The notes beneath the pieces were generated by a model. The model ran no database searches and had not been told where the DNA came from. It was given only the letters and a program-made list of their open reading frames with translations. A stretch of 64,000 nucleotides of DNA from Symbiopectobacterium purcellii (GTDB taxonomy: Bacteria > Pseudomonadota > Gammaproteobacteria > Enterobacterales > Enterobacteriaceae). The number at the start of each line of letters is the position of its first letter. Position 1 is the stretch's first letter. The stretch is from assembly GCF_019797845.1 (NCBI RefSeq), contig NZ_CP081864.1, positions 1,922,001 to 1,986,000 on the forward strand, in the 5' to 3' direction. Of the stretch, positions 1 through 64,000 are shown piece after piece. Made by a program: the position numbers and the translations under genes.

Positions 1-107
1 TGTTTGGCTTCAGAGGCGCGATAAACGTCACCGGAAAGCGAACTGGTGTTGGCGCAGCCCGCCAATGTCATACCGGCTAAAGTAATCACAAGTAAACGCT
101 TCATCAT
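1..107 (-). CDS. slyB: SlyB outer-membrane lipoprotein, N-terminal part (cut by window edge)
   Basis: Reading leftwards from the ATG at 105-107, the frame gives a short lipoprotein signal peptide ending in the lipobox LAGC, followed by ANTSSLSGDVYRASEAK, which matches the start of SlyB. An AGGAGT ribosome site lies just upstream. SlyB is a small outer-membrane lipoprotein of the PhoP-linked envelope-stress response in enterobacteria. Only 35 codons are inside the window. It is divergent from anmK, as in E. coli. A second in-frame ATG follows immediately, so the start is uncertain by one codon. Confidence 0.85.
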   Translation of the reverse strand, partial: MMKRLLVITLAGMTLAGCANTSSLSGDVYRASEAK

Positions 108-236
108 ATGTAAGACTCCTGTAATCGCAATGTGTCAGTTTTCTGTTACTGAAAGCCGACGTGGTAATGCTTATCAAACGGTTACTGCGAAACGTCGAAT
201 GGCCGTTGCGCACAACGCACCCTGATAGAATAGGGT

Positions 237-364
237 TATACCCGTCATACTTCGCATTGCAGGTACGTTGGCTGCGCTCGCTCACCCGAATCACTTACCT
301 GAGTAAGCTCATCGGGATTCACTCCCTTGCCGCCTTCCTGCAACGCGAATTATTTAGGGTATAT
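237..364. repeat. Palindromic intergenic repeat, about 128 bp
   Basis: The element begins TATACCCGTCATACTTCG and ends with ATTATTTAGGGTATA, so its ends are inverted copies. Inside, TTGCAGG near the left end mirrors CCTGCAA near the right end, and GAGTAAGCTC is self-complementary. The layout matches the roughly 130-bp palindromic repeat scattered between genes of Dickeya, Pectobacterium, Serratia and Yersinia, recognised from memory. It lies in the slyB-anmK divergent region, and transcripts through it would fold into a long hairpin. No second copy was seen in this window. Confidence 0.7.
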
Positions 365-625
365 ATTGATAATGAAAAATGGCTAAAGTTCCTTGCTGCC
401 ACAATTCTCTCTCATCCTATTGGCGCATATGTTCATTTTATAGCAAAAAACGGCCTTTTTTTCCTCAAAATAAACGCGCATTCAAAGTATAGGACGTCGA
501 ATCCGCCGTAGAATGAAGAATACCTGAGCCGTTTGCCCGCTCGCCATGTTATTTTGTAAACAAGTGCAGCTTGGTTTATGGGAATTTTGTGTGCGTGTAC
601 AGCGCGGGATGGGAAATACACCGTT

Positions 626-1738
626 ATGAAATCAGGCAGATACATCGGAGTGATGTCGGGCACCAGTCTGGACGGTGTCGATGTGGTCCTGGCAGCGATT
701 GATGAGCACACGGTCGCGCAGCAGGCGAGCTATTGTCATCCAATGCCACTGACATTGAAGCAAGCCATTCTGGACGTATGCCAGGGGCAGGCGGTAACGC
801 TGTCTACATTAGGTCAGTTGGATACACGCCTCGGCAAGCTGTTTGCTGAAGCGGTGCAAATGTTGTTGAAGCAGACCGAACTCGATGCCAGCGACATCAT
901 GGCGATCGGCTGTCATGGACAGACGGTGTGGCACGAACCGCTCGGTGACGCGCCTTGTACGCTGCAAATCGGTGATAATAACCAAATCGCAGCGTTGACG
1001 GGTATCACTACGGTGGGCGATTTTCGCCGACGTGACATTGCGCTTGGCGGGCAAGGTGCGCCGCTGGTGCCGGGGTTCCACTATGCGTTGCTGATGCATC
1101 CTGATGAACGTCGCGTCGTGCTCAATATCGGGGGGATTGCCAACATCTCTCTGCTGGCTCCTGACTGTCCGGTACGCGGCTATGATACCGGACCCGGCAA
1201 TATGTTGCTCGATGCCTGGATCTGGCGTCGTCAGGGGCAACCCTATGATAAAGACGCGCAGTGGGCGGCAACTGGGCGCGTGAATATCCCCTTGCTGCGC
1301 CGCATGCTGGCCGATCCCTATTTCGCTTTACCTGCACCTAAAAGCACCGGGCGTGAATACTTTAATCTGGGCTGGCTGGAAAAGCAGCTTGTGGGGTATG
1401 GCACCCTTGCTCCTCAGGATGTACAGGCTACGCTGGCGGAGCTAACCGCCGTCAGCATTGCCGATCAGGTGCTGTTGACGGGGGGCTGTGAACGTGTGCT
1501 GGTGTGCGGCGGTGGGGCGCGTAATCCCCTGCTGATGGCGCGTCTGTCCGCATTGATGCCCGGTATTGAGGTCAACACCACCGATGAGTGCGGCGTGAAC
1601 GGCGACGATATGGAAGCGCTGGCTTTTGCCTGGCTTGCAGCGCGCACCTTGTCGGGCCTGCCCGGTAACTTGCCGTCAGTGACCGGTGCCAGCAAAGCGA
1701 CGATATTGGGGGCCATTTTCCCCGTTCTGAACGACTAA
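626..1738 (+). CDS. anmK: Anhydro-N-acetylmuramic acid kinase
   Basis: AnmK phosphorylates and opens 1,6-anhydro-MurNAc to give MurNAc-6-phosphate in cytoplasmic peptidoglycan recycling. The protein opens with [19 protein letters not shown], the family's nucleotide-binding signature, and has [11 protein letters not shown] and [15 protein letters not shown], which carries the catalytic Asp. From the ATG at 626 it is 370 residues, against 369 in E. coli. An ATG at 578 would add 16 residues with no match to the family, so 626 is preferred. It starts the rightward run anmK-mliC-pdxH, in the same order as E. coli. Confidence 0.95.
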
Positions 1739-1860
1739 TCAGATTTTGCTTAGAAGTCGTTGTAGACCCCGTTGTTACACTGCTGTTATCTGTGACTCGA
1801 CTGGCTGCGTCGTGGTCACGTGGCGATAACCTTCAGACAGGTAACAACGGGAAAATAACA

Positions 1861-2193
1861 ATGACATTAATGCTATCGGGCCGTTCTGGCCTGCTGTTAG
1901 GGCTTATGGTGCTGTCCGGCTGTAGCGGTTTTAACCGGCAGGCACTGGTAACAACGTTGCATTATCAATGTGGCACCCTGCCGCTCACCGTGACGCTGAA
2001 ACAAGATATCCAGCCAGCGGAAGTGCATTTCTTGCTGGATGGCGAACGTTTGCAACTTCCGCAGGTGGTTTCTGCCTCAGGCACCAAATACAGCAATAAC
2101 CGGTATACCTTCTGGAGCAAGGGGGAGCGCGCCTTTATTGAGCGCAGCGGACACATCATCGCGGATGATTGCCTCCTAGAGAATGCACCTTGA
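1861..2193 (+). CDS. mliC: Membrane-bound lysozyme inhibitor MliC
   Basis: MliC is a lipoprotein that inhibits C-type lysozyme in the periplasm. The 110-residue product has a signal peptide with lipobox LSGC and then the MliC domain: a YQC segment, an ASGTKYSNNRYTFWSKG block and a late Cys (DDCLLEN). FWSKG is the conserved loop that enters the lysozyme active site. The start at 1861 follows an AACGGGAAAA stretch and gives a normal signal peptide. An in-frame start at 1792 would add 23 residues ahead of the signal and is rejected. It lies between anmK and pdxH as in E. coli. Confidence 0.9.
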   Translation: MTLMLSGRSGLLLGLMVLSGCSGFNRQALVTTLHYQCGTLPLTVTLKQDIQPAEVHFLLDGERLQLPQVVSASGTKYSNNRYTFWSKGERAFIERSGHIIADDCLLENAP

Positions 2194-2277
2194 CGCAACG
2201 TGTTACATTGAGATTTTCCCGCTGTGGGCGCAGAATGGAATGATGATTTTCGTCCCGATACACCACAGCAGGATGTT

Positions 2278-2961
2278 ATGACACAGGACAACACTTCACC
2301 TCCCTCCGCCGCATTTCCGACCGAAGATGAAATTGCGGACGTCAGACGCGAATATACCCGCGGCGGTTTACGCCGCAATGAATTGACCGCTAACCCCCTC
2401 GATCTGTTCGACAAGTGGCTCAAACAGGCGTGCGATGCGCGCCTGTCCGATCCCACTGCGATGTGTGTTGCCACCGTTGATGAGCAGGGCCAGCCCTACC
2501 AGCGCATCGTGTTGCTCAAACACGTCGATGAGCAAGGGATGGTGTTTTACACCAATCTGGGCAGTCGCAAGGCACAGCATTTGGCGCTGAATTCGCGTAT
2601 CAGCTTGCTGTTTCCCTGGCACAGCCTGGATCGTCAGGTGATTGTGACGGGGCATGCTGAACGCTTATCCACCATCGAGGTGCTGAAATATTTCCACAGC
2701 CGGCCAAAAGAGAGTCAGATAGGCGCTTGGGTTTCACAACAGTCGAGCCGCATATCGGCCCGTGGCGTGCTGGAAAGCAAGTTTTTAGAGCTGAAACAAA
2801 AATTCATGAAAGGCGAGGTGCCGTTACCGAGTTTTTGGGGCGGATACCGTGTGGTCATTGATACTGTCGAATTTTGGCAGGGCGGGGCGCATCGCCTGCA
2901 TGACCGCTTTATCTATCAGCGAGATGGTGATAACTGGCAAATTGATCGTCTGGCACCGTAA
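2278..2961 (+). CDS. pdxH: Pyridoxine/pyridoxamine 5'-phosphate oxidase
   Basis: PdxH uses FMN and oxygen to oxidise pyridoxine or pyridoxamine phosphate to pyridoxal phosphate. It is 227 residues from the ATG at 2278, and an AGGA lies 6 bases upstream. Recognisable blocks are [66 protein letters not shown], and the C-terminal [10 protein letters not shown] with IDRLAP, which holds the PLP-binding Arg and His. The N-terminus is about 9 residues longer than E. coli PdxH. Together with pdxY downstream it places two B6-salvage enzymes around tyrS. Confidence 0.95.
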
Positions 2962-2998
2962 GTGCTGTGAATTGTAGCAAATATCCCCTTTAAATACT

Positions 2999-3026
2999 GG
3001 CGCTCCCCTCGGGGGCGCTTTATTCT
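2999..3026 (+). terminator. Terminator after pdxH
   Basis: GCGCTCCCC and GGGGGCGC form a GC-rich stem with a very short loop, followed by TTTATT. It sits about 40 bases after the pdxH stop and before tyrS, so it probably ends the anmK-mliC-pdxH transcript. Confidence 0.7.
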
Positions 3027-3097
3027 ATGACGTTACGTTATTTCCCTTGGAATACAGTTTTTCAAACATCGTTTCTTTTACGAAAATGGAGCTATTG

Positions 3098-4375
3098 ATG
3101 GCGAGTGGTAACCTGATTCAACAATTGCAAGAGCGGGGCCTGGTTGCTCAGGTAACGGACGAAAACGCGTTAGCAGAGCAGCTGGCGCAAGGGCCAATTG
3201 CACTGTATTGCGGTTTCGATCCGACCGCTGACAGCTTGCACTTGGGGCATCTGGTGCCGCTGTTGTGCCTGCGCCGCTTCCAACTTGCAGGGCATAAACC
3301 TGTGGCATTGGTCGGTGGGGCTACCGGCCTTATCGGCGATCCGAGTTTTAAAGCCACAGAGCGTAAACTCAATACCAGCGAAACTGTGGGCGAGTGGGTG
3401 GAAAAGATCCGCAATCAGGTGTCGCCGTTCCTGGATTTTGACTGCGGGGAAAATAGCGCCGTCATGGCGAACAACTATGACTGGTTTGGCGGCATGAACG
3501 TGCTGACTTTCCTGCGCGATATCGGTAAGCACTTCTCCGTTAACCAAATGATTAACCGCGAAGCGGTGAAACAGCGTCTGAACCGTGATGATGTCGGTAT
3601 CTCTTTTACCGAGTTTTCGTACAACCTGTTGCAAGGGTATGATTTCGCGGCGTTGAACGAGAAATATGGCGTTGCGTTACAGATCGGCGGCTCAGACCAA
3701 TGGGGCAATATTACCTCCGGAATCGATCTGACCCGTCGCTTGCACCAGAATACGGTGTTTGGCCTGACCGTTCCGTTGATCACCAAATCAGATGGCACCA
3801 AATTTGGTAAAACGGAAGGCGGCGCGGTCTGGTTGGATGCCAAGAAAACCAGCCCGTACAAATTCTACCAATTCTGGATCAATACCGCCGATGCGGATGT
3901 CTATCGTTTCCTGAAGCTCTTTACCTTCCTCAGCATTGAAGAGATTATGGCGCTGGAAGAAGAGGACAAAAACAGTGGCAAGGCGCCGCGCGCCCAGTAT
4001 GTGCTGGCAGAAGACGTCACGCGGATGGTGCACGGTGAAGAGGGTCTGCAAGCGGCGCAGCGCATTACGCAGAGCCTGTTCTCAGGTGCACTGAATGCGC
4101 TGACAGAAAATGACTTTGCCCAGTTGGCGCAAGACGGCATGCCGGTTATTGAACTGGCGCGCGACGCTGACTTGCAGCAGGCATTGGTCACGGCTGAACT
4201 GGTCCCTTCGCGTGGTCAGGCGCGTACCATGATCGCCTCAAATGCGGTGACCATTAACGGTGAAAAACAGGCTAACCCGGAATATGTTTTCGCGGATAGC
4301 GATCGTCTGTTTGACCGTTATACGCTGCTACGCCGTGGTAAAAAGCACTACTGCCTGATTTGTTGGACGGCATAA
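3098..4375 (+). CDS. tyrS: Tyrosyl-tRNA synthetase
   Basis: TyrS charges tRNA-Tyr with tyrosine. The protein has the class I HIGH signature as HLGHL, the tyrosine-pocket segment [17 protein letters not shown], and KFGKT as the KMSKS equivalent. A C-terminal S4 RNA-binding domain follows ([19 protein letters not shown]). From the ATG at 3098, preceded by GGAG, it has 425 residues, against 424 in E. coli. The in-frame ATG at 3047 would add 17 non-conserved residues. It has its own leader after the pdxH terminator and is followed by a hairpin before pdxY. Confidence 0.97.
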
Positions 4376-4390
4376 GAAAACAGCATGCAC

Positions 4391-4416
4391 AAGGGAGCGA
4401 AGGCTCCCTTTATTCT
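4391..4416 (+). terminator. Terminator between tyrS and pdxY
   Basis: AAGGGAGC and GCTCCCTT form a perfect 8-bp stem with a 4-base GAAG loop and are followed by TATTCTT. It is 15 bases after the tyrS stop. Confidence 0.7.
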
Positions 4417-4463
4417 TGGTAATACTCCGAAGTCAGTGATAAGCAAGGTCAGGTTGTTGATAA

Positions 4464-5324
4464 ATGAAAAACATTCTTTCTATTCAGTCCCATGTGGTTT
4501 TTGGACATGCAGGGAACAGTGCCGCCGAATTTCCGATGCGGCGTATGGGCGCAAACGTTTGGCCGCTTAATACAGTGCAATTCTCCAATCATACGCAGTA
4601 TGGTCAGTGGACCGGCAGTGTGATGGACGCTAGCCATTTGACCGACATTGTGCAGGGCATTGCCAATATTGACAGACTGGCGCGCTGTGATGCGGTGCTG
4701 AGTGGCTATATCGGTTCCCCCGAGCAGGGTGCCAGCATTCTGGATATCGTCCGTCAGGTCAAGGCAGTGAATCCGCAGGCGATCTATTTTTGCGATCCGG
4801 TGATGGGCACGCCCGAGAAAGGTTGTTTTGTTGCACCCGGTGTTTCGGGCTTCCATTGTAACCAGTCGCTGCTGGCAGCCGATGTGATTGCGCCGAACCT
4901 GCCGGAACTGGAGTTGCTGGCAGGTGTGACGGTGCACAATGTGGATGAGGCCGTTACCGCAGCGCGTCAGCTCTGTGAACGCGGACCGAAAATCGTGTTA
5001 GTTAAACACCTCAGCCGCGCAGCGCGCCGTGCTGACAGTTTTGAAATGTTGCTGGTTACGCCTACTGACGCCTGGCATATTCGCCGTCCTCTGGTGGAAT
5101 TCGAACGTCAGCCTGTTGGTGTCGGGGATTTGACCAGCGGCCTGTTACTGGTGAACCTGCTCAAAGGCGTGGCGTTAGATAAGGCGCTGGAACATACCAC
5201 GGCAGCGGTATATGAAGTGATGCTGGCAACCAAAGAGATGGACGAGTACGAACTGCAATTGGTGGCGGCACAAGATGGCATTGCCAATCCGCGTCATCAT
5301 TTTCAGGCGGAACGCCTCGGTTAA
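4464..5324 (+). CDS. pdxY: Pyridoxal kinase PdxY
   Basis: PdxY phosphorylates pyridoxal with ATP in the B6 salvage pathway. The 286-residue protein begins [18 protein letters not shown], the substrate-side motif of this ribokinase-fold family. It contains [15 protein letters not shown], the [10 protein letters not shown] anion-hole segment, and [11 protein letters not shown], which holds the catalytic Asp. Length and order match E. coli PdxY (287 residues, next to tyrS and gstA). It probably has its own promoter as well as read-through from tyrS. Confidence 0.96.
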
Positions 5325-5335
5325 TGGCGCGTTAG

Positions 5336-5355
5336 GCGGCACCCTTGGGTGCCGC
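5336..5355. terminator. Terminator shared by convergent pdxY and gstA
   Basis: GCGGCACCC and GGGTGCCGC form a perfect 9-bp stem with a TT loop between the two convergent stops. There is no long T run, so strength is uncertain. Confidence 0.6.
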
Positions 5356-5363
5356 ACTCTCTC

Positions 5364-5972
5364 TTACCCTTTCAATCGTTCAACCTTCAATGCCGTCAAT
5401 ACCGCTGGGCGTTCTGCAATATGATCGAGATAAGCAGCCAGGGCCGGATAGCGGAACATATCGAGTTTTAACGACTGCGCCCACCGCATCATGGTAAACA
5501 GATAGGCATCCGCGACGGAAAAACGATTTCCCACCAGATAGTTTTGTTCACTGAGCACAATATTGATATAGCGGAAACGAACCTGAAGGTATTCCTGTAG
5601 CAGTTCCTTATAGGTTTCCGGTGTACCTGGGCGAAAAATGGGGGTAAACGTTTTGTGCAGTTCGGCGGAAATATAGTTAAGCCACTCAACACAGTGATAA
5701 CGCGCCATGGTGCCTATCGGTGCAATCAGGTTGGATTCGGGCACTTTATCCGCAATGTATTGCGCGATGGCGACGCCTTCCGTGAGCACCGTACCATCGT
5801 CCAGTTGAAGTACCGGCACCATCCCCTTCGGGTTGATAGCCGTAAAATCCTTACCGCCAGCCGTTTTTTTCTTTTTAATATCGACGCTTTCTAACGTGAA
5901 ACCTTGACCGGCCTCGCGTAAAACAATGTGGGGAAAAAGAGAACAACTTCCTGCTGTATAATACAACTTCAT
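5364..5972 (-). CDS. gstA: Glutathione S-transferase, beta class
   Basis: This is a 202-residue cytoplasmic GST. It opens MKLYYTAGSCSLFPHI, with Cys10 as the active-site residue of bacterial beta-class GSTs. The thioredoxin-fold half has NPKGMVPVLQLDDG and the glutathione-binding TEGVAIAQYIAD, and an all-helical C-terminal half ends at VERLKG. Length and sequence agree with E. coli GstA (201 residues). It is convergent with pdxY as in E. coli. The left-hand synteny ends here: in E. coli acnA is preceded by cysB, whereas here it follows gstA. Confidence 0.93.
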   Translation of the reverse strand: MKLYYTAGSCSLFPHIVLREAGQGFTLESVDIKKKKTAGGKDFTAINPKGMVPVLQLDDGTVLTEGVAIAQYIADKVPESNLIAPIGTMARYHCVEWLNYISAELHKTFTPIFRPGTPETYKELLQEYLQVRFRYINIVLSEQNYLVGNRFSVADAYLFTMMRWAQSLKLDMFRYPALAAYLDHIAERPAVLTALKVERLKG

Positions 5973-6387
5973 GAACAGCTCCTTCTTATCATTAGATTAG
6001 GACATGGAGAGCGGAAGACCCTTTCCACAAAAAAATGCGCCAGACCGTGGTGTGTTTCAAACGCCCCAACCACCCTCTATCGTGCCCGAAATCCATTCAA
6101 CAAGGTGTGCGATCACTCGCAATTAGATTGTGATATAAAAAATTCATATTACTGACAATAACTAAGCGATGTCTTTACGCTTTTGTACTCGCTTTCCCCT
6201 GAATTTTTCAAAAAAGCCGATTTGTAACGATGATTGCAGTGATAGCTGAATAACCTCCTTGTTACTAAAACGTTATTTTTTGTTTGTGTTATCTTTAAAC
6301 AAGACCGCATGAAGCAGCGGGGTATCTCTCTCCTGTGACATGACGGCGCAATAATACAGATAACCTGTCAAGCCATTGGGAGGCAGC
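5973..6387. other. 415-bp gap between divergent gstA and acnA, promoters only
   Basis: No open frame looks like a gene. The stretch is AT-rich from about 6120 to 6300 and should carry the divergent promoters for gstA and acnA. TTATCTTTAAAC around 6287-6299 could be part of an acnA promoter, but no confident -35 was assigned. In E. coli cysB and small genes precede acnA; no remnant of them was recognised. Confidence 0.5.
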
Positions 6388-9060
6388 ATGTCACAGGCGC
6401 TACACAATGCTTATCTGGATAGGCTCAGTGTCCGGCAACAGACTTATCACTACTACAGCCTGTCACAGGCTGAGAAATCGTTAGGCTCATTAACAAAATT
6501 ACCGAAGTCTCTGGCCGTGCTGCTGGAGAATTTGTTGCGTCATCTCGATGGTGAAACGGTGCAACAGGCCGATCTCGACGCCGTATCCGCGTGGTTGGAA
6601 CACGGCCATTCTGATCGTGAAATCGCCTATCGCCCAGCACGCGTGTTGATGCAAGATTTTACCGGCGTACCTGCCGTGGTGGACCTGGCGGCAATGCGCA
6701 ATGCGGTGCACCGTCTGGGGGGGGAGGTCAGCAGGGTGAATCCGCTCTCCCCGGTCGATCTTGTGATAGACCACTCGGTGACGGTTGACCATTTTGGTAA
6801 TCCACAGGCGCTGCTAGAAAACACGCGCCTGGAGATGACGCGTAACCATGAGCGTTACCAGTTTTTACGCTGGGGACAAAAGGCGTTTCGCCATTTCCGC
6901 GTCGTGCCGCCGGGCACCGGCATTTGCCATCAGGTCAATCTGGAGTATTTGGCTAACGCCGTGTGGTGTGAAACCGTCGAGGATAAAACTATCGCCTATC
7001 CCGACACGCTGGTCGGCACCGATTCACACACCACCATGATCAATGGGTTAGGTGTGCTGGGGTGGGGCGTGGGTGGTATTGAGGCCGAGGCCGCCATGTT
7101 AGGACAGCCGGTTTCGATGCTGCTGCCGGATGTGGTGGGTTTCAAACTCAGCGGAAAGCTGGGGGAGGGGATCACGGCAACCGACCTGGTGCTCACCGTG
7201 ACGCAAATGCTGCGTAAGCACGGCGTTGTCGGGAAATTTGTTGAGTTTTACGGTGACGGGCTGGACAACCTGGCGCTGGCAGACCGGGCAACCATTGCCA
7301 ATATGGCACCCGAATATGGCGCCACTTGCGGCTTTTTTCCTATCGACGATGTCACCCTGGCATATTTGCGTTTAACCAACCGTAGCGACGAACAGATTGC
7401 GCTGGTAGAAGCTTACAGCAAAGCACAAGGACTATGGCGGCATCCGGGGGATGAACCCCGTTTTACCAGTCAGCTGGCGTTGGATATGGGGACGGTGGAA
7501 ACCAGTTTGGCAGGGCCAAAACGCCCACAGGATCGCGTGGCGTTGGCACAGGTGCCGGCTGCGTTTACCGCCAGCCGTGAACTGGATGTCAGCAGTGGCA
7601 GTGCGGCGGTCGACGCGGTTGATGTCACATGGGCGGATGAAAGCTTCTCGTTACGGCAGGGGGCCGTCGTCATTGCGGCGATCACCTCATGCACCAATAC
7701 CTCCAATCCCAGCGTGTTAATGGCGGCGGGACTATTGGCAAAGCATGCGGTAGAGCGCGGTCTGCGGCGTAAACCGTGGGTGAAGACCTCGCTGGCACCC
7801 GGTTCCAAAGTGGTTCCGGATTACTTCGCTAAAGCGGGATTAATGCCTTACCTCGATGCGCTGGGTTTTCAACTGGTAGGGTATGGCTGTACCACCTGTA
7901 TTGGTAACTCAGGGCCATTGCCGGAGCCCATCGAACACGCGATTAAAACCGCCGACTTAACGGTGGGGGCCGTTCTCTCGGGCAACCGCAACTTTGAGGG
8001 ACGCATCCATCCACTGGTGAAAACTAACTGGCTGGCCTCGCCGCCGTTGGTGGTAGCCTATGCATTGGCAGGCAATATGACGCTGGATTTGACCCTTGAT
8101 CCGCTAGGGGTCGGACACAACGGTGAACCGGTATTTTTGAAAGATATCTGGCCCTCAGCGAAGGAAGTTTCCGACGCGGTGCAACATGTCAGCGTTGACC
8201 TGTTTCACAAAGAGTACGCTGCGGTTTTTGACGGTACGCCTGAGTGGCAGGCGATAGCCGTAGGGGATAATCCGACTTACGAATGGCCGCAGGATTCTAC
8301 CTATATTCGCGAAACCCCGTTTTTCACCACCATGGGCAAAGATCCCGATCCGATACAGGATATCCACGAGGCGCGAATTCTTGCTCTGCTGGGGGATTCG
8401 GTTACCACCGACCATATCTCTCCTGCGGGCAGCATCAAAAAAGAGAGCCCCGCGGGCCGTTACTTGCTCGAACGCGGGGTCAGCGTGGAGGATTTTAACT
8501 CCTACGGTTCACGTAGGGGTAACCATGAGGTGATGATGCGCGGTACGTTCGCCAATGTACGCATCCGCAATGAGATGGCGCCGGGCACGGAAGGGGGGTA
8601 CACGCGGCATATCCCTTCACAAAACGTCATGGCCATTTACGATGCGGCAATGCGCTACCAGGATGAACAGGTACCGTTGGCGTTGATTGCCGGAAAGGAG
8701 TACGGCTCGGGTTCCAGCCGCGACTGGGCGGCAAAAGGGCCGCGGTTGCTCGGGGTCATGGTGGTAATTGCAGAGTCGTTTGAGCGTATTCACCGCTCCA
8801 ATTTGATTGGCATGGGGATTTTGCCGTTGGAGTTTGCTCCGGGTGTAACGCGTAAAACCTTAGGGCTGACGGGGGAAGAATGCATCTCGGTAGCAGGCCT
8901 GCAAGCGTTGACACCGGGTGCGACGGTGGATGTCACCCTCACAGACCGTCAGGGACGGGCGCAGATTATTCAAACGCGATGCCGTATCGATACCCGTAAT
9001 GAGCTGACCTATTATCAGCACGGCGGGATTTTGCACTACGTCATTCGCAAGATGCTGTGA
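6388..9060 (+). CDS. acnA: Aconitate hydratase A
   Basis: AcnA interconverts citrate and isocitrate through a [4Fe-4S] cluster and is the stress- and stationary-phase aconitase of enterobacteria. The 890-residue protein has SCTNTSNP and YGCTTCIGNSGP, which supply the three cluster cysteines. It also has TLVGTDSHTTMINGLG, SGNRNFEGR, GDSVTTDHISPAG and the swivel-domain GKEYGSGSSRDWAAKGP. The start at 6388 has GGGAGG 5 bases upstream; an ATG 12 bases earlier lacks a ribosome site. Length matches E. coli AcnA (891). It is convergent with ribA as in E. coli. Confidence 0.97.
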   Translation: MSQALHNAYLDRLSVRQQTYHYYSLSQAEKSLGSLTKLPKSLAVLLENLLRHLDGETVQQADLDAVSAWLEHGHSDREIAYRPARVLMQDFTGVPAVVDLAAMRNAVHRLGGEVSRVNPLSPVDLVIDHSVTVDHFGNPQALLENTRLEMTRNHERYQFLRWGQKAFRHFRVVPPGTGICHQVNLEYLANAVWCETVEDKTIAYPDTLVGTDSHTTMINGLGVLGWGVGGIEAEAAMLGQPVSMLLPDVVGFKLSGKLGEGITATDLVLTVTQMLRKHGVVGKFVEFYGDGLDNLALADRATIANMAPEYGATCGFFPIDDVTLAYLRLTNRSDEQIALVEAYSKAQGLWRHPGDEPRFTSQLALDMGTVETSLAGPKRPQDRVALAQVPAAFTASRELDVSSGSAAVDAVDVTWADESFSLRQGAVVIAAITSCTNTSNPSVLMAAGLLAKHAVERGLRRKPWVKTSLAPGSKVVPDYFAKAGLMPYLDALGFQLVGYGCTTCIGNSGPLPEPIEHAIKTADLTVGAVLSGNRNFEGRIHPLVKTNWLASPPLVVAYALAGNMTLDLTLDPLGVGHNGEPVFLKDIWPSAKEVSDAVQHVSVDLFHKEYAAVFDGTPEWQAIAVGDNPTYEWPQDSTYIRETPFFTTMGKDPDPIQDIHEARILALLGDSVTTDHISPAGSIKKESPAGRYLLERGVSVEDFNSYGSRRGNHEVMMRGTFANVRIRNEMAPGTEGGYTRHIPSQNVMAIYDAAMRYQDEQVPLALIAGKEYGSGSSRDWAAKGPRLLGVMVVIAESFERIHRSNLIGMGILPLEFAPGVTRKTLGLTGEECISVAGLQALTPGATVDVTLTDRQGRAQIIQTRCRIDTRNELTYYQHGGILHYVIRKML

Positions 9061-9072
9061 TGGGCAGTGAGC

Positions 9073-9100
9073 AAAAATATCGGGGCCCGAAGGCCCCGAT
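9073..9100 (-). terminator. ribA terminator
   Basis: On the minus strand, ATCGGGGCC-TTCG-GGCCCCGAT forms a perfect 9-bp stem with a stable TTCG loop, followed by ATTTTT. It lies 48 bases past the ribA stop and probably ends the ribA transcript. It may also stop acnA transcripts from the other side. Confidence 0.8.
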
Positions 9101-9148
9101 AACAACGTCAGCGTGTTGCTGATAGCGGTAAATCGTTATAGACACAGA

Positions 9149-9748
9149 TTAACGTGGAGGGAGATCCAACATATGGCCCATTTTGGCCGCTTTCGTTGCC
9201 AGATAGCGCTCATTTTTAGGGTTACGTCCCACGACTAACGGCACACGTTCAACAATGTTGATGCCTGCGTCATTGAGGATTTTTACTTTTTGCGGATTGT
9301 TGGTTAGCAAGCGGACTTCATTCACGCCCAATAGCTTGAACATATCCGCACACAGCGTGAAATCGCGCTCATCAGCCGCAAACCCGAGTTGATGATTCGC
9401 TTCGACGGTATCCGCCCCCAGGTCTTGTAACGCATAGGCACGAATCTTGTTCAACAAGCCGATGTTACGCCCTTCTTGTCGGTGATAGAGCAGCACACCA
9501 CGCCCCTCTTCAGCAATATGGCCCAATGCGGCTTCCAGTTGGAATCCGCAATCGCAGCGCAGGCTGAACAATGCATCACCGGTTAAACATTCTGAATGGA
9601 CACGAGCTAAAACAGGCGCTGGACCGGAGATATCACCGAAAACCAGTGCGAGGTGATCGTGTCCTGTGGCTAACTCTTCGAATCCTACCATGAGGAAATC
9701 GCCCCAGGGGGTGGGTAATTTTGCTTCGGCCACCCGTTTAAGCTGCAT
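9149..9748 (-). CDS. ribA: GTP cyclohydrolase II
   Basis: RibA opens GTP to the pyrimidine precursor that starts riboflavin synthesis. The 199-residue protein begins [18 protein letters not shown] and has the zinc-binding cysteines in [37 protein letters not shown] and [13 protein letters not shown] carry catalytic and GTP-contacting residues. The start at 9748 follows GGAGATGTAAA; a frame six codons longer exists but has no family match. It is 3 residues longer than E. coli RibA at the C-terminus. It is divergent from pgpB across about 300 bp. Confidence 0.96.
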
Positions 9749-10055
9749 TTTACATCTCCAACACAAAAAGATTGCGCATATCCTACTGCCGGATAACGCA
9801 ATTAACCAGTAAAAACGCCATTGAGGAGTAAAACCAAGCTAAACCGTGCAGGTGCTCAGCTGTGTTCATCCGGATTGTGCCTCAGCACGATGTTTGTACA
9901 GCAGCACAGGTACTGACATAACGATTGAGTAGTTTACGTTCCATTTACGAAGGCGGGGCGATTTCGTGATAAATTTATGAAAAAAATGCGATTTACGCCC
10001 ACGCTTCAACCGTGTGTTTCTGCGTTTGTGGGCGAAGGATGAAACAGGGGAAGCT

Positions 10056-10823
10056 ATGTACGACATTGCCAAGCGCACTGCCCTCGGTGCGGGAATTTTG
10101 CTGATATTGCCGATTGCCGTAGGAGTGAGCGGCTGGCAATGGCAACCCGAAACACAGGGACTTTGGCTGCGTGGACTGTTCTGGGTTACGGAAACGGTGA
10201 CACGCCCCTGGGGGATAGTGACCAGCGCGTTGTTGGCGCTCTGGTTTCTGTGGTGTTTACGTTTTCGTTTCAAACCGGCGTTGGGCGTGCTGGCAATCAT
10301 GGCGCTGACGGTGCTGGTTGGTCAGTGCATGAAGTCGTTCATTAAAGAGCGGCTTCAGGAGCCGCGCCCCTTTGTCGTCTGGTTGGAAAAAACGTACCAT
10401 GTCGACGAACGCTATTTTTATTCTTTGCCGCGTCCTGAACGCGCGCGTCTGGTGGCGCAGCAACTGAGCGCACAAACGCAGATCCCTGAATGGCTGCGCG
10501 CCCACTGGCAATTTGAAACCGGTTTTGCTTTTCCTTCGGGGCATACCCTGTTCGCAGCAACCTGGGCGCTGCTAGCGGTAGGGTTGTTGTGGGCGCGGCG
10601 GCACTATAAAACCGTGGCGGTATTGATGGTGTGGGCGTCGGGAGTGATGGCCAGTCGTTTAGCCTTGGGCATGCACTGGCCGCAGGATTTGATTGCGGCC
10701 ACCCTGATGAGCTGGGTGTTAGTGGTGCTGGCGTGTACGCTGGCGCAGCGCTGGTGTGGTCCATTAACGCGATCGCCTCAGGAAAAACAAGGTGATGATA
10801 ACGTGAAGCAGGAGCACCAGTGA
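10056..10823 (+). CDS. pgpB: Phosphatidylglycerophosphatase B / undecaprenyl-PP phosphatase
   Basis: PgpB is an inner-membrane lipid phosphatase acting on phosphatidylglycerophosphate and undecaprenyl pyrophosphate. The 255-residue protein has about six membrane segments and the three PAP2 motifs: KERLQEPRP, FPSGHTLFAATW and SRLALGMHWPQD, which hold the catalytic His and its partners. The start at 10056 follows GGGGAAG; an upstream TTG-type start adds 14 residues without support. It is 255 residues against 254 in E. coli. In E. coli lapA follows directly; here a broken gene lies between. Confidence 0.94.
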   Translation: MYDIAKRTALGAGILLILPIAVGVSGWQWQPETQGLWLRGLFWVTETVTRPWGIVTSALLALWFLWCLRFRFKPALGVLAIMALTVLVGQCMKSFIKERLQEPRPFVVWLEKTYHVDERYFYSLPRPERARLVAQQLSAQTQIPEWLRAHWQFETGFAFPSGHTLFAATWALLAVGLLWARRHYKTVAVLMVWASGVMASRLALGMHWPQDLIAATLMSWVLVVLACTLAQRWCGPLTRSPQEKQGDDNVKQEHQ

Positions 10824-10980
10824 CGCCGTTCATGATGTCAGACATTGCGGTTCAGACCCTGAACCCAACTGGTGTTTCAGGTCGATGGACTTTGGTCAGC
10901 GATCATCACTTGCGCCGACTGTCCTTGAACGGCCTGATGCGTAAAACCGTCTCTGTGACCAATACACATATCCGTAATCG

Positions 10981-11175
10981 GAAGTTGGCCTCAGCGGTGC
11001 AGAAATCCCCAAGGTGCATTTCGCCGGGGTGTTGAAATTCGTGCAACAGCGGCTGGCTTTTTGGCGTAATGCCAGCGGCCATTTCATGCCTCCGGCGGAA
11101 ACTCGCCACGCGCTCTTGCCCTATATAAAATTGCTTTTGCCTGAATCGCGTTTTGTCGATCATCGCTTTTTGTAA
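10981..11175 (+). pseudogene. Fragment of an unrecognised gene between pgpB and lapA
   Basis: From about 10981 a plus frame runs to a TAA at 11173 with no normal start and an in-frame stop just upstream (10975). It reads VHFAGVLKFVQQRL, then WRNASGHFMPPAET, then LLPYIKLLLPESRFVDH, which looks like real protein. An NASGHxxP pattern near the C-terminus is familiar from several large secreted or toxin-like proteins; that resemblance is an impression only. The preceding 150 bases are open in another frame (from 10820), so a frameshift is likely. The 500-bp gap is unusual, since pgpB and lapA are close neighbours in E. coli. Confidence 0.4.
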
Positions 11176-11228
11176 GCAGATTGAGCAAAAACAGATGGCG
11201 CTGCCGCTCTTGCCTGATCCTACCTCCG

Positions 11229-11256
11229 TTAGCCGTGTCCTTTCTCCGGCTATAAT
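11229..11256 (+). promoter_or_regulatory. Probable promoter for lapA-lapB
   Basis: A perfect -10 hexamer TATAAT lies at 11251-11256, with a weak -35 TTAGCC 16 bases upstream. It is about 75 bases ahead of lapA. In E. coli lapA is also read from a heat-shock promoter; no clear sigma-32 match was identified here. Confidence 0.5.
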
Positions 11257-11330
11257 GGATAATTCTATGGGGTTTAGCGCCAACATTTGGCATAATCATC
11301 AGGTTAAGACGATATCACAGGAACAAGAAC

Positions 11331-11636
11331 GTGAAATACTTGCTGATCTTCTTATTGGTACTGGCGATATTCATCATTTCCATTACGTTGGGGGCACACA
11401 ACGAGCAGGTTGTTACCTTCAACTATCTGCTGGCGCAGGGCGAATATCGTGTTTCCACGCTACTTGCGACGCTGTTTGCCGTGGGGTTTGTGCTGGGGTG
11501 GGTGATCTGCGGTTTATTCTACCTGCGATTGCGCATCATGCTGGGTCGTGCGCAGCGTAAAATCAAACGTCTGGAACAGCAGCAGTCTGTAACAGAGAGC
11601 GAACCATCGCCCTCTGCGCCCTCTGTTTCCCACTAA
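11331..11636 (+). CDS. lapA: LapA, LPS assembly protein A
   Basis: LapA is a small inner-membrane protein that works with LapB in controlling LPS synthesis. The product is 101 residues. A first membrane helix begins MKYLLIFLLVLAIFIISI, a second spans roughly residues 40-62, and a basic coiled-coil-like tail (RAQRKIKRLEQQQS) follows. The start is GTG at 11331 with AGGA 8 bases upstream. It lies 12 bases before lapB, so the two are co-transcribed as in E. coli. Confidence 0.92.
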   Translation: MKYLLIFLLVLAIFIISITLGAHNEQVVTFNYLLAQGEYRVSTLLATLFAVGFVLGWVICGLFYLRLRIMLGRAQRKIKRLEQQQSVTESEPSPSAPSVSH

Positions 11637-11648
11637 GGATCCTCCTCT

Positions 11649-12818
11649 ATGTTAGAACTGCTGTTTCTGTTATTGCCGGTGGCCGCCGCATACGGGTGGT
11701 ACATGGGCCGCAGAAGCGCGCAGCAGGACAAAGATCAGGAAGCCAACCGCTTGTCGCGAGAGTATGTGACAGGTGTAAACTTTTTGCTTTCCAATCAGCA
11801 AGATAAAGCGGTAGAGCTGTTCCTTGATATGATCAAGGACGAAAGTAACACCTTTGAAGCGCACCTGACCCTCGGTAACCTGTTCCGCTCTCGCGGTGAG
11901 GTCGACCGCGCTATTCGCATTCATCAGGCATTGACGGAAAGCGCGTCGTTATCGTTCGAACAGCGCTTGTTGGCGGTGCAGCAACTGGGGCGTGATTATA
12001 TGGCCGCCGGGCTGTATGACCGCGCTGAAGAGATCTTCACCCAACTGGTGGATGAAGAAGATTTTCGTCGCAGCGCGCTTCAACAGTTGTTGCAGATTTA
12101 TCAGGCTACCAGTGAGTGGCAGAAGGCGATCGATATTGCGGAAAAACTGGTCAAACTTGGCCAGCCGCAGTTGAATACGGAAATCGCCCATTTCTACTGC
12201 GAACTGGCGCTGCAAGCGATGAGCAGTGACGATCTGGATAAAGCCCTGACGCTACTCAAAAAGGGCGCAGCAACGGACAAAGCGTGCGCACGTGCATCGA
12301 TCATGATGGGGCGTATTCATATTGCCCAGGAACGCTATGCGCCTGCGGCAGAGGTGCTCCAGCAGGTTCTGGAACAAGATAAAGCCTTTGTCAGTGAAAC
12401 CTTGCCGATGCTGGAGACCTGTTATCAGCATTTGCCTGCGTCGGAGGCCTGGGAGGATTTTCTCAAACGCTGTGTTGAAGAGAACACCGGCGCCAGCGCC
12501 GACCTGATGTTGGCGGATATCCTTGAGCGCAAGGAAGGGGCTGAGGTGGCGCAGGTCTACATCAACCGCCAGTTACAGCGCCACCCGACTATGCGTGTTT
12601 TCCATCGCTTGATGGATTTTCACCTGAGTGAAGCCGAAGATGGTCGAGCTAAAGAGAGCTTGCTGGTGCTGCGCGATATGGTGGGAGAACAGATACGCAC
12701 CAAACCACGCTACAGCTGCCAGAAGTGTGGTTTCACCTCGCAATCCCTCTACTGGCACTGTCCTTCATGCCGCTCATGGGCCAGCATCAAACCGATTCGC
12801 GGTCTGGATGGACAATAG
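11649..12818 (+). CDS. lapB: LapB, LPS assembly regulator (TPR protein)
   Basis: LapB recruits FtsH to degrade LpxC and so limits lipid A synthesis. The 389-residue protein has one N-terminal membrane helix (MLELLFLLLPVAAAYGWYMG), then tandem TPR repeats over roughly residues 35-330 (NLFRSRGEVDRAIRIHQAL is one). It ends in a rubredoxin-like metal ribbon with CQKCGF and CPSC, which is needed for function in E. coli. Length is the same as E. coli LapB (389). Confidence 0.96.
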   Translation: MLELLFLLLPVAAAYGWYMGRRSAQQDKDQEANRLSREYVTGVNFLLSNQQDKAVELFLDMIKDESNTFEAHLTLGNLFRSRGEVDRAIRIHQALTESASLSFEQRLLAVQQLGRDYMAAGLYDRAEEIFTQLVDEEDFRRSALQQLLQIYQATSEWQKAIDIAEKLVKLGQPQLNTEIAHFYCELALQAMSSDDLDKALTLLKKGAATDKACARASIMMGRIHIAQERYAPAAEVLQQVLEQDKAFVSETLPMLETCYQHLPASEAWEDFLKRCVEENTGASADLMLADILERKEGAEVAQVYINRQLQRHPTMRVFHRLMDFHLSEAEDGRAKESLLVLRDMVGEQIRTKPRYSCQKCGFTSQSLYWHCPSCRSWASIKPIRGLDGQ

Positions 12819-12918
12819 CCTGAGGCGTGCAGTGTGCCTAATGCTTATTGTCCATTTTATAAAACGCGATTTAGTTACAACATGCTTTTAATTAAGCACG
12901 AATCCGCGATGAACACCG

Positions 12919-12961
12919 CGCGAAATGCCGCACAGTCCGGCAGGGCCGCTGGGCTTTCGCG
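12919..12961 (+). other. Hairpin-forming leader upstream of pyrF
   Basis: CGCGAAA at 12919-12925 pairs with TTTCGCG at 12955-12961, with TGCCG and CGGCA nested inside. It lies in the 232-bp lapB-pyrF gap, upstream of TAGAAT (12972-12977), a likely -10 for pyrF. It could be a lapB terminator or a DNA operator. No regulator is assigned. Confidence 0.35.
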
Positions 12962-13050
12962 GGCGAGAAGGGTAGAATGCGGCGGAAAATTTTTATACGC
13001 GGACCAATCTCACTCCACGGATTTAATCGCCAAGCAAAACTGAGGGCCAC

Positions 13051-13788
13051 ATGAGCGAACACATCACCCCACCGCATGCCGTTACGTCGCCGATCGTTGT
13101 CGCATTGGACTATGCTGACCAGAATCAGGCGTTGGCGTTTGTCGATCGCATCAATCCACAGGATTGTCGGCTGAAAGTGGGCAAAGAGATGTTCACCCTC
13201 TTCGGTCCGCAATTTGTTAAGGCATTGCAGCAGCGCGGTTTTGACATTTTTCTCGACCTCAAGTTTCACGATATCCCTAACACAGCTGCGCATGCGGTGG
13301 CGGCGGCGGCAGAACTAGGGGTGTGGATGGTCAACGTCCATGCGAGTGGCGGCCGACGGATGATGGAAGCGGCGAAAGCGGCATTGCAGCCCTTTGGAGC
13401 CGATGCACCGTTGCTGATTGCTGTTACCGTATTGACCAGCATGGAAGCCGACGATCTGCTGGCGTTAGGCATCACTGCGACACCGGCGCAGCAAGCGGAG
13501 CGCCTTGCGGTGCTGACCCGTGATTGTGGATTGGATGGTGTGGTGTGTTCAGCCCAGGAAGCGCAGCGCCTGAAACAGGTTTGTGGTAGCGCATTTCAGC
13601 TGGTCACGCCGGGTATTCGTCCAGCGGGCAGTGCCAGTGGCGATCAGCGTCGCATTATGACGCCGGAACAGGCGCAGGCGGCCGGCGTTGATTATATGGT
13701 CATTGGGCGTCCGATCACCCAATCTGCCGATCCGGCGCACACGCTGGCGCAGATTCGGCGTTCGTTATTGGCGGGAGGGCAGGCATGA
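13051..13788 (+). CDS. pyrF: Orotidine 5'-phosphate decarboxylase
   Basis: PyrF removes CO2 from OMP to make UMP, the last step of de novo pyrimidine synthesis. The 245-residue protein has VALDYADQ, the invariant catalytic block [12 protein letters not shown] (Lys-Asp pair), [19 protein letters not shown] and [10 protein letters not shown] (phosphate binding). Length equals E. coli PyrF (245). Its stop overlaps the yciH start by 4 bases (ATGA), so the two are translationally coupled. Confidence 0.97.
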
Positions 13789-14111
13789 GTGACAGTAACA
13801 GCCGGTTGGTCTATTCCACCGACACCGGACGCATCAAGGAAGAACCCGCTCCGGTGGCCCGTACCAAAGGTGACGGCGTAGTGCGCATTCAACGACAAAC
13901 CAGTGGGCGCAAAGGAAAAGGGGTGTGTATTATCACGGGTCTCGATATGGATGATGCTGCGCTTACTGCGTTGGGTGCAGAGCTGAAAAAGAAATGCGGC
14001 TGTGGTGGCGCAGTCAAAGAGGGCACCATTGAGATTCAGGGCGATAAGCGCGATCTGTTAAAACAGCTATTAGAAGCGAAGGGGTTGAAGGTCAAGCTGG
14101 CGGGCGGTTAA
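13785..14111 (+). CDS. yciH: YciH, SUI1/eIF1-like protein
   Basis: This 108-residue protein belongs to the SUI1/eIF1 family. In E. coli YciH has been linked to translation initiation fidelity and stress-time inhibition of translation. The conserved core is [15 protein letters not shown], then [14 protein letters not shown] and [19 protein letters not shown]. Length is the same as in E. coli. It starts inside the pyrF stop codon region and is followed by a strong hairpin. Confidence 0.94.
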
Positions 14112-14120
14112 TACAGAATC

Positions 14121-14146
14121 TGACAGCAGGGCGGCCCCTGCTGTCA
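14121..14146. terminator. Terminator between convergent yciH and osmB
   Basis: TGACAGCAGGG and CCCTGCTGTCA make a perfect 11-bp stem with a CGGC loop. It lies 10 bases after yciH and 8 bases before the osmB stop. There is no T run. Confidence 0.7.
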
Positions 14147-14153
14147 CTCGCTA

Positions 14154-14366
14154 TTAGTCGACCTGATGACCAATAATGCCGCCAATGGCTGCACCACCCA
14201 GTGTGCCCAGCGTGCCGCCACCGGTCAGGATTGCCCCACCAACCGCGCCAGCCCCAGCGCCAATGGCGGTATTACGATCGCGTTTGGACATGTTGGAACA
14301 GCCGCTGAGCGTCATGACTACTGCAACGGCAAGGGCAGTAACGACGAAACCTTTTTTTACAACCAT
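14154..14366 (-). CDS. osmB: OsmB, osmotically inducible lipoprotein
   Basis: OsmB is a small outer-membrane lipoprotein induced by high osmolarity and stationary phase through RpoS and Rcs in E. coli. The 70-residue product has a signal peptide with lipobox LSGC and then SNMSKRDRNTAIGAGAGAVG. A glycine-zipper stretch runs to the C-terminal GGIIGHQVD. It lacks the final residues of the E. coli protein (72 residues). The 328 bp between it and the next gene hold its promoter; no other gene was seen there. Confidence 0.93.
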   Translation of the reverse strand: MVVKKGFVVTALAVAVVMTLSGCSNMSKRDRNTAIGAGAGAVGGAILTGGGTLGTLGGAAIGGIIGHQVD

Positions 14367-14694
14367 GGTGATCTCCTGATGTTTTCGCCCGCGACGCGGG
14401 AAAATATCGCATTACACGATATTTGCACTATTTAATCTGACCTTGTCGGCCATCTCTCTCTTTCTCTCAGTATAATCGTCGGAAGTGCTCTGGGCAGGTG
14501 GAAAAATCCTAATTGCTTCATGCGAGTGTGTCGTAAATGACCGTAGTGTCATCACGCTGTGCGTGGTGATAAATGACTTCCCTGTCATAAAGGGTAATGC
14601 GTAGCAGAACGTAGCAGGGTTTTTAGCCAGTTAGCCCATAGGTGCGGCTCCTCGACTCCCCGACAATATCCTATCGGATTAAAGGGGGCGAACG

Positions 14695-15390
14695 ATGTTA
14701 GAAGAACTTAAGCAGCAGGTGCTGGAGGCGAATTTGGCGCTGCCAGCGCATCACCTGGTGACGTTTACCTGGGGAAATGTCAGTGCAGTCGATCGTCAGC
14801 AGGGAGTGATGGTGATTAAACCGTCGGGTGTGGCTTACCCGGTGATGACCGCTGAAGATATGGTGGTGGTGGAGCTGGCAACCGGGCGGGTAGTTGAAGG
14901 CAGCAAGAAGCCATCATCGGATTCAGACACTCATCGCGTACTCTATCTGGCGTTTGATCAAATTGGTGGCATTGTGCATACGCATTCACGTCATGCGACA
15001 ATTTGGGCGCAGGCGGGTAAAGATTTACCGGCCTTTGGTACCACCCATGCTGATTACTTTTACGGCGCAATCCCTTGCACTCGTCTGATGACCGACGCAG
15101 AGATCGACGGCCGCTATGAGTGGGAAACGGGGAATGTGATTGTAGAGACCTTTCATCAACGCCAGCTTTCCCCCTTGGATATCCCCGCCGTGCTCGTCAA
15201 CGCGCACGGCCCCTTCGCCTGGGGAAAAGACGCCGACAGTGCGGTGCACAACGCGGTGGTGCTGGAAGAAATTGCCTATATGGGCATCTTTACCCGCCAG
15301 TTGACACCGGACGTTGGCCCGATGCAGCAGCAACTGCTGGATAAACACTACCTGCGTAAGCACGGTAAAAACGCCTATTACGGACAATAA
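14695..15390 (+). CDS. araD: L-ribulose-5-phosphate 4-epimerase (AraD type), standing alone
   Basis: This enzyme epimerises L-ribulose-5-phosphate to D-xylulose-5-phosphate with a divalent metal. It has exactly 231 residues, as in E. coli AraD. Conserved blocks are [44 protein letters not shown] (metal-binding His pair), [25 protein letters not shown] and [10 protein letters not shown]. It begins GGGGGCGAACG upstream of ATG. No araB or araA is adjacent, and the neighbours are osmB and a MocR regulator. UlaF or SgbE homologs are alternatives, but the sequence is closest to AraD from memory. Confidence 0.88.
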
Positions 15391-15392
15391 CC

Positions 15393-16820
15393 TTAAATCA
15401 GCCCACCGCGTGGATAACTGACTCGGTGGGCTGCAATGCGATCCCACACTGGCCTGATGCGTGTCAACGCATCTTCAATTTGACTGACTGGCAGCGTAAA
15501 AGGGACGCGCAAAAAGCGTTCAAAAGCCCCTTCAATCCCAAAACGCGGCCCTGCGCCAATTCGTATCCCCAAGGTTTCTGCATTGGCTGCCAACATGGTG
15601 GAGACCGGCTGTGGCAGTTCTGCCCACCAACAGAGGCCACCACTGGGCGTATTCAACTGCCACTCAGGAAACTGGCGCGCGATAGCAGCCCCGGTTTGGT
15701 CCCGCTGCTGGCGCAAACCGGCGCGGCGTGCAGGCAAGATCTGTTCTGCATCCTGCAACAACTCTGCACAGGCGAGCTGTTCCAATAGCGGAGAGCCTAA
15801 ATCCATGGTATCGCGCATCTGTATTAGTGCGGCGATGGTGCGAGCGCTGGCACGAATCCAGCCGAGTCGCAGCCCACCCCAAAAGCTTTTGCCCGCCGAA
15901 CCCAGCATGATGACGTGTCCGCTGTCATCAAAGGCGGCGAGCGGCGGTGGCGGCGGTACGTCGTACCACAGTTCAGACATGGTTTCATCCACCACCATCG
16001 GCGTGCGCGTACGTGCTGCGATCTCCGCCACACTCTGGCGCGTAGCGCTGTCCATGCAGCGACCGGTGGGGTTATGAAAATCGGCGATCAGGTAAGCGAG
16101 CCGCGGCGCTGCCTGAGCAATTGTGATGGCAAGACCATCGGTATCCCATCCCTGATCGGGCAGTGCCACGGGAATCGGGCGACAGGCCGCGCCTTTTATC
16201 GCACCAATCGCGTGAGGATAGGTCGGGTGTTCAATAATCACGCGGTCTCCAGGACCGGTAAACAGCCGCAGCAGCAGGGTAAAACCGCTGACCGCGCCGT
16301 TCACCACCATGATTTGATCCGCGGTGGTGGGCAGACCACGATCGTTGTAGCGTTGCGCAATCGCGGTGCGCAGTCGTGGCAGTCCAGCGGCGTCGTAGCC
16401 GCTGTGTTCGAGATACTCTGGCAACTGAGACAGGGCGCGGGTATAGGCCTGATGGATTTCCGGACCTGCGGGCAGGGCGGCGCAGGAGAGATCGACCGCA
16501 GGCAACGGCAAACGGGCTATATCAGGCTCAGTGCGCGCAATGGGCAGTGTTGTGAGAGAGCCAGAACCTTGGCGGCTGGCAAGATAACCCTCGCTGCGCA
16601 GTTCGGCCAAGGCACCCGTTACCGTGGTACGGCTGATGTGCAGTATTTCTGCCACGTCGCGCTCGCCCGGAAGACGGGTATCCAGCGGCAAACGTCCATC
16701 CAGGATCAGCAACCGCAAGCCATCTGCCAACTGGCGATAAGCAGGAGTGCGTGATTCGGGTTGCTGCCAGTTACCGAGCAGACGCTGTAATGAGGCCGAG
16801 CCGATTCGCCGTGCAGCCAT
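15393..16820 (-). CDS. MocR-type regulator (GntR DNA-binding plus aminotransferase fold), YczR-like
   Basis: The 475-residue protein has an N-terminal winged helix (GERDVAEILHISRTTVTGALAELRSEG, roughly residues 52-76). It then has a fold-type I aminotransferase domain with NGAVSGFTLLLR, ADFHNPTGRC and LGSAGKSFWGGLRLGW, where the Lys should bind PLP. This is the MocR architecture. It is divergent from a YczE-family membrane protein, the pairing for which the YczR subgroup is known. It probably senses PLP or an amine and controls yczE and itself through the inverted repeat at 16862-16882. The effector is unknown. Confidence 0.85.
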   Translation of the reverse strand: MAARRIGSASLQRLLGNWQQPESRTPAYRQLADGLRLLILDGRLPLDTRLPGERDVAEILHISRTTVTGALAELRSEGYLASRQGSGSLTTLPIARTEPDIARLPLPAVDLSCAALPAGPEIHQAYTRALSQLPEYLEHSGYDAAGLPRLRTAIAQRYNDRGLPTTADQIMVVNGAVSGFTLLLRLFTGPGDRVIIEHPTYPHAIGAIKGAACRPIPVALPDQGWDTDGLAITIAQAAPRLAYLIADFHNPTGRCMDSATRQSVAEIAARTRTPMVVDETMSELWYDVPPPPPLAAFDDSGHVIMLGSAGKSFWGGLRLGWIRASARTIAALIQMRDTMDLGSPLLEQLACAELLQDAEQILPARRAGLRQQRDQTGAAIARQFPEWQLNTPSGGLCWWAELPQPVSTMLAANAETLGIRIGAGPRFGIEGAFERFLRVPFTLPVSQIEDALTRIRPVWDRIAAHRVSYPRGGLI

Positions 16821-16861
16821 GGTAAACTCCCAGACGGATTAAAAAGCCACTTTCGATAAAC

Positions 16862-16882
16862 TGGACCTTAAAATAAAGTCCA
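16862..16882. promoter_or_regulatory. Inverted-repeat operator candidate for the MocR regulator
   Basis: TGGAC at 16862-16866 and GTCCA at 16878-16882 form an inverted repeat around an AT-rich centre (CTTAAAATAAA). A related half-site, AAAGCCAC, lies about 20 bases to the left. It sits in the 140-bp divergent promoter region, 42 bases from the regulator start and 79 from yczE. Confidence 0.5.
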
Positions 16883-16960
16883 TTTTTCGTCAATGTAGCA
16901 CAACTTCCTTGATGACGTCATACTGTTGGTGACGAAGGGTTTATGGTGGGGTGAAGTACT

Positions 16961-17572
16961 ATGGCGTATCGGCTTGGGTTACTGTATGTGGGATTAGCGC
17001 TGTACGGCATGGCAATCGCCATGATGATCCGGGGAAATTTAGGGGTGGACCCGTGGGACGTGTTTCACCTCGGGTTAGCGCAGCATTTGCCACTGAGTGT
17101 GGGGACTATCATCATCCTGATGGGCGCGTTGCTGCTGCTGCTGTGGATCCCGCTGCGCCAGCGACCGGGATTGGGGACCATCAGTAACGTTATCGTGATT
17201 GGGCTGGCAACCAACGTGGGATTGGATTTACTGCCAGAAATAGAACACCTCGGAGCACGCACGGCGCTGTTGGTAGGGGGCGTCATCACCAATGGGCTAG
17301 CCACGGGCATGTATATCGGTGCCGGTTTTGGCCCTGGTCCTCGCGATGGCTTGATGACCGGCATCGTGGCACGCACCGGATGGCAAATTCGCTATGTGCG
17401 AACCGGCATCGAACTGACGGTGCTGGTGGTGGGGTGGATACTCGGCGGCACGGTCGGCGTGGGTACGGTAGTGTATGCCTTTGCGATTGGCCCGCTGATC
17501 CAACTGTTTTTACCCTATTTTGTCGGGCAGTCGCGCGAACGCACCCTGCAACCGAAGGCCTCATCCTCGTAG
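16961..17572 (+). CDS. YczE/YitT-type integral membrane protein
   Basis: A 203-residue protein with about five hydrophobic helices and little soluble sequence. The conserved N-terminal block GNLGVDPWDVFHLGLA and the later GAGFGPGPRDGLMTG define the YczE family. Function is not established; members are often encoded beside a MocR regulator, as here. It starts at ATG 16961 after GGTGAAG. The last 15 residues are polar and probably cytoplasmic. A transport role is only a guess. Confidence 0.8.
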   Translation: MAYRLGLLYVGLALYGMAIAMMIRGNLGVDPWDVFHLGLAQHLPLSVGTIIILMGALLLLLWIPLRQRPGLGTISNVIVIGLATNVGLDLLPEIEHLGARTALLVGGVITNGLATGMYIGAGFGPGPRDGLMTGIVARTGWQIRYVRTGIELTVLVVGWILGGTVGVGTVVYAFAIGPLIQLFLPYFVGQSRERTLQPKASSS

Positions 17573-17580
17573 CATAATGG

Positions 17581-17610
17581 AAAAAAATGCCCGTCATTGC
17601 TGACGGGCAT
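17581..17610 (-). terminator. Terminator for cstA
   Basis: On the minus strand, ATGCCCGTCA-GCAA-TGACGGGCAT is a perfect 10-bp stem with a following run of seven T. It lies 28 bases beyond the cstA stop and also faces the convergent yczE. Confidence 0.8.
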
Positions 17611-17637
17611 GGGCACACAGCACCGCTAATGAGGCGA

Positions 17638-19407
17638 TTAACGGTGCGTAGTTTCTTCACGTAAGATAACAGCCACTTCTTTTGCCGTCGGCGTCTCGCT
17701 TGCCAGCGCACGACGAATCACGAAAAAGGCAGAAATGAGCATGGTGACCGCGACCAGCATAAAGAATCCGCACAGTGCGGCGTTGATCTGGTTGCTGAAC
17801 ACAATGGTTTCCATATCTTTGATGGTCTTGGCCGGAGCGATTAACGTACCTTGCTCAATGCCCAGCGAGAAGCGTTTAGCCTGAGCCAGAAAACCGATGC
17901 TGGCCTTTTCATGGAAAATTTTCTGCCAACCTGCGGTCATCGAGGTGATAAACAGCCAGATGGTCGGCAAGATGGTCACCCAGGCGTAGCGTTGTTTCTT
18001 CATTTTGAACAGCACAACGGTGCCAAGAATCAGTGCCATGGACGCCAGCATCTGGTTCCCGATACCAAACAGCGGCCACAAGGTGTTAATTCCGCCAAGG
18101 GGATCGATAACGCCCTGATAGACAAAGAAGCCCCAACCGGCCACTGCTACTGTGGTGCCCGCCATGTTGCCCAGCCAGGAGTGGCTCTTGCCCATGCCAG
18201 GAACCGCGAGACCAACCAGATCCTGCACCATGAAGCGACAGGCGCGGGTACCGGCATCGACGGCAGTCAAAATGAACAGCGCTTCAAACAGGATGGCGAA
18301 GTGATACCAGAATGCCATCATGGCCCGGCTGTTAAAGATTTCGGTGATGATATGCGCCATACCCACCGCGAAGGTCGGTGCCCCCCCGGCGCGTGACAGA
18401 ATAGAGGCTTCGCCCACGTCTTTGGCAATCTCACTCAGGGCTTCCGGTGTGATCATAAAGCCCCAGCCGTTGATCACCTGCGAGGCTTGTTCAACGGTGG
18501 TACCGATCAGTGCTGACGGGGAGTTCATGGCGAAATAGACGCCCGGATCGATAACCGAAGCACAAATTAGCGCCATGATCGCCACAAACGATTCCATCAG
18601 CATCGCGCCATAGCCAATCATGCGAATGTGGCTTTCACGTTCAATCAGCTTAGGCGTAGTACCGCTGGAGACCAACGCGTGGAACCCAGAGATGTCGCCG
18701 CCGTACACAATGGCCATCATCATCAACACAAAACCGATCAGTGAGACTTCAGCAATTTTTCCGGGGCGCAGAAAGCGCATGTAAACACCCATAAACAGCG
18801 CAATCGGGATCGTTGCTGCAATGGTGAACACCCCCCAGGGGCTGTGAGCCAGCGCTTTGACCACCACCAGTGCCAGTGCGGAAAGAATGATGATCATCAC
18901 ACCCAGCGCGCCCAGCATGGTGACCACGCCTGCAAAAGTGCCCAGCTCTTGTTTTGCCATCTCCCCGAGCGAACGGCCATCGCGGCGCGTCGAGATAAAC
19001 AGAACCAGAAAATCCTGTACCGCACCGGCGAACATTACCCCAACCAAAATCCAGATGGTGCCCGGCAGAAAACCCATCTGCGCGGCGAGAATCGGGCCAA
19101 CCAACGGGCCTGCCCCGGCGATAGCGGCAAAGTGGTGACCAAACAGCACCCACTTGTTGGTAGGAACATAATCTAACCCGTCATTGTGACGTTCAGCCGG
19201 CGTGACACGGCGGTCATCCAGTTCAAACACTTTTTTAGCAATAAACAGACTGTAAAAGCGGTAGGCAATGCTGTAGCAGGATACGGCGGCAATGACCAAC
19301 CACACGGCATTAACGTGCTCTCCGCGGCTTAAGGCCAGCATAGCGAAGGCGATAGCCCCCGCTAATGCGACCAACAGCCAGATCACTATGCTCTTGACAT
19401 TATTCAT
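17638..19407 (-). CDS. cstA: CstA/BtsT-family transporter with an internal deletion
   Basis: CstA and BtsT are inner-membrane carriers; BtsT takes up pyruvate and CstA is linked to peptide and pyruvate use. This 589-residue protein has the family blocks NDGLDYVPTNKWVLFGHHFA, GPLVGPILAAQMG, QDFLVLF, SGFHALVSSGTTPK, FWYHFAILFEALFILTAVDA and DPLGGINTLWPLFG. E. coli CstA is 701 residues. About 110 residues are missing in frame near residue 237 (about 18690-18702): VYGG joins directly to DISGFHALVSSG, so the highly conserved LPVWLLLAPRDY segment and roughly three helices are absent. It may be non-functional. The start at 19407 has AAGGAG upstream. Confidence 0.8.
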   Translation of the reverse strand: MNNVKSIVIWLLVALAGAIAFAMLALSRGEHVNAVWLVIAAVSCYSIAYRFYSLFIAKKVFELDDRRVTPAERHNDGLDYVPTNKWVLFGHHFAAIAGAGPLVGPILAAQMGFLPGTIWILVGVMFAGAVQDFLVLFISTRRDGRSLGEMAKQELGTFAGVVTMLGALGVMIIILSALALVVVKALAHSPWGVFTIAATIPIALFMGVYMRFLRPGKIAEVSLIGFVLMMMAIVYGGDISGFHALVSSGTTPKLIERESHIRMIGYGAMLMESFVAIMALICASVIDPGVYFAMNSPSALIGTTVEQASQVINGWGFMITPEALSEIAKDVGEASILSRAGGAPTFAVGMAHIITEIFNSRAMMAFWYHFAILFEALFILTAVDAGTRACRFMVQDLVGLAVPGMGKSHSWLGNMAGTTVAVAGWGFFVYQGVIDPLGGINTLWPLFGIGNQMLASMALILGTVVLFKMKKQRYAWVTILPTIWLFITSMTAGWQKIFHEKASIGFLAQAKRFSLGIEQGTLIAPAKTIKDMETIVFSNQINAALCGFFMLVAVTMLISAFFVIRRALASETPTAKEVAVILREETTHR

Positions 19408-19621
19408 GACAACGGCTCCTTCGTTACCCAACTAATGGGGCGAGAGTTTTGCTGGCTTTTAGGGCATAACGCCATAGCGAACGGCGCAGCCCTTAAAAAC
19501 ATATTGTATTTCAGCGTGATGCGCGGCAGGTGCAGATGAGAAAATGTGAGCAAGAGTGAATTTTTGTAAATTAAATTCAGTTTTAGCTACTGACGATGTG
19601 CGAAGAGAGAGCCTGATGCGG

Positions 19622-19658
19622 GAAAAACGGTGTCGCCAACCCAGAGGGTGGCGACACC
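19622..19658 (-). terminator. Terminator for rnb
   Basis: GGTGTCGCCA and TGGCGACACC form a perfect 10-bp stem. On the minus strand it is followed by GTTTTT, just after the rnb stop at 19665. Confidence 0.75.
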
Positions 19659-19664
19659 AGAGGA

Positions 19665-21602
19665 TTATGCTGCGGGTTTGGCAATGATACTACGCGTTTC
19701 CATGCGCACGTCGGTCAATACTACGTCCAGCGTATCGCTTTGGCGGTAGACTACTTCACCTTTGACGGAGACCGTGCCGGTTTCCTGGCTGCTGACTAAT
19801 TCATCGCGCACGGCGTGAATAAACGAAGCCGGGATAAACGCAACGGCACCGTTGTCCAGCAAACGCACGCGCAGACCTCCGCGCGTCACATCGATGATCT
19901 CGGCACGGAAACGGGCAGTGGTACCGGCTTTCGGTTTCAGGAAACGGGCATACAGCCAGTCACCGACGTCACGCTCTGCCATCCGGTTCAAACGGCGGCG
20001 TTCCGCCATGTGTTGCGTGATGTCATCTTGCGGTTTCTCTGCTGGCTGCTGGCAAATAATCGCTTTCAACAGGCGATGGTTGATCATGTCACCGAACTTA
20101 CGAATGGGCGAGGTCCAGGTGGCATACGCATCCAGCCCCAGACCGAAATGGGGACCCGGCGTGGTAGAGACTTCAGCGAAGGTTTGGAAGCGGCGAATGC
20201 GGCTGTCTAAGAATGACGTCGGTAACGCATCAAGCTCACGGCGCAGTTTGCAAAAGCCGTCTAGCGTTAACAGCGCGGCAGCATCCGCTTCAATGCCGTT
20301 GTTGCTTAACACCGTCACGGCCTGATCGACCTGTGTCGGTTCGAAGCCGTTATGCACGTTGTAAATGCCAAAGCCCAGCTTCTCTTTAAGCATGCGCGCA
20401 GCGCAGATATTGGCGGTGATCATGGTTTCTTCGACGATGCGATTGGCGATACGGCGCTGCTCAACCACGATATCCAACACATCGCCCTGCTCGCCGAGCA
20501 GGAAACGGTAATCGGGACGGTCTTTAAATACCAGCGCATGGGTGGCGCGCCAGGTGCTACGGGCCAGACCGATGCGGTGCAACAAACGGATTTGTTCGGC
20601 AACGGCATCGTTCTCCGGCTGCCATTCACCCTGCTGCTCCAGCCAGTCTGAAACGTTGTCGTAAACCAGCTTGGCCTTGGATTCTACCCAGGCGGCAAAG
20701 AACTGCACATCATCACCCAGCGTACCGTCAGCCGCGACGGTGACGCGGCACACCACTGCCGGGCGGCGCGCTAGCGCGCGCAGGGAGCAGAGATCGTCGG
20801 AAAGCACGCGCGGCAGCATCGGAATATTGAATCCCGGCAGATAGTTGGTAAACGCGCGTTGACGCGCCAGCGTATCCAGCGTACTGCCCGCTTCCACATA
20901 GGCAGTCGGATCGGCAATGGCGATAGTGAGTTCCAAGGTGCCGTCGCCGTTGTCTTTGGCATACAGCGCATCGTCCATGTCTTCGGTGCTGGCGCTGTCG
21001 ATGGTAACAAAGGTCAATGCGGTCAAATCTTCGCGCGTCAGATTGCTATCATTGAGCGTCAATTCGCTGTCCATTTCTGGCGCGGTACGCTCAAGATTGT
21101 GACGTGACAACGTCACCCACCACGGCGCCAGCGGATCGTCGCCAGTGGTGATGTATTGTGTTAATTCAGCATGAAAACTGCGATCGCCTTTGAGAGGATG
21201 ACGGCGCATTTCCGCCACCGCCCAATCACCATCCTGAAAGGTGTGATTTACGTCGCGCCCGGTACGGCAGGGAATCGCCTCTTTCAACAACGGATGATCG
21301 GGCAGGACGGCAAAGCGGTCATCCTTTTTCTGCACCCGGCCAACAAAGCGCGTCAAAAAAGGTTCAATCAGAGATTCCGGTTCTGCTATTTCGCGATCTT
21401 TGTCGGTGTGCAGCGTCGCAACGATACGATCGCCATGCATCACCTTCTTCATCTGCGGCGGTGGAATAAAGTAGCTTTTTTGTGCGTCGACTTCTAAAAA
21501 GCCGAACCCTTTATCAGTGCCTTTCACCACGCCTTCAGCACGCGGAGTTTGGGAGTGAAGTTGCTGTTTTAGCTGGGCAAGCAGCGGATTATCTTGAAAC
21601 AT
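19665..21602 (-). CDS. rnb: Exoribonuclease II
   Basis: RNase II degrades single-stranded RNA processively from the 3' end. The 645-residue protein begins [20 protein letters not shown]. It has N-terminal cold-shock domains ([20 protein letters not shown]), the RNB catalytic domain with [12 protein letters not shown] (the Asp cluster that binds Mg), [19 protein letters not shown], and a C-terminal S1 domain ([20 protein letters not shown]). E. coli Rnb is 644 residues. The ORF extends 16 codons further upstream, but 21602 matches the family start. Confidence 0.96.
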
Positions 21603-21761
21603 AATGAGTAAAAGAGATGTCCAGATGCGGTTATTAACGACACTAATCAATGGCAGACAGTTTTACGCGAAACCCGTGCTGGCGGCAAGCGTGATGTATA
21701 TCAATAAGAGCAATCTTCGCGTTTTAAGAGTAACCGCAATGCAGCGCGTAACGGGAGCAGA

Positions 21762-21797
21762 ACACAGGCGTCCCGGCCAGTGCCGAGACGCCTGTGT
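21762..21797 (-). terminator. Terminator after the YdeP-type gene
   Basis: ACACAGGCGTC (21762-21772) and GACGCCTGTGT (21787-21797) form a perfect 11-bp stem, immediately after the stop of the molybdoenzyme gene on the minus strand. Confidence 0.65.
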
Positions 21798-21798
21798 A

Positions 21799-24114
21799 TC
21801 AGGCGATACGTCGCTCAGTATCTGTATTGCGTTGACTGCGGGTTATGGCCACCGGTACGGATTTTGAGGTCGGCGTAAAGGTTTCATCACCTACGCTTGA
21901 GAGCGGCACCAACGGATTGGTTTCCGGATAGTAGGCGGCCAGATTACCGCGAGGAATGTTATAGCTGACCAGACGAAATCCACTTACCTTGCGTGTGATG
22001 CCATCGTGCCACAGTGTCTCGATATCCACGTTGTCACCGTCAGCCAACCCCAATGCGGCGATATCCTGCGGATTGATAAACAGCACCTCGCGTTGTCCAT
22101 AAACGCCGCGATAGCGGTCATCAAGGCCATAAATGGTGGTGTTGTACTGATCGTGCGAGCGCAGGGTTTGCAGGGTAAAAGGAGCCTGCTGACAGCCAAG
22201 CTGCGGGAACAGGGTTTTCGGCAGTTCGGCGACACCGAAGTTGGCCTTCTGGTTCGGCGTATTGAAACGTAGTTCAGCCGCCGCATTGCCCAGATAGAAT
22301 CCACCGGGTTGTTCGCAACGGAGGTTGAAATCGTTGAAGCCGGGCAAGGTGGCGGCAATATGATCGCGGATCAGAGAATAATCTCCCGCAAGTGCCAGCC
22401 AATCCACCGGTTGGTTGCCCAGCGTCGCATTGGCAATGCCAGCCACGATAGCGGTCTCAGAGCGCTGCTGCTCAGACAGGGGATAGCCCACACCTTCCGA
22501 GGCGTGCACCATGCTGAATGAGTCCTCGACGGTCACAAACTGTGGGCCGCTGGCTTGAATGTCACGCTCGGTGCGTCCCAGCGTCGGCAGGATCAGCGCG
22601 TCTTGCTTACCTGTGATCAGGTGGCTGCGGTTAAGTTTGGTACTGATGTGTACCGTGAGCTGACAGCGCTGCAATGCGGCTTCGGCGCGAGGCGAGTCCG
22701 GCGCGGCGGCGGCAAGGTTACCGCCCAACGCGATCAACACGCGAACCTCGTCGCGCAGCATGGCTTCCAGCGCTTCCACGGTGTTATGGCCGGGGTGTTG
22801 GGGAGGGGTGAAACCAAAGTGCGCACCAAGGCTGTCAAGAAACGCTCGACTCGGTTTCTCATCAATGCCCATGGTGCGATTACCCTGCACGTTGCTGTGT
22901 CCGCGCACCGGGCATAGCCCAGCGCCCGGTTTGCCTAACTGACCAAACAACAGTTGCAGATTGGCGATCTCTCGCACCGTGGCAACGGAGTGTTTATGCT
23001 GTGTGACACCCATGGCCCAGGTACAAATGACGCGCGGCGAGCGTTGATAGATATCGGCCACGGCGCGTAATTGTGCTTCGCGTAAACCCGATTGCTGTTC
23101 AATCTCGGCCCACGTGGTGGCATCGACCACTGCCAGATACGCCTCAACGTTGGCCGTGTGGCTGGCGATAAACGCACGGTCAAACAGTCCCGGTTGCTGC
23201 TGTGCCAGACGCAGGCGATCTGTTTCAAGCAGGGCTTTGACCATGCCGCGCACTGCGGCCATATCGCCGCCGAGATGGGGTTGCAGGTAGGTTTCGCTGA
23301 TGGTGCCAGATAGCGGTGTCAGCAGTTCCAGCGGGTTTTGCGGGTTGGCAAAGCGTTCCAGACCGCGTTCGCGCAGCGTATTGAATGACACGATGTGTGC
23401 GCCGCGATCGGCGGCATGGCGCAGGCTGTGGAGCATCCGCGGATGGTTGGTGCCGGGATTTTGTCCAAAGACGAAAATGGCATCGGCATGTTCAAAATCT
23501 TCAAGGCGAATGGTGCCTTTGCCGACACCGATGCTTTGCTTTAAACCGGTGCCGCTGGCTTCGTGACACATATTGGAACAGTCGGGGAAGTTATTGGTGC
23601 CAAACAGGCGACCAAACAGCTGATACAGGTAAGAGGCCTCATTACTGGCCCGTCCCGAGGTGTACAGCTCCAACTGATTGGGGTGCTCCAGGGCGTGGAG
23701 ATGCCGGGCGATCAGCGCAAAAGCGTCCTGCCACGCAATCGGGACATAGCGAGCGCTGGCGCGATCATAGCGCATCGGATGGGTCAACCGTCCCTGATAC
23801 TCGAGAAAATAGTCGCTCTGCTGGCGCAGTCGGCTCACGCTGTGGGCGGCAAAGAACGCCGGATCGATGGCTTTGCGCGTGGCCTCCCAGCTCACTGCTT
23901 TGGCCCCGTTTTCGCAAAAACTGAAGGTGCTGCTGTTATCGTCACCCCAGGCGCAGCCGGGACAGTCAAAGCCTTTCGATTTATTGACGCGGAGCAAGTT
24001 TCGGATATTTTTCAGCGCTTGCTTGCTGTCGAGCACAAAGCGGGTTGTGGCTTCTAAAGAGCCCCAACCACCTGCTGCGCTCTGGTATGGCTTGATGGCG
24101 GGTTTAAATTTCAT
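21799..24114 (-). CDS. FdhF/YdeP-family molybdopterin oxidoreductase
   Basis: A 771-residue molybdopterin-guanine-dinucleotide enzyme of the formate dehydrogenase H-like FdhF/YdeP family. Near the N-terminus, CPGC (residues 51-54) and a later FCENG supply an iron-sulfur site. SNMCHEASG gives a Cys ligand region, so no selenocysteine is used. FGQNPGTNHPRM, GAGLCPVRGHSNVQGNRTMG and the C-terminal cap (NPQDIAALGLADGDNVDI) follow. E. coli YdeP, linked to acid resistance, is about 759 residues. The substrate is unknown. The divergent LysR gene is its probable regulator, with a 272-bp shared promoter region. Confidence 0.85.
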   Translation of the reverse strand: MKFKPAIKPYQSAAGGWGSLEATTRFVLDSKQALKNIRNLLRVNKSKGFDCPGCAWGDDNSSTFSFCENGAKAVSWEATRKAIDPAFFAAHSVSRLRQQSDYFLEYQGRLTHPMRYDRASARYVPIAWQDAFALIARHLHALEHPNQLELYTSGRASNEASYLYQLFGRLFGTNNFPDCSNMCHEASGTGLKQSIGVGKGTIRLEDFEHADAIFVFGQNPGTNHPRMLHSLRHAADRGAHIVSFNTLRERGLERFANPQNPLELLTPLSGTISETYLQPHLGGDMAAVRGMVKALLETDRLRLAQQQPGLFDRAFIASHTANVEAYLAVVDATTWAEIEQQSGLREAQLRAVADIYQRSPRVICTWAMGVTQHKHSVATVREIANLQLLFGQLGKPGAGLCPVRGHSNVQGNRTMGIDEKPSRAFLDSLGAHFGFTPPQHPGHNTVEALEAMLRDEVRVLIALGGNLAAAAPDSPRAEAALQRCQLTVHISTKLNRSHLITGKQDALILPTLGRTERDIQASGPQFVTVEDSFSMVHASEGVGYPLSEQQRSETAIVAGIANATLGNQPVDWLALAGDYSLIRDHIAATLPGFNDFNLRCEQPGGFYLGNAAAELRFNTPNQKANFGVAELPKTLFPQLGCQQAPFTLQTLRSHDQYNTTIYGLDDRYRGVYGQREVLFINPQDIAALGLADGDNVDIETLWHDGITRKVSGFRLVSYNIPRGNLAAYYPETNPLVPLSSVGDETFTPTSKSVPVAITRSQRNTDTERRIA

Positions 24115-24386
24115 GGTGGTGTCCGCAGGTGTTAAATGTTTGTGTTATGTAAATTTTATATTAAATATTTGCGATGTGTGGTCAGTCTAAGAGTGAGGGC
24201 GTCGGTCGTCTAATCGACTGTGACTATGGCGCGATTAGTCAGGGTTATTGAATTTATGTACTTGGTACATTTCGTATTTTATAACCCCTTATTGGTGAAT
24301 GACTTGCGGTACACGGAGAAATTGGTTTCACTGTCACTTCAATGGGACGTTCCCCTTAATGTTCACGCCAGACAGGAAGCGATATC

Positions 24387-25292
24387 ATCGACATCAAACA
24401 GCTTATTTACCTGTGCAATCTTGAGAAAGAACGTCATTTTGGCCGTGCGGCGGAGGCCAGTTTCGTCAGCCAGCCCACGCTCTCAATGCGGCTAAAAAAC
24501 CTGGAGCGCGAGCTCGATTTGGCGCTGATCAATCGCGGGAACAATTTTGAAGGATTCACGGCAGAGGGTGAGCGCGTTTTGGCCTGGGCGCGAGAAATCG
24601 TGTCGATTTATCAGGGATTGAAGCTGGAAGTGGCGTCGCTCAAGCGTGGCGTGAGCGGCGTATTGCGCATTGGTGCGGTGCCGCAATCGGGAATGGTGCT
24701 GCCGCAACTGCTGGCTGCCGCCCATGAGATCTACCCGCAGCTCGACTATCAGGTCTCCTTGTTCAGTGCCGATCAGCTTCTTGAGGCGTTGAATGCCCAT
24801 GCGGTGGATATCGGTCTGGGTTTTTTCGAGCTTGCCACGCTCAAAGAGCTGGCTTTTCAGGCGGCTCCCGTGCAACGCCGTGAGATTTCTCTGGTGTACC
24901 ACCCGCAGTCATTCCCGCAGATGGTCGGAGAGACGCCGCTGGCATTATCGGATTTGGCGGATATACCGCTGTGTCTGGCTGAGCCCAGCCGCTATTTTCG
25001 GCGTTATCTTGATGGACACTTTCGCGAGTCGGGCGTGACGCCGAGGGTGAAGGTGGAAAGTGCCTCGGTGATGCAATTGATGCAAAGCGTATTTTTAGGA
25101 TTGGGTTGCGCCGTTGTGCCTCAGGGAAGCCTGTTGCCGGAAATGATACCCGCACTGCGTTTTCGCCCACTCACGTTGCCACCGATGCAGCGTCAGGCGG
25201 CGCTGGTTGTGGCTCCGGTTGGCAAGGTTACTGCCCTGGCGCAAAATTTCTTTGTTTTCGCGCAGACGTGGCTGGCAGCACACGCGGATTGA
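24387..25292 (+). CDS. LysR-family regulator, apparent ATC start codon
   Basis: The first ATG in frame is at 24486, but the helix-turn-helix lies upstream: HFGRAAEASFVSQPTLSMRL is encoded from about 24426. The same frame is open back to a TAA at 24357. Between that stop and the helix there is no ATG, GTG or TTG. ATC at 24387 has AGGAAG seven bases upstream and would begin (M)DIKQLIYLCNLEKERHFG, a normal LysR N-terminus. The protein would be 301 residues with a substrate-binding domain. It probably controls the divergent YdeP-type gene. The effector is unknown. Starting at 24486 would remove most of the DNA-binding domain. Confidence 0.82.
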   Translation: MDIKQLIYLCNLEKERHFGRAAEASFVSQPTLSMRLKNLERELDLALINRGNNFEGFTAEGERVLAWAREIVSIYQGLKLEVASLKRGVSGVLRIGAVPQSGMVLPQLLAAAHEIYPQLDYQVSLFSADQLLEALNAHAVDIGLGFFELATLKELAFQAAPVQRREISLVYHPQSFPQMVGETPLALSDLADIPLCLAEPSRYFRRYLDGHFRESGVTPRVKVESASVMQLMQSVFLGLGCAVVPQGSLLPEMIPALRFRPLTLPPMQRQAALVVAPVGKVTALAQNFFVFAQTWLAAHAD

Positions 25293-25304
25293 GTTGAGAC
25301 GAAA

Positions 25305-25333
25305 AAAAAACCACCGGATACCGGTGGTTTTTG
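25305..25333. terminator. Bidirectional terminator, LysR gene and fabI
   Basis: AAAAACCACCGG-ATA-CCGGTGGTTTTT: a perfect stem flanked by A and T runs on both sides, placed between the two convergent stops. Confidence 0.9.
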
Positions 25334-25350
25334 CTAATAGCGGTTGGAAA

Positions 25351-26139
25351 TCAATCCAGTTCCAGCTCATTCATGGCGGCGATGTTGAAGCCGCCATCCA
25401 CGTGCAGGACTTCACCGGAGATACCCGCAGCCAGATTCGAGCACAAGAACGCAGCCGTGTTGCCCACGTCTTCAATCGTGACCACACGGCGGATAGGCGT
25501 AACGGCCTCGCAGTGGGAGAGCATTTCTTTGAAGTTCTTGATGCCAGACGCTGCGAGCGTGCGAATGGGGCCTGCGGAAATGGCGTTAACGCGCACACCT
25601 TGTGCGCCCATGGCGTTCGCCATGTAGCGAACGTTCGCTTCCAGAGAGGCTTTGGCCAGGCCCATCACGTTGTAGTTCGGGATAGCGCGCTCGGCACCCA
25701 GATAGGAGAGCGTGACCAGCGCAGAGTTCGGGTTCAGCATGGCGCGGCAGGCTTTTGCCATCGCCACAAAGCTGTAGGAACTGATATCGTGTGCAACGCT
25801 GAACCCTTCACGGGTCACGGCGTCGACGTAATCACCATCCAATTGATCGCCCGGAGCGAACGCGATGGAGTGGACAAAACCGTCAAAGGTCGGCCATACG
25901 TTAGCCAGTTCGGCAAACAGCGCTTCAATGCTGGCATCTTCCGCAACGTCGCACGGCAGTACGATGCTGGAACCCAGCTCTTGTGCGAAGCCTTCAACAC
26001 GCGATTTCAGCTTATCGTTCTGGTACGTAAACGCCAGTTCAGCGCCTTCGCGTTGCATCGCCTGTGCGATACCGAATGCAATTGAGCGGTTACTGGCAAC
26101 ACCCGTTACCAAAATGCGCTTACCGGTTAGAAAACCCAT
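25351..26139 (-). CDS. fabI: Enoyl-ACP reductase (NADH)
   Basis: FabI performs the last reduction of each fatty-acid elongation cycle and is the triclosan target. From ATG 26139 (with AGGATT upstream) it has 262 residues, exactly the E. coli length. It begins [20 protein letters not shown] (NADH-binding fold). It contains the catalytic Tyr-Lys region [34 protein letters not shown] and the end [12 protein letters not shown]. An upstream ATG at 26181 would add 14 unmatched residues. It is followed upstream by the sap operon on the same strand, with a 166-bp gap. Confidence 0.96.
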
Positions 26140-26305
26140 AGCAGTAATCCTTGTGATTATAGTTGCTGCGAACGTCTGCACAGAATGCGTTAATCAGGGC
26201 GTTCGAAGTGAGTAAACCGGGAGATTCTAGCATGGTTGCCCCCCGTGGGGTACTCCGAGCAGTATCGCCCGTGCGTTTGCCGCGATGTGGCACTGGCGAA
26301 TCTGG

Positions 26306-27124
26306 TTAAAACTGCGCGCCGTCACGGCGCCAGGCATCGGCACTGAGCGCTTCGCCAAAGTGGCTGGCAATCAGGCGTTTGGTCAAATCGTGCAGCGGTG
26401 CGGCCAACACGTCTGCGGTGCTGCCTCGCTCGACCACTTCACCGTCGTGCATTACCACGATCTGATCGCTGATGTGCTTCATCATGCCCAGATGCTGAGT
26501 GACATAAATATAGGAGATCCCTTGTTCTTCCTGAAGTTCCAGCATCAAATTAATGATTTGCGAGCGCATCGACATATCTAATGAGGCCAGCGCCTCATCA
26601 GCCACGATCACCTTGGGCTGCAAGATTAACGCCCGAGCCAATCCCACGCGTTGTTTTTGGCCGGGCGCCAGCGCCTGCGGGTAGTAGTAAGCGTGGTCCG
26701 GGCGCAGGCCTACCTGTTGAAGCGTCTGGTTGATCATTTTTTCCCGCTCATGACCGTTCAATGTGGTATTCAACCGCAGCGGCATATCAAGCAGTTGGCC
26801 GATACGCTGACGTGGGTTGAGCGCATTGCCCGCGTCCTGAAAAATCATGCGCACCTGCTGGCAGCGGAAGCGATAATCGCCGTAGCACAAAGGGTGATCG
26901 TTAATCAGCAGTTCACCGGAGGTCGGTGGAATGACGCCCGCCAACATTTTCGCCAGGGTCGATTTGCCGGAGCCGTTCTCACCGATAATCGCCAGCGTCT
27001 GCCGCTCTCGCAGCGTGAAACTCACCGATTTCACGGCTTCAACGTGTTGGCGGTGAAACAACCCGGTACGGTAGCGGAACGTTTTGGTCAGGTTGCGAGC
27101 TTCGAGCAGAATGTCATCCATCAT
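26306..27124 (-). CDS. sapF: SapF, ABC transporter ATPase
   Basis: This is the second ATPase of the Sap transporter, linked to antimicrobial-peptide resistance and, in E. coli, putrescine export by SapBCDF. The 272-residue protein has Walker [15 protein letters not shown], a Q-loop [13 protein letters not shown], a signature region [16 protein letters not shown] and Walker [14 protein letters not shown]. The usual SGG signature reads APGQ, as in E. coli SapF. Its ATG overlaps the sapD stop by 4 bases. Confidence 0.95.
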
Positions 27125-28113
27125 TGCTCCTCCGTATTAAGCGGGAAATGGCAGGCAAACCAGTGATTTTTGGTCGAGACCAACAGCGGTGTCTGCATGC
27201 ATTTTTTCTGCGAATAGGGGCAGCGTGGGCCCAAACGGCAGCCTACCGGCAGGTACTCCAGAGACGGAATCGCACCCGGCAGCGTGTTGAGTCTGCTTTT
27301 GTGCGGCAACGAACGCCCGAAATCGGGCATGGCGCGGATCAGCGCCTGGGTATAAGGGTGGTGGGGCGCGGTGATCAACTCTTCACTTGGCGCACTTTCC
27401 ACCGTCTGTCCACAGTAAAGCACGTTGATGCGATCGGCCCATTTGCTCATGGTTTGCAGGTCATGACTGATCAATAAAATGGTGGTGTTATTGTTTTGGT
27501 TCAGCCGCGACAGTAGCCGGAAAATCTGTGCCTGCGTGGTCGATTCCATCGCATTGGTTGGTTCATCGGCGATCAGCAGACGCGGCTGATTCGCCAAGGC
27601 GATGGCAATCATTACCTTCTGGCATTCACCCTCCGTCAATTCATAGGGGTAACTGCGCATGATATCTTTATGATCTTTAATGCCGACCCGGTGCAACAGT
27701 TCGATGGCGCGGCGTTTGCGCCACTGAAAGCGTTGCCACCAACGACCTTTGTAGGTCCAGCCGGGAATGGCAAGCATCAGCTGTTTGCCAATGTGCTCGG
27801 AGGGATCGAGACAGGATTGCGGCTCCTGAAAAATCATCGACACATTGTGGCCTACCAGCTTACGCCGTGCGCGGGGTGAGAGTTGCAGCAAGTCGATATC
27901 ATCAAAACGGAAGCGATCAGCCGTCACTCGCCAGTTATCTTTGGTTACGCCGCAGATGGCTTTAGCGATAAGGCTCTTGCCCGATCCTGATTCGCCGACC
28001 AGGCCGCGGATTTCCCCTTCAGTCAGGGTAATGCTGACACGATCGACGGCCTTGACCGGGCCGTCAGGCGTAAGGAATTCAATGGTCAGATTACGAATAT
28101 CAAGTAGTGCCAT
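27121..28113 (-). CDS. sapD: SapD, ABC transporter ATPase
   Basis: SapD is an oligopeptide-type ABC ATPase that also supports Trk potassium uptake in E. coli (TrkE). The 330 residues equal the E. coli length. Walker A is [14 protein letters not shown], the signature region [17 protein letters not shown], Walker [13 protein letters not shown], and a Cys-rich C-terminal tail ([15 protein letters not shown]) is typical of dipeptide-family ATPases. It is 15 bases from sapC and overlaps sapF. Confidence 0.95.
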
Positions 28114-28128
28114 GGTTCTTCTCCGCCA

Positions 28129-29019
28129 TTAATCCATTTGTGACAGCAGGGAACGACGGATGCCATCGCCCAGCAGATTCACAATCAGTACGCTGAGGGT
28201 AATGGCCACACCCGGCAACATCACCGTCCAGGGCGCGGCATACACCAGTTCCAGCGAATTGCCTAACATGGCACCCCATTCGGGCGTTGGCATTTGAGCG
28301 CCCAGATCGAGAAAGCCCAGTGCTGAAATATCCAGAATGGCGATAGAGAGCGCGCGGGTAAACTCGGACACCAGCACCGGCACGATATTGGGTAACACCA
28401 CGTACCAAATGATATAGCGGGTTGATGCGCCGTCTAACCGGGCGGCGATCACATATTCCTTATCCATCTCATCGTGTACGGCAGTGTAGAGCGTTCTCAC
28501 CATGCGCGGCAGCAGCGCCAGCCACACGGCCAGCATAGCGTGCGTCAAATCCGGGCCGATAAAGGCAATCACCACGATAGCCAGCAGTAATGAGGGTATT
28601 GACAGTAACGTGTCAAGAATATGTTTCAACAATGCGGAGCGCAGGCCGTGTGTTACGCCTGCTAATGTGCCGAGCACAATGCCGCAGAAGGCCGCCGCAT
28701 AGGTGACGATCAGCGCTGAACCGACGGTCGCCGCAGTACCGGTCAATAACCGGCTCAATAGGTCGCGCCCCAGATCGTCCGTTCCGAGAAAAAAGGAGAC
28801 TTCACCGTAATGTGACCAGGAAGGGGGCAACAACTGGTAGCCCAAAAACTGCTGATCGACAGCATAAGGGGCGATGGCCGAACCAAACAGACACAGAAAC
28901 AGCAGCGCCAAAAATCCGTATAGCCCAATCATCGCCAGCGTATCGCGATGGAAAAATTGCCAGATATCCCGCACGCGGCTGGGCAGGCGCTTTTCACTGT
29001 AAACGTTATCGAAGGGCAT
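28129..29019 (-). CDS. sapC: SapC, ABC transporter permease
   Basis: Inner-membrane permease of the Sap system, 296 residues as in E. coli, with about six helices. Conserved stretches are [44 protein letters not shown] and the ATPase-contact loop AARLDGAST. The first codons ([10 protein letters not shown]) match E. coli SapC (MPYDSVYSEK). In E. coli the sapC start lies inside the end of sapB. Here sapB is 2.66 kb upstream, and the native ribosome site inside sapB is lost. The sequence just before the ATG shows no clear replacement, so SapC expression could be altered. Confidence 0.95.
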
Positions 29020-29020
29020 A
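29007..29020. repeat. Att-like direct repeat, sapC-side copy
   Basis: TATCGAAGGGCATA here and TATCGCAGGGCATA at 31676-31689 differ at one of 14 positions. On the coding strand this is TATGCCCT(T/G)CGATA, the overlap of the sapB stop and sapC start in an uninterrupted operon. The copies bound the 2.67-kb insert. Confidence 0.7.
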
Positions 29021-29164
29021 TGATTTCACTTGAACTGCTTTTGATGCATGTGGTGTTACTCTACTTATATCAATCATATCATTACCTTGGGTCAGAAAAA
29101 CACCGAGACAAAGTAGAGATAATCGCTGATTCACACTGACTGGATGTCAGGTTCGTGATGTCCT

Positions 29165-29284
29165 GTGCTGCCGCTTTTTTACCGATACCGCCGGGGAAAG
29201 AAGCCCATAGCGTTAAGCATAGGTGATTATCCTTCTATATCCCTGTCGCAGGCAAGAGAGCGTGGGCAGCAATTTGCTCTCTGG
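29165..29284 (+). pseudogene. Fragment of a P4-type phage integrase (N-terminal domain)
   Basis: The frame reads LPLFYRYRRGKKPIALSIG, then DYPSISLSQARERGQQF. This is the N-terminal DUF4102-like pattern of P4-family tyrosine recombinases (YRY..GK....LG.YP.vSLaeAR). Similarity stops near 29284 and nothing of the catalytic domain remains. It lies about 145 bases inside the sapC-side repeat, where an integrase usually sits next to its attachment site. It is a dead remnant. Confidence 0.65.
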
Positions 29285-29332
29285 AGGATCACCGACGGTT
29301 ATGACCTGTGTGTCGAGCTACCGGAATGCCGT

Positions 29333-30412
29333 TTACTGCTCTGCATTTATTCTTTCAAAATAAGGCATTTTTTTGTCTTTCATTTTATCAAAAGAGAATT
29401 TGGTATAGTTAATATCAGCATATCCTTTCACCAGCATCTTTCCTTCCTTAAGGTCAGACAGGCTGGTCCATACGGTATATTCCGTCTGTGACGTTTTGAC
29501 CTCTCCGCGCGCCTGCCGCTCGTCTACCGTGATGTCTTTAATACGATCAAACCTGTTCATAATATGAGCTAGCGTATTCATCGCGAGCGCAGCATTTACC
29601 GGTTTAGGTACAGAGGTGGTATAAAATACACCACGAATGAATCGGCCTACAGACGTGTCTGAAGAGGGGAGTGCCGCAATGGCAATACCGCTGTCTGGTT
29701 GACGGATTGATACGTTGCCAAGCGTTGCGTGAGAACGATCTATATTGGTCAAATGCGTATAGTTATTGAGATTCTGCAAGTGCCAGGGGAAACCTGGTCC
29801 ATTGGTCATAACCCGAGTTGGATTTTCATAAACGGTTAATTTACCATCAACAGCTTCAATCACGATACTGCCGCCATCTTTATCATAGAAAGCATAATGA
29901 AGTGGCGCTTTAATATTACCAAATCCGTTAATAACAGGAGGCCGGAATTTGGTCTTTTCGACAGATGCTTTGACTTCACTGACGCGGGAAAATTGAGACA
30001 GGGCCCATTCGCCGATCGCCGTTACCGGGATAGCATTTTGATATTCATTAGGCTTTACATCATCAAGATCCGCACTGTTTATCAGACTCGCACTGAATGA
30101 AAGCCCCCCGCTGTTCATACCCTGGAAAATGTTATAAATATCACCGTCGTCATATACATTGGTACTAATGGCAAGTATTTTATAGTGAGACTGATAGCGA
30201 GCTCCCGCTTTGCCATCGGGTGTTTTATTCTGAAAAAGGGTATTTTCTGGGTAATAGGTTATCCATGAAGGTAAATCTGTGGTTAATTCAAGCGTGCGGC
30301 CATGATATAGATTATTATTGATGTCCTGAATGGCCAAGCAGGTAGAGGGTTCTGCGCTAAAGGGGGCAGAGGAAATCAGCAAAAACATAAAAAAAAGAAG
30401 GTGTTTTTTCAT
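29333..30412 (-). CDS. Periplasmic choloylglycine-hydrolase-family amidase (linear amide C-N hydrolase)
   Basis: The 359-residue protein has a signal peptide (MKKHLLFFMFLLISSAPFSA) and then Cys25 as the likely N-terminal nucleophile. Further family positions are GR39TLE, MNSGGLSFS (an Asn), MTNGPGFPWHLQNLNNY (the second conserved Asn) and SVGRFIR (the late Arg). The Asp usually three residues after the first Arg is Glu42 here. Members cleave amides such as bile salts, penicillin V or acyl-homoserine lactones; Gram-negative relatives exist in Pectobacterium and Agrobacterium. The substrate cannot be told from sequence. It has a strong AAGGAG site, is AT-rich compared with sap genes, lies inside the sap operon insert and has a Fur-box-like site 26 bases upstream. 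Confidence 0.8.
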   Translation of the reverse strand: MKKHLLFFMFLLISSAPFSAEPSTCLAIQDINNNLYHGRTLELTTDLPSWITYYPENTLFQNKTPDGKAGARYQSHYKILAISTNVYDDGDIYNIFQGMNSGGLSFSASLINSADLDDVKPNEYQNAIPVTAIGEWALSQFSRVSEVKASVEKTKFRPPVINGFGNIKAPLHYAFYDKDGGSIVIEAVDGKLTVYENPTRVMTNGPGFPWHLQNLNNYTHLTNIDRSHATLGNVSIRQPDSGIAIAALPSSDTSVGRFIRGVFYTTSVPKPVNAALAMNTLAHIMNRFDRIKDITVDERQARGEVKTSQTEYTVWTSLSDLKEGKMLVKGYADINYTKFSFDKMKDKKMPYFERINAEQ

Positions 30413-30437
30413 TCAAGATACTCCTTATGATTAAAGT

Positions 30438-30456
30438 AATAATGATTATCAATTAA
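30438..30456. promoter_or_regulatory. Fur-box-like site upstream of the hydrolase gene
   Basis: ATAATGATTATCAATT matches the Fur consensus GATAATGATAATCATTATC at 12 of the first 14 positions and 13 of 19 overall. It lies 26 bases upstream of the hydrolase ATG, in the promoter position, and suggests iron-repressed expression. Confidence 0.5.
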
Positions 30457-30631
30457 GTATCTCTACCGCATACAGTCTATTGTAATGATACTCGATCAGA
30501 GCGCTAAATCAGTTCAAGTTAGAGCAACATATCAAGGATTCAACGCTGTTAATTATATCAGAACACGTGATTATTTCGAGTGTCAGAGCACCCTTTGGCA
30601 GAGGGAGGCTCTTTTTGAAGAACAGAGTCAA

Positions 30632-30795
30632 TCACTGGTGGGCATCGCGCTGTTAGCCGATATGAGAGCGGTGATGATACACGCGGAGAGAAACCAACGC
30701 CGATTATAGCTGCCCGAGAGCACCGGCTGTGCTGAACCCTGTGGTGATGACGATTAACGAAATGGCAACGATATAAAGTGACGACAGTAACCGTT
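30632..30795 (-). pseudogene. Degraded membrane-protein fragment, MFS-transporter-like
   Basis: On the minus strand one frame gives LLSSLYIVAISLIVITTG then FSTAGALGQ. After a one-base shift it continues YNRRWFLSACIITALISA, then a stop. A hydrophobic helix, a G..GQ..NRRW loop and another helix resemble the TM2-motif A-TM3 region of drug-efflux MFS transporters. The gene has no start and is frameshifted. The assignment is by pattern only. Confidence 0.3.
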
Positions 30796-30945
30796 CGGTT
30801 TATTTGTCTATAAACAAGATAGGGTCTGAATGAAAGAGAGGTAGGGTCCTTCAACGCTGGGATATTAAGAGTGATAGTTAGATGGCGTGTCAGCCAGTTG
30901 GCTAGCGTCGTTGATTAATTCATGTAGAATCACAACACTTTTCAC

Positions 30946-31321
30946 CTAGTTATCGCACTCATTGGTTGTGCAGTTATTTGCCAAAACCCCATAAACATCT
31001 TTGGTATACTCATTATGTATCACGAATGTGTTATGTCGTGTTAGCGTTATATCCCTAATGAGGCCTGCTATAGCCATTTTTAACTCGGTTTTTAAAGAAG
31101 ATTGCACGTCATCACTGTCGGCATGCTTCATGTTAGAGATTAATTCAGAAATGTATTTTCTTTAGCTGTAATCCGGCTCGGGTTTGTGATAAGCGTTTAA
31201 TTCGGTTACGTAAGAATTAATGATCCCTTTGTTATAGGTTGCAGCCCTTGGGGGGGCCGACATTGTCTTGTAATGTCCGCCACATAGGGTGTTGATGACG
31301 TTCTGAACCGACTCTGTTCAT
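30946..31321 (-). pseudogene. Broken gene for an unrecognised AT-rich protein of about 125 residues
   Basis: An ATG at 31319-31321 has a good AAGGAT ribosome site. After a few codons a frameshift is needed to reach a long frame: TESVQNVINTLCGGHYK, then NKGIINSYVTELNAYHK, a TAA at 31162-31164, then ISELISNMKHADSDDVQ and a final stop at 30946-30948. The last 61 residues remain an open frame. The stretch reads like real protein in one frame apart from the TAA. No family was recognised. An 18-bp palindrome lies just upstream. Confidence 0.45.
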
Positions 31322-31331
31322 GGTGTTATCC

Positions 31332-31349
31332 TTAATGATTAATCATTAA
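31332..31349. promoter_or_regulatory. Perfect 18-bp palindrome, operator candidate
   Basis: TTAATGATTAATCATTAA equals its own reverse complement. It lies 11 bases upstream of the start of the broken gene at 31321, where a repressor of that gene would bind. It is too AT-rich to be a terminator. Confidence 0.4.
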
Positions 31350-31490
31350 TGAATATCGTATCGTCGTGCTCCGCCAATGAATGGACTGCTGAATATTCTC
31401 CCCGAAAGAGAGAATAGGTAATATCAAAAAACATTATTGTGCTACGGGCGTCGCTGCCAGCGCATGTTAAACCTGCAAAGTGAAAATGCC

Positions 31491-31560
31491 TCAGCGCACG
31501 CCGATAATGTCGAGTGCATCTTCAAGCGTGAAAAAGGGCTGGGGTGAGTGGTCCTTGTAT
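31491..31560 (-). pseudogene. Short coding scrap inside the sap insert
   Basis: The minus frame reads PYKDHSPQPFFTLEDALDI, then IGVR and a TGA at 31491-31493. A stop lies just upstream. It looks like the C-terminal end of a lost gene. No family is assigned. The rest of 31350-31674 shows nothing else. Confidence 0.25.
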
Positions 31561-31674
31561 GGCTACCCATGAAGGTCTTCACTCATGATGAGATGTAGAT
31601 ACGGTGTGTTGATCACCTTAACGCATGAGTGATTACTCAATCGGTTGATGTCTATTTATTATTCTGTGATAGCC

Positions 31675-32640
31675 CTATCGCAGGGCATACCATTCCTTAT
31701 GTTTCAGTGAATTCGCCATTGCGCCCCAAATATCGGACAGCACATTAACCGTAATCACCATCGCTCCGACCACCATAACGCCGGCGGAGATAGCGGAATA
31801 ATCCTGCTGGCGAATGGCATCCACCAGCCAGCGTCCTATACCGGGCCAACTGAACACCACTTCGGTAATGATCGCCAGCGTCAACATGGTGGGAAACTGA
31901 AGTCCTAGCTGCGGTGCAATGGGCGGTAGCGCATTACGCAGCACATGGCGGCGAATAATGGTAAGGCGCGACAGACCGCGGGTGGCGGCGGCTTTGACAT
32001 AATTCTTGCTGATCACATCCGTGGTGCTAATGCGCATCAGACGAATGACTTCCATCGTGGGGCCGACGGCCAGCACAATAATCGGCAAAATGAGATGGCG
32101 CACGGCGCTGATCAGCATTTCATCGCGATAAGGAGAATTGGACAACCAGGCGTCAATGAGCGCAAACCCAGTCACCGGCTCAACCTGATAAAGCAGATCG
32201 AAACGGCCTGAAACCGGCAGCCAGCCGAGTTGCAGTGAGAACAGTAACGTCAGCAGCAGCGCCAGCCAAAATACCGGAATAGAGAAACCCACCAACGCGA
32301 TGGCGCTGATGATGATGTCAGGCGTTTTATTGCGCATCACCCCCGCGGTGACGCCGAGCGGGATGCCGACTAACAAAGAGAGTGAGAAGGCCAACACGCA
32401 CAGTTCAATGGTGGCGGGAAGCACTTCCTTTAATTGCACACTGATCGATTCGCCGTTAATCGACGAAATACCCAGATCGCCGCGCATCAGGCTGCGCATA
32501 AAGAAGCCGTAGGCGTCGAACAGCGTGGCGCCGCCCAGTGGGGCGTTGGGGGTGTAGTAACAGAGGCTGAAGCCGACCAATGTGAGCAGCATCAGGGTTA
32601 TCAGCAACAGCAACAGGCGACGCAGGGTAAAAATGATCAT
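31675..32640 (-). CDS. sapB: SapB, ABC transporter permease
   Basis: Inner-membrane permease of the Sap system, 321 residues as in E. coli. It has [73 protein letters not shown] (ATPase-contact loop), [20 protein letters not shown] and the exact family end KHKEWYALR. The ATG overlaps the sapA stop by 4 bases. Its end would normally overlap the sapC start, and the foreign insert begins immediately after. Confidence 0.96.
31676..31689. repeat. Att-like direct repeat, sapB-side copy
   Basis: TATCGCAGGGCATA, the partner of 29007-29020 (one mismatch). It contains the last codons and stop of sapB. Confidence 0.7.
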
Positions 32641-34331
32641 GGCTGCTCTCCCTCTTTACCCACCTGCGGTGGTGCTTCCGGCGTCGGGGTCTCACCTAAC
32701 TCGCGATACACGCCGGCGAAAGAGGCATTGCCGAAGGGGCTCAATATCAGCCCTTTCATGTCATAACGGTAAGCCAGCATACGCAGCGAAGAGGCCAACG
32801 GCAGCACTGGTAATTGCTGCGCTAATATCTGTTGGGCCTGTTGGTAGTACTCAATGCGTTTGGCCAACTGCTGTGAGGTAAGGGCGCTTTGTAGCACACT
32901 GTCGAACGTAGGATCGCACCAATGCGTGTAGTTGGTTTGCGAGTGAATGGCAGCGCAACTGAGCAGCGGGCGGAAAAAACTGTCAGGATCGTTACTGTCG
33001 GTGATCCAGCCGGAGAGCGTCAGGTCATGGCTCATCTCCATCAGGCGAGCCTCCTGAAAACGGCCTTCGACCGGAACAATGGTCACTTTAACTCCCACTT
33101 GCGCCAAATCCGCCTGAATCAGCTCAGCGGTCTTTAACGGGCTGGGATTATAGGATTGCGATGCAACTGGCACCCACAGCTTGAGGTTAAGGTCGGTTGC
33201 CCCAAGCGTTGTCAGCAGGTGGCGTGCTTCTTCCGGGTTGTATTCGGTAATGCGCGATTCGCTGTCATAAGCCCAAGAGGCGCGGGGTAGCAGAGACGCC
33301 GCGGTTTCTGCCGTGCCGTAATAGATGGACTGCATCAAACGATCATTGTTAATTGCCAGCGCAATGGCGCGGCGAATGCGCATGTCATCCAACGGCGGTT
33401 TACGCACATTGAAGGCGAGATATGCGATATTCATCCCGGGACGCAGCGAGAGCCGTAACCGCGGGTCGTTGCGCAAAATAGGCAACTGATTGGCGGCAGG
33501 GTAAGCCAGCACGTCGCACTCGCCGGTCAGTAATTTAGAGAGACGACCGGTGCCTCCGACGCCCAAATCGACAACCACCTGCTGCATTCGTGGTTTTCCA
33601 CGCCAGTAGCGATCGTTGCGCATCAGGCGCAGATACTGCCCGCTGCGATAGGCTTCCAGCCGATAAGGACCTGTACCGACGGGTTCACGATCTAACAGTT
33701 CCTTTCTGTCCTGTTTGATCAACTGCTGGCCATACTCGGCAGAAAGTACCGGTGCATAGTGGGTTGCCAGGTGCCACAAAAAAGAGGCATCTGGGCTGTT
33801 AAGGCGGATTTCCAGCGCATAGTCGCCCAGCTTGCGGATGCTTTGTACCACATCGGCAAACTGCAAACTGGTGAAATAGGGGTATTCACCGCCGTTCACG
33901 TCATGATACGGGTGGGTTTTATCCAGCATTCGTTGCAAGCTGAAAATCACATCATCGGCGTTTAACGGGCGGGTAGGCGTAAACCAATCGGTGGTTTGAA
34001 ACGGCACATCGTGGCGCAGATATAAACGGTAGGTCGCACCGTTATCCAGAACCTCCCAGCGCTGGGCCAGTTCCGGCATCAAGCGGTAGGTGTAAGGATC
34101 CACATCCAGTAGCCGATCGTAAAGCTGTGCCGCCAGCGTATCGATTATTACGCCGCTGCGCGCCATCTGCGGGTTGAAGGTGTTGACCACGCCGTTGACG
34201 CAGTACACGAAACCGCTGTGGCGGATATCTTCCCGCTGCGTCTGTGCGGGGGCTGCAGCGAACGCAGACCCTATCAGGCAGGCGGAGAACAGCGCGCCTA
34301 TTTTGATCAGGCAGGAGGTGTATCCAGACAT
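32637..34331 (-). CDS. sapA: SapA, periplasmic solute-binding protein
   Basis: SapA is the binding protein of the Sap system, related to the dipeptide/oligopeptide-binding family (SBP_bac_5). The 564-residue protein has a signal peptide ending near SAFAAAPAQ. It continues with [79 protein letters not shown] and [21 protein letters not shown]. coli SapA is 547 residues. It heads the operon sapA-sapB-[insert]-sapC-sapD-sapF. Confidence 0.95.
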
Positions 34332-34367
34332 ACGATGCGCTTACGTTGGCTAAAAATCAGAGTTGTC

Positions 34368-34395
34368 ATGATAAGAGTGTACCGCACTCTGCTAA
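34368..34395 (-). promoter_or_regulatory. Candidate sapA promoter
   Basis: On the minus strand, TTAGCA (34395-34390) and TATCAT (34373-34368) are 16 bases apart, 37 bases before the sapA ATG. The spacer holds an inverted repeat GAGTGcggtaCACTC that could be an operator. Confidence 0.45.
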
Positions 34396-34574
34396 AGTGC
34401 CCCACTGTGTCGATGCTCACCTGCTGTATTTTCCACCAAATTCGATAAAACATGAACATGGTTCGTCAGGGGGGGGGCGATAACGTGCCGGGTGCATAGT
34501 GTCACAGAGGTAAAGCTAAACCAGAAAGAACCCTACCGTTACTACGGAAATGAGAAAAATTCTCAACAAAGTGC

Positions 34575-34609
34575 TTTACAACTGATACTGATAACTATTA
34601 TCATTAATC
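34575..34609 (+). promoter_or_regulatory. RyhB promoter with overlapping Fur box
   Basis: TTTACA (34575-34580), an 18-base spacer and TATCAT (34599-34604) form a promoter. GATAACTATTATCATTA (from 34590) overlaps the -10 and is a good Fur-box match, as at ryhB in E. coli. Confidence 0.75.
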
Positions 34610-34610
34610 T

Positions 34611-34708
34611 CGCACTCCAAACGGCTTCTCGTAAGCGCGCAAGGGGAGCACGACATTGCTCACATTGCTTCCAGTATTATTTTAGCCAGCGTTTGCTGGC
34701 TTTTTTTT
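34611..34708 (+). ncRNA. ryhB: RyhB iron-responsive small RNA
   Basis: The stretch contains AGCACGACATTGCTCACATT followed by GCTTCCAGTATTATTTTAGC, the conserved core of RyhB that pairs with sdhD, sodB and other iron-protein mRNAs. It ends in the terminator GCCAGC-GTTT-GCTGGC plus eight T. The 5' end (about 34611) is inferred from the promoter. RyhB is made when Fur is inactive and works with Hfq. In E. coli ryhB lies by yhhX, so its position between the sap and psp operons is different. The first 30 bases differ from E. coli. It is convergent with pspF, whose stop is 10 bases past the T run. Confidence 0.88.
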
Positions 34709-34717
34709 GTCTGCAAT

Positions 34718-35710
34718 TTATGCCTCACCGCTGGTGATGTCATGCTTTTTCAGCAGTCCGCGCAGCTGATGGTAGGTTAAGCCGAGTAGTGAAGCTGCTT
34801 TACGTTGATTAAAACGCGCGTGAGACAGTGCCTGTTCGATCAAGGCTTTTTCTTGCACCTGCTGCCATTCTCGTAAGGCTAACGGCAGAGACGGTAGGGC
34901 GCTTTCCTCAGACGGTTCAGCGAGTGGCGTTTCAACAGCGCGTTGAAACGGGTTAATGATGATGGCATCCAGTGGTTCGGCAGTTGCACCGTGTCGATAG
35001 ACCGAACGCTCGACCACGTTTTTCAATTCGCGCACGTTGCCGGGCCAGGCGTAATTCAGCAGGGTATGACGAGCGTGTGCAGAAAATCCAGTGAACAACG
35101 GGAGATGCAATTCCCGGCACATTTGGATAGCGAAGTGTTCTGCCAGTAACATGATATCCTGTTGGCGTTCGCGCAGCGGGGGCAGTTGCACCACATCGAA
35201 GGCCAGCCTGTCGAGCAGATCGGCGCGAAACTTGCCAACCGTAGCGAGTGCGGGCAGATCTTCATTGGTGGCACACACCAGACGTACATCAACCTGAAGC
35301 GGCTGGCTGCCTCCCACACGCTCCAATACGCCATATTCAATGACGCGCAGCAATTTCTCCTGCACCAGCATTGGTGCCGTTGCCAGCTCATCAAGGAACA
35401 GCGTGCCGCCGTCAGCGCGCTCAAAACGCCCCAGATGACGGCGCTGCGCGCCGGTAAACGCGCCGGCTTCATGGCCGAACAGCTCTGAATCCAGCAGATT
35501 TTCATTAAGCGCCGCACAGTTCAGGGAGATAAACGGGCCTTGCCAACGTGGCGACAGGTAGTGCAGGCGGCTGGCAATCAACTCCTTGCCAGTGCCCCGC
35601 TCACCTAATACCAGCACTGGCTTGGTGAGCTGTGCCAATTGTGAGACCTGTTCCAGCATCTCAACAAAGCTGTTGGCTTCGCCCAGTAGATTCTCCTGAC
35701 CTTTGTCCAT
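34718..35710 (-). CDS. pspF: PspF, sigma-54 activator of the phage-shock operon
   Basis: PspF is a bacterial enhancer-binding protein without a receiver domain that drives the pspA promoter and is held inactive by PspA. The 330-residue protein begins close to the AAA+ domain. It has Walker A GERGTGKELIASRL, the sigma-54 loop GAFTGA, GTLFLDELATAPM (Walker B) and AWPGNVRELKNVVERS. A C-terminal Fis-type helix-turn-helix follows (FNQRKAASLLGLTYHQLRGL). E. coli PspF is 325 residues. It is divergent from pspA. Confidence 0.95.
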   Translation of the reverse strand: MDKGQENLLGEANSFVEMLEQVSQLAQLTKPVLVLGERGTGKELIASRLHYLSPRWQGPFISLNCAALNENLLDSELFGHEAGAFTGAQRRHLGRFERADGGTLFLDELATAPMLVQEKLLRVIEYGVLERVGGSQPLQVDVRLVCATNEDLPALATVGKFRADLLDRLAFDVVQLPPLRERQQDIMLLAEHFAIQMCRELHLPLFTGFSAHARHTLLNYAWPGNVRELKNVVERSVYRHGATAEPLDAIIINPFQRAVETPLAEPSEESALPSLPLALREWQQVQEKALIEQALSHARFNQRKAASLLGLTYHQLRGLLKKHDITSGEA

Positions 35711-35800
35711 CAGATACCACCTTTTGCCGCGGTTAATTTTACCAACTGTTGGTGTATTTAACTAATCTATCCGATGAGGTTTATTTGTCAAAAAAATAAT

Positions 35801-35853
35801 AATCAATAAATTCATATGGATAATTTTTTGGCCATGTTGGCACGCATCTTGTA
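35801..35853 (+). promoter_or_regulatory. Sigma-54 promoter of pspA with IHF site
   Basis: TGGCACGCATCTTGTA (35838-35853) has the -24 GG and -12 TTG spacing of sigma-54 promoters. AATCAATAAATTC (35801-35813) fits the IHF consensus in 12 of 13 positions. PspF enhancer sites are expected further left, near 35711-35790; the inverted ACCAACTGTTGGT there is a candidate. Confidence 0.75.
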
Positions 35854-35953
35854 ATAGCAAGGGAGAACGCTAAGGTTGGTCGACATCAAGCATGACGAAT
35901 CAACATCACCACCCAGTGCATGCGCACTGTGATATGACCAAGAGGACACTGTA

Positions 35954-36619
35954 ATGGGTATTTTTTCTCGTTTTGCCGATATTGTGAACGCAAACATCAA
36001 TTCGTTACTGGACAAAGCGGAAGATCCGCAAAAGCTGGTGCGCTTGATGATCCAGGAAATGGAAGACACACTGGTCGAAGTACGTTCCACCTCGGCGCGG
36101 GCGCTGGCGGAGAAAAAGCAGATTGCGCGTCGCGTCGAGCAGGCTGAATCCCAGCAGGGGCAATGGCAAGAAAAAGCCGAACTGGCGTTGCGCAAAGATA
36201 AAGACGATCTGGCTCGTGCAGCACTGCTTGAAAAGCAGAAACTGGCCGACGTGATTGTGGTGCTGACCCGCGAAGCGGAAAATGTGGATGAAACGCTGAC
36301 GCGCATGAAACGTGAAATTGGTGAGTTGGAAAACAAACTTACGGAAACCCGCGCTCGCCAGCAGGCGCTTTCGCTGCGCCATCAGGCAGCGTCTTCCTCT
36401 CGCGATGTGCGTCGTCAACTCGACAGCGGTAAACTGGATGAAGCGATGGCCCGTTTCGAGCAGTTCGAACGCCGTATCGATTCGATGGAAGCGGAAGCTG
36501 AGAGCGTCGGTTTCGGTAAGCAGAAATCGTTGGATCAGCAATTTGCCGAGTTGCAGGCTGATGATGAAATCAGCGCTCAGTTGGCCGCGTTAAAAGCAAA
36601 AATTAAACCAGAAGCCTGA
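35954..36619 (+). CDS. pspA: PspA, phage-shock protein A
   Basis: PspA is an ESCRT-III-like peripheral membrane protein that stabilises the inner membrane and inhibits PspF. The 221-residue protein is almost all coiled coil. It starts [20 protein letters not shown] (amphipathic helix), then [16 protein letters not shown], and ends with [15 protein letters not shown]. coli PspA has 222 residues. It is first in pspABC and is transcribed from the sigma-54 promoter about 100 bases upstream. Confidence 0.96.
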
Positions 36620-36677
36620 TGGCGGCCAGTTTGTTGGACCGCTCGCACCACACTAATACGCCTATCAAGGAGATATA

Positions 36678-36920
36678 ATGAGCGCTTTGTTTCTTGCCAT
36701 CCCATTGACCATTTTCATGTTGTTCGTGGCCCCGGTATGGCTTTGGCTGCACTACAGTCAGCGCAAGCAACGTGATGCGGCGCAAGGGGAGGCATCCTGG
36801 GGGCAAGGCGATCTCCAGCGTTTGACCACGCTGTCTCAAGAAGCGAAGCAGATGCGCGAGCGGATCCAGGCATTGGAAGAGATTCTGGATGCAGAGCATC
36901 CCCACTGGAGGCAATCATGA
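36678..36920 (+). CDS. pspB: PspB, phage-shock protein B
   Basis: A small inner-membrane protein that with PspC senses membrane stress and draws PspA away from PspF. It has 80 residues: one N-terminal helix (LFLAIPLTIFMLFVAPVWLW) and a cytoplasmic coiled coil (LTTLSQEAKQMRERIQALEE). It starts after AAGGAG. It is 6 residues longer than E. coli PspB at the C-terminus and overlaps pspC. Confidence 0.94.
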   Translation: MSALFLAIPLTIFMLFVAPVWLWLHYSQRKQRDAAQGEASWGQGDLQRLTTLSQEAKQMRERIQALEEILDAEHPHWRQS

Positions 36921-37300
36921 TAAAAGGAAAATTGAACACGATGATCAATTCGCACGGTCGCAAGCTGTACCGGTTACCGCAAGAGGGCATGATTAAAGGT
37001 GTGTGCGCCGGGCTGGCGCGCTATCTGGATGTTCCGGTGAAACTGCTGCGTGTCATTGTGGTACTGTCGCTGTTCTTTGGTCTATTTTTCTTTACGCTGG
37101 TGGCGTATATCGTGCTGACCTTTGTCCTCGATCCGGCACCGGAGGGCGCTTATGACCACGATGATAATGCCGTGCGACCAAGCCAAACGCTGAGCGAGGC
37201 CGATGCGGTACTGCGTGACAGTGAAGCGCGTTTGCGTGACATGGAGCGCTATGTCACCTCGGAGACCTTTGCGGTACAGAGCTGTTTTCGTCAACTGTGA
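36917..37300 (+). CDS. pspC: PspC, phage-shock protein C
   Basis: Inner-membrane partner of PspB. It has 127 residues with the PspC domain KLYRLPQEGMIKGVCAGLAR, then YLDVPVKLLRVIVVLSLFFG and a second helix. The tail RLRDMERYVTSETF matches E. coli PspC. The start at 36917 overlaps the pspB stop (ATGA) and has GGAGG upstream. A later ATG at 36941 would give a length nearer to E. coli (119). No pspD follows; ycjX begins 50 bases later. Confidence 0.92.
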   Translation: MIKGKLNTMINSHGRKLYRLPQEGMIKGVCAGLARYLDVPVKLLRVIVVLSLFFGLFFFTLVAYIVLTFVLDPAPEGAYDHDDNAVRPSQTLSEADAVLRDSEARLRDMERYVTSETFAVQSCFRQL

Positions 37301-37350
37301 TGTCATCTACTGGCGTATAAATCATGAGGTATAGAACAAGGAGTGACGGA

Positions 37351-38766
37351 TTGCCCCTACAGCAACCTTTGCATCATTTACAGCATGAATTTGAAGCCCT
37401 GGTAAACCGCAGCGTCGATCGCCAACTGCGGTTGGCTGTAACTGGGTTGAGTCGCAGCGGTAAAACCGCATTCATTACCGGATTTGTCAACCAGCTGCTC
37501 AACGTGCATAACGGCGCGCAGCTGCCGCTTTTTTCCGCGGTGCGGGAAGGGCGATTACTCGGCGCAAAACGGGTTCCTCAGCGCAATCTGGCAGTGCCAC
37601 GCTTCGCCTATGACGACGGCATGATGTCGCTGTTTGGCGATCCGCCACAGTGGCCGACGCCGACTCGCGGTGTCAGTGAAATTTGCCTGGCGCTGCGATA
37701 CCGCTCCAACGATTCGCTGCTGCGCCACTTTAAGGATACCTCTACCCTTTATCTGGAGATTGTCGATTATCCCGGTGAATGGCTGCTGGATCTGCCGTTG
37801 CTGGAGCAAAATTATCTCGCCTGGTCGCGGCAAATGCTCGGATTATTGCAAGGCGAACGCGCCCTCTGGGCTAAGCCGTGGTTAGATTTGTGCGAAAAAC
37901 TCGATCCACTGGCTCCCGCAGATGAAAATCTGCTGGCCGAGATTGCGCAGCGCTACACCGATTACCTGCTGCGCTGCAAGCAGGAGGGGCTGCATTTTAT
38001 TCAGCCTGGGCGCTTTGTGTTGCCGGGGGAATTGGCCGGTGCGCCGGTTCTGCAATTTTTCCCGTGGCCGCAGGCGCAACAACTGGGAGACGTCGCACTG
38101 GCGCAGGCGGATGAAAAAAGTACGCTTGGTATGCTACGCCGTCGCTATAACTATTATTGTCAGACCGTAGTAAAAGGTTTTTACAAGCACTACTTTTCAC
38201 GTTTCGATCGCCAGATTGTGTTGGTGGATTGCCTGCAACCGCTCAATCGTGGACTGCACGCTTTTACTGATATGCGTCTGGCGCTGACGCAACTCATGCA
38301 AAGTTTTCATTACGGCAAACGCACCTTGCTGCGCCGTTTATTTTCGCCGTGCATCGATAAACTGATGTTTGCGGCTAGCAAAGCGGACCATATCACGGCG
38401 GATCAGCATGCGAATCTGGTGTCGCTCTTACAGCAACTGGTACAGGAAGCCTGGCAGAATGCGGCGTTTGAAGGCATCACCATGGATTGCGCGGGTATTG
38501 CCTCCGTTCAGTCAACCCAAAGTGGTATCGTGGAGTATCACGGACAGAACTTGCCCGCGTTGCGCGGACATCGTCTTAGCGACGGTGAACCGCTGACGCT
38601 CTATCCCGGTGAAGTGCCCGCGCGTTTGCCCGGCGCCGCCTTTTGGCAGCAACAGGGCTTCCATTTTGAAGATTTTCGACCTCAAGCGATGAACGTTGAT
38701 ACGCCGCTGCCACACATTCGGCTGGACAGCGTCATGGAATTTTTATTGGGGGACAAATTGCGATGA
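37351..38766 (+). CDS. ycjX: YcjX, P-loop GTPase-like protein (DUF463)
   Basis: YcjX is a Psp-regulon protein of unknown exact function with a nucleotide-binding P-loop [20 protein letters not shown]. Later blocks are [58 protein letters not shown] and the end [18 protein letters not shown] at 37351 has AGGAG seven bases upstream and gives 471 residues (465 in E. coli). The ATG at 37324 lacks a ribosome site. It is coupled to ycjF by a 4-base overlap and probably co-transcribed with pspABC. Confidence 0.92.
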
Positions 38767-39821
38767 GTGAACCGCTAAAGCCGCGCATCACCTTTGATGA
38801 CGAGGCACCCTCGGCAACCGCATCCACGCTACGCAGTACCGTTGCCTTTGATGATGATGCCTCGCGTCACTTCTCCCCGACGGTGCCCGAAGCGGAATTG
38901 AGCCGCGAAGGCGAGGCGGAAGCCGCCGTTGAAGCGGCATTGCGACCACGCCGCAGCCTATGGCGCAAGCTGGTGATGGCGGGTCTTACCTTATTCGGCG
39001 CCAGCGCGGTTGCGCAGGGTATCCAATCGGTACATACCGCTTGGCTGGAACAGCAGTGGATCGCGCTGGGTGGGTTGGCGGCGGGCGGCATGATAGTGGT
39101 CGCCGGTGTAGGCTCACTGATTGCCGAATGGCGGCGTTTGTACCGTTTGCGGGCGCGTGCCGAAGCGCGCGATAAAGCCCGTGAGTTGCTCGGTAGCCTC
39201 GCTGTTGGGCAGGGGCGCGATTTTTGTGAAAGGCTGGCGCAGCAGGCCGGGTTGGATGACGGACATCCTGCACTCCAGCGTTGGCGCGCCTCGCTGCATG
39301 AGACTCACAACGATAAAGAAGTGCTGGTGCTGTACGCCAATGTGGTGCAACCGGTGCTGGATAACCGCGCACGCCGCGAGATCAGCCGTTCGGCCGCCGA
39401 ATCGACGCTGATGATTGCGGTCAGCCCACTGGCGCTGGTGGACATGGCTTTTATTGCCTGGCGGAACCTGCGTCTGATCAATCGTATTGCCGCGCTTTAC
39501 GGTATTGAACTGGGCTATTTTAGCCGCATTCGTCTGTTTAAATTGGTGCTGCTGAATATCGCTTTCGCCGGCGCGTCAGAGATGGTGCGTGAAATTGGCA
39601 TGGACTGGATGTCGCAGGATCTGGCTGCGCGCCTCTCAGCACGCGCTGCACAGGGTATTGGCGCCGGTTTGCTGACCGCGCGACTCGGCATCAAGGCGAT
39701 GGAGCTCTGCCGTCCATTGCCTTGGCTCGATGATAAGCCGCAGCTTGGGGATTTCCGGCGTGAGTTGGTCGGGCAGATCAAAGCTGTGGTACAGAAAAAA
39801 ACCACACCAACGCCGCCGTAA
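38763..39821 (+). CDS. ycjF: YcjF, inner-membrane protein (UPF0283)
   Basis: A 352-residue inner-membrane protein of the Psp regulon; E. coli YcjF has 353. The N-terminus is acidic and soluble ([17 protein letters not shown]). Two helices lie near residues 70-120 ([40 protein letters not shown]). The conserved C-terminal part has [20 protein letters not shown] and [20 protein letters not shown]. Function is unknown. It ends the psp-ycjXF run, before a strong hairpin. Confidence 0.93.
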
Positions 39822-39865
39822 CGCCCACGAGCGCTTGAAATAGCGCCAACGGGAAAAAAGATGTT

Positions 39866-39895
39866 GCCACCTGTCAACTTTTGCTGACAGGTGGC
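39866..39895 (+). terminator. Terminator after ycjF
   Basis: GCCACCTGTCA and TGACAGGTGGC form a perfect 11-bp stem with an 8-base loop, 45 bases after the ycjF stop and upstream of tyrR. Confidence 0.7.
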
Positions 39896-39963
39896 TTCAT
39901 CCGTGGAAGGGGACGCGGTATGATGCCAGTGATATCCATTCCCCTGGAAGAAGGTAGCTGTTA

Positions 39964-41535
39964 ATGCGTCTGGAAGTCTTTTGTGAAGATCGAATTGGCC
40001 TGACGCGCGAGTTGCTGGATTTGCTGGCCTCGCGCGCTATTGATTTACGGGGCATTGAAATTGACCCCGCCGGACGGATTTACCTGAATTTTGCTACGCT
40101 CGGTTTTGACGATTTTCGCGTACTGATGGCGGAGATTCGACGTATCGAAAGCGTGCGCGACGTGCGCACCGTGGCATTTATGCCTTCCGAGCGTGAGCAG
40201 CGCGCGATGAGCGCCGTATTGGAATCGATGCCTGAGCCGGTTTTCTCTCTCGATCTGAAAGGCAACATTGAATTGTTCAATCCGGCGATGCTGGCGCTGT
40301 TTGAACAATCGGCTGACAGCATCAGCGCTGTCACCATTAACCAGTTGATCCCCAATTACAACTTCACACGCTGGTTGGAGCGCGACGATCGCAGGCTGGA
40401 AGCGGAACGTGTAGTGATCCGTGGACAAGATTTCCTGTTGGAAATCACGCCGGTGTATTTGGATAATGATGCGGGCGAAAGCGTGATTGCTGGCGCGTTG
40501 GTCATGCTGAAATCGGCAGTGCTTATGGGCCGCCAGTTACAAGATCTGGCGGTTAACGATGAAAATGAATTCAATCATATCGTCGCCGTCAGCCCCAAAA
40601 TGCGTCAGGTGGTTGAGCAAGGTAAAAAGCTGGCCATGCTCGATGCACCGCTGCTGATCGTCGGTGATACCGGAACCGGTAAAGATATGCTGGCCCGTGC
40701 GTGCCATCTGCGCAGTTCTCGCGGCAAAAAGCCTTTCCTGGCGCTCAATTGCGCTTCATTGCCTGACGATGTGATGGAAAGTGAACTGTACGGCCACGCA
40801 CCGGGGGCTTATCGCAATGCGTTGGAAGGCAAAAAAGGCTTCTTTGAGCAGGCTAATGGGGGGTCTGTACTGCTGGATCAGGTGGGCGAAATGTCGCCGC
40901 AGATGCAAACCAAGCTGCTGCGTTTTCTCAATGACGGTACTTTCCGCCGGGTAGGGGAAGAGCACGAGGTTCACGTTGATGTCCGGGTGATTTGCGCCAC
41001 GCAGAAAAATCTGCTGGAGCTGGTGCAACGCGGTGAGTTTCGTGAGGATCTCTACTACCGGCTTAACGTGTTGATGCTTGCCTTGCCGCCGCTGCGTGAA
41101 CGTCCAGCAGATATCATGGCACTCACCGAACTGTTTGTGGCGCGTTTTGCTGATGAGCAGGGCATTGCCAGACCGCGCATTGCGCCGGAACTGTATCATC
41201 TGCTGCCGCAGTACGGGTGGCCGGGTAATGTGCGTCAGTTGAAAAACACCGTTTATCGTGCGTTAACCCAGTTGGACGGGCGCGAACTGCGCGTGCAGGA
41301 TATCGATCTGCCCTCGTTCACCCTTGATACCGTACAGAACGATGATTTGCTTGAAGGTTCACTGGACGATATCAGCAAGCGCTTTGAACGTTCGGTGCTG
41401 ACCCGCCTCTATCAGGCTTATCCTAGCACGCGGAAACTGGCAAAACGTCTGGGTGTTTCCCATACCGCCATCGCCAACAAATTGCGCGAATATGGGTTGA
41501 GCCAGCGTAAAGCTGCCGATGAGGCGGAGGAGTAA
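39964..41535 (+). CDS. tyrR: TyrR, aromatic amino acid regulator
   Basis: TyrR represses or activates genes for aromatic amino acid synthesis and transport, with tyrosine, phenylalanine or tryptophan as effectors. The 523-residue protein has an N-terminal ACT domain (MRLEVFCEDRIGLTRELLDL), a PAS domain from about residue 78 (VLESMPEPVFSLDLKGN) and an AAA+ domain with Walker A GDTGTGKDMLARACHL. The GAFTGA loop of sigma-54 activators is replaced by GAYRNA, as expected for TyrR. It ends in the helix-turn-helix TRKLAKRLGVSHTAIANKL. E. coli TyrR is 513 residues. Confidence 0.96.
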   Translation: MRLEVFCEDRIGLTRELLDLLASRAIDLRGIEIDPAGRIYLNFATLGFDDFRVLMAEIRRIESVRDVRTVAFMPSEREQRAMSAVLESMPEPVFSLDLKGNIELFNPAMLALFEQSADSISAVTINQLIPNYNFTRWLERDDRRLEAERVVIRGQDFLLEITPVYLDNDAGESVIAGALVMLKSAVLMGRQLQDLAVNDENEFNHIVAVSPKMRQVVEQGKKLAMLDAPLLIVGDTGTGKDMLARACHLRSSRGKKPFLALNCASLPDDVMESELYGHAPGAYRNALEGKKGFFEQANGGSVLLDQVGEMSPQMQTKLLRFLNDGTFRRVGEEHEVHVDVRVICATQKNLLELVQRGEFREDLYYRLNVLMLALPPLRERPADIMALTELFVARFADEQGIARPRIAPELYHLLPQYGWPGNVRQLKNTVYRALTQLDGRELRVQDIDLPSFTLDTVQNDDLLEGSLDDISKRFERSVLTRLYQAYPSTRKLAKRLGVSHTAIANKLREYGLSQRKAADEAEE

Positions 41536-41544
41536 CCAAAAAAA

Positions 41545-41571
41545 ACGGCTGCCTCGGCAGCCGTTTCTTTT
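41545..41571. terminator. Bidirectional terminator, tyrR and tpx
   Basis: ACGGCTGCC-TC-GGCAGCCGT with A residues before and TTCTTTT after, between the convergent stops. Confidence 0.85.
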
Positions 41572-41583
41572 ATCCGCGGAGAC

Positions 41584-42087
41584 TTATTTCAGTGCAGCCA
41601 GCGCGGCATCATAATCGGGCTCGGTGGTGATCTCGTTCACCAACTCGCTGTGCAGCACGTTGTCTTGCTCATCCAATACCACCACAGCACGTGCTGTCAG
41701 TCCGTGCAGCGGACCAGCAGCGATAGCAACACCGTAGTTGTCCTTAAATTCTGCACCGCGCAGCAAAGAGAGCACCACCACGTTGTTCAGACCTTCTGCA
41801 CCACAGAAACGCGATTGTGCAAACGGCAGATCGGCAGAGATGCAGAGAACCACGGTGTTATCCAGTTCGGAAGCCAATTGGTTAAATTTGCGCACGGAAG
41901 CGGCGCAGACACCCGTATCGATACTTGGGAATATATTCAGGATTTTACGCTTACCGGCGAACTGGGTCAGCGCGACATCGGAAAGGTCCTTGGCAACCAG
42001 TGTGAAGGCGGCAGCCTTAGCGCCTTTCTCTGGAAAGTTTCCGGCTACAGCGACAGGATTGCCTTGAAAATGCACATTTTTTGACAT
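41584..42087 (-). CDS. tpx: Thiol peroxidase
   Basis: Tpx is a periplasm- or cytoplasm-located atypical 2-Cys peroxiredoxin that reduces lipid and hydrogen peroxides with thioredoxin. The 167-residue protein has the peroxidatic Cys in [14 protein letters not shown], the resolving Cys in [16 protein letters not shown], and [12 protein letters not shown]. coli Tpx is 168 residues. In E. coli ycjG follows before mpaA; here mpaA is directly upstream by 53 bases on the same strand. Confidence 0.96.
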
Positions 42088-42140
42088 TTCTTTGTCCTTT
42101 AATTACAGGTGGTTAACACGCTCATCAGTGTAGGGCAACA

Positions 42141-42875
42141 TTAGCAACATTGATATAAAAACTTTTGTTGCAACAAGGTGACACAGGTGGACAAGTAGCG
42201 TTCGCTCGCGTCGTCGGCGGAAATCGCAGGCAGTTCTAACGTGATGCAGGGCAATTGGCGTTCTGCGCACCAACTGCCAAAAGAGCCCGGCGTGGGGTAA
42301 CCAATATGTTCGACCTGCGGCAACGAGAAGGCCTGTGAAAGCCATGCTGCCAGCGTAGAACGGTCCGGATCGTCAACACAGGCAAGCGGTTCGTGGAAGG
42401 TGACAACCCAGGCCGGATCGAGACGTTCAATCAGCGAACACAATGCCTGGGTTTCAGGCTCTGAGCCTGGAAACGCACCGGTGGACAGTTGCACGTCGCG
42501 TTCAGGCGTGGCGCTGTTCCAGCGATAGACCGTATTGGCTTCCTGCCAGTTAGCGGTGGGGAAATTGCGGTTCAGATCAACGCCATTGGCATTGGCGCGC
42601 AGACCAAGCTGGCAGCCGTCCGGATTGACGCACAGCACCAGATGCTGATGACGTTGTCCGGGGAGCAGCGTTCGTAGGGCGCAGGAGAGAACGGCGATTG
42701 ACGCGGTTTCATCACCGTGTGTGCCGGCGAGAATCAGACCGGTATCGCTGCTGGCGTGCTCGGCAGGAAAGTAGAGTAACGGCGCGCCCAACGCGGATGA
42801 ACCATAGCGCTCACCGGATACCTTAAGGGGTCCACGCTGGTGGCGTGGTGTCAGCAAACACGTGCCCGTCATCAT
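42141..42875 (-). CDS. mpaA: MpaA, murein tripeptide amidase
   Basis: MpaA is a cytoplasmic zinc carboxypeptidase-type amidase that removes meso-diaminopimelate from the murein tripeptide during cell-wall recycling. The 244-residue protein has the zinc motif GLILAGTHGDETASIAVLSC (His and Glu). NPDGCQLGLRANANGVDLNR gives Arg and Asn substrate contacts, and VVTFHEPLACVDD gives the third ligand. The conserved end ITLELP holds the catalytic Glu. E. coli MpaA is 242 residues. The usual neighbour ycjG (Ala-Glu epimerase) is absent and mppA next door is broken. Confidence 0.92.
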   Translation of the reverse strand: MMTGTCLLTPRHQRGPLKVSGERYGSSALGAPLLYFPAEHASSDTGLILAGTHGDETASIAVLSCALRTLLPGQRHQHLVLCVNPDGCQLGLRANANGVDLNRNFPTANWQEANTVYRWNSATPERDVQLSTGAFPGSEPETQALCSLIERLDPAWVVTFHEPLACVDDPDRSTLAAWLSQAFSLPQVEHIGYPTPGSFGSWCAERQLPCITLELPAISADDASERYLSTCVTLLQQKFLYQCC

Positions 42876-43070
42876 GATGCCAAAGCCTCATTGTGGTCAT
42901 ACATCAGCATACTTCATCACAAAAGGGGTGATGAACAAAGCCTTATTCGTGCCCCGTTTCGCATTGATACACACAGAGCGCTAACCCAATAAGGCGACAT
43001 AGCCCATTTCCCGCTATCATGGTTGCAATACACTGTGAGTGATACCGTAACCTGATGATGGATGAGGTGA

Positions 43071-44685
43071 ATGGCGATGCAATACCCTAATAATACCGGG
43101 CTTAAACGGGGCCTGCTGGCGGTCATTTTGGGCACAACAATGGGCAGTGCCGTGGCGGCGAATGTGCCTGCTGATGCGGTATTGGCGGATAAACAGGAAA
43201 TTGTTCGCCATATCAAGGATGAACCCGCCTCTTTGGACCCAATTAAAGCGGTCGGTTTGCCTGAAGCTCAGGTGTCGCGCGATCTGTTTGAAGGGCTGCT
43301 GAATCAGGACGCACAAGGCCGAGCGATCCCCGGCGTTGCGTTGCGTTGGCAAACCAATGACAACCGAACCTTTCTGTTTACACTGCGTGATGATGCGCGC
43401 TGGTCGAATGGCGATCCGGTGACCGCACAGGATTTTGTCTACAGTTGGCGGCGTCTGGTTGATCCCGCCAACTCCTCGCCGTTTGCCTGGTTTGCCCGTC
43501 TGGCGGGGATTGTGAATGCTGAGCAGATCATTGCCGGGACTCAGACGCCAGATCAGTTGGGCGTGACGGCGGTAGATGCGCATACGCTACGCGTGCAATT
43601 GACTAAGCCAGTACCTTATTTTATCAATCTTGTCGGCCATTTCAGCCTGTTTCCGGTGCACCAGAAAACCGTTGAGCAATTTGGCAATGACTGGACTAAA
43701 CCGGGGAATCTGGTGGGTAACGGCGCATTTGCGCTCAAAGAGCGCGTGGTCAACGAGAAGCTGGTGCTGACACCTAATCCTTACTACTGGGATCGTGCCA
43801 ACACCCGTTTAACCAAAGTGACCTTTGTGCCCATCAATCAGGAATCCAACGCCACTAAGCGCTATCTGGCGGGGGATATCGATATCACCGAATCTTTCCC
43901 GAAACAGATGTACCAGAAGCTGCTCAAGGATGTGCCGGGACAGGTGTACACGCCGGAGCAGTTGGGAACGTACTACTACGCCTTTAACACCCAGCGTGCG
44001 CCGGGCGCTCTCCTATGCGATAGACCGCAAGATCATTGCCGAAAAAGTGTTGGGCACCGGAGAAAAACCGGCCTACCGCTTCACGCCTGATGTGACCGCC
44101 GGGTTTACGCCGGAGCCTAACCCGTTACAGCACTACTCGCAGGAAGAGTTGGATATGCAGGCCAAAGCGCTGATGGCGGCGGCGGGGTATGGGCCTGATC
44201 GTCCACTGACGCTCTCACTGTTGTATAACACGGCGGAAAACCATCAGAAAATTGCTATCGCTATCGCGTCGATGTGGAAGCAAAAGTTGGGCGTCAACGT
44301 GAAGTTGACCAATCAGGAGTGGCAAACCTATATCAACAGCCGTAACAGCGGTGATTTTGATGTGATCCGCGCATCCTGGGTAGGTGATTACAATGAAGCC
44401 TCGACGTTTCTGTCCTTGCTGACTTCCACCCACAGCGGAAATATTGCGCGTTTTCACAGTGCGGATTACGATCGCGTGGTCAATGATGCCAGCATGAAAA
44501 CCGATGCTGCAGCGCGCAACGCGCTGTATAACCAGGCCGAAAATCTGCTGCTGGATGCCGCGCCTATCGCCCCTATCTATCAATACACCAACGGTCGCTT
44601 GATCAAACCCTGGGTAAAAGGTTACCCGATCACCAACCCCGAAGATGTGGCTTACAGCCATACCCTCTATATCTTGAAGCATTGA
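43071..44685 (+). pseudogene. mppA: MppA, murein tripeptide-binding protein, frameshifted
   Basis: MppA is the periplasmic protein that hands murein tripeptide to the Opp permease. The first frame (43071 onward) gives a signal peptide, KQEIVRHIKDEPASLDPIKA and TYYYAFNTQRAP, then runs into nonsense. From 44003 the correct sequence continues in another frame: RRALSYAIDRKIIAEKVLG, WVGDYNEASTFLSLLTSTHS, ending SHTLYILKH. Against MppA, six residues and the frame are lost between RAP and RRAL. That equals a 23-base deletion between two GTGCGCCG copies, one of which remains at 43996-44003. Full length would be about 545 residues. Confidence 0.9.
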
Positions 44686-44705
44686 TTATTATTGTCAGCG
44701 ATTAT

Positions 44706-44728
44706 GCAGCCCGTTTTGCGCGGGCTGC
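44706..44728. terminator. Terminator between mppA and uspF
   Basis: GCAGCCCG and CGGGCTGC form an 8-bp stem with a 7-base loop between the convergent stops; no T run. Confidence 0.6.
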
Positions 44729-44734
44729 CTACGG

Positions 44735-45169
44735 CTAGCGAACGACAAGCACCAAACAGGTGGCGTGTCGCACCACGGCGGCCGCGTTGGAGCCCAGTAA
44801 AAAGGTGGTGGCGCTGGGGCGGTGGGAGCCGATGATGATGAGGTCAGCATCGAGTGAGTCAGCAAGCTTCAGGATTTGCTCCTTGGGCGTGCCGGTCATG
44901 ATGTGCGGCATAATCCTGTCTTCCGGCAGGTTAAAACGCTTAATGACCTCGGTAAATGCCGCGCTGGTGTTGCGTTTCATCTCCTCGATATCGGGCAGCC
45001 CGGCAGGATAGGTTACACCAAGGGTGGTGTAATAGGGGTATGAAGGGATCACGGTAAGAAAGTGCACGTAGGTGTCATGCAGCTTGGCCAACGCTTCTAC
45101 GTGCGCCACAACGCGTTGCGTTAATTCATTTTCAGATATGTCGATGGGAACGAGCACGGTCTTATACAT
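44735..45169 (-). CDS. uspF: UspF, universal stress protein F
   Basis: A 144-residue cytoplasmic UspA-fold protein, the same length as E. coli UspF, which is linked to adhesion and fimbriation. It starts MYKTVLVPIDISENELTQRV. It has VHFLTVIPSYPYYTTLGV and the ATP-binding end ADLIIIGSHRPSATTFLLGS, then NAAAVVRHATCLVLVVR. It is divergent from zntB across about 250 bases. Confidence 0.93.
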   Translation of the reverse strand: MYKTVLVPIDISENELTQRVVAHVEALAKLHDTYVHFLTVIPSYPYYTTLGVTYPAGLPDIEEMKRNTSAAFTEVIKRFNLPEDRIMPHIMTGTPKEQILKLADSLDADLIIIGSHRPSATTFLLGSNAAAVVRHATCLVLVVR

Positions 45170-45242
45170 ATCACCTCCTGTTCATCATCTGATGTGGAAA
45201 CAAGAGCTCACTGATACTGTAGCGGGTTTTGAAAAACCGGCA

Positions 45243-45256
45243 GTGATATGTGTCAA
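45243..45256 (-). promoter_or_regulatory. FNR-like site upstream of uspF
   Basis: On the minus strand TTGACACATATCAC matches the FNR consensus TTGAT-N4-ATCAA at 8 of 10 positions. It lies 74 bases ahead of the uspF start. Weak evidence. Confidence 0.3.
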
Positions 45257-45423
45257 AAATGTGCTCTTTAACGATAATGTAAACGCGCAACGATCGTGAG
45301 TGATTTTGTTACTGATTGAATTTGCGAAAAATCTAATTATCGCTAGGCTTTAGCTGTTGTAAAACCGTTACGGTTTGACCGTCATTGTGATGGGGTAGCG
45401 TAAGGGCAGTGGGAGAGAAAAAC

Positions 45424-46407
45424 ATGAAGCCGTTTGAAGGAAAAGTATTGCAGGATTCAGAGGCGGTTCATGCCTGCCAGTTGGATGGGAAGGGCGGAAT
45501 CAAACCGATTTCGGCTGACGGGGTGGTGGATAGCACCACGCCTTGCTGGCTGCATTTGGATTATAGCCTGCCCGGCAGTGCGCGTTGGTTAAATGAAACG
45601 CCGCTGCTGCCTGACGGCATTCGTAACTTACTGGCTGGAGAAAGTGCACGTCCACGGGTTACGCGCCTGGGTGAGGGGACGCTCATTACCCTGCGCAGCA
45701 TCAATCTCAATGCCGATTCACGCCCTGATCAGTTGGTGGCCGTGCGGGTCTTTATTACGGATACGCTGATTATCTCAACGCGCCGTCGCAAAATTGCCGC
45801 CATCAATGATGTGCTGACGGATCTGCAAGAGGGTAACGGCCCAACGGATAGCGGTAGCTGGCTGGTTTCCGTGGCCGAAGCGCTGACGGACCAAACCAGT
45901 GAATTTATCGACGATTTGCATGAAAAAATCATCGATCTGGAAGACGATCTGCTGGAGCAGAAAATTCCGGCGCGCGGTACGCTGGCATTGATTCGCAAAC
46001 AGTTGATTGTATTACGGCGCTACATGACACCGCAGCGCGATGTATTTTCCCGTCTTTCGGGCGAGCGCCTGGCCTGGATGGGCGATGACGATCGCCGCAG
46101 GATGCAGGAAATTGCTGAACGCCTTGGGCGCGGGTTGGACGATTTGGACGCCAGTGTAGCCCGCACCACTGTACTGGCTGATGAAATTACTTCACAGATG
46201 ACAGAGGCGCTGAATCGACGTACTTACAGCATGTCCGTGTTGGCCATGATATTTTTGCCAACCACTTTCTTAAACGGGCTGTTTGGGGTCAATCTGGGCG
46301 GGATCCCTGGCGGTGGTTCATCCATGGGATTTATCACCTTCTGCGTTATGTTGATCGTCTTGGTGGGGGGCGTTGCCCTGTGGTTAAAGCGCAGTAAATG
46401 GCTATGA
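45424..46407 (+). CDS. zntB: ZntB, zinc transporter (CorA family)
   Basis: ZntB is a pentameric inner-membrane zinc transporter of the CorA superfamily. The 327-residue protein, the same length as in E. coli, has a large cytoplasmic funnel ([40 protein letters not shown]). Two C-terminal helices follow with the loop signature [12 protein letters not shown], the ZntB form of the CorA GMN motif. The ATG at 45424 has GGGAGAG upstream; the ORF also has a GTG five codons earlier. Confidence 0.95.
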
Positions 46408-46475
46408 AATTTTCCAATGCGTTACTGCGCCTGCTATCACAATATGTTGAGTGTCTTCAAAAAAAATTGAATATA

Positions 46476-46489
46476 TTGAGAAATATCAA
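46476..46489 (+). promoter_or_regulatory. FNR site of the fnrS promoter
   Basis: TTGAGAAATATCAA matches TTGAT-N4-ATCAA at 9 of 10 positions. Its centre is about 42 bases upstream of the predicted fnrS start, the class II activation position. Confidence 0.8.
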
Positions 46490-46524
46490 CATTTCATGCA
46501 CGCAGGTACGGCACTATCACTCTC

Positions 46525-46645
46525 GCAGGTGAATGCAACGTCAAGCGATGGGCGTTGCGCTCCATATTGTCTTACTTCCTTTTTTGAATTACTGCATAGC
46601 ACAATTGATTCACACCATGCCGACGTTTATGTCGGCATTTTTTTT
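46525..46645 (+). ncRNA. fnrS: FnrS anaerobic small RNA
   Basis: The 121 bases begin GCAGGTGAATGCAACG and run through GGGCGTTGCGCTCCATATTG and TTGAATTACTGCATAGCACA. They end at the hairpin ATGCCGAC-GTTTAT-GTCGGCAT with eight T. The sequence is nearly identical to E. coli FnrS until the terminator stem. FnrS is induced by FNR without oxygen and, with Hfq, represses sodB, metE, folE and other mRNAs. As in E. coli it lies directly downstream of zntB. The start is inferred from homology. Confidence 0.93.
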
Positions 46646-46660
46646 GCCTGAAGCTCAGGC

Positions 46661-46676
46661 GGGCACCGTAGTGCCC
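46661..46676 (-). terminator. Inverted repeat after ttcA
   Basis: GGGCAC-CGTA-GTGCCC, 6 bases beyond the ttcA stop on the minus strand. A second small hairpin (GCCTGAGCTTCAGGC) follows. No T run, so a weak terminator at best. Confidence 0.4.
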
Positions 46677-46681
46677 TGGTC

Positions 46682-47512
46682 TTATTTGATTTCGATAACG
46701 TTAAGGCGTTCAGGTTCGGCAACGGCATCGTCTTCGGGTTGCCAACCGACCGGCTGGAGCGGAAGCGTTTCACGATCAAACGCTAAATCCCCACCGTCAA
46801 TCACTTCACTGCCGTGCTGGATCCCCTTGAAATCGAAAAGGTGATGGTCGGCCAAGTGGGAAGGCACAACGTTTTGCATGGCCGTGAACATCGTCTCAAT
46901 ACGGCCGGGATGACGTTTATCCCAATCGCGCAGCATGTCTTTAATCACCTGACGTTGCAGATTAGGCTGCGATCCGCACAGGTTGCAGGGGATAATCGGA
47001 AACGCGCGCGCTTCGGCAAAACGTTCGATATCTTTTTCGCGACAGTAGGCCAGTGGGCGGATCACCACGTGTTTGCCGTCGTCACTCATCAGCTTCGGTG
47101 GCATTCCTTTTAACTTGCCGCCGTAAAACATGTTGAGAAACAGCGTTTGCAACATATCGTCGCGGTGGTGACCCAGCGCAATTTTGGTGGCTCCCAGCTC
47201 GGTAGCCGTGCGGTAGAGAATACCGCGACGCAGTCGCGAACAGAGGGAGCAGGTGGTTTTCCCCTCAGGGATTTTTTCTTTCACAATGCCGTAGGTGTTC
47301 TCTTCGACAATCTTGTATTCAACGCCCAGACTGTCCAGATACTGTGGCAAAACATGCTCAGGGAAACCCGGCTGTTTCTGATCGAGATTGACGGCCACCA
47401 GTGAAAAATTCACAGGGGCGCTCTGTTGCAGATTACGCAGTATTTCCAGCAGCGTGTAACTGTCTTTACCGCCGGAGAGACACACCATAATGCGGTCACC
47501 CTCTTCAATCAT
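46682..47512 (-). CDS. ttcA: TtcA, tRNA 2-thiocytidine synthetase, lacking its usual start
   Basis: TtcA makes 2-thiocytidine at tRNA position 32 using an iron-sulfur cluster. The open frame from ATG 47512 gives 276 residues with the PP-loop [26 protein letters not shown] and [13 protein letters not shown] (cluster cysteines). E. coli TtcA has 311. The missing 34 N-terminal residues are encoded upstream in the same frame ([18 protein letters not shown]) from an ATG at 47612-47614. The third codon there is TAA (47606-47608), where E. coli has a Glu codon. No other ATG, GTG or TTG lies between. The gene may be dead or translated poorly from 47512. Confidence 0.85.
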
Positions 47513-47662
47513 ATTGAAGTCAGCGATCGCTTCGCCAACGTTACGACGTAAACGCTTTTGCAGTTTGTTGAGGTTGTATTGCTGTTTTTGATTAGTTTGT
47601 TGATTTTATTGCATTTAATTTCTTTTCCATGCCCTTGAGGGGCACCACAGGGGCAAATTGAT

Positions 47663-47743
47663 TCACTGGGAAAGCCGTTTACTCGGCATTCCGACCCGAT
47701 CTGCATTCAGGTCTTCTATCCATTTGCGGTAGAGTTGATACAC
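47663..47743 (-). pseudogene. C-terminal scrap of a phage-type tyrosine integrase
   Basis: The minus frame reads VYQLYRKWIEDLNADRVGMP, then SKRLSQ and a stop. This resembles the end of lambda-like integrases just after the catalytic Tyr (vY..Y.kWi.e.NadRv.ml). It lies 50 bases upstream of the original ttcA start. In E. coli K-12 the Rac prophage is inserted at ttcA with its integrase next to the gene. A stop lies directly upstream in frame, so it is a remnant. The rest of 47744-47984 shows no gene. Confidence 0.4.
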
Positions 47744-47984
47744 CTATTGTGCATTTTCACGCCCCATCTGAGTAGTGTAAACGAGGGGGACTCTTGCACA
47801 ACGTAGCCTGCATGCATAAGTATGGCGCGTATGGTACGGATTACGGCGACGAATACCAGATCGTTTTACTGCTGAGGTCAATCATTGTGCAATCGATGAG
47901 AAGGCGTCACCGGGGTTTTACATGCAGTGATCCAAATGCTCCCCGTAAGCGCAGGTCGAATCGCCGAAAACACCCGATAAGCTC

Positions 47985-48023
47985 CCCTTACATCCCGACC
48001 CACCTTGAGCGCAGATGTAAGGG
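47985..48023 (-). terminator. Terminator-like hairpin after the unknown gene
   Basis: CCCTTACATC (47985-47994) and GATGTAAGGG (48014-48023) form a perfect 10-bp stem, 15 bases past the stop of the gene at 48038. Confidence 0.5.
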
Positions 48024-48037
48024 CATTTGCTAAAATA

Positions 48038-49048
48038 TTACTCTGTCTCGTAGTCGTTCAATTTTACCAAACAACTGGATTTGGTTTCATAGTTATAAAA
48101 TTTCTGTATGTAAGTGTCAGGGTTCTCCTCCAAGGGATAGGGGATACATAAACTATTTTTTTGGGTGCAGCTATCTAGTTGCGTATTTTTCACCCGTTGC
48201 TTAATCTTAAGTTTCCCAGTCTCTATGTTTCTTTTGGGTTGAACGACGCGTGCAACCGGCTTATTAATGTCTTCAGGTCTTTCACAGGGGGTTTCTATTG
48301 AGTAAAGGAAGCAATATCTCTGATAATTATCTGCGTTAATATGTCTAACATGGCAATCTTTATAATGCGTTGTTGAATTATCACACACTTTGGTTTGTTT
48401 AAAGAAATCGCCCTTGGGGTACTCTCTCTTTGATTGTATAGGTTTTATCGTGCTCATGGTTGCTGTTAACGGTTCTGCTTTCTTAAAGGGGTGAACGGTG
48501 TCGGGCGTAAATGGCAAAATTTCGGTTGTTGACGGTGTTTCAGGTGGTAGAGGCATTGAAAATGGGCTTACTGGTGAATAGTTATTGGGTGGACAACTAT
48601 TACCAGGTATCAGGCCGTTTTGTTGCCGTGCCCACAAAAAAGCGCCGCAACTTAAACTGGCGCCTGTTAGCAACCCTAATCCAAATGCTGTTTTCCACCC
48701 ATATGTGGGTGCACTGGGAAGCGAAAAATTACTGTATTGCTGGTTTTGTTGAATTAAGCTGTCCCTTTTTTGTATCAATGATTTTCCCTCCTCTATGAAT
48801 GCCAACTCCTTAGGTGCTGGTTTCTGTGTTGATGCTGATGATGTCGGAGAAAAAAATTCGCATACAGAACGAAGCAATGACCGCTGCGTATCGGATGAAC
48901 GCGAACAAGGTGTATTTATACTATGTTCGTCTGGAGTGTTAGAGACGTTGGATATTTGATTGAGTGTTTCATTTGGTCTGGTTTCTGGATTGTAATTTTG
49001 TATTGCTGTATTTCCGTGAAGGGGGCATGTGATAGCACTAGTCTGCAT
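48038..49048 (-). CDS. Unknown single-span membrane protein, possible effector
   Basis: I do not recognise this 336-residue protein. The first 70 residues are rich in Ser, Thr, Asn and Pro (MQTSAITCPLHGNTAIQNYN), with no cleavable signal. One hydrophobic helix lies at about residues 118-140 (GWKTAFGLGLLTGASLSCGA), followed by a Pro-rich segment (SPFSMPLPPETPSTTEILPF). The basic C-terminal half has about eight cysteines (CDNSTTHYKDC, CTQKNSLC). TGGAG lies 6 bases before ATG. It is AT-rich and sits in the island behind ttcA. The polar N-terminus is like that of type III effectors, but no hrp-box was found and no secretion genes are nearby. Confidence 0.65.
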   Translation of the reverse strand: MQTSAITCPLHGNTAIQNYNPETRPNETLNQISNVSNTPDEHSINTPCSRSSDTQRSLLRSVCEFFSPTSSASTQKPAPKELAFIEEGKSLIQKRDSLIQQNQQYSNFSLPSAPTYGWKTAFGLGLLTGASLSCGAFLWARQQNGLIPGNSCPPNNYSPVSPFSMPLPPETPSTTEILPFTPDTVHPFKKAEPLTATMSTIKPIQSKREYPKGDFFKQTKVCDNSTTHYKDCHVRHINADNYQRYCFLYSIETPCERPEDINKPVARVVQPKRNIETGKLKIKQRVKNTQLDSCTQKNSLCIPYPLEENPDTYIQKFYNYETKSSCLVKLNDYETE

Positions 49049-49794
49049 TGAAACTCCATTTTAAATATCGATTTTCAAGTTTAATACTAAGGGGTATATC
49101 GTCATGGTGAAATTTATGGTTTTAACGTGATAAGGCTATAATGGTGAATTAAGCCGAACATGTACAATTGTTAACTTAGTGTAAATAGCCCCAAGTTTGT
49201 TGCGAAAAACGACACTGTGTTTTATTTGGAGGATTTATGATATTTTTTATAGATTGCTATTTGCTAATGAGATTTTGGGTAATTTCATGATACTAATGAC
49301 TTTATTTATTGGGTGTGAGTAAAAAAATTCTAAAGCGAGCAATCAAAGATTTTTATCGTCAATCATATGCATTTAAATGGTCAAAGTGAGGGATTGTAAT
49401 TTATCTGATGTTCTATTTTTGAAATATTTTACCTCAATCATTGTCATGTAAATATGCATTCATTTAGCCATGTGCTTCAATCATCCTGGCGTTTTTTATG
49501 TGGCCATTATTAATGGCTAAGGAGGATGGTGCATTGAGTCATTTATCCAATCGATAATTAAAGTACATTAATTTAACGTCGAACACCCCAGTTTTTTGTC
49601 AGTGACAGATAAGAATATTATCGTTCCTCCTATCACCCGCAAAAATAAACAGAAAGTTGGGTATTGTCGTGATTTATAACGTTAGGGCAATTAGGGGCGG
49701 ACAGAGGCGGTTCGCTGATGGGGGAATGCAGAGGATGGGCAACGTGTAGCGTAAATGCGAAGACGCTGTCGATCGTAAGGCGGCGGTAAGGCAC
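49049..49794. other. 746-bp AT-rich gap without a convincing gene
   Basis: Base composition is well below that of neighbouring core genes. One tiny frame at 49237 (17 codons) has a good GGAGGATTT site but nothing else to support it. No repeat, tRNA or integrase was recognised. It is probably the rest of the island behind ttcA plus the promoter of the unknown gene. Confidence 0.5.
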
Positions 49795-49822
49795 AAAAAA
49801 AGCTGCCCGAGCAGCTTTTTTT
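49795..49822. terminator. Terminator of the azuC-like transcript
   Basis: AAAAAAAGCTGC-CCGA-GCAGCTTTTTTT, a symmetric strong intrinsic terminator 16 bases past the small-protein stop on the minus strand. Confidence 0.9.
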
Positions 49823-49837
49823 CGTATAAGCGGTTAC

Positions 49838-49921
49838 TTAGAAAAAGCCGCCTTTTGGGGCATTTTCGAATAATTTGATATAGGAATCGAGGATGTCTTT
49901 AAAGAAAGCGCGAATTTTCAT
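49838..49921 (-). CDS. azuC: AzuC-like 27-residue small protein (AzuCR-type RNA)
   Basis: ATG at 49919-49921 with CGGAGTC upstream opens a frame encoding MKIRAFFKDILDSYIKLFEN, then APKGGFF. E. coli AzuC (28 residues, from memory MKLRKILKSMFNNYCKTFKD...) aligns without gaps: about ten identities including M, K, R, K, Y, K, F, P, G and F, and a shared amphipathic pattern. AzuC is a membrane-associated small protein encoded by the dual-function RNA AzuCR, which affects GlpD and galactitol use and is repressed by CRP. Here a CRP site overlaps the promoter and a terminator ends a transcript of about 180 bases, close to the 164 bases of AzuCR. Confidence 0.65.
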   Translation of the reverse strand: MKIRAFFKDILDSYIKLFENAPKGGFF

Positions 49922-49980
49922 TGTTGACTCCGTATAGCGTTAATAAGTTGGCGGTATCTGTTCTTGCCTTGTTGTTGTCT

Positions 49981-50008
49981 ATAATATGACTTCCGTCACA
50001 CAATGCAA
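49981..50008 (-). promoter_or_regulatory. Promoter of the azuC-like gene with an overlapping CRP site
   Basis: On the minus strand TTGCAT (50008-50003), a 16-base spacer and TATTAT (49986-49981) form a promoter. TGTGACGGAAGTCATA (50000-49985) is a good CRP site covering the spacer and the -10, a position that implies repression. Confidence 0.65.
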
Positions 50009-50164
50009 GTTTTTTGTGATGCATGTCGCAAATTTATCACGTCGTCATTCCGCCCGTGGAGCAGAAAAATGATAGTGCCGATGGTGTGACGTACCGTGGC
50101 ATGCTGGCGGTATCAACGCGAAAACCATAATGTAATCAGAATAAAAAAGTAATGGAGCCAATGA

Positions 50165-50452
50165 ATGAAAGGGTATCAATGGCTATTGGTCGGTATCGGT
50201 GCAGTACTGGTAACCGCATGCAGCAGTGACAATCATCAGGTCGCGCAGAGCGAGGCCAATACAATAAGTCGGAATGAGACCGCATTATTGCTGAAAAGCA
50301 GCTCTCCGGCAGAAGTAAATTGCACGCTGGCGGGCGGCACGATGGCGCAGTCTCGGCAATTGAACGGCAGTAATATCGGCACCTGCCAGTTAGCCAACGG
50401 TAAGCGTTGCGATGAATCATCGTTACTGAACGGTATGTGTCCGGCGGGCTGA
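50165..50452 (+). CDS. ydbJ: YdbJ-like DUF333 lipoprotein
   Basis: A 95-residue lipoprotein with signal peptide MKGYQWLLVGIGAVLVTAC (lipobox VTAC) and one DUF333 domain: CTLAGGTMAQSRQLNGSNIG, then CQLANGKRCDESSLLNGMCP. The cysteines and the NGKRC motif are as in E. coli YdbJ (88 residues), which also lies by ldhA. Function is unknown. It is convergent with ldhA across 24 bases. Confidence 0.85.
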   Translation: MKGYQWLLVGIGAVLVTACSSDNHQVAQSEANTISRNETALLLKSSSPAEVNCTLAGGTMAQSRQLNGSNIGTCQLANGKRCDESSLLNGMCPAG

Positions 50453-50470
50453 GTTACTACCGCCCGCCGG
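50441..50470. terminator. Terminator between ydbJ and ldhA
   Basis: CCGGCGGGC and GCCCGCCGG form a perfect 9-bp stem that includes the ydbJ stop in its loop region. Confidence 0.7.
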
Positions 50471-50476
50471 TCAGGG

Positions 50477-51469
50477 TTACGCGTCCAACTGATTAGGACA
50501 GGGTTCACCGTGGGCAAGTTGCTTGATGTTGCTCAGGGTCGTGTGGGAAATGCTCAACAATGCCTCTTCGGTCAAAAAGGCCTGATGGCCGGTAAACAAC
50601 ACATTGTGGCAAGAAGATAAACGACGGAACACGTCGTCCTGAATCACGTCGTTGGATTTATCAACAAAGAACAGGTCGCGTTCGTTTTCATACACATCCA
50701 TACCGAGCGCGCCGATCTTTTGCTGTTTCAAAGCGTCAATGGCTGCCTGTGAATCAATCAACCCACCACGGCTGGTATTGACGATCATCACACCATCTTT
50801 CATTTGCGAAAAGGCATCGGCATTCAACAGATGGTGATTCTCTGGGGTCAGTGGGCAGTGCAGCGAAATGACGTCAGACTGCCCATACAGCGTGTGCAAA
50901 TCAACGTATTGCGCGCCCAATTCCAACGCCTGAGGATTCGGGTAGGGATCGAAGGCCAGCAGTTTCATGCCGAATCCTTTCAGGATACGCATGGTCGCAA
51001 TGCCGATTTTCCCGGTGCCGATGATCCCGGCGGTGCGCTGATGCATATTGAATCCAATCAGGCCTTCAAGAGAGAAATTGGCATCGCGGGTACGCTGGTA
51101 TGCACGATGAATGCGACGGTTAAGACTAAGCATCAGTCCAACGGCGTGCTCGGCAACGGCTTCTGGTGAATAGGCAGGCACACGCACCACATTGATACCT
51201 AGCGCTTTTGCCGCATCCAGATCCACATTATTAAACCCAGCGCAGCGCAGGGCGAGCGTTTTTACCCCTAACTGTGCCAGTTCGGTAAGCACCTCGCGGC
51301 CGCCGTCATCGTTGACAAAAATGCACACTGCCTGACTGCCCACCGCCGTTTTGGCCGTTTGCGCGCTTAACATAAAATCAAAAAATTCAAGCTCATAACC
51401 AAACTGCAGGTTCGCTTTTTCCAAAAATTTACGGTCGTACTGCTTAGTGCTGTAAATAGCGATTTTCAT
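50477..51469 (-). CDS. ldhA: Fermentative D-lactate dehydrogenase
   Basis: LdhA reduces pyruvate to D-lactate with NADH during fermentation. The 330-residue protein begins MKIAIYSTKQYDRKFLEK. It has LALRCAGFNNVDLDAAKALG, the NAD-binding GIIGTGKIGIATMRILKGFG, NTSRGGLIDSQAAIDALKQQ (Arg), GMDVYENERDLFF (Glu) and LFTGHQAFLTEEAL (catalytic His). Length is near E. coli LdhA (329). The ORF starts at a GTG one codon earlier; ATG at 51469 fits the family. Confidence 0.96.
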   Translation of the reverse strand: MKIAIYSTKQYDRKFLEKANLQFGYELEFFDFMLSAQTAKTAVGSQAVCIFVNDDGGREVLTELAQLGVKTLALRCAGFNNVDLDAAKALGINVVRVPAYSPEAVAEHAVGLMLSLNRRIHRAYQRTRDANFSLEGLIGFNMHQRTAGIIGTGKIGIATMRILKGFGMKLLAFDPYPNPQALELGAQYVDLHTLYGQSDVISLHCPLTPENHHLLNADAFSQMKDGVMIVNTSRGGLIDSQAAIDALKQQKIGALGMDVYENERDLFFVDKSNDVIQDDVFRRLSSCHNVLFTGHQAFLTEEALLSISHTTLSNIKQLAHGEPCPNQLDA

Positions 51470-51525
51470 CACGCGTCTCTCCGCAAGAATACTTCCGCTA
51501 CGTTAGCAAGAAAACCAGGGCGAGA

Positions 51526-51557
51526 CAAACCACCGACAGTTATCTCGCGGTGGTTTG
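51526..51557 (-). terminator. Inverted repeat after the chemoreceptor gene
   Basis: CAAACCACCG (51526-51535) and CGGTGGTTTG (51548-51557), a perfect 10-bp stem 31 bases past the chemoreceptor stop. No T run follows. Confidence 0.5.
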
Positions 51558-51588
51558 CTGAAAAAGAAAGCACATAAAAATCAGGTTA

Positions 51589-53145
51589 TTATCTGCGCAC
51601 AACGCTGAACACAGAAACAGCGTCTGCCATGGTAGAGATCTGCTTTTCCAGACAATCAATAGCGGAGCTGGAATGGGTGGCCAGCAGCGTGTTTTGGCGT
51701 GTTAGCTCGTCAATGTTATTAACTGCATCCGTAATCTGATTGAGTCCAATGGACTGTTCCTGCGTCGCCAGACTGATCTGACTCACCAACTGTGTCACTT
51801 GCTGCACTTGAGTAAGAATATTCCCCATCGAATCACTGGTATGGTGCACCAGTTTGTCGCTACGGCTGATGTTATCAATGGTGGTGTCAATAATGCTCGC
51901 AATGTCTTTGGCGGCGATCGCACTGCGCTGTGCCAGTGTGCGCACTTCGCCAGCGACCACGGCGAAACTTCTGCCCTGATCGCCGGCATGTGCGGCTTCG
52001 ACAGCTGCGTTCAATGCCAGAATATTGGTCTGGAAGGCAAGGTCATCGAGTACGCTAATAATATCGGTAATGCGCGCGCTGGACTGGGTGATCGCCGCCA
52101 TGGTCGCAGACACCTGACCCACTGCGACCTCGCCGTTGTTAACCGCTCGATTGACATCCTGTGTGAAATGAGACGCTTGCAAGGTTGCATCCGCATTGCT
52201 TTTAATGGTGGCGGTGAGTTGTTCTACGGATGCCGCCGTTTGTTGCAAATTATCTTCGGTGTCTTCACAGCACTGCGACAGCGTATGATTACCCTGTGCA
52301 ATATCACGGCAGGCAGCATTTAGCGCTTGCAGGTTGCTGTTGACGTCGTCAACGAAGGTTCGAAAGTTGAGGCCGGACTGGTTTACCGCACGCATCAGCA
52401 TGCCTATCTCATCAACGCGGTCCAGTTGTTCCATGGAGTCTGCCTGGCCGGCGGCGGCGCGCATCGCCTGCTGCAAAATATGCGCGAGGGGCGCGGCGAC
52501 CTGACGAACCAGTAATTCGCATCCCGCGACGGAACTGGTGGCAAGCAGCCCCAGCCATAAGGACGCTGAGGGAGTTGCGTGCAGGGCTGCACCGGCCAGC
52601 GATAGGGGCAACAGGCTGCACAGCAGAAAGCAGATACGGATACGCCAGCGTAAGGGTAAGGTTTTTGTCAGGTTTAACCACCCCCACAGGCCGCGATAGA
52701 CTAGCAGACCTTGAAAAAAGGTTTGGCGTGTCAGTTTACCGCGGTTGACCCGGTCATAGAGGGCTTCAGCCTGGGCAATTTCCTCTTGGGTGGCAGCAAT
52801 CCGTACAGACATATAGCCTGTAAGCCGATCGCCCTTTTTTAACGGTGTGGTACTCGACTTTACCCAGTAGAATTCGCCATTTTTTCGGCGGTTTTTGACG
52901 CTACCCGTCCAGATTTTGCCTTTCTTTAGGGTGTTCCACATATCCGCGAACGCGGATGGCGGCATATCTGGGTGTCGGATAATATTATGAGGCTCCCCCA
53001 TCAGTTCCTCGGCGTGGTAGCCGCTTACCTGGATAAAATCTTTATTGGCGTAGGTAATAAAGCTACCGGGGGTGGTCACAGACATAAGCCGTGTCTCAGC
53101 GTCCAATGGATAGCGCTGCGAGAGGATAGGAAGATTTTTGCGCAT
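51589..53145 (-). CDS. Aer-like PAS-domain methyl-accepting chemotaxis protein
   Basis: A 518-residue energy or oxygen taxis receptor. The N-terminal PAS domain has ETRLMSVTTPGSFITYANKD, GEPHNIIRHPDMPPSAFADM and KNRRKNGEFYWVKSSTTPL, matching the FAD-binding Aer type. A membrane hairpin (IRICFLLCSLLPLSLAGAAL) and a HAMP-like linker follow. The signalling tip is the canonical NILALNAAVEAAHAGDQGRS, FAVVAGEVRTLAQRSAIAAK. It lacks a periplasmic ligand domain. The start at 53145 has AAAGGA upstream; the ORF could extend 7 codons. The promoter lies in the 307-bp gap before ydbH, which holds nothing else recognisable. Confidence 0.88.
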   Translation of the reverse strand: MRKNLPILSQRYPLDAETRLMSVTTPGSFITYANKDFIQVSGYHAEELMGEPHNIIRHPDMPPSAFADMWNTLKKGKIWTGSVKNRRKNGEFYWVKSSTTPLKKGDRLTGYMSVRIAATQEEIAQAEALYDRVNRGKLTRQTFFQGLLVYRGLWGWLNLTKTLPLRWRIRICFLLCSLLPLSLAGAALHATPSASLWLGLLATSSVAGCELLVRQVAAPLAHILQQAMRAAAGQADSMEQLDRVDEIGMLMRAVNQSGLNFRTFVDDVNSNLQALNAACRDIAQGNHTLSQCCEDTEDNLQQTAASVEQLTATIKSNADATLQASHFTQDVNRAVNNGEVAVGQVSATMAAITQSSARITDIISVLDDLAFQTNILALNAAVEAAHAGDQGRSFAVVAGEVRTLAQRSAIAAKDIASIIDTTIDNISRSDKLVHHTSDSMGNILTQVQQVTQLVSQISLATQEQSIGLNQITDAVNNIDELTRQNTLLATHSSSAIDCLEKQISTMADAVSVFSVVRR

Positions 53146-53452
53146 GACGTAGTCCTTTAAATACAAATTCCGGGTACAGCGTGGTTAAAACAAGAAACGC
53201 ATAACGTAACCTGCATGCCGTAACCCGTGGCCGTGGCACTTCTAGGGTTATCAAGGTGCCTTAAGCCTGCGATGATTTTGGTGCTAAAGCATTGCAGCTT
53301 TTATGCGTAAGTAAACATTTTATCACTAATCTGTAAGTAATATGTGCGCTGAATGGTGCAAAGCATGACTGAATAGGTTAATGAATGTTAATAATAAAGA
53401 AGTGTGCACAGTTCTGCACAGGCGAAACAAACTGCTGCCGATCGGATGAGCA

Positions 53453-56038
53453 ATGAGAAAGTGTCTGTTTGCCGCAGGGAGCGTGATGCTGCTTGCGTTG
53501 GTAATTTGGTATACCTCACCTCAGTGGCTGACCGCTGCGGCGAGAAGCGTATTGCCTGAAGGTGCCTCCTTTACGTTGAAATCGCGCCCTGTCTGGCACC
53601 AGGGCGTGAATACGGCGGGCGTGCGCATTACGATGGGGGACTGCGTGCTACTGGATGTTGATAACATCCAACTTACGCGCGCGCAGCAGCGCTGGCGCAT
53701 GGACATTGACCGCTTCACACTAGACACCGCCTGCTTGCCCGCGTCCTCCACTGACGCCGCAGACGCCGAGCCAGCGTTACTGGCACAGTGGCAGGCGCGG
53801 CTGTTCGCTGCCGACATCAATATCGGCCGTCTGGCGGTTTTGCCGTGGGACAGCTATGCCGGGCAGGTACATCTGGTGATTGACCGCCAGCAGCAATCCC
53901 TGCGCTACCAAAGTGAGCTGTTATCGCTGACTGCAAAAGTGGAAGATGCACATTTTACGCTGGAGAGTGCGGCGTTCTCTGCACCCGATGTCGCTTCTCG
54001 TCTGGTGCTGCGCGGTGAGGTCGATCTGGCGGAGAGCGTGTCGCATCCGCCGTTGCGTGGCGCGTTGCAAGGGCGGATGGAAAGCAGCAGTATCCCCGAT
54101 CCGCTGACGTTGGCGCTTAACTGGCAGGGAACGCACGGCGTTCTGCGTTTGGAGGCGCAACATGACAGCGCGCCGCTGGTGTCGCTGCCGTGGAAAATGA
54201 GCCCAGATCGTATCGATATTGAAAACGGCGTCTGGCGTTGGCCTTACGCCGCGCAACCCTTGTCCGGTAATGTCTCAATGATGCTGCATGACTGGCGCGA
54301 TGGCTGGCAGCAAACGCGCATTGATGCGCGTCTGAATATGCTCACTCAAGGGCATAATGGCCGGGCAAACGCAGTGTTGGTGCTGGGACCCGGCCGACTG
54401 GGACTGATTGATAGCGCTTTACGCTTCCAACTTACCGGGCAGGCTAATCTGGCCGATATCTCGTTGAGTGCCACCATCCCCGGCGAGATCCGCGGTTCTG
54501 TTATCAATCCTACCCTGGCGCTGCTACCGGGATCGCTACTGCGTGCCTGGGGTCGGCCCTCGGCGCAGACGGTGCTCGAGGAAGCGCGCTGGCCGCTGGC
54601 TGGCCTGCGACTGAATGCCAACGGCGTAAATGGCCGGTTACAGGCAATCGTGCGCGCGCAGGATCGCTACTGGGGGCGCATCGCACTGCACCTCGATGGA
54701 CAGGCGCAAGATTTCTGGCCGGATAATGGCCGCTGGCAGTGGCGATATTGGGGAGAAGGGCGGTTGCCGCCGCTCGGGAGCCAGTGGGATGTTGCCGGGC
54801 AAGGACGCTGGGAAGATTCACTTATCACGGTTGAGCAACTCACCAGCGGGTTGGATCAGTTGCGCTATGGCCGTGTGCTGGCGCACCAACCGCGCTTAAC
54901 CCTGACTGCGCCCTTGCAGTGGCAGCGTAAAGTCGGGGAGACGCATTTTGCTGGTGCATTGCGCCTGACCTCGCAGCGGGTTGATCTGGGTGAAGGCGGA
55001 TACCTTCCTCCTTCACAGCTGCTGTTTAGCGTTGAGGGCCGCAGCCCATCGAACTTTCAATGGCAGGGCGATCTTAAGGCCGAAGCGATCGGTCCGGTAG
55101 CGCTGCGTGGCCGCTGGGACGGTGAGCGTCTGCGCGGTATGGGGTGGTGGGCGGCGCAGCCGTTAACGGTGTTTCAGCCACTGTTATCACCGAAACTGAA
55201 CGTCAACGTCCGTTCGGGGGAATTTTATGCGCAGGTGGCCTTTTCAGCCGCTCGCCAGCAGGGCTTCAGTGCCGGTGGGCACTGGGTGGTGAAAAATGGC
55301 AGCGCCTGGCTACCGGATGGGGAAGTGCGCGGCGTCAATTTTGTTTTACCGTATCGTTTTGCGCAGCACCGGTGGGAATTCGGTGTCAGGCACCCCGTCA
55401 CACTGCATATCGACAAACTGGTCAGCGTCTTCACTATGCAGGATATCCATCTGGCATTGCAGGGGGCTTATCCTTTCGGTGAGGATCACCCTCTGATTTT
55501 ATCCCAGGCAGAGATGGGGGTGCTCGGGGGGAGGGGCAGTCTCTCTGCGCTGCGCTGGCCGCTGCGCGATCCGGTATTGTTTACCGTCGAAGGGGTCGAC
55601 CTGAGTGAGCTGGTGACTGCGCTCAAGATAAAGCAGTTTGCCCTTTCAGGAAAAATGAGCGGCGTGCTGCCGTTGGATTTCACCAACCCGAACAAGATGA
55701 TCACGCGTGGGCAGTTGCGTAACGACAAGTCACTCACGCTGCGTCTTGATCAACAATTGGCTGATGAACTGGCGCAACGTAACATGGCGCAAGGTGCCGT
55801 AGTGAACTGGCTGCGTTATCTGGAAATCAGCCGAGCTTATGCCTCTGTGGACATGACGCCACAAGGTGAAATGGCGCTGCTGGCGCATATCGAAGGCAAG
55901 AACTCGACGCGCAGCATGCAAAAACCGGTCATACTTAACTACCGCCACTGGCAGGATCTGAGCCAGCTTTGGCAAAGCTTGCGCTTTGGCGGCACCGTGC
56001 AGGACACACTAGAGCAACGAGCCAATGAACAAGAATAA
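53453..56038 (+). CDS. ydbH: YdbH, intermembrane phospholipid transport protein (AsmA-like)
   Basis: YdbH is one of the AsmA-like proteins (with TamB and YhdP) that bridge the periplasm and carry phospholipids to the outer membrane. The 861-residue protein has an N-terminal membrane anchor (LFAAGSVMLLALVIWYTSPQ), a long beta-rich body and the conserved C-terminal region FALSGKMSGVLPLDFTNPNK, LRYLEISRAYASVDMTPQGE. E. coli YdbH has 879. It overlaps ynbE by 14 bases; in E. coli it is co-encoded with ynbE and ydbL. Confidence 0.9.
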   Translation: MRKCLFAAGSVMLLALVIWYTSPQWLTAAARSVLPEGASFTLKSRPVWHQGVNTAGVRITMGDCVLLDVDNIQLTRAQQRWRMDIDRFTLDTACLPASSTDAADAEPALLAQWQARLFAADINIGRLAVLPWDSYAGQVHLVIDRQQQSLRYQSELLSLTAKVEDAHFTLESAAFSAPDVASRLVLRGEVDLAESVSHPPLRGALQGRMESSSIPDPLTLALNWQGTHGVLRLEAQHDSAPLVSLPWKMSPDRIDIENGVWRWPYAAQPLSGNVSMMLHDWRDGWQQTRIDARLNMLTQGHNGRANAVLVLGPGRLGLIDSALRFQLTGQANLADISLSATIPGEIRGSVINPTLALLPGSLLRAWGRPSAQTVLEEARWPLAGLRLNANGVNGRLQAIVRAQDRYWGRIALHLDGQAQDFWPDNGRWQWRYWGEGRLPPLGSQWDVAGQGRWEDSLITVEQLTSGLDQLRYGRVLAHQPRLTLTAPLQWQRKVGETHFAGALRLTSQRVDLGEGGYLPPSQLLFSVEGRSPSNFQWQGDLKAEAIGPVALRGRWDGERLRGMGWWAAQPLTVFQPLLSPKLNVNVRSGEFYAQVAFSAARQQGFSAGGHWVVKNGSAWLPDGEVRGVNFVLPYRFAQHRWEFGVRHPVTLHIDKLVSVFTMQDIHLALQGAYPFGEDHPLILSQAEMGVLGGRGSLSALRWPLRDPVLFTVEGVDLSELVTALKIKQFALSGKMSGVLPLDFTNPNKMITRGQLRNDKSLTLRLDQQLADELAQRNMAQGAVVNWLRYLEISRAYASVDMTPQGEMALLAHIEGKNSTRSMQKPVILNYRHWQDLSQLWQSLRFGGTVQDTLEQRANEQE

Positions 56039-56375
56039 CGTCAGAAAGTTAGGCTGTGAGCACCCGCGGCGTCGTTCCGCCAGCGCCCTTTACGTAGCGG
56101 CAAGCCTACTGACAGTGCTGCTGGCAGGCTGTGTGCCGCGCATAGAGGTGGCCGCGCCTACCACGCCGATCACTATCAACATGAACGTCAGGGTGGAGCA
56201 CGATATCACCATTCGTGCCGATAAGGACGCGGCGCGGCTGCTGGAATCCGGTAATAACACGGCGGCTGACGCGGTGAGTGAGAGCGAAAGTCGGGTGGAA
56301 ACCACAACCCGAGAGCAGACGCGTGCGCAGACGGTTGTCACTACGCCTGCGGCAACAGCGGTGCAGGGGCACTGA
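56025..56375 (+). CDS. ynbE: YnbE lipoprotein with unusual extensions
   Basis: YnbE is an outer-membrane lipoprotein that partners YdbH in phospholipid transport. The core, lipobox LLAGC then VPRIEVAAPTTPITINMNVR and VEHDITIRADKDAARLLES, matches E. coli YnbE (61 residues). This protein is 116 residues, with about 20 extra basic residues before the signal helix and a 40-residue Thr/Glu/Ala-rich tail (SESESRVETTTREQTRAQTV). The start at 56025 lies inside the end of ydbH; a later start at the signal helix is possible but no ATG is there. No ydbL follows. Confidence 0.85.
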   Translation: MNKNNVRKLGCEHPRRRSASALYVAASLLTVLLAGCVPRIEVAAPTTPITINMNVRVEHDITIRADKDAARLLESGNNTAADAVSESESRVETTTREQTRAQTVVTTPAATAVQGH

Positions 56376-56379
56376 AAGC

Positions 56380-56405
56380 AAAAAAAAGCGCGTCGAAAGA
56401 CGCGC
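56380..56405 (-). terminator. Terminator of azoR (and ynbE)
   Basis: On the minus strand GCGCGTC-TTTC-GACGCGC is followed by seven or more T. It lies 95 bases beyond the azoR stop and just past the convergent ynbE stop. Confidence 0.75.
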
Positions 56406-56499
56406 AGTGGCTAACCAAACACACAATATTGAGACAGGGTAGTAATGATGAATCTGGGTCCTGATGGCGTATACGCCACCAGGGAGCGGTTCGCAGGGG

Positions 56500-57141
<642 letters not shown>

Positions 57142-57213
57142 TTATCATTGCCCCGGATGACTAGCATCTTATGCAGTGTACCAACAGGTTGAAAGTGCAA
57201 TATTTCGAGGGCA

Positions 57214-57284
57214 TTGTTCGATTTTATTGAACAAGAGAAAAAAGGCGTGGTGATAACAGCCGCGCTGGCATGTGATAACATGCC
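57214..57284. promoter_or_regulatory. Two inverted repeats in the azoR-hrpA divergent region
   Basis: TTGTTC-N9-GAACAA at 57214-57234, and a perfect GGCATGT-GATA-ACATGCC at 57267-57284. Either could be an operator or, for the second, an RNA hairpin in the hrpA leader. No regulator is assigned. Confidence 0.4.
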
Positions 57285-57358
57285 CGCCGAAAGATAAAAC
57301 GCAGGCGCAGAGGCAGCCTGCGTAGCGCTTGCGCGATATACGTTTGAGGAACAGGATT

Positions 57359-60300
57359 GTGACATCACCCCTAACAGCATTGTCATCTCAGTTGGATGAG
57401 CTCATGTTGCGCGACAGGTTGCGCCTGCAACGCCGTTTACAGGGGGCGGCGAAAGTGCGTAACCCACAGGCGCAAGCCGCTATTGCGCAGGAACTCGGTG
57501 TAGAGATCGCGGCAGCGCAAACGCGCGTTGCGCTGCGTCGGGCCAGTTGTCCGGCCATCAATTATCCGCCCGCGCTGCCGGTAAGTCAGAAGCGTGACGA
57601 GATTTTGTGCGCGGTGCGCGATCACCAGGTGGTGATCGTTGCCGGTGAAACCGGCTCGGGCAAAACCACCCAGTTGCCGAAGATCTGTCTGGAACTGGGG
57701 CGCGGTGTCAGAGGCATGATTGGTCATACCCAACCGCGTCGTCTGGCTGCGCGTGCCGTGGCCGATCGCATCGCGGCCGAATTGGACACGCCGTTAGGCG
57801 GCTGTGTCGGCTATAAAGTGCGCTTTAACGATCAGGTGGGGGAAACTTCACTGGTCAAGCTGATGACCGACGGCATCTTGCTAGCGGAGATTCAGCAAGA
57901 TCGGTTATTGATGCAGTATGACACCATCATTATCGATGAGGCACATGAACGCAGCCTGAATATCGATTTCATACTGGGCTACCTGCGCCAATTGTTGCCA
58001 AAACGCCCCGATCTCAAGTTGATTATCACTTCGGCAACCATCGATCCTGAGCGCTTTTCGCGTCATTTTGGCAATGCACCGATTGTGGAAGTGTCAGGAC
58101 GTACCTATCCGGTGGAAGTGCGTTATCGCCCGGTGGTTGAAGAGGCGGATGACAGCGATCGCGATCAGCTACAGGCGATTTTCGATGCTGTCGATGAGCT
58201 GAGCCGCGAAGGGCCGGGGGATATTCTGGTGTTTATGAGCGGCGAGCGAGAGATTCGTGATACCGCAGATGCGCTCAACAAGCTGGACTTGCCGCACACT
58301 GAGGTGGTGCCGCTTTATGCGCGCTTATCCAATCAGGAACAAAACCGTGTTTTCCAATCTCACGCTGGGCGGCGCATTGTGCTGGCCACCAACGTGGCAG
58401 AAACTTCACTCACGGTGCCGGGTATTCGTTATGTGATTGATCCCGGCACGGCGCGTATCAGTCGCTACAGCTACCGTACCAAGGTGCAGCGCTTGCCGAT
58501 CGAGGCTATTTCTCAGGCGTCAGCCAATCAGCGTAAAGGTCGTTGTGGTCGCGTGGCCGCCGGGGTTTGTATTCGGCTCTATTCGGAACCCGATTTTTTG
58601 TCGCGTCCTGAATTTACCGACCCGGAAATTTTGCGCACCAATCTGGCCTCGGTCATTTTGCAAATGACATCACTCGGGCTGGGCTATATTGCTGCGTTTC
58701 CATTTGTCGAAGCGCCGGACAACCGTAACATTCAGGACGGTGTGCGTCTGCTGGAAGAGCTGGGGGCGATCGCTACCGCTGAGAACGGTCACTATCGGTT
58801 GACGCCATCGGGGCAGCAGTTGGCGCAATTGCCCATCGATCCGCGTCTGGCGCGTATGGTGCTGGAAGCCAGTAAAACCCGCTGCGTGCGTGAAGTGATG
58901 GTGATAACCGCGGCACTGTCAATTCAGGACCCGCGTGAACGTCCACTGGACAAAAAGCAGGCGTCCGATGAAAAACACCGGCGCTTTGTCGATAAATCCT
59001 CCGATTTCCTCACGCTGGTCAACCTGTGGAACTATCTGCGTGAGCAGCAACAGGCGCTCTCTTCCAGCCAGTTTCGCAAACAGTGCCGCAGTGACTTCTT
59101 GAGCTACCTGCGCGTGCGTGAGTGGCAAGATATTTACACCCAACTGCGCCAGGTGGTGAAAACCCTGGGTATACCGGTTAACAGCGAACCGGCAGACTAT
59201 CTCAGCGTACACTGTGCGCTGTTGACCGGCATGCTTTCCCATATCGGTCAGAAAGATGTCGAAAAGCAGGAGTTTACTGGCGCGCGTAATGCACGCTTTG
59301 CGCTGTTCCCCGGATCTGCGTTGTTTAAGAAGCCGCCTAAATGGGTAATGGTAGCGGAATTGGTGGAAACCAGTCGCTTGTGGGGACGCATGGCGGCCCG
59401 CCTGGAACCGGAGTGGATTGAGCCGGTAGCACAACACCTGATTAAGCGCAGTTACAGCGAACCGCACTGGGAAAAAGCGCAGGGCGTGGTGATGGCGCAG
59501 GAGAAAGTCACGCTGTTCGGCTTACCGATTGTGGCGGCGCGTAAGGTCAACTACAGCCAGATTGATCCGGTGCTGGCGCGTGAACTGTTTATCCGCCATG
59601 CGTTGGTGGACGGGGATTGGCAAACGCGTCACGCTTTCTTTCGCTCCAACCTCAAACTGCTGGCGGAAGTGGAAGATCTTGAGCACAAATCGCGACGTCG
59701 CGATATTCTGGTCGATGACGACACGCTGTTTGCGTTTTACGATCAGCGCATCCCGCATGAGATTATCTCTGCCCGCCATTTTGATAACTGGTGGAAAGCC
59801 GCCAGCCGCGAAGATGCTGATCTGCTCAACTTCGAAAAGAGCATGTTGATCAAAGATGGCGCGGAGAAGGTCAGTGCGTTGGATTACCCCAATTTCTGGC
59901 ATCAGGGGCGCTCAAACTGCGTTTATCCTACCAGTTTGAGCCCGGTGCCGATGCGGATGGGGTCACGGTACATATTCCGCTGCCTATTCTCAATCAGGTG
60001 CATGAAGACGGGTTTGAATGGCAAATTCCCGGCCTGCGTGAAGACCTGATCATTGCCTTGATCAAATCGTTGCCTAAACCGTTGCGACGCAATTTTGTGC
60101 CAGCACCGAACTACGCACAAGCCTTTCTCGGACGTGCCACGCCGTTAGCACGGGGGCTGCTGGAATCGCTGGAACGTGAACTGCGTTTGATGACCGGTGT
60201 GACTGTGCCGCGTGAAGAGTGGCAATGGGAACAGGGGCCCGATCATCTGAAAATGACGTTTCGCGTGATCGATGAGAAAAATCACACATTGCGTGAAGGC

Positions 60301-61245
60301 AGAGATGTGGCGGCATTGAAAACCCAGCTTAAAGAGAAAGTGCAGCAGACCTTATCTGCCGTTGCCGATGATGGGCTGGAGCAGCAGGGACTGCATATTT
60401 GGAGCTTTGGCACCCTGCCGGAACGCTATGAACAGAAGCGCGGCGTTTATTCGGTGAAGGCTTACCCGGCATTGGTGGATGAGAAAGAGAGCGTCGCAAT
60501 CCGGGTATTTGATACGCCGGAACAGCAGCAGCACGCGATGCGCCACGGTCTGCGTCGCTTGTTATTGCTCAATATCCCATCCCCTATCAAATACCTGCAT
60601 GAAAAGCTGCCGAATAAAGCCAAACTGGGGCTTTATTTCAACCCCTATGGCAAAGTGCTGGATCTGATCGATGATTGTATTGCCTGTGGCGTTGATAAAT
60701 TGGTGGCACAAGCGGGGGGCATGGTGTGGGAGGAGGCCGCGTTCCAGCAGTTGCATGAAAAGGTGCGCGCGGATCTCAATGACACCGTTGTCGATATCGC
60801 CAGGCAGGTGGAGCAGATCCTAACCATGGTTTTCGCCATCAATAAACGTCTCAAAGGCCGGGTCGATATGGCGATGGCGTTGGCGTTAAGCGATATCAAA
60901 GCACAATTGAGTGGCTTGGTGTATCGCGATTTTGTCACGGATGTCGGCTGGCAGCGCTTACCCGATGTGTTGCGCTATTTGCAGGCGATTGAGCGTCGGT
61001 TGGAAAAATTGGCCCAGGATGTTCACCGCGACAGGGCGCAAATGCTGAAGGTGGAGCAGGTGCAGCAAGCCTGGCAGCAGTGGTGGCACAAAGTGCCTGA
61101 AGCGCAGCGCGATGATGACACTGTGAAAAATATCCGCTGGATGATTGAAGAGCTACGCGTCAGCTATTTTGCCCAGCAGTTGGGCACACCGTATCCCATT
61201 TCGGATAAACGGGTGCTGCAAGCCATGGAACAGATTGTGTTGTAA
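57359..61245 (+). pseudogene. hrpA: HrpA, DEAH-box RNA helicase, one-base frameshift
   Basis: HrpA is an ATP-dependent RNA helicase that resolves stalled collided ribosomes and processes daa fimbrial mRNA. From GTG 57359 the first frame has GETGSGKTTQLPKICLELG, DEAHERSLNIDFILGYLRQL, ITSATIDPERFSRHF, VLATNVAETSLTVPGIRYVI and QRKGRCGRVAAGVC, down to LDYPNFWHQG. Then a frame change occurs at GGGG 59905-59908, where one more G would restore ALKLRLSYQFEPG. The second frame continues to 61245 and ends ISDKRVLQAMEQIVL. Repaired, it is about 1295 residues (E. coli 1300). Both parts are well conserved, so the damage is recent or a sequencing error. Confidence 0.9.
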
Positions 61246-61275
61246 AAGGCAGCGAAACGTGCAGTACAAAGGCAG

Positions 61276-61311
61276 GTGGGCGGAACAGGAAACAGTACGC
61301 CCGCTTTTTTT
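61276..61311 (+). terminator. hrpA terminator
   Basis: GTGGGCG and CGCCCGC form a 7-bp stem with a 15-base loop, followed by seven T, 31 bases past the hrpA stop. Confidence 0.7.
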
Positions 61312-61416
61312 GTCCGCTGTTTGAGGACAAAGGGGATTATGTGAGTGATACGCAGTGGCAAGCACGGCGGGTGTTGGGGGATAGATACGCGTCGTAGGTG
61401 CTAAAACGACGGCGGA

Positions 61417-63198
61417 TTACGATTTTATGCTGGTATCATGTAACGCTAACCACTGTGCAAAATTGTCGGCCACCAACGGGCGAGAGAAGTAATAGCCCTG
61501 GCCTTGATCGCAATTGTACTGCCCTAAGTAGTTGAGTGTTTCCTCATCTTCAATCCCCTCTGCCAGCACCAGATAATTCAGCTTATGCAGCATCTCAATG
61601 GTGTGTTGCACGATAATGCGGCTGCTCTTATCGGTCTTCATATCTTTGATCAGGGACTTATCGAGCTTGATCACGTGGGCTGGGGTATTTTTCAGATAGT
61701 TAAGGTTGCTGTAACCGGTTCCAAAGTCATCCAGGGAGATCATAAAGCCCTGGTCTTTCAGTTTTTTAATGGTGGAGAGCGCGGCGGAGTTTTCGACTAT
61801 TTTTTGCGTTTCAAGGCATTCAAATTCAATATCGTGGATGCTGAGTTCATTGGTTCGTAGGATGCGTTGTAAGCGTTCAATCAAATCTTCTTCGGCGAAA
61901 TTAGTGACAGTGACGTTAACCGAGACGGAAATATTGATGCCAGATTGTCGCCATTTTCTGACTTGCCGCGCCGCCTGCTGAATAACCCACTCCGTTAACG
62001 GACGCATCAGGGTGGTATCTTCGGCCAGTGGAATAAATTGGTCCGGGTAGATTTCACCGAATTCGGGGTGTCGCCAGCGAATTAACGCTTCAGCACCAAT
62101 CACGCGGCGCGTTTTGATATGCAATTTAGGTTGGTACACCAGATACAGCCCCGGATGGTCGTGCTGCAAGGTATCCGATAAATCATTAAGCAGCGTAAAA
62201 GCGCGTTTTTGGTACTCGTCACTCTCCTTGTGATAGGCCATCAACCGCGTATTTTTCTTGAGCGCATCGTGCAGCGCACTCAACGCCTCACGCAGAATGC
62301 GTTGTGGGTCATCAATTGGGATCTGAAATTCGGTATAGCCGATAAAAATTTCCAGTTTCAACGGGATATGGCTGGTGATGCTCTGCTGAATTCGGTCAGC
62401 ACACGACATCAACGTACTCAGTACCTGCTCTTGTTGTTCTTTTTTGACCAGCAGTGCAAAACGCCCCGCAGAAATGCTGTAGATGCTGGCTTGTCGGCTG
62501 ATGTTCAGCCGCAGGAACAGGCCGATATCTTTGAGTACGCTTTCTACGGTTGGCATCCCGAGAGAGCGCGCCATTTCATAGATATAGGTGAGATCGATGC
62601 TGTCGAGCAGGATGAGCACGAAATCTTCGAAAATGTCCGTGGACTGGCTGATATCTTCAATAAGTCGCTGGCGATTGGGCAACAGGGTCACGGCATCGAT
62701 CAGACCAATGGCGTTGCGGTATTCGATCAGCGCCATGGTAATGGACGCCAGCGTTTTTAAATCACGGCGCTGCATTTTTGAAAACGAACGCGCAACATAA
62801 TCCACAACGCTCAGGGTGCCGATGGCATAACCGGCTTTAGTAATCAGCGGGATACCGGCATAAAACCGAATATGAGGTTCACCGCTGACATAGGGGCTGT
62901 TCTTAAAACGCTCATCCTGTGACGCATCATTGCAGACCAGCAATTCGTTGGTTTGCATGGTGTACTGATCGAGTGCGCCGACTTTGCGCATTTCGTTGAG
63001 CACAAAGTTATGTTTGGCTTTGATATGCAATGAATGGGTATCACTGACGGTGATCAGCGCGCTAGGCATATTCAATATCTTGCTGGTCAACGAAGTGATT
63101 TGGCTAAGCACATTATCTTGAGAGGTATCCAGGTGAAACAATAGCCTATCGAGCGCATGCATCCGCTGCTCCTCATCATGATTCAACTGTCTTAGCAT
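61417..63198 (-). CDS. GAF-GGDEF-EAL cyclic-di-GMP phosphodiesterase
   Basis: A 593-residue soluble protein. A GAF-like sensor covers about residues 20-160 (GEPHIRFYAGIPLITKAGYA). It is followed by a degenerate GGDEF domain in which the active-site motif reads SAGRF, so it should not make c-di-GMP. The EAL domain looks complete: GAEALIRWRHPEFG, SVNVTVTNF, FECLETQ, ISLDDFGTGYSNLNYLKNTP, IKLDKSLI, AEGIED and QGYYFSRP. It should therefore hydrolyse c-di-GMP. ATG at 63198 has GGAG six bases upstream; the ATG four codons earlier has none. The signal sensed by the GAF domain is unknown. Confidence 0.88.
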   Translation of the reverse strand: MLRQLNHDEEQRMHALDRLLFHLDTSQDNVLSQITSLTSKILNMPSALITVSDTHSLHIKAKHNFVLNEMRKVGALDQYTMQTNELLVCNDASQDERFKNSPYVSGEPHIRFYAGIPLITKAGYAIGTLSVVDYVARSFSKMQRRDLKTLASITMALIEYRNAIGLIDAVTLLPNRQRLIEDISQSTDIFEDFVLILLDSIDLTYIYEMARSLGMPTVESVLKDIGLFLRLNISRQASIYSISAGRFALLVKKEQQEQVLSTLMSCADRIQQSITSHIPLKLEIFIGYTEFQIPIDDPQRILREALSALHDALKKNTRLMAYHKESDEYQKRAFTLLNDLSDTLQHDHPGLYLVYQPKLHIKTRRVIGAEALIRWRHPEFGEIYPDQFIPLAEDTTLMRPLTEWVIQQAARQVRKWRQSGINISVSVNVTVTNFAEEDLIERLQRILRTNELSIHDIEFECLETQKIVENSAALSTIKKLKDQGFMISLDDFGTGYSNLNYLKNTPAHVIKLDKSLIKDMKTDKSSRIIVQHTIEMLHKLNYLVLAEGIEDEETLNYLGQYNCDQGQGYYFSRPLVADNFAQWLALHDTSIKS

Positions 63199-63437
63199 TG
63201 ATGACTCCATTTATGCGCTATAAGAACACCTCATCTTAGCCTATTCAATAGGGGACAAACCTGTCATTAGGCACCGCTATTCATGATATTTCACAGGATA
63301 AAAAACCGGAGAAGTACCGCGTTTGCATTATCTGATGAAAACGAGAAGGGCGTAGTTAAGCGATTTTACATGAAACCGATCGCCTGGCTAGCGCTTGTAT
63401 GCGCGGCGTTTCGCTTTACGCCGCGTTTGGCGATAAA

Positions 63438-64000
63438 TTATTCTGAATCAGCAGCGTTTTTCATCGCATGGCGTGCCAGCGCCTTCAATTGTCGCTGAAT
63501 GGCGGTGATCGCAACGGCATGGTTGTCAGCGCGCTCGCGTTCGCTGGCATCTGGCGCGGAGCTTTGGATACCAATCAACTGCCAGCCTTGCAGTGTTTTC
63601 AGCATCAGAGGAGAACCGCTGTCACCCGGTAAGGTGTCGCACTGGTGAGATAAAATCGCGGAGGCCGCCCAACCGGTAATCACACAATCCTGATGGCGAT
63701 AGAGCGCTTCCTGGTGGTCTTCGGGATAGCCTGCTTGCGTAACCTTTGCTTGCTGTTGCGCTAGTGCGGCATTCAGTTCTGACTGTGTGCCATTCCAAGT
63801 GGTTAACGGTGTGATACCCGAAGGGGGATCGCGCAACCAAATCAAGGCATAATCCAGCGGTGCGGCGGCAGGAGAAACAATCCACCCTTCGCCGTCGGGC
63901 TGCAATTTTTTGCGTAGCGCGCTATTGGTCACGGCCTCGATGGCGTGCGTTTCATACTTCCATTCGCCATTGACCGCAATAAAACGCAACGCAACCGGTT
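63438..64000 (-). CDS. ydgD: YdgD, trypsin-like periplasmic serine protease (N-terminus outside window)
   Basis: The frame is open to the right window edge, so the N-terminal part with the catalytic His is missing. The visible 187 or so residues include [19 protein letters not shown] (the catalytic Asp region), [19 protein letters not shown], and [19 protein letters not shown] with the catalytic Ser. These match E. coli YdgD (273 residues), a putative secreted protease of unknown substrate. A TTG at 63989 could be read as a start but would cut the domain. It ends 240 bases from the start region of the EAL gene; that gap holds no gene. Confidence 0.9.

Follow-up and report, generated by a model that had tools for sequence, protein, structure and literature searches.

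A decayed prophage at the sapB/sapC gene overlap of Symbiopectobacterium purcellii, with a probable surrogate upstream cistron and possibly a promoter for sapCDF

In the 64,000-nucleotide stretch of the Symbiopectobacterium purcellii genome analyzed here (hereafter, the window), sapB and sapC are split by a 2.67-kb insert that almost certainly derives by decay from a prophage-type element, the tyrosine integrase of which recombined at the overlap of the sapB stop with the sapC start, leaving both genes with a copy of the att core. A short open reading frame (ORF) brought by the element probably acts as a surrogate upstream cistron (leader), restoring the overlap with sapC and, by inference, translational coupling; possibly, sapCDF also owes a promoter to the prophage, and this supply of a leader and a promoter may be why the scar is kept. 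Sequence comparison makes a decayed prophage with a surrogate leader, retained as a cassette, the likely best explanation overall.

Both sapB (31675-32640, minus strand) and sapC (28129-29019, minus strand) are full length and intact although split, as the initial annotation had it and as the gene coordinates and sequence ends confirm. The C-terminus of SapB, KEWYALR*, reads through the core, and YALR* is retained at the sapB end in all 16 occupied sites examined. The two 14-bp core copies, TATGCCCTTCGATA at the sapC start (29007-29020, minus strand) and TATGCCCTGCGATA at the sapB end (31676-31689, minus strand), are identical in 13 of 14 positions and have the form TATGCCCT(T/G)CGATA; the G in TATGCCCTGCGATA is private to the window genome among five genomes of the genus. 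That these repeats bound the insert is borne out by the two occurrences of TATGCCCTNCGATA in the 4,942,431-base genome, at the sapB end and the sapC start only (the reversed pattern has none). The core is present twice in 5/5 genomes of the genus (on two contigs in G002 and G003); in the window it forms a direct repeat at both ends of the insert, and empty relatives have a single copy. In E. coli ET201, sapB and sapC overlap by 14 nt (ATGCCTTACGATAG); the repeated core is this overlap moved by one base (T in front), so the equation of the core with the E. coli overlap holds for the 13 nt common to both and misses by one base. The window contains no tRNA genes, and a tRNA att site was therefore rejected; at gathering scores, FnrS and RyhB were the sole Rfam matches within it.

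Among 80 SapC loci, the sapB/sapC overlap is kept in 70, as predicted for empty-site relatives, and interrupted at the overlap in 10; an intact integrase adjoins sapC in 4 of these 10. As to an ancestral gap, the element is common to at least four of the five genomes of the genus, and the gap is therefore old within the genus, but every Brenneria, Pectobacterium and Samsonia locus in the set of 80 is empty. A search of 392 genomes with SapC gave 268 matching genomes; from the matches listed, 18 loci were fetched (17 picked for unusual open-frame length and one sibling), and the 10 occupied and 8 empty sites in this biased sample give no occupancy rate. In genome G067, the scar between sapB and sapC is down to 0.3 kb.

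Intact integrases homologous to the stub in the window reside at the sapB/sapC junction in Lonsdalea, Pantoea, another genome of the Symbiopectobacterium group, Klebsiella and E. coli. A close integrase was found in 10 of the 392 genomes: beside sapC in seven, elsewhere in two, and in one on a contig that ends just before the core. In a tree of intact integrases, a branch with 0.978 support sets apart all 18 sap-site integrases (L127 being labelled as such by its flanking sequence), and E. coli ML35 and two Klebsiella integrase records fall in the same clade. Homologous integrases at other sites include those of phi80 (49%) and E. coli E3 (64%). An order-wide search with the L122 integrase (394 genomes, E 1e-90) had no match, and is uninformative without a genome known to match. 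Together, the 70 empty and 10 occupied loci and the intact integrases at the junction support the use of the overlap as the att core of a tyrosine recombinase.

The initial annotation knew of no sapB/sapC overlap in use as an att site, but the site is already published. In the excerpts consulted, PMC10132054 reports that E. coli CC119 STEC carries prophages at sapB, with a 13-bp attB there that overlaps the sapC coding sequence, and PMC7371120 reports four prophages of Klebsiella that lie between sapB and sapC, both genes being intact. The attachment site described in these excerpts is identical to that in the window and the integrases are homologous, but the E. coli and Klebsiella prophages have full-length integrases whereas the window has a stub of 2.67 kb that carries a hydrolase gene as cargo. 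The same excerpts mention neither a leader ORF nor sapC expression, and among open-licence PMC papers no account was found of how sapC survives the insertion.

The insert is AT-rich, as noted earlier (43.2% GC versus 55.1% in the flanks). Just inside the sapC-side core lies an integrase N-terminal remnant (29098-29305, plus strand, directed away from sapC), recognized as Arm-DNA-bind_3 with a Pfam E-value of 1.4e-5 and 25.6 bits, slightly below the 27-bit cut-off; tblastn matches it at 74% over 43 aa and at 50-54% over a further 28 aa, the reading being split between two frames and broken by one stop. Only this N-terminal part was found in the insert, and not the catalytic domain that excision requires, and the element is therefore a remnant. 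The presence of an integrase remnant was thus correctly called, but its P4 label probably needs correcting: among the sequences seen, the intact integrases closest to it belong to lambdoid or phi80-like prophages, not to P4 satellites. The cargo is an intact gene of the choloylglycine hydrolase family (29333-30412, minus strand, that of the sap operon; 359 aa, with a signal peptide by inspection), to which the distant blastn matches from 12 plasmid records are confined. A decayed relic (30824-31437, minus strand) matches the sister locus L005 (blastn, 70% over 620 nt, L005:1627-2238), in a stretch that overlaps a 222-aa ORF with no assigned function (L005:1739-2407). One live gene was thus rightly recognized, and of the 'several' dead ones two were traced, the integrase stub and this relic.

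The element-borne leader (29006-29077, minus strand) shares 14 nt with sapC (29006-29019), the overlap that sapB has in empty sites, and is preceded, 7 nt 5' of its ATG, by a Shine-Dalgarno-like AAGG (29085-29088, minus strand), with a duplex of -3.9 versus -1.6 at the own start of sapC. Such a short ORF, in the sapB frame and terminating through the core, is characteristic of the phage arm beside sapC: an ATG-initiated ORF of 8 codons or more that regenerates the 14-nt overlap is present in 34/36 distinct junctions, compared with 1/36 in the sapC frame and 0/36 in the third frame. When only the first member of each 70% cluster is counted, the leader is found in 13/14 clusters (0/14 in each of the other frames); shuffles expect 2.36, and 13 was reached in none of 200,000 draws. 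Within 9 codons before the core, the sapB frame contains no stops, and the other two frames contain 32 and 40. In six relatives at other sites, no frame has such an ORF (0/6), the missing feature being the ATG ORF given that some frames are also stop-free near the core; three of these relatives are nearly the same sequence, and except for phi80 the position of the core is assumed from a shared motif. The counts derive from 171 entries, made up of 143 viral loci and 28 from genomes, E. coli or phages, with several overlapping fetches of a single contig among them; 59 entries matched the core pattern. The viral-contig matches L177, L229, L236 and L259, which were taken to lie away from the sap core, and L127, the contig of which ends just before the core, were left out. 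The leaders stay open in decayed elements with a broken int, and old decayed stubs keep them with two exceptions, L009, which lost the leader ATG and has a frameshifted sapC, and L133, where the ORF terminates 6 nt before sapC (read by eye). The leader peptides are not conserved.

The native ribosome site of sapC is indeed lost, with a median Shine-Dalgarno value of -6.2 in native loci (n=70) and -2.5 in occupied ones (n=21), but this is an incomplete description, as the element brings the leader ORF. Several leaders have a weak Shine-Dalgarno of their own (enteric type, -0.9; L042, +0.6; L139, 0.2), and sapC of E. coli ML35 has a fair one (-5.3). The N-terminus of SapC is unchanged, its native ATG being inside the core.

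A candidate sigma70 promoter, TTGCCT-N18-GATAAT (29226-29255, minus strand), lies antisense in the int stub and points toward the leader and sapC; it is one of six promoter-like sites listed, against 7.1 expected from shuffles, that is, no excess. The motif TTGC(C/T)T-N18-GATAAT is present in 11/11 old decayed junctions, a set of the author's choice, and a sigma70-like segment in 8/8 clusters of old decayed stubs; L131, L139 and L143-L145, with truncated or broken integrases, were kept out of this set since their arms are otherwise intact. The -10 element lies 338-342 nt from sapC in intact elements and 120-240 nt in old decayed ones. At columns invariant in eight intact or near-intact phages (L131 being a near-intact reference), hexamer cells changed in 0/88 cases versus 102/462 for the others (P 2e-9), or versus 36/278 within the block (P 3e-5), a test that followed sight of the alignment although the site had been listed beforehand. 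In intact phages, the motif coincides with conserved integrase codons (motif GDYPSISLSQAR); it occurs in 3/3 phi80-type relatives and 0/5 relatives at yciA or other sites, and is absent from enteric-type junctions (0/7, the younger stubs L143 and L145 included). An extended -10 considered at TGATATGA (~55-63 nt before sapC) was dropped: the leader starts at its conserved ATG, and the last of the six -10 bases varies.

Sap-site elements, then, carry a short ATG ORF in the sapB frame on the arm that lands before sapC, and when the integrase recombines at the overlap, with both genes keeping a core copy, this leader would replace the upstream cistron and restore a stop/start overlap through which sapC could be translationally coupled. 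After decay of the element, the host may have retained the leader and the antisense sigma70-like segment as an expression cassette of sapCDF, for which we consider the chances even. We lean only slightly toward the general form of this model, in which temperate phages that integrate into overlaps carry a surrogate cistron and a promoter in the att arm, keeping the downstream half of a split operon transcribed and coupled, and host selection preserves only the cassette once the prophage is dead.

Origin of the gap without site-specific recombination, through a transposon or as ancestral spacing, is highly improbable: the insert in the window lacks a complete integrase and the gap is shared within the genus, but the core duplication is exact, close outgroups have empty sites, and the same position holds intact integrases elsewhere. 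Plain use of the att site, whereby the overlap is duplicated, sapC is translated from weak upstream signals, and the in-frame ORF is due to chance or passive inheritance, appears unlikely. It fits the poor Shine-Dalgarno at several leaders, the variable leader peptides and the homology of the junctions, which share ancestry (median ungapped identity of 0.48 among 12 representatives), so that they are not fully independent and it is uncertain how many independent cases they represent (7 clusters at 60% identity and 3 at 55%). Against it stand the exclusive openness of the sapB frame, the excess of leaders across clusters, their persistence in decayed elements with a broken int, and simulated neutral decay, in which, at 0.2-0.8 substitutions per site, no more than 13-51% of runs retain a leader.

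Somewhat less doubtful, but still improbable, is that the conserved segments upstream of sapC are relics of the att arm or of integrase coding, i.e. protein-binding sites and not expression signals. The promoter-like segment is integrase coding sequence in intact phages, Int and host factors presumably bind to the arm, and phi80-type integrases have identical hexamers. However, GTGTACAC, found in 16/16 intact or young junctions, was lost from the old decayed elements (0/11) while the leader and the hexamers persist, and binding sites do not account for an open frame, which argues against the relic reading.

The surrogate-cistron model has partial parallels. According to the excerpts seen of PMC8409611 and PMC4482086, dusA-targeting islands enter the 5' side of the gene and supply a new promoter and N-terminus; SXT at prfC, named in the former, likewise combines 5'-side entry with replacement expression signals. 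The sap element resembles these, as far as the excerpts go, in entering the 5' side of a gene and in probably providing replacement signals, but leaves the SapC N-terminus as it is; what it would replace is the upstream cistron, with the gene overlap formed anew. Its promoter is a candidate, by sequence conservation, with a motif also found in phi80-type integrases. With phi80 and its relatives (yciA/tonB), the element shares a homologous integrase and an int gene beside the core that reads away from it, and differs in the att site and in the leader ORF of at least 8 codons that they lack. Transcript and ribosome-bound RNA data for S. endolongispinus, the sap locus of which lies at about 697.7-701.2 kb of NZ_JAFJYB010000003.1, are published (PMC13345370; sapC is not named in the portion seen).

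If the model is correct, phages evolve att-arm features that protect a split host operon, and what these features mimic is not the target protein but the end of the gene upstream, which would explain the persistence of integrase stubs beside sapC in several genera. The lysogens, decayed scars and empty sites would then constitute a natural experiment on the translational coupling of overlapping genes.

As the initial annotation had stated, the sapB/sapC junction of the window (both genes on the minus strand) contains a 14-bp core in two copies, at the end of sapB (31676–31689) and at the start of sapC (29007–29020), with both genes intact and spaced by 2.67 kb. In a whole-genome pattern search, TATGCCCTNCGATA occurs twice in the entire genome, only at this junction, and the two cores are present in 5 of the 5 genomes of the genus. 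Four of these genomes share an integrase (int) stub and a hydrolase gene of the choloylglycine/penicillin-V-acylase family, which is intact in the window and in NZEC151 and broken in two; G002, another genome of the genus, gave no match to the hydrolase and its integrase is intact, so that it probably carries a different prophage. The window's genome belongs to the Candidatus Symbiopectobacterium group, its nearest SapC loci being those of NZEC151, of S. endolongispinus and of a record with the title Serratia marcescens 1001295B. The Serratia-titled record (L042, JADMXW010000002.1), with a SapC 98% identical to that of the window, matches G002 and is probably mislabelled. The NZEC151 sap-site element encodes an O-antigen-acetylase-like gene (L041:5865–7835; PHROG 6705, E 1e-138) that was not found in the window's element. 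Elsewhere in the window, Rfam places the RyhB and FnrS small RNAs at 34644–34708 and 46525–46640.

The sapB/sapC overlap is kept in 70 of the 80 SapC loci from genome contigs and interrupted at the overlap in 10. In four interrupted loci (Lonsdalea quercina, L. britannica, Pantoea brenneri and G002), a full-length integrase (411–430 aa) adjoins sapC and reads away from it, followed in G002 by an excisionase-like and an exonuclease-like gene and in the other three by phage-like ORFs (by inspection); the same arrangement is seen in E. coli ML35, E. coli 3426 and Klebsiella phage records. With empty relatives and intact integrases both found at this junction, the proposal that a tyrosine recombinase used the overlap as its att core proved right. 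This use of the overlap is already known, and the proposed mechanism is partly in print: for E. coli prophages, PMC10132054 gives a 13-bp attB at sapB that overlaps the coding sequence of sapC, and PMC7371120 describes four prophages of Klebsiella lying between sapB and sapC, with both genes intact.

When the L. quercina integrase was used as the query against 392 genomes (E 1e-100), 10 matched, of which seven adjoin sapC (one of these broken), two lie elsewhere and one is on a contig that stops just short of the core. In the tree, all 18 sap-site integrases lie on one side of a branch with 0.978 support, and the phi80-like and yciA-site integrases on the other. The window's int stub, split between two frames and with one stop, matches the sap-site integrases along 43 aa at 74% and along 28 aa at 50–54%. 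The integrase of L128 is 63–67% identical to the sap clade and has no sapC within 1.5 kb, which suggests a change of site specificity within the family. In viral contigs long enough past the core, sapC follows it, and no free attP was seen in those reaching far enough beyond the core. A search of 5,426 E. coli genomes for two junction types, blind to other types, yielded six positive genomes. Two Klebsiella phage records (L152, MK448237.1; L153, MK416013.1) have host sapC, sapD and sapF entered as phage genes, and an E. coli plasmid record (NZ_AP040230.1, 131608–131933) has an annotated sapB/sapC, with 12 matching plasmid places in the E. coli collection.

All 16 occupied sites examined retain the ...YALR-stop end of sapB, three of them (L084, L090 and L115) despite altered core bases. 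The native Shine-Dalgarno sequence of sapC, AAGGA, is located within sapB and is lost in occupied sites, the duplex energy having a median of −6.2 in native (n = 70) and −2.5 in occupied sites (n = 21); the window's value of −1.6 agrees with the previously noted loss of the native ribosome site. Occupied sites have there instead a short ORF, part of the phage arm, that is in the sapB frame and runs out through the core to its stop. The window's leader spans 29006–29077 on the minus strand and shares 14 nt with sapC, the same overlap that sapB has in empty sites; a Shine-Dalgarno-like AAGG on the same strand lies 7 nt before its ATG. Across junctions, the leader Shine-Dalgarno ranges from moderate, as in the window (−3.9), to poor.

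The leader was assessed in 36 distinct junction sequences, after exclusion of four off-site pattern hits. Its stop is at the same place in all 36 because the core itself dictates it; the open frame upstream is not so dictated. An ORF that starts with ATG and has 8 or more codons is present in the sapB frame of 34 of the 36 junctions, compared with one in the sapC frame and none in the third. When only the first member of each 70%-identity cluster is counted, the ORF is found in 13 of 14 in the sapB frame and 0 of 14 in either of the other two; dinucleotide shuffles give an expectation of 2.36, and 13 was reached in none of 200,000 draws. The last nine codons contain no stops in the sapB frame, versus 32 and 40 in the remaining frames. 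The clusters are related, merging to 7 at 60% and to 3 at 55%, with a leader in some member of every merged cluster. All 6 relatives that use a different att site lack a leader-like ORF, even though they have some frames free of stops near the core; three of these relatives are near-identical and the core position is assumed in five. Among the junctions, the exceptions are L009, where the leader start is lost and sapC is frameshifted, and L133, where the ORF stops 6 nt short of sapC (by eye).

Decay of the elements leaves old stubs in 11 genomes: four of Symbiopectobacterium, Winslowiella, Erwinia rhapontici, E. phyllosphaerae, Pantoea coffeiphila, G122, G067 and G367. All 16 junctions classed as intact or young have the arm sequence GTGTACAC, and none of these 11 does; the leader is retained in nine of the 11 (all except L009 and L133). 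Upstream of the leader, on the sapC strand and antisense within the int stub, all 11 contain TTGC(C/T)T-N18-GATAAT, a candidate sigma70 promoter whose −10 lies 338–342 nt from sapC in intact phages, 120–240 nt in old stubs and 206 nt in the window. In alignment columns where 8 intact or near-intact phages show no variation, the old stubs have changed 0 of 88 cells in the hexamers; outside the hexamers the figure is 102 of 462, or 36 of 278 when only the conserved block is counted. In G067, the sapB–sapC gap is only ~0.3 kb and the insert is essentially this leader with the candidate promoter. Counting against a promoter, the motif corresponds to conserved integrase codons and recurs in phi80-type integrases (3 of 3), it occurs in none of the seven enteric-type junctions, which include the younger stubs L143 and L145, and no excess of promoter-like sites was found; the promoter therefore remains a candidate. 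The E. phyllosphaerae insert also contains a second, truncated 3′ part of sapB (L115:7696–7903), which suggests a nested or repeated event.

What is new here is the surrogate leader cistron, a prediction well supported by the frame statistics, and the retention of a promoter-leader cassette after decay, which on the sequence evidence is plausible but unproven. With leader peptides varying freely and only the reading frame conserved, the evidence favours a role for translation itself over one for the peptide.
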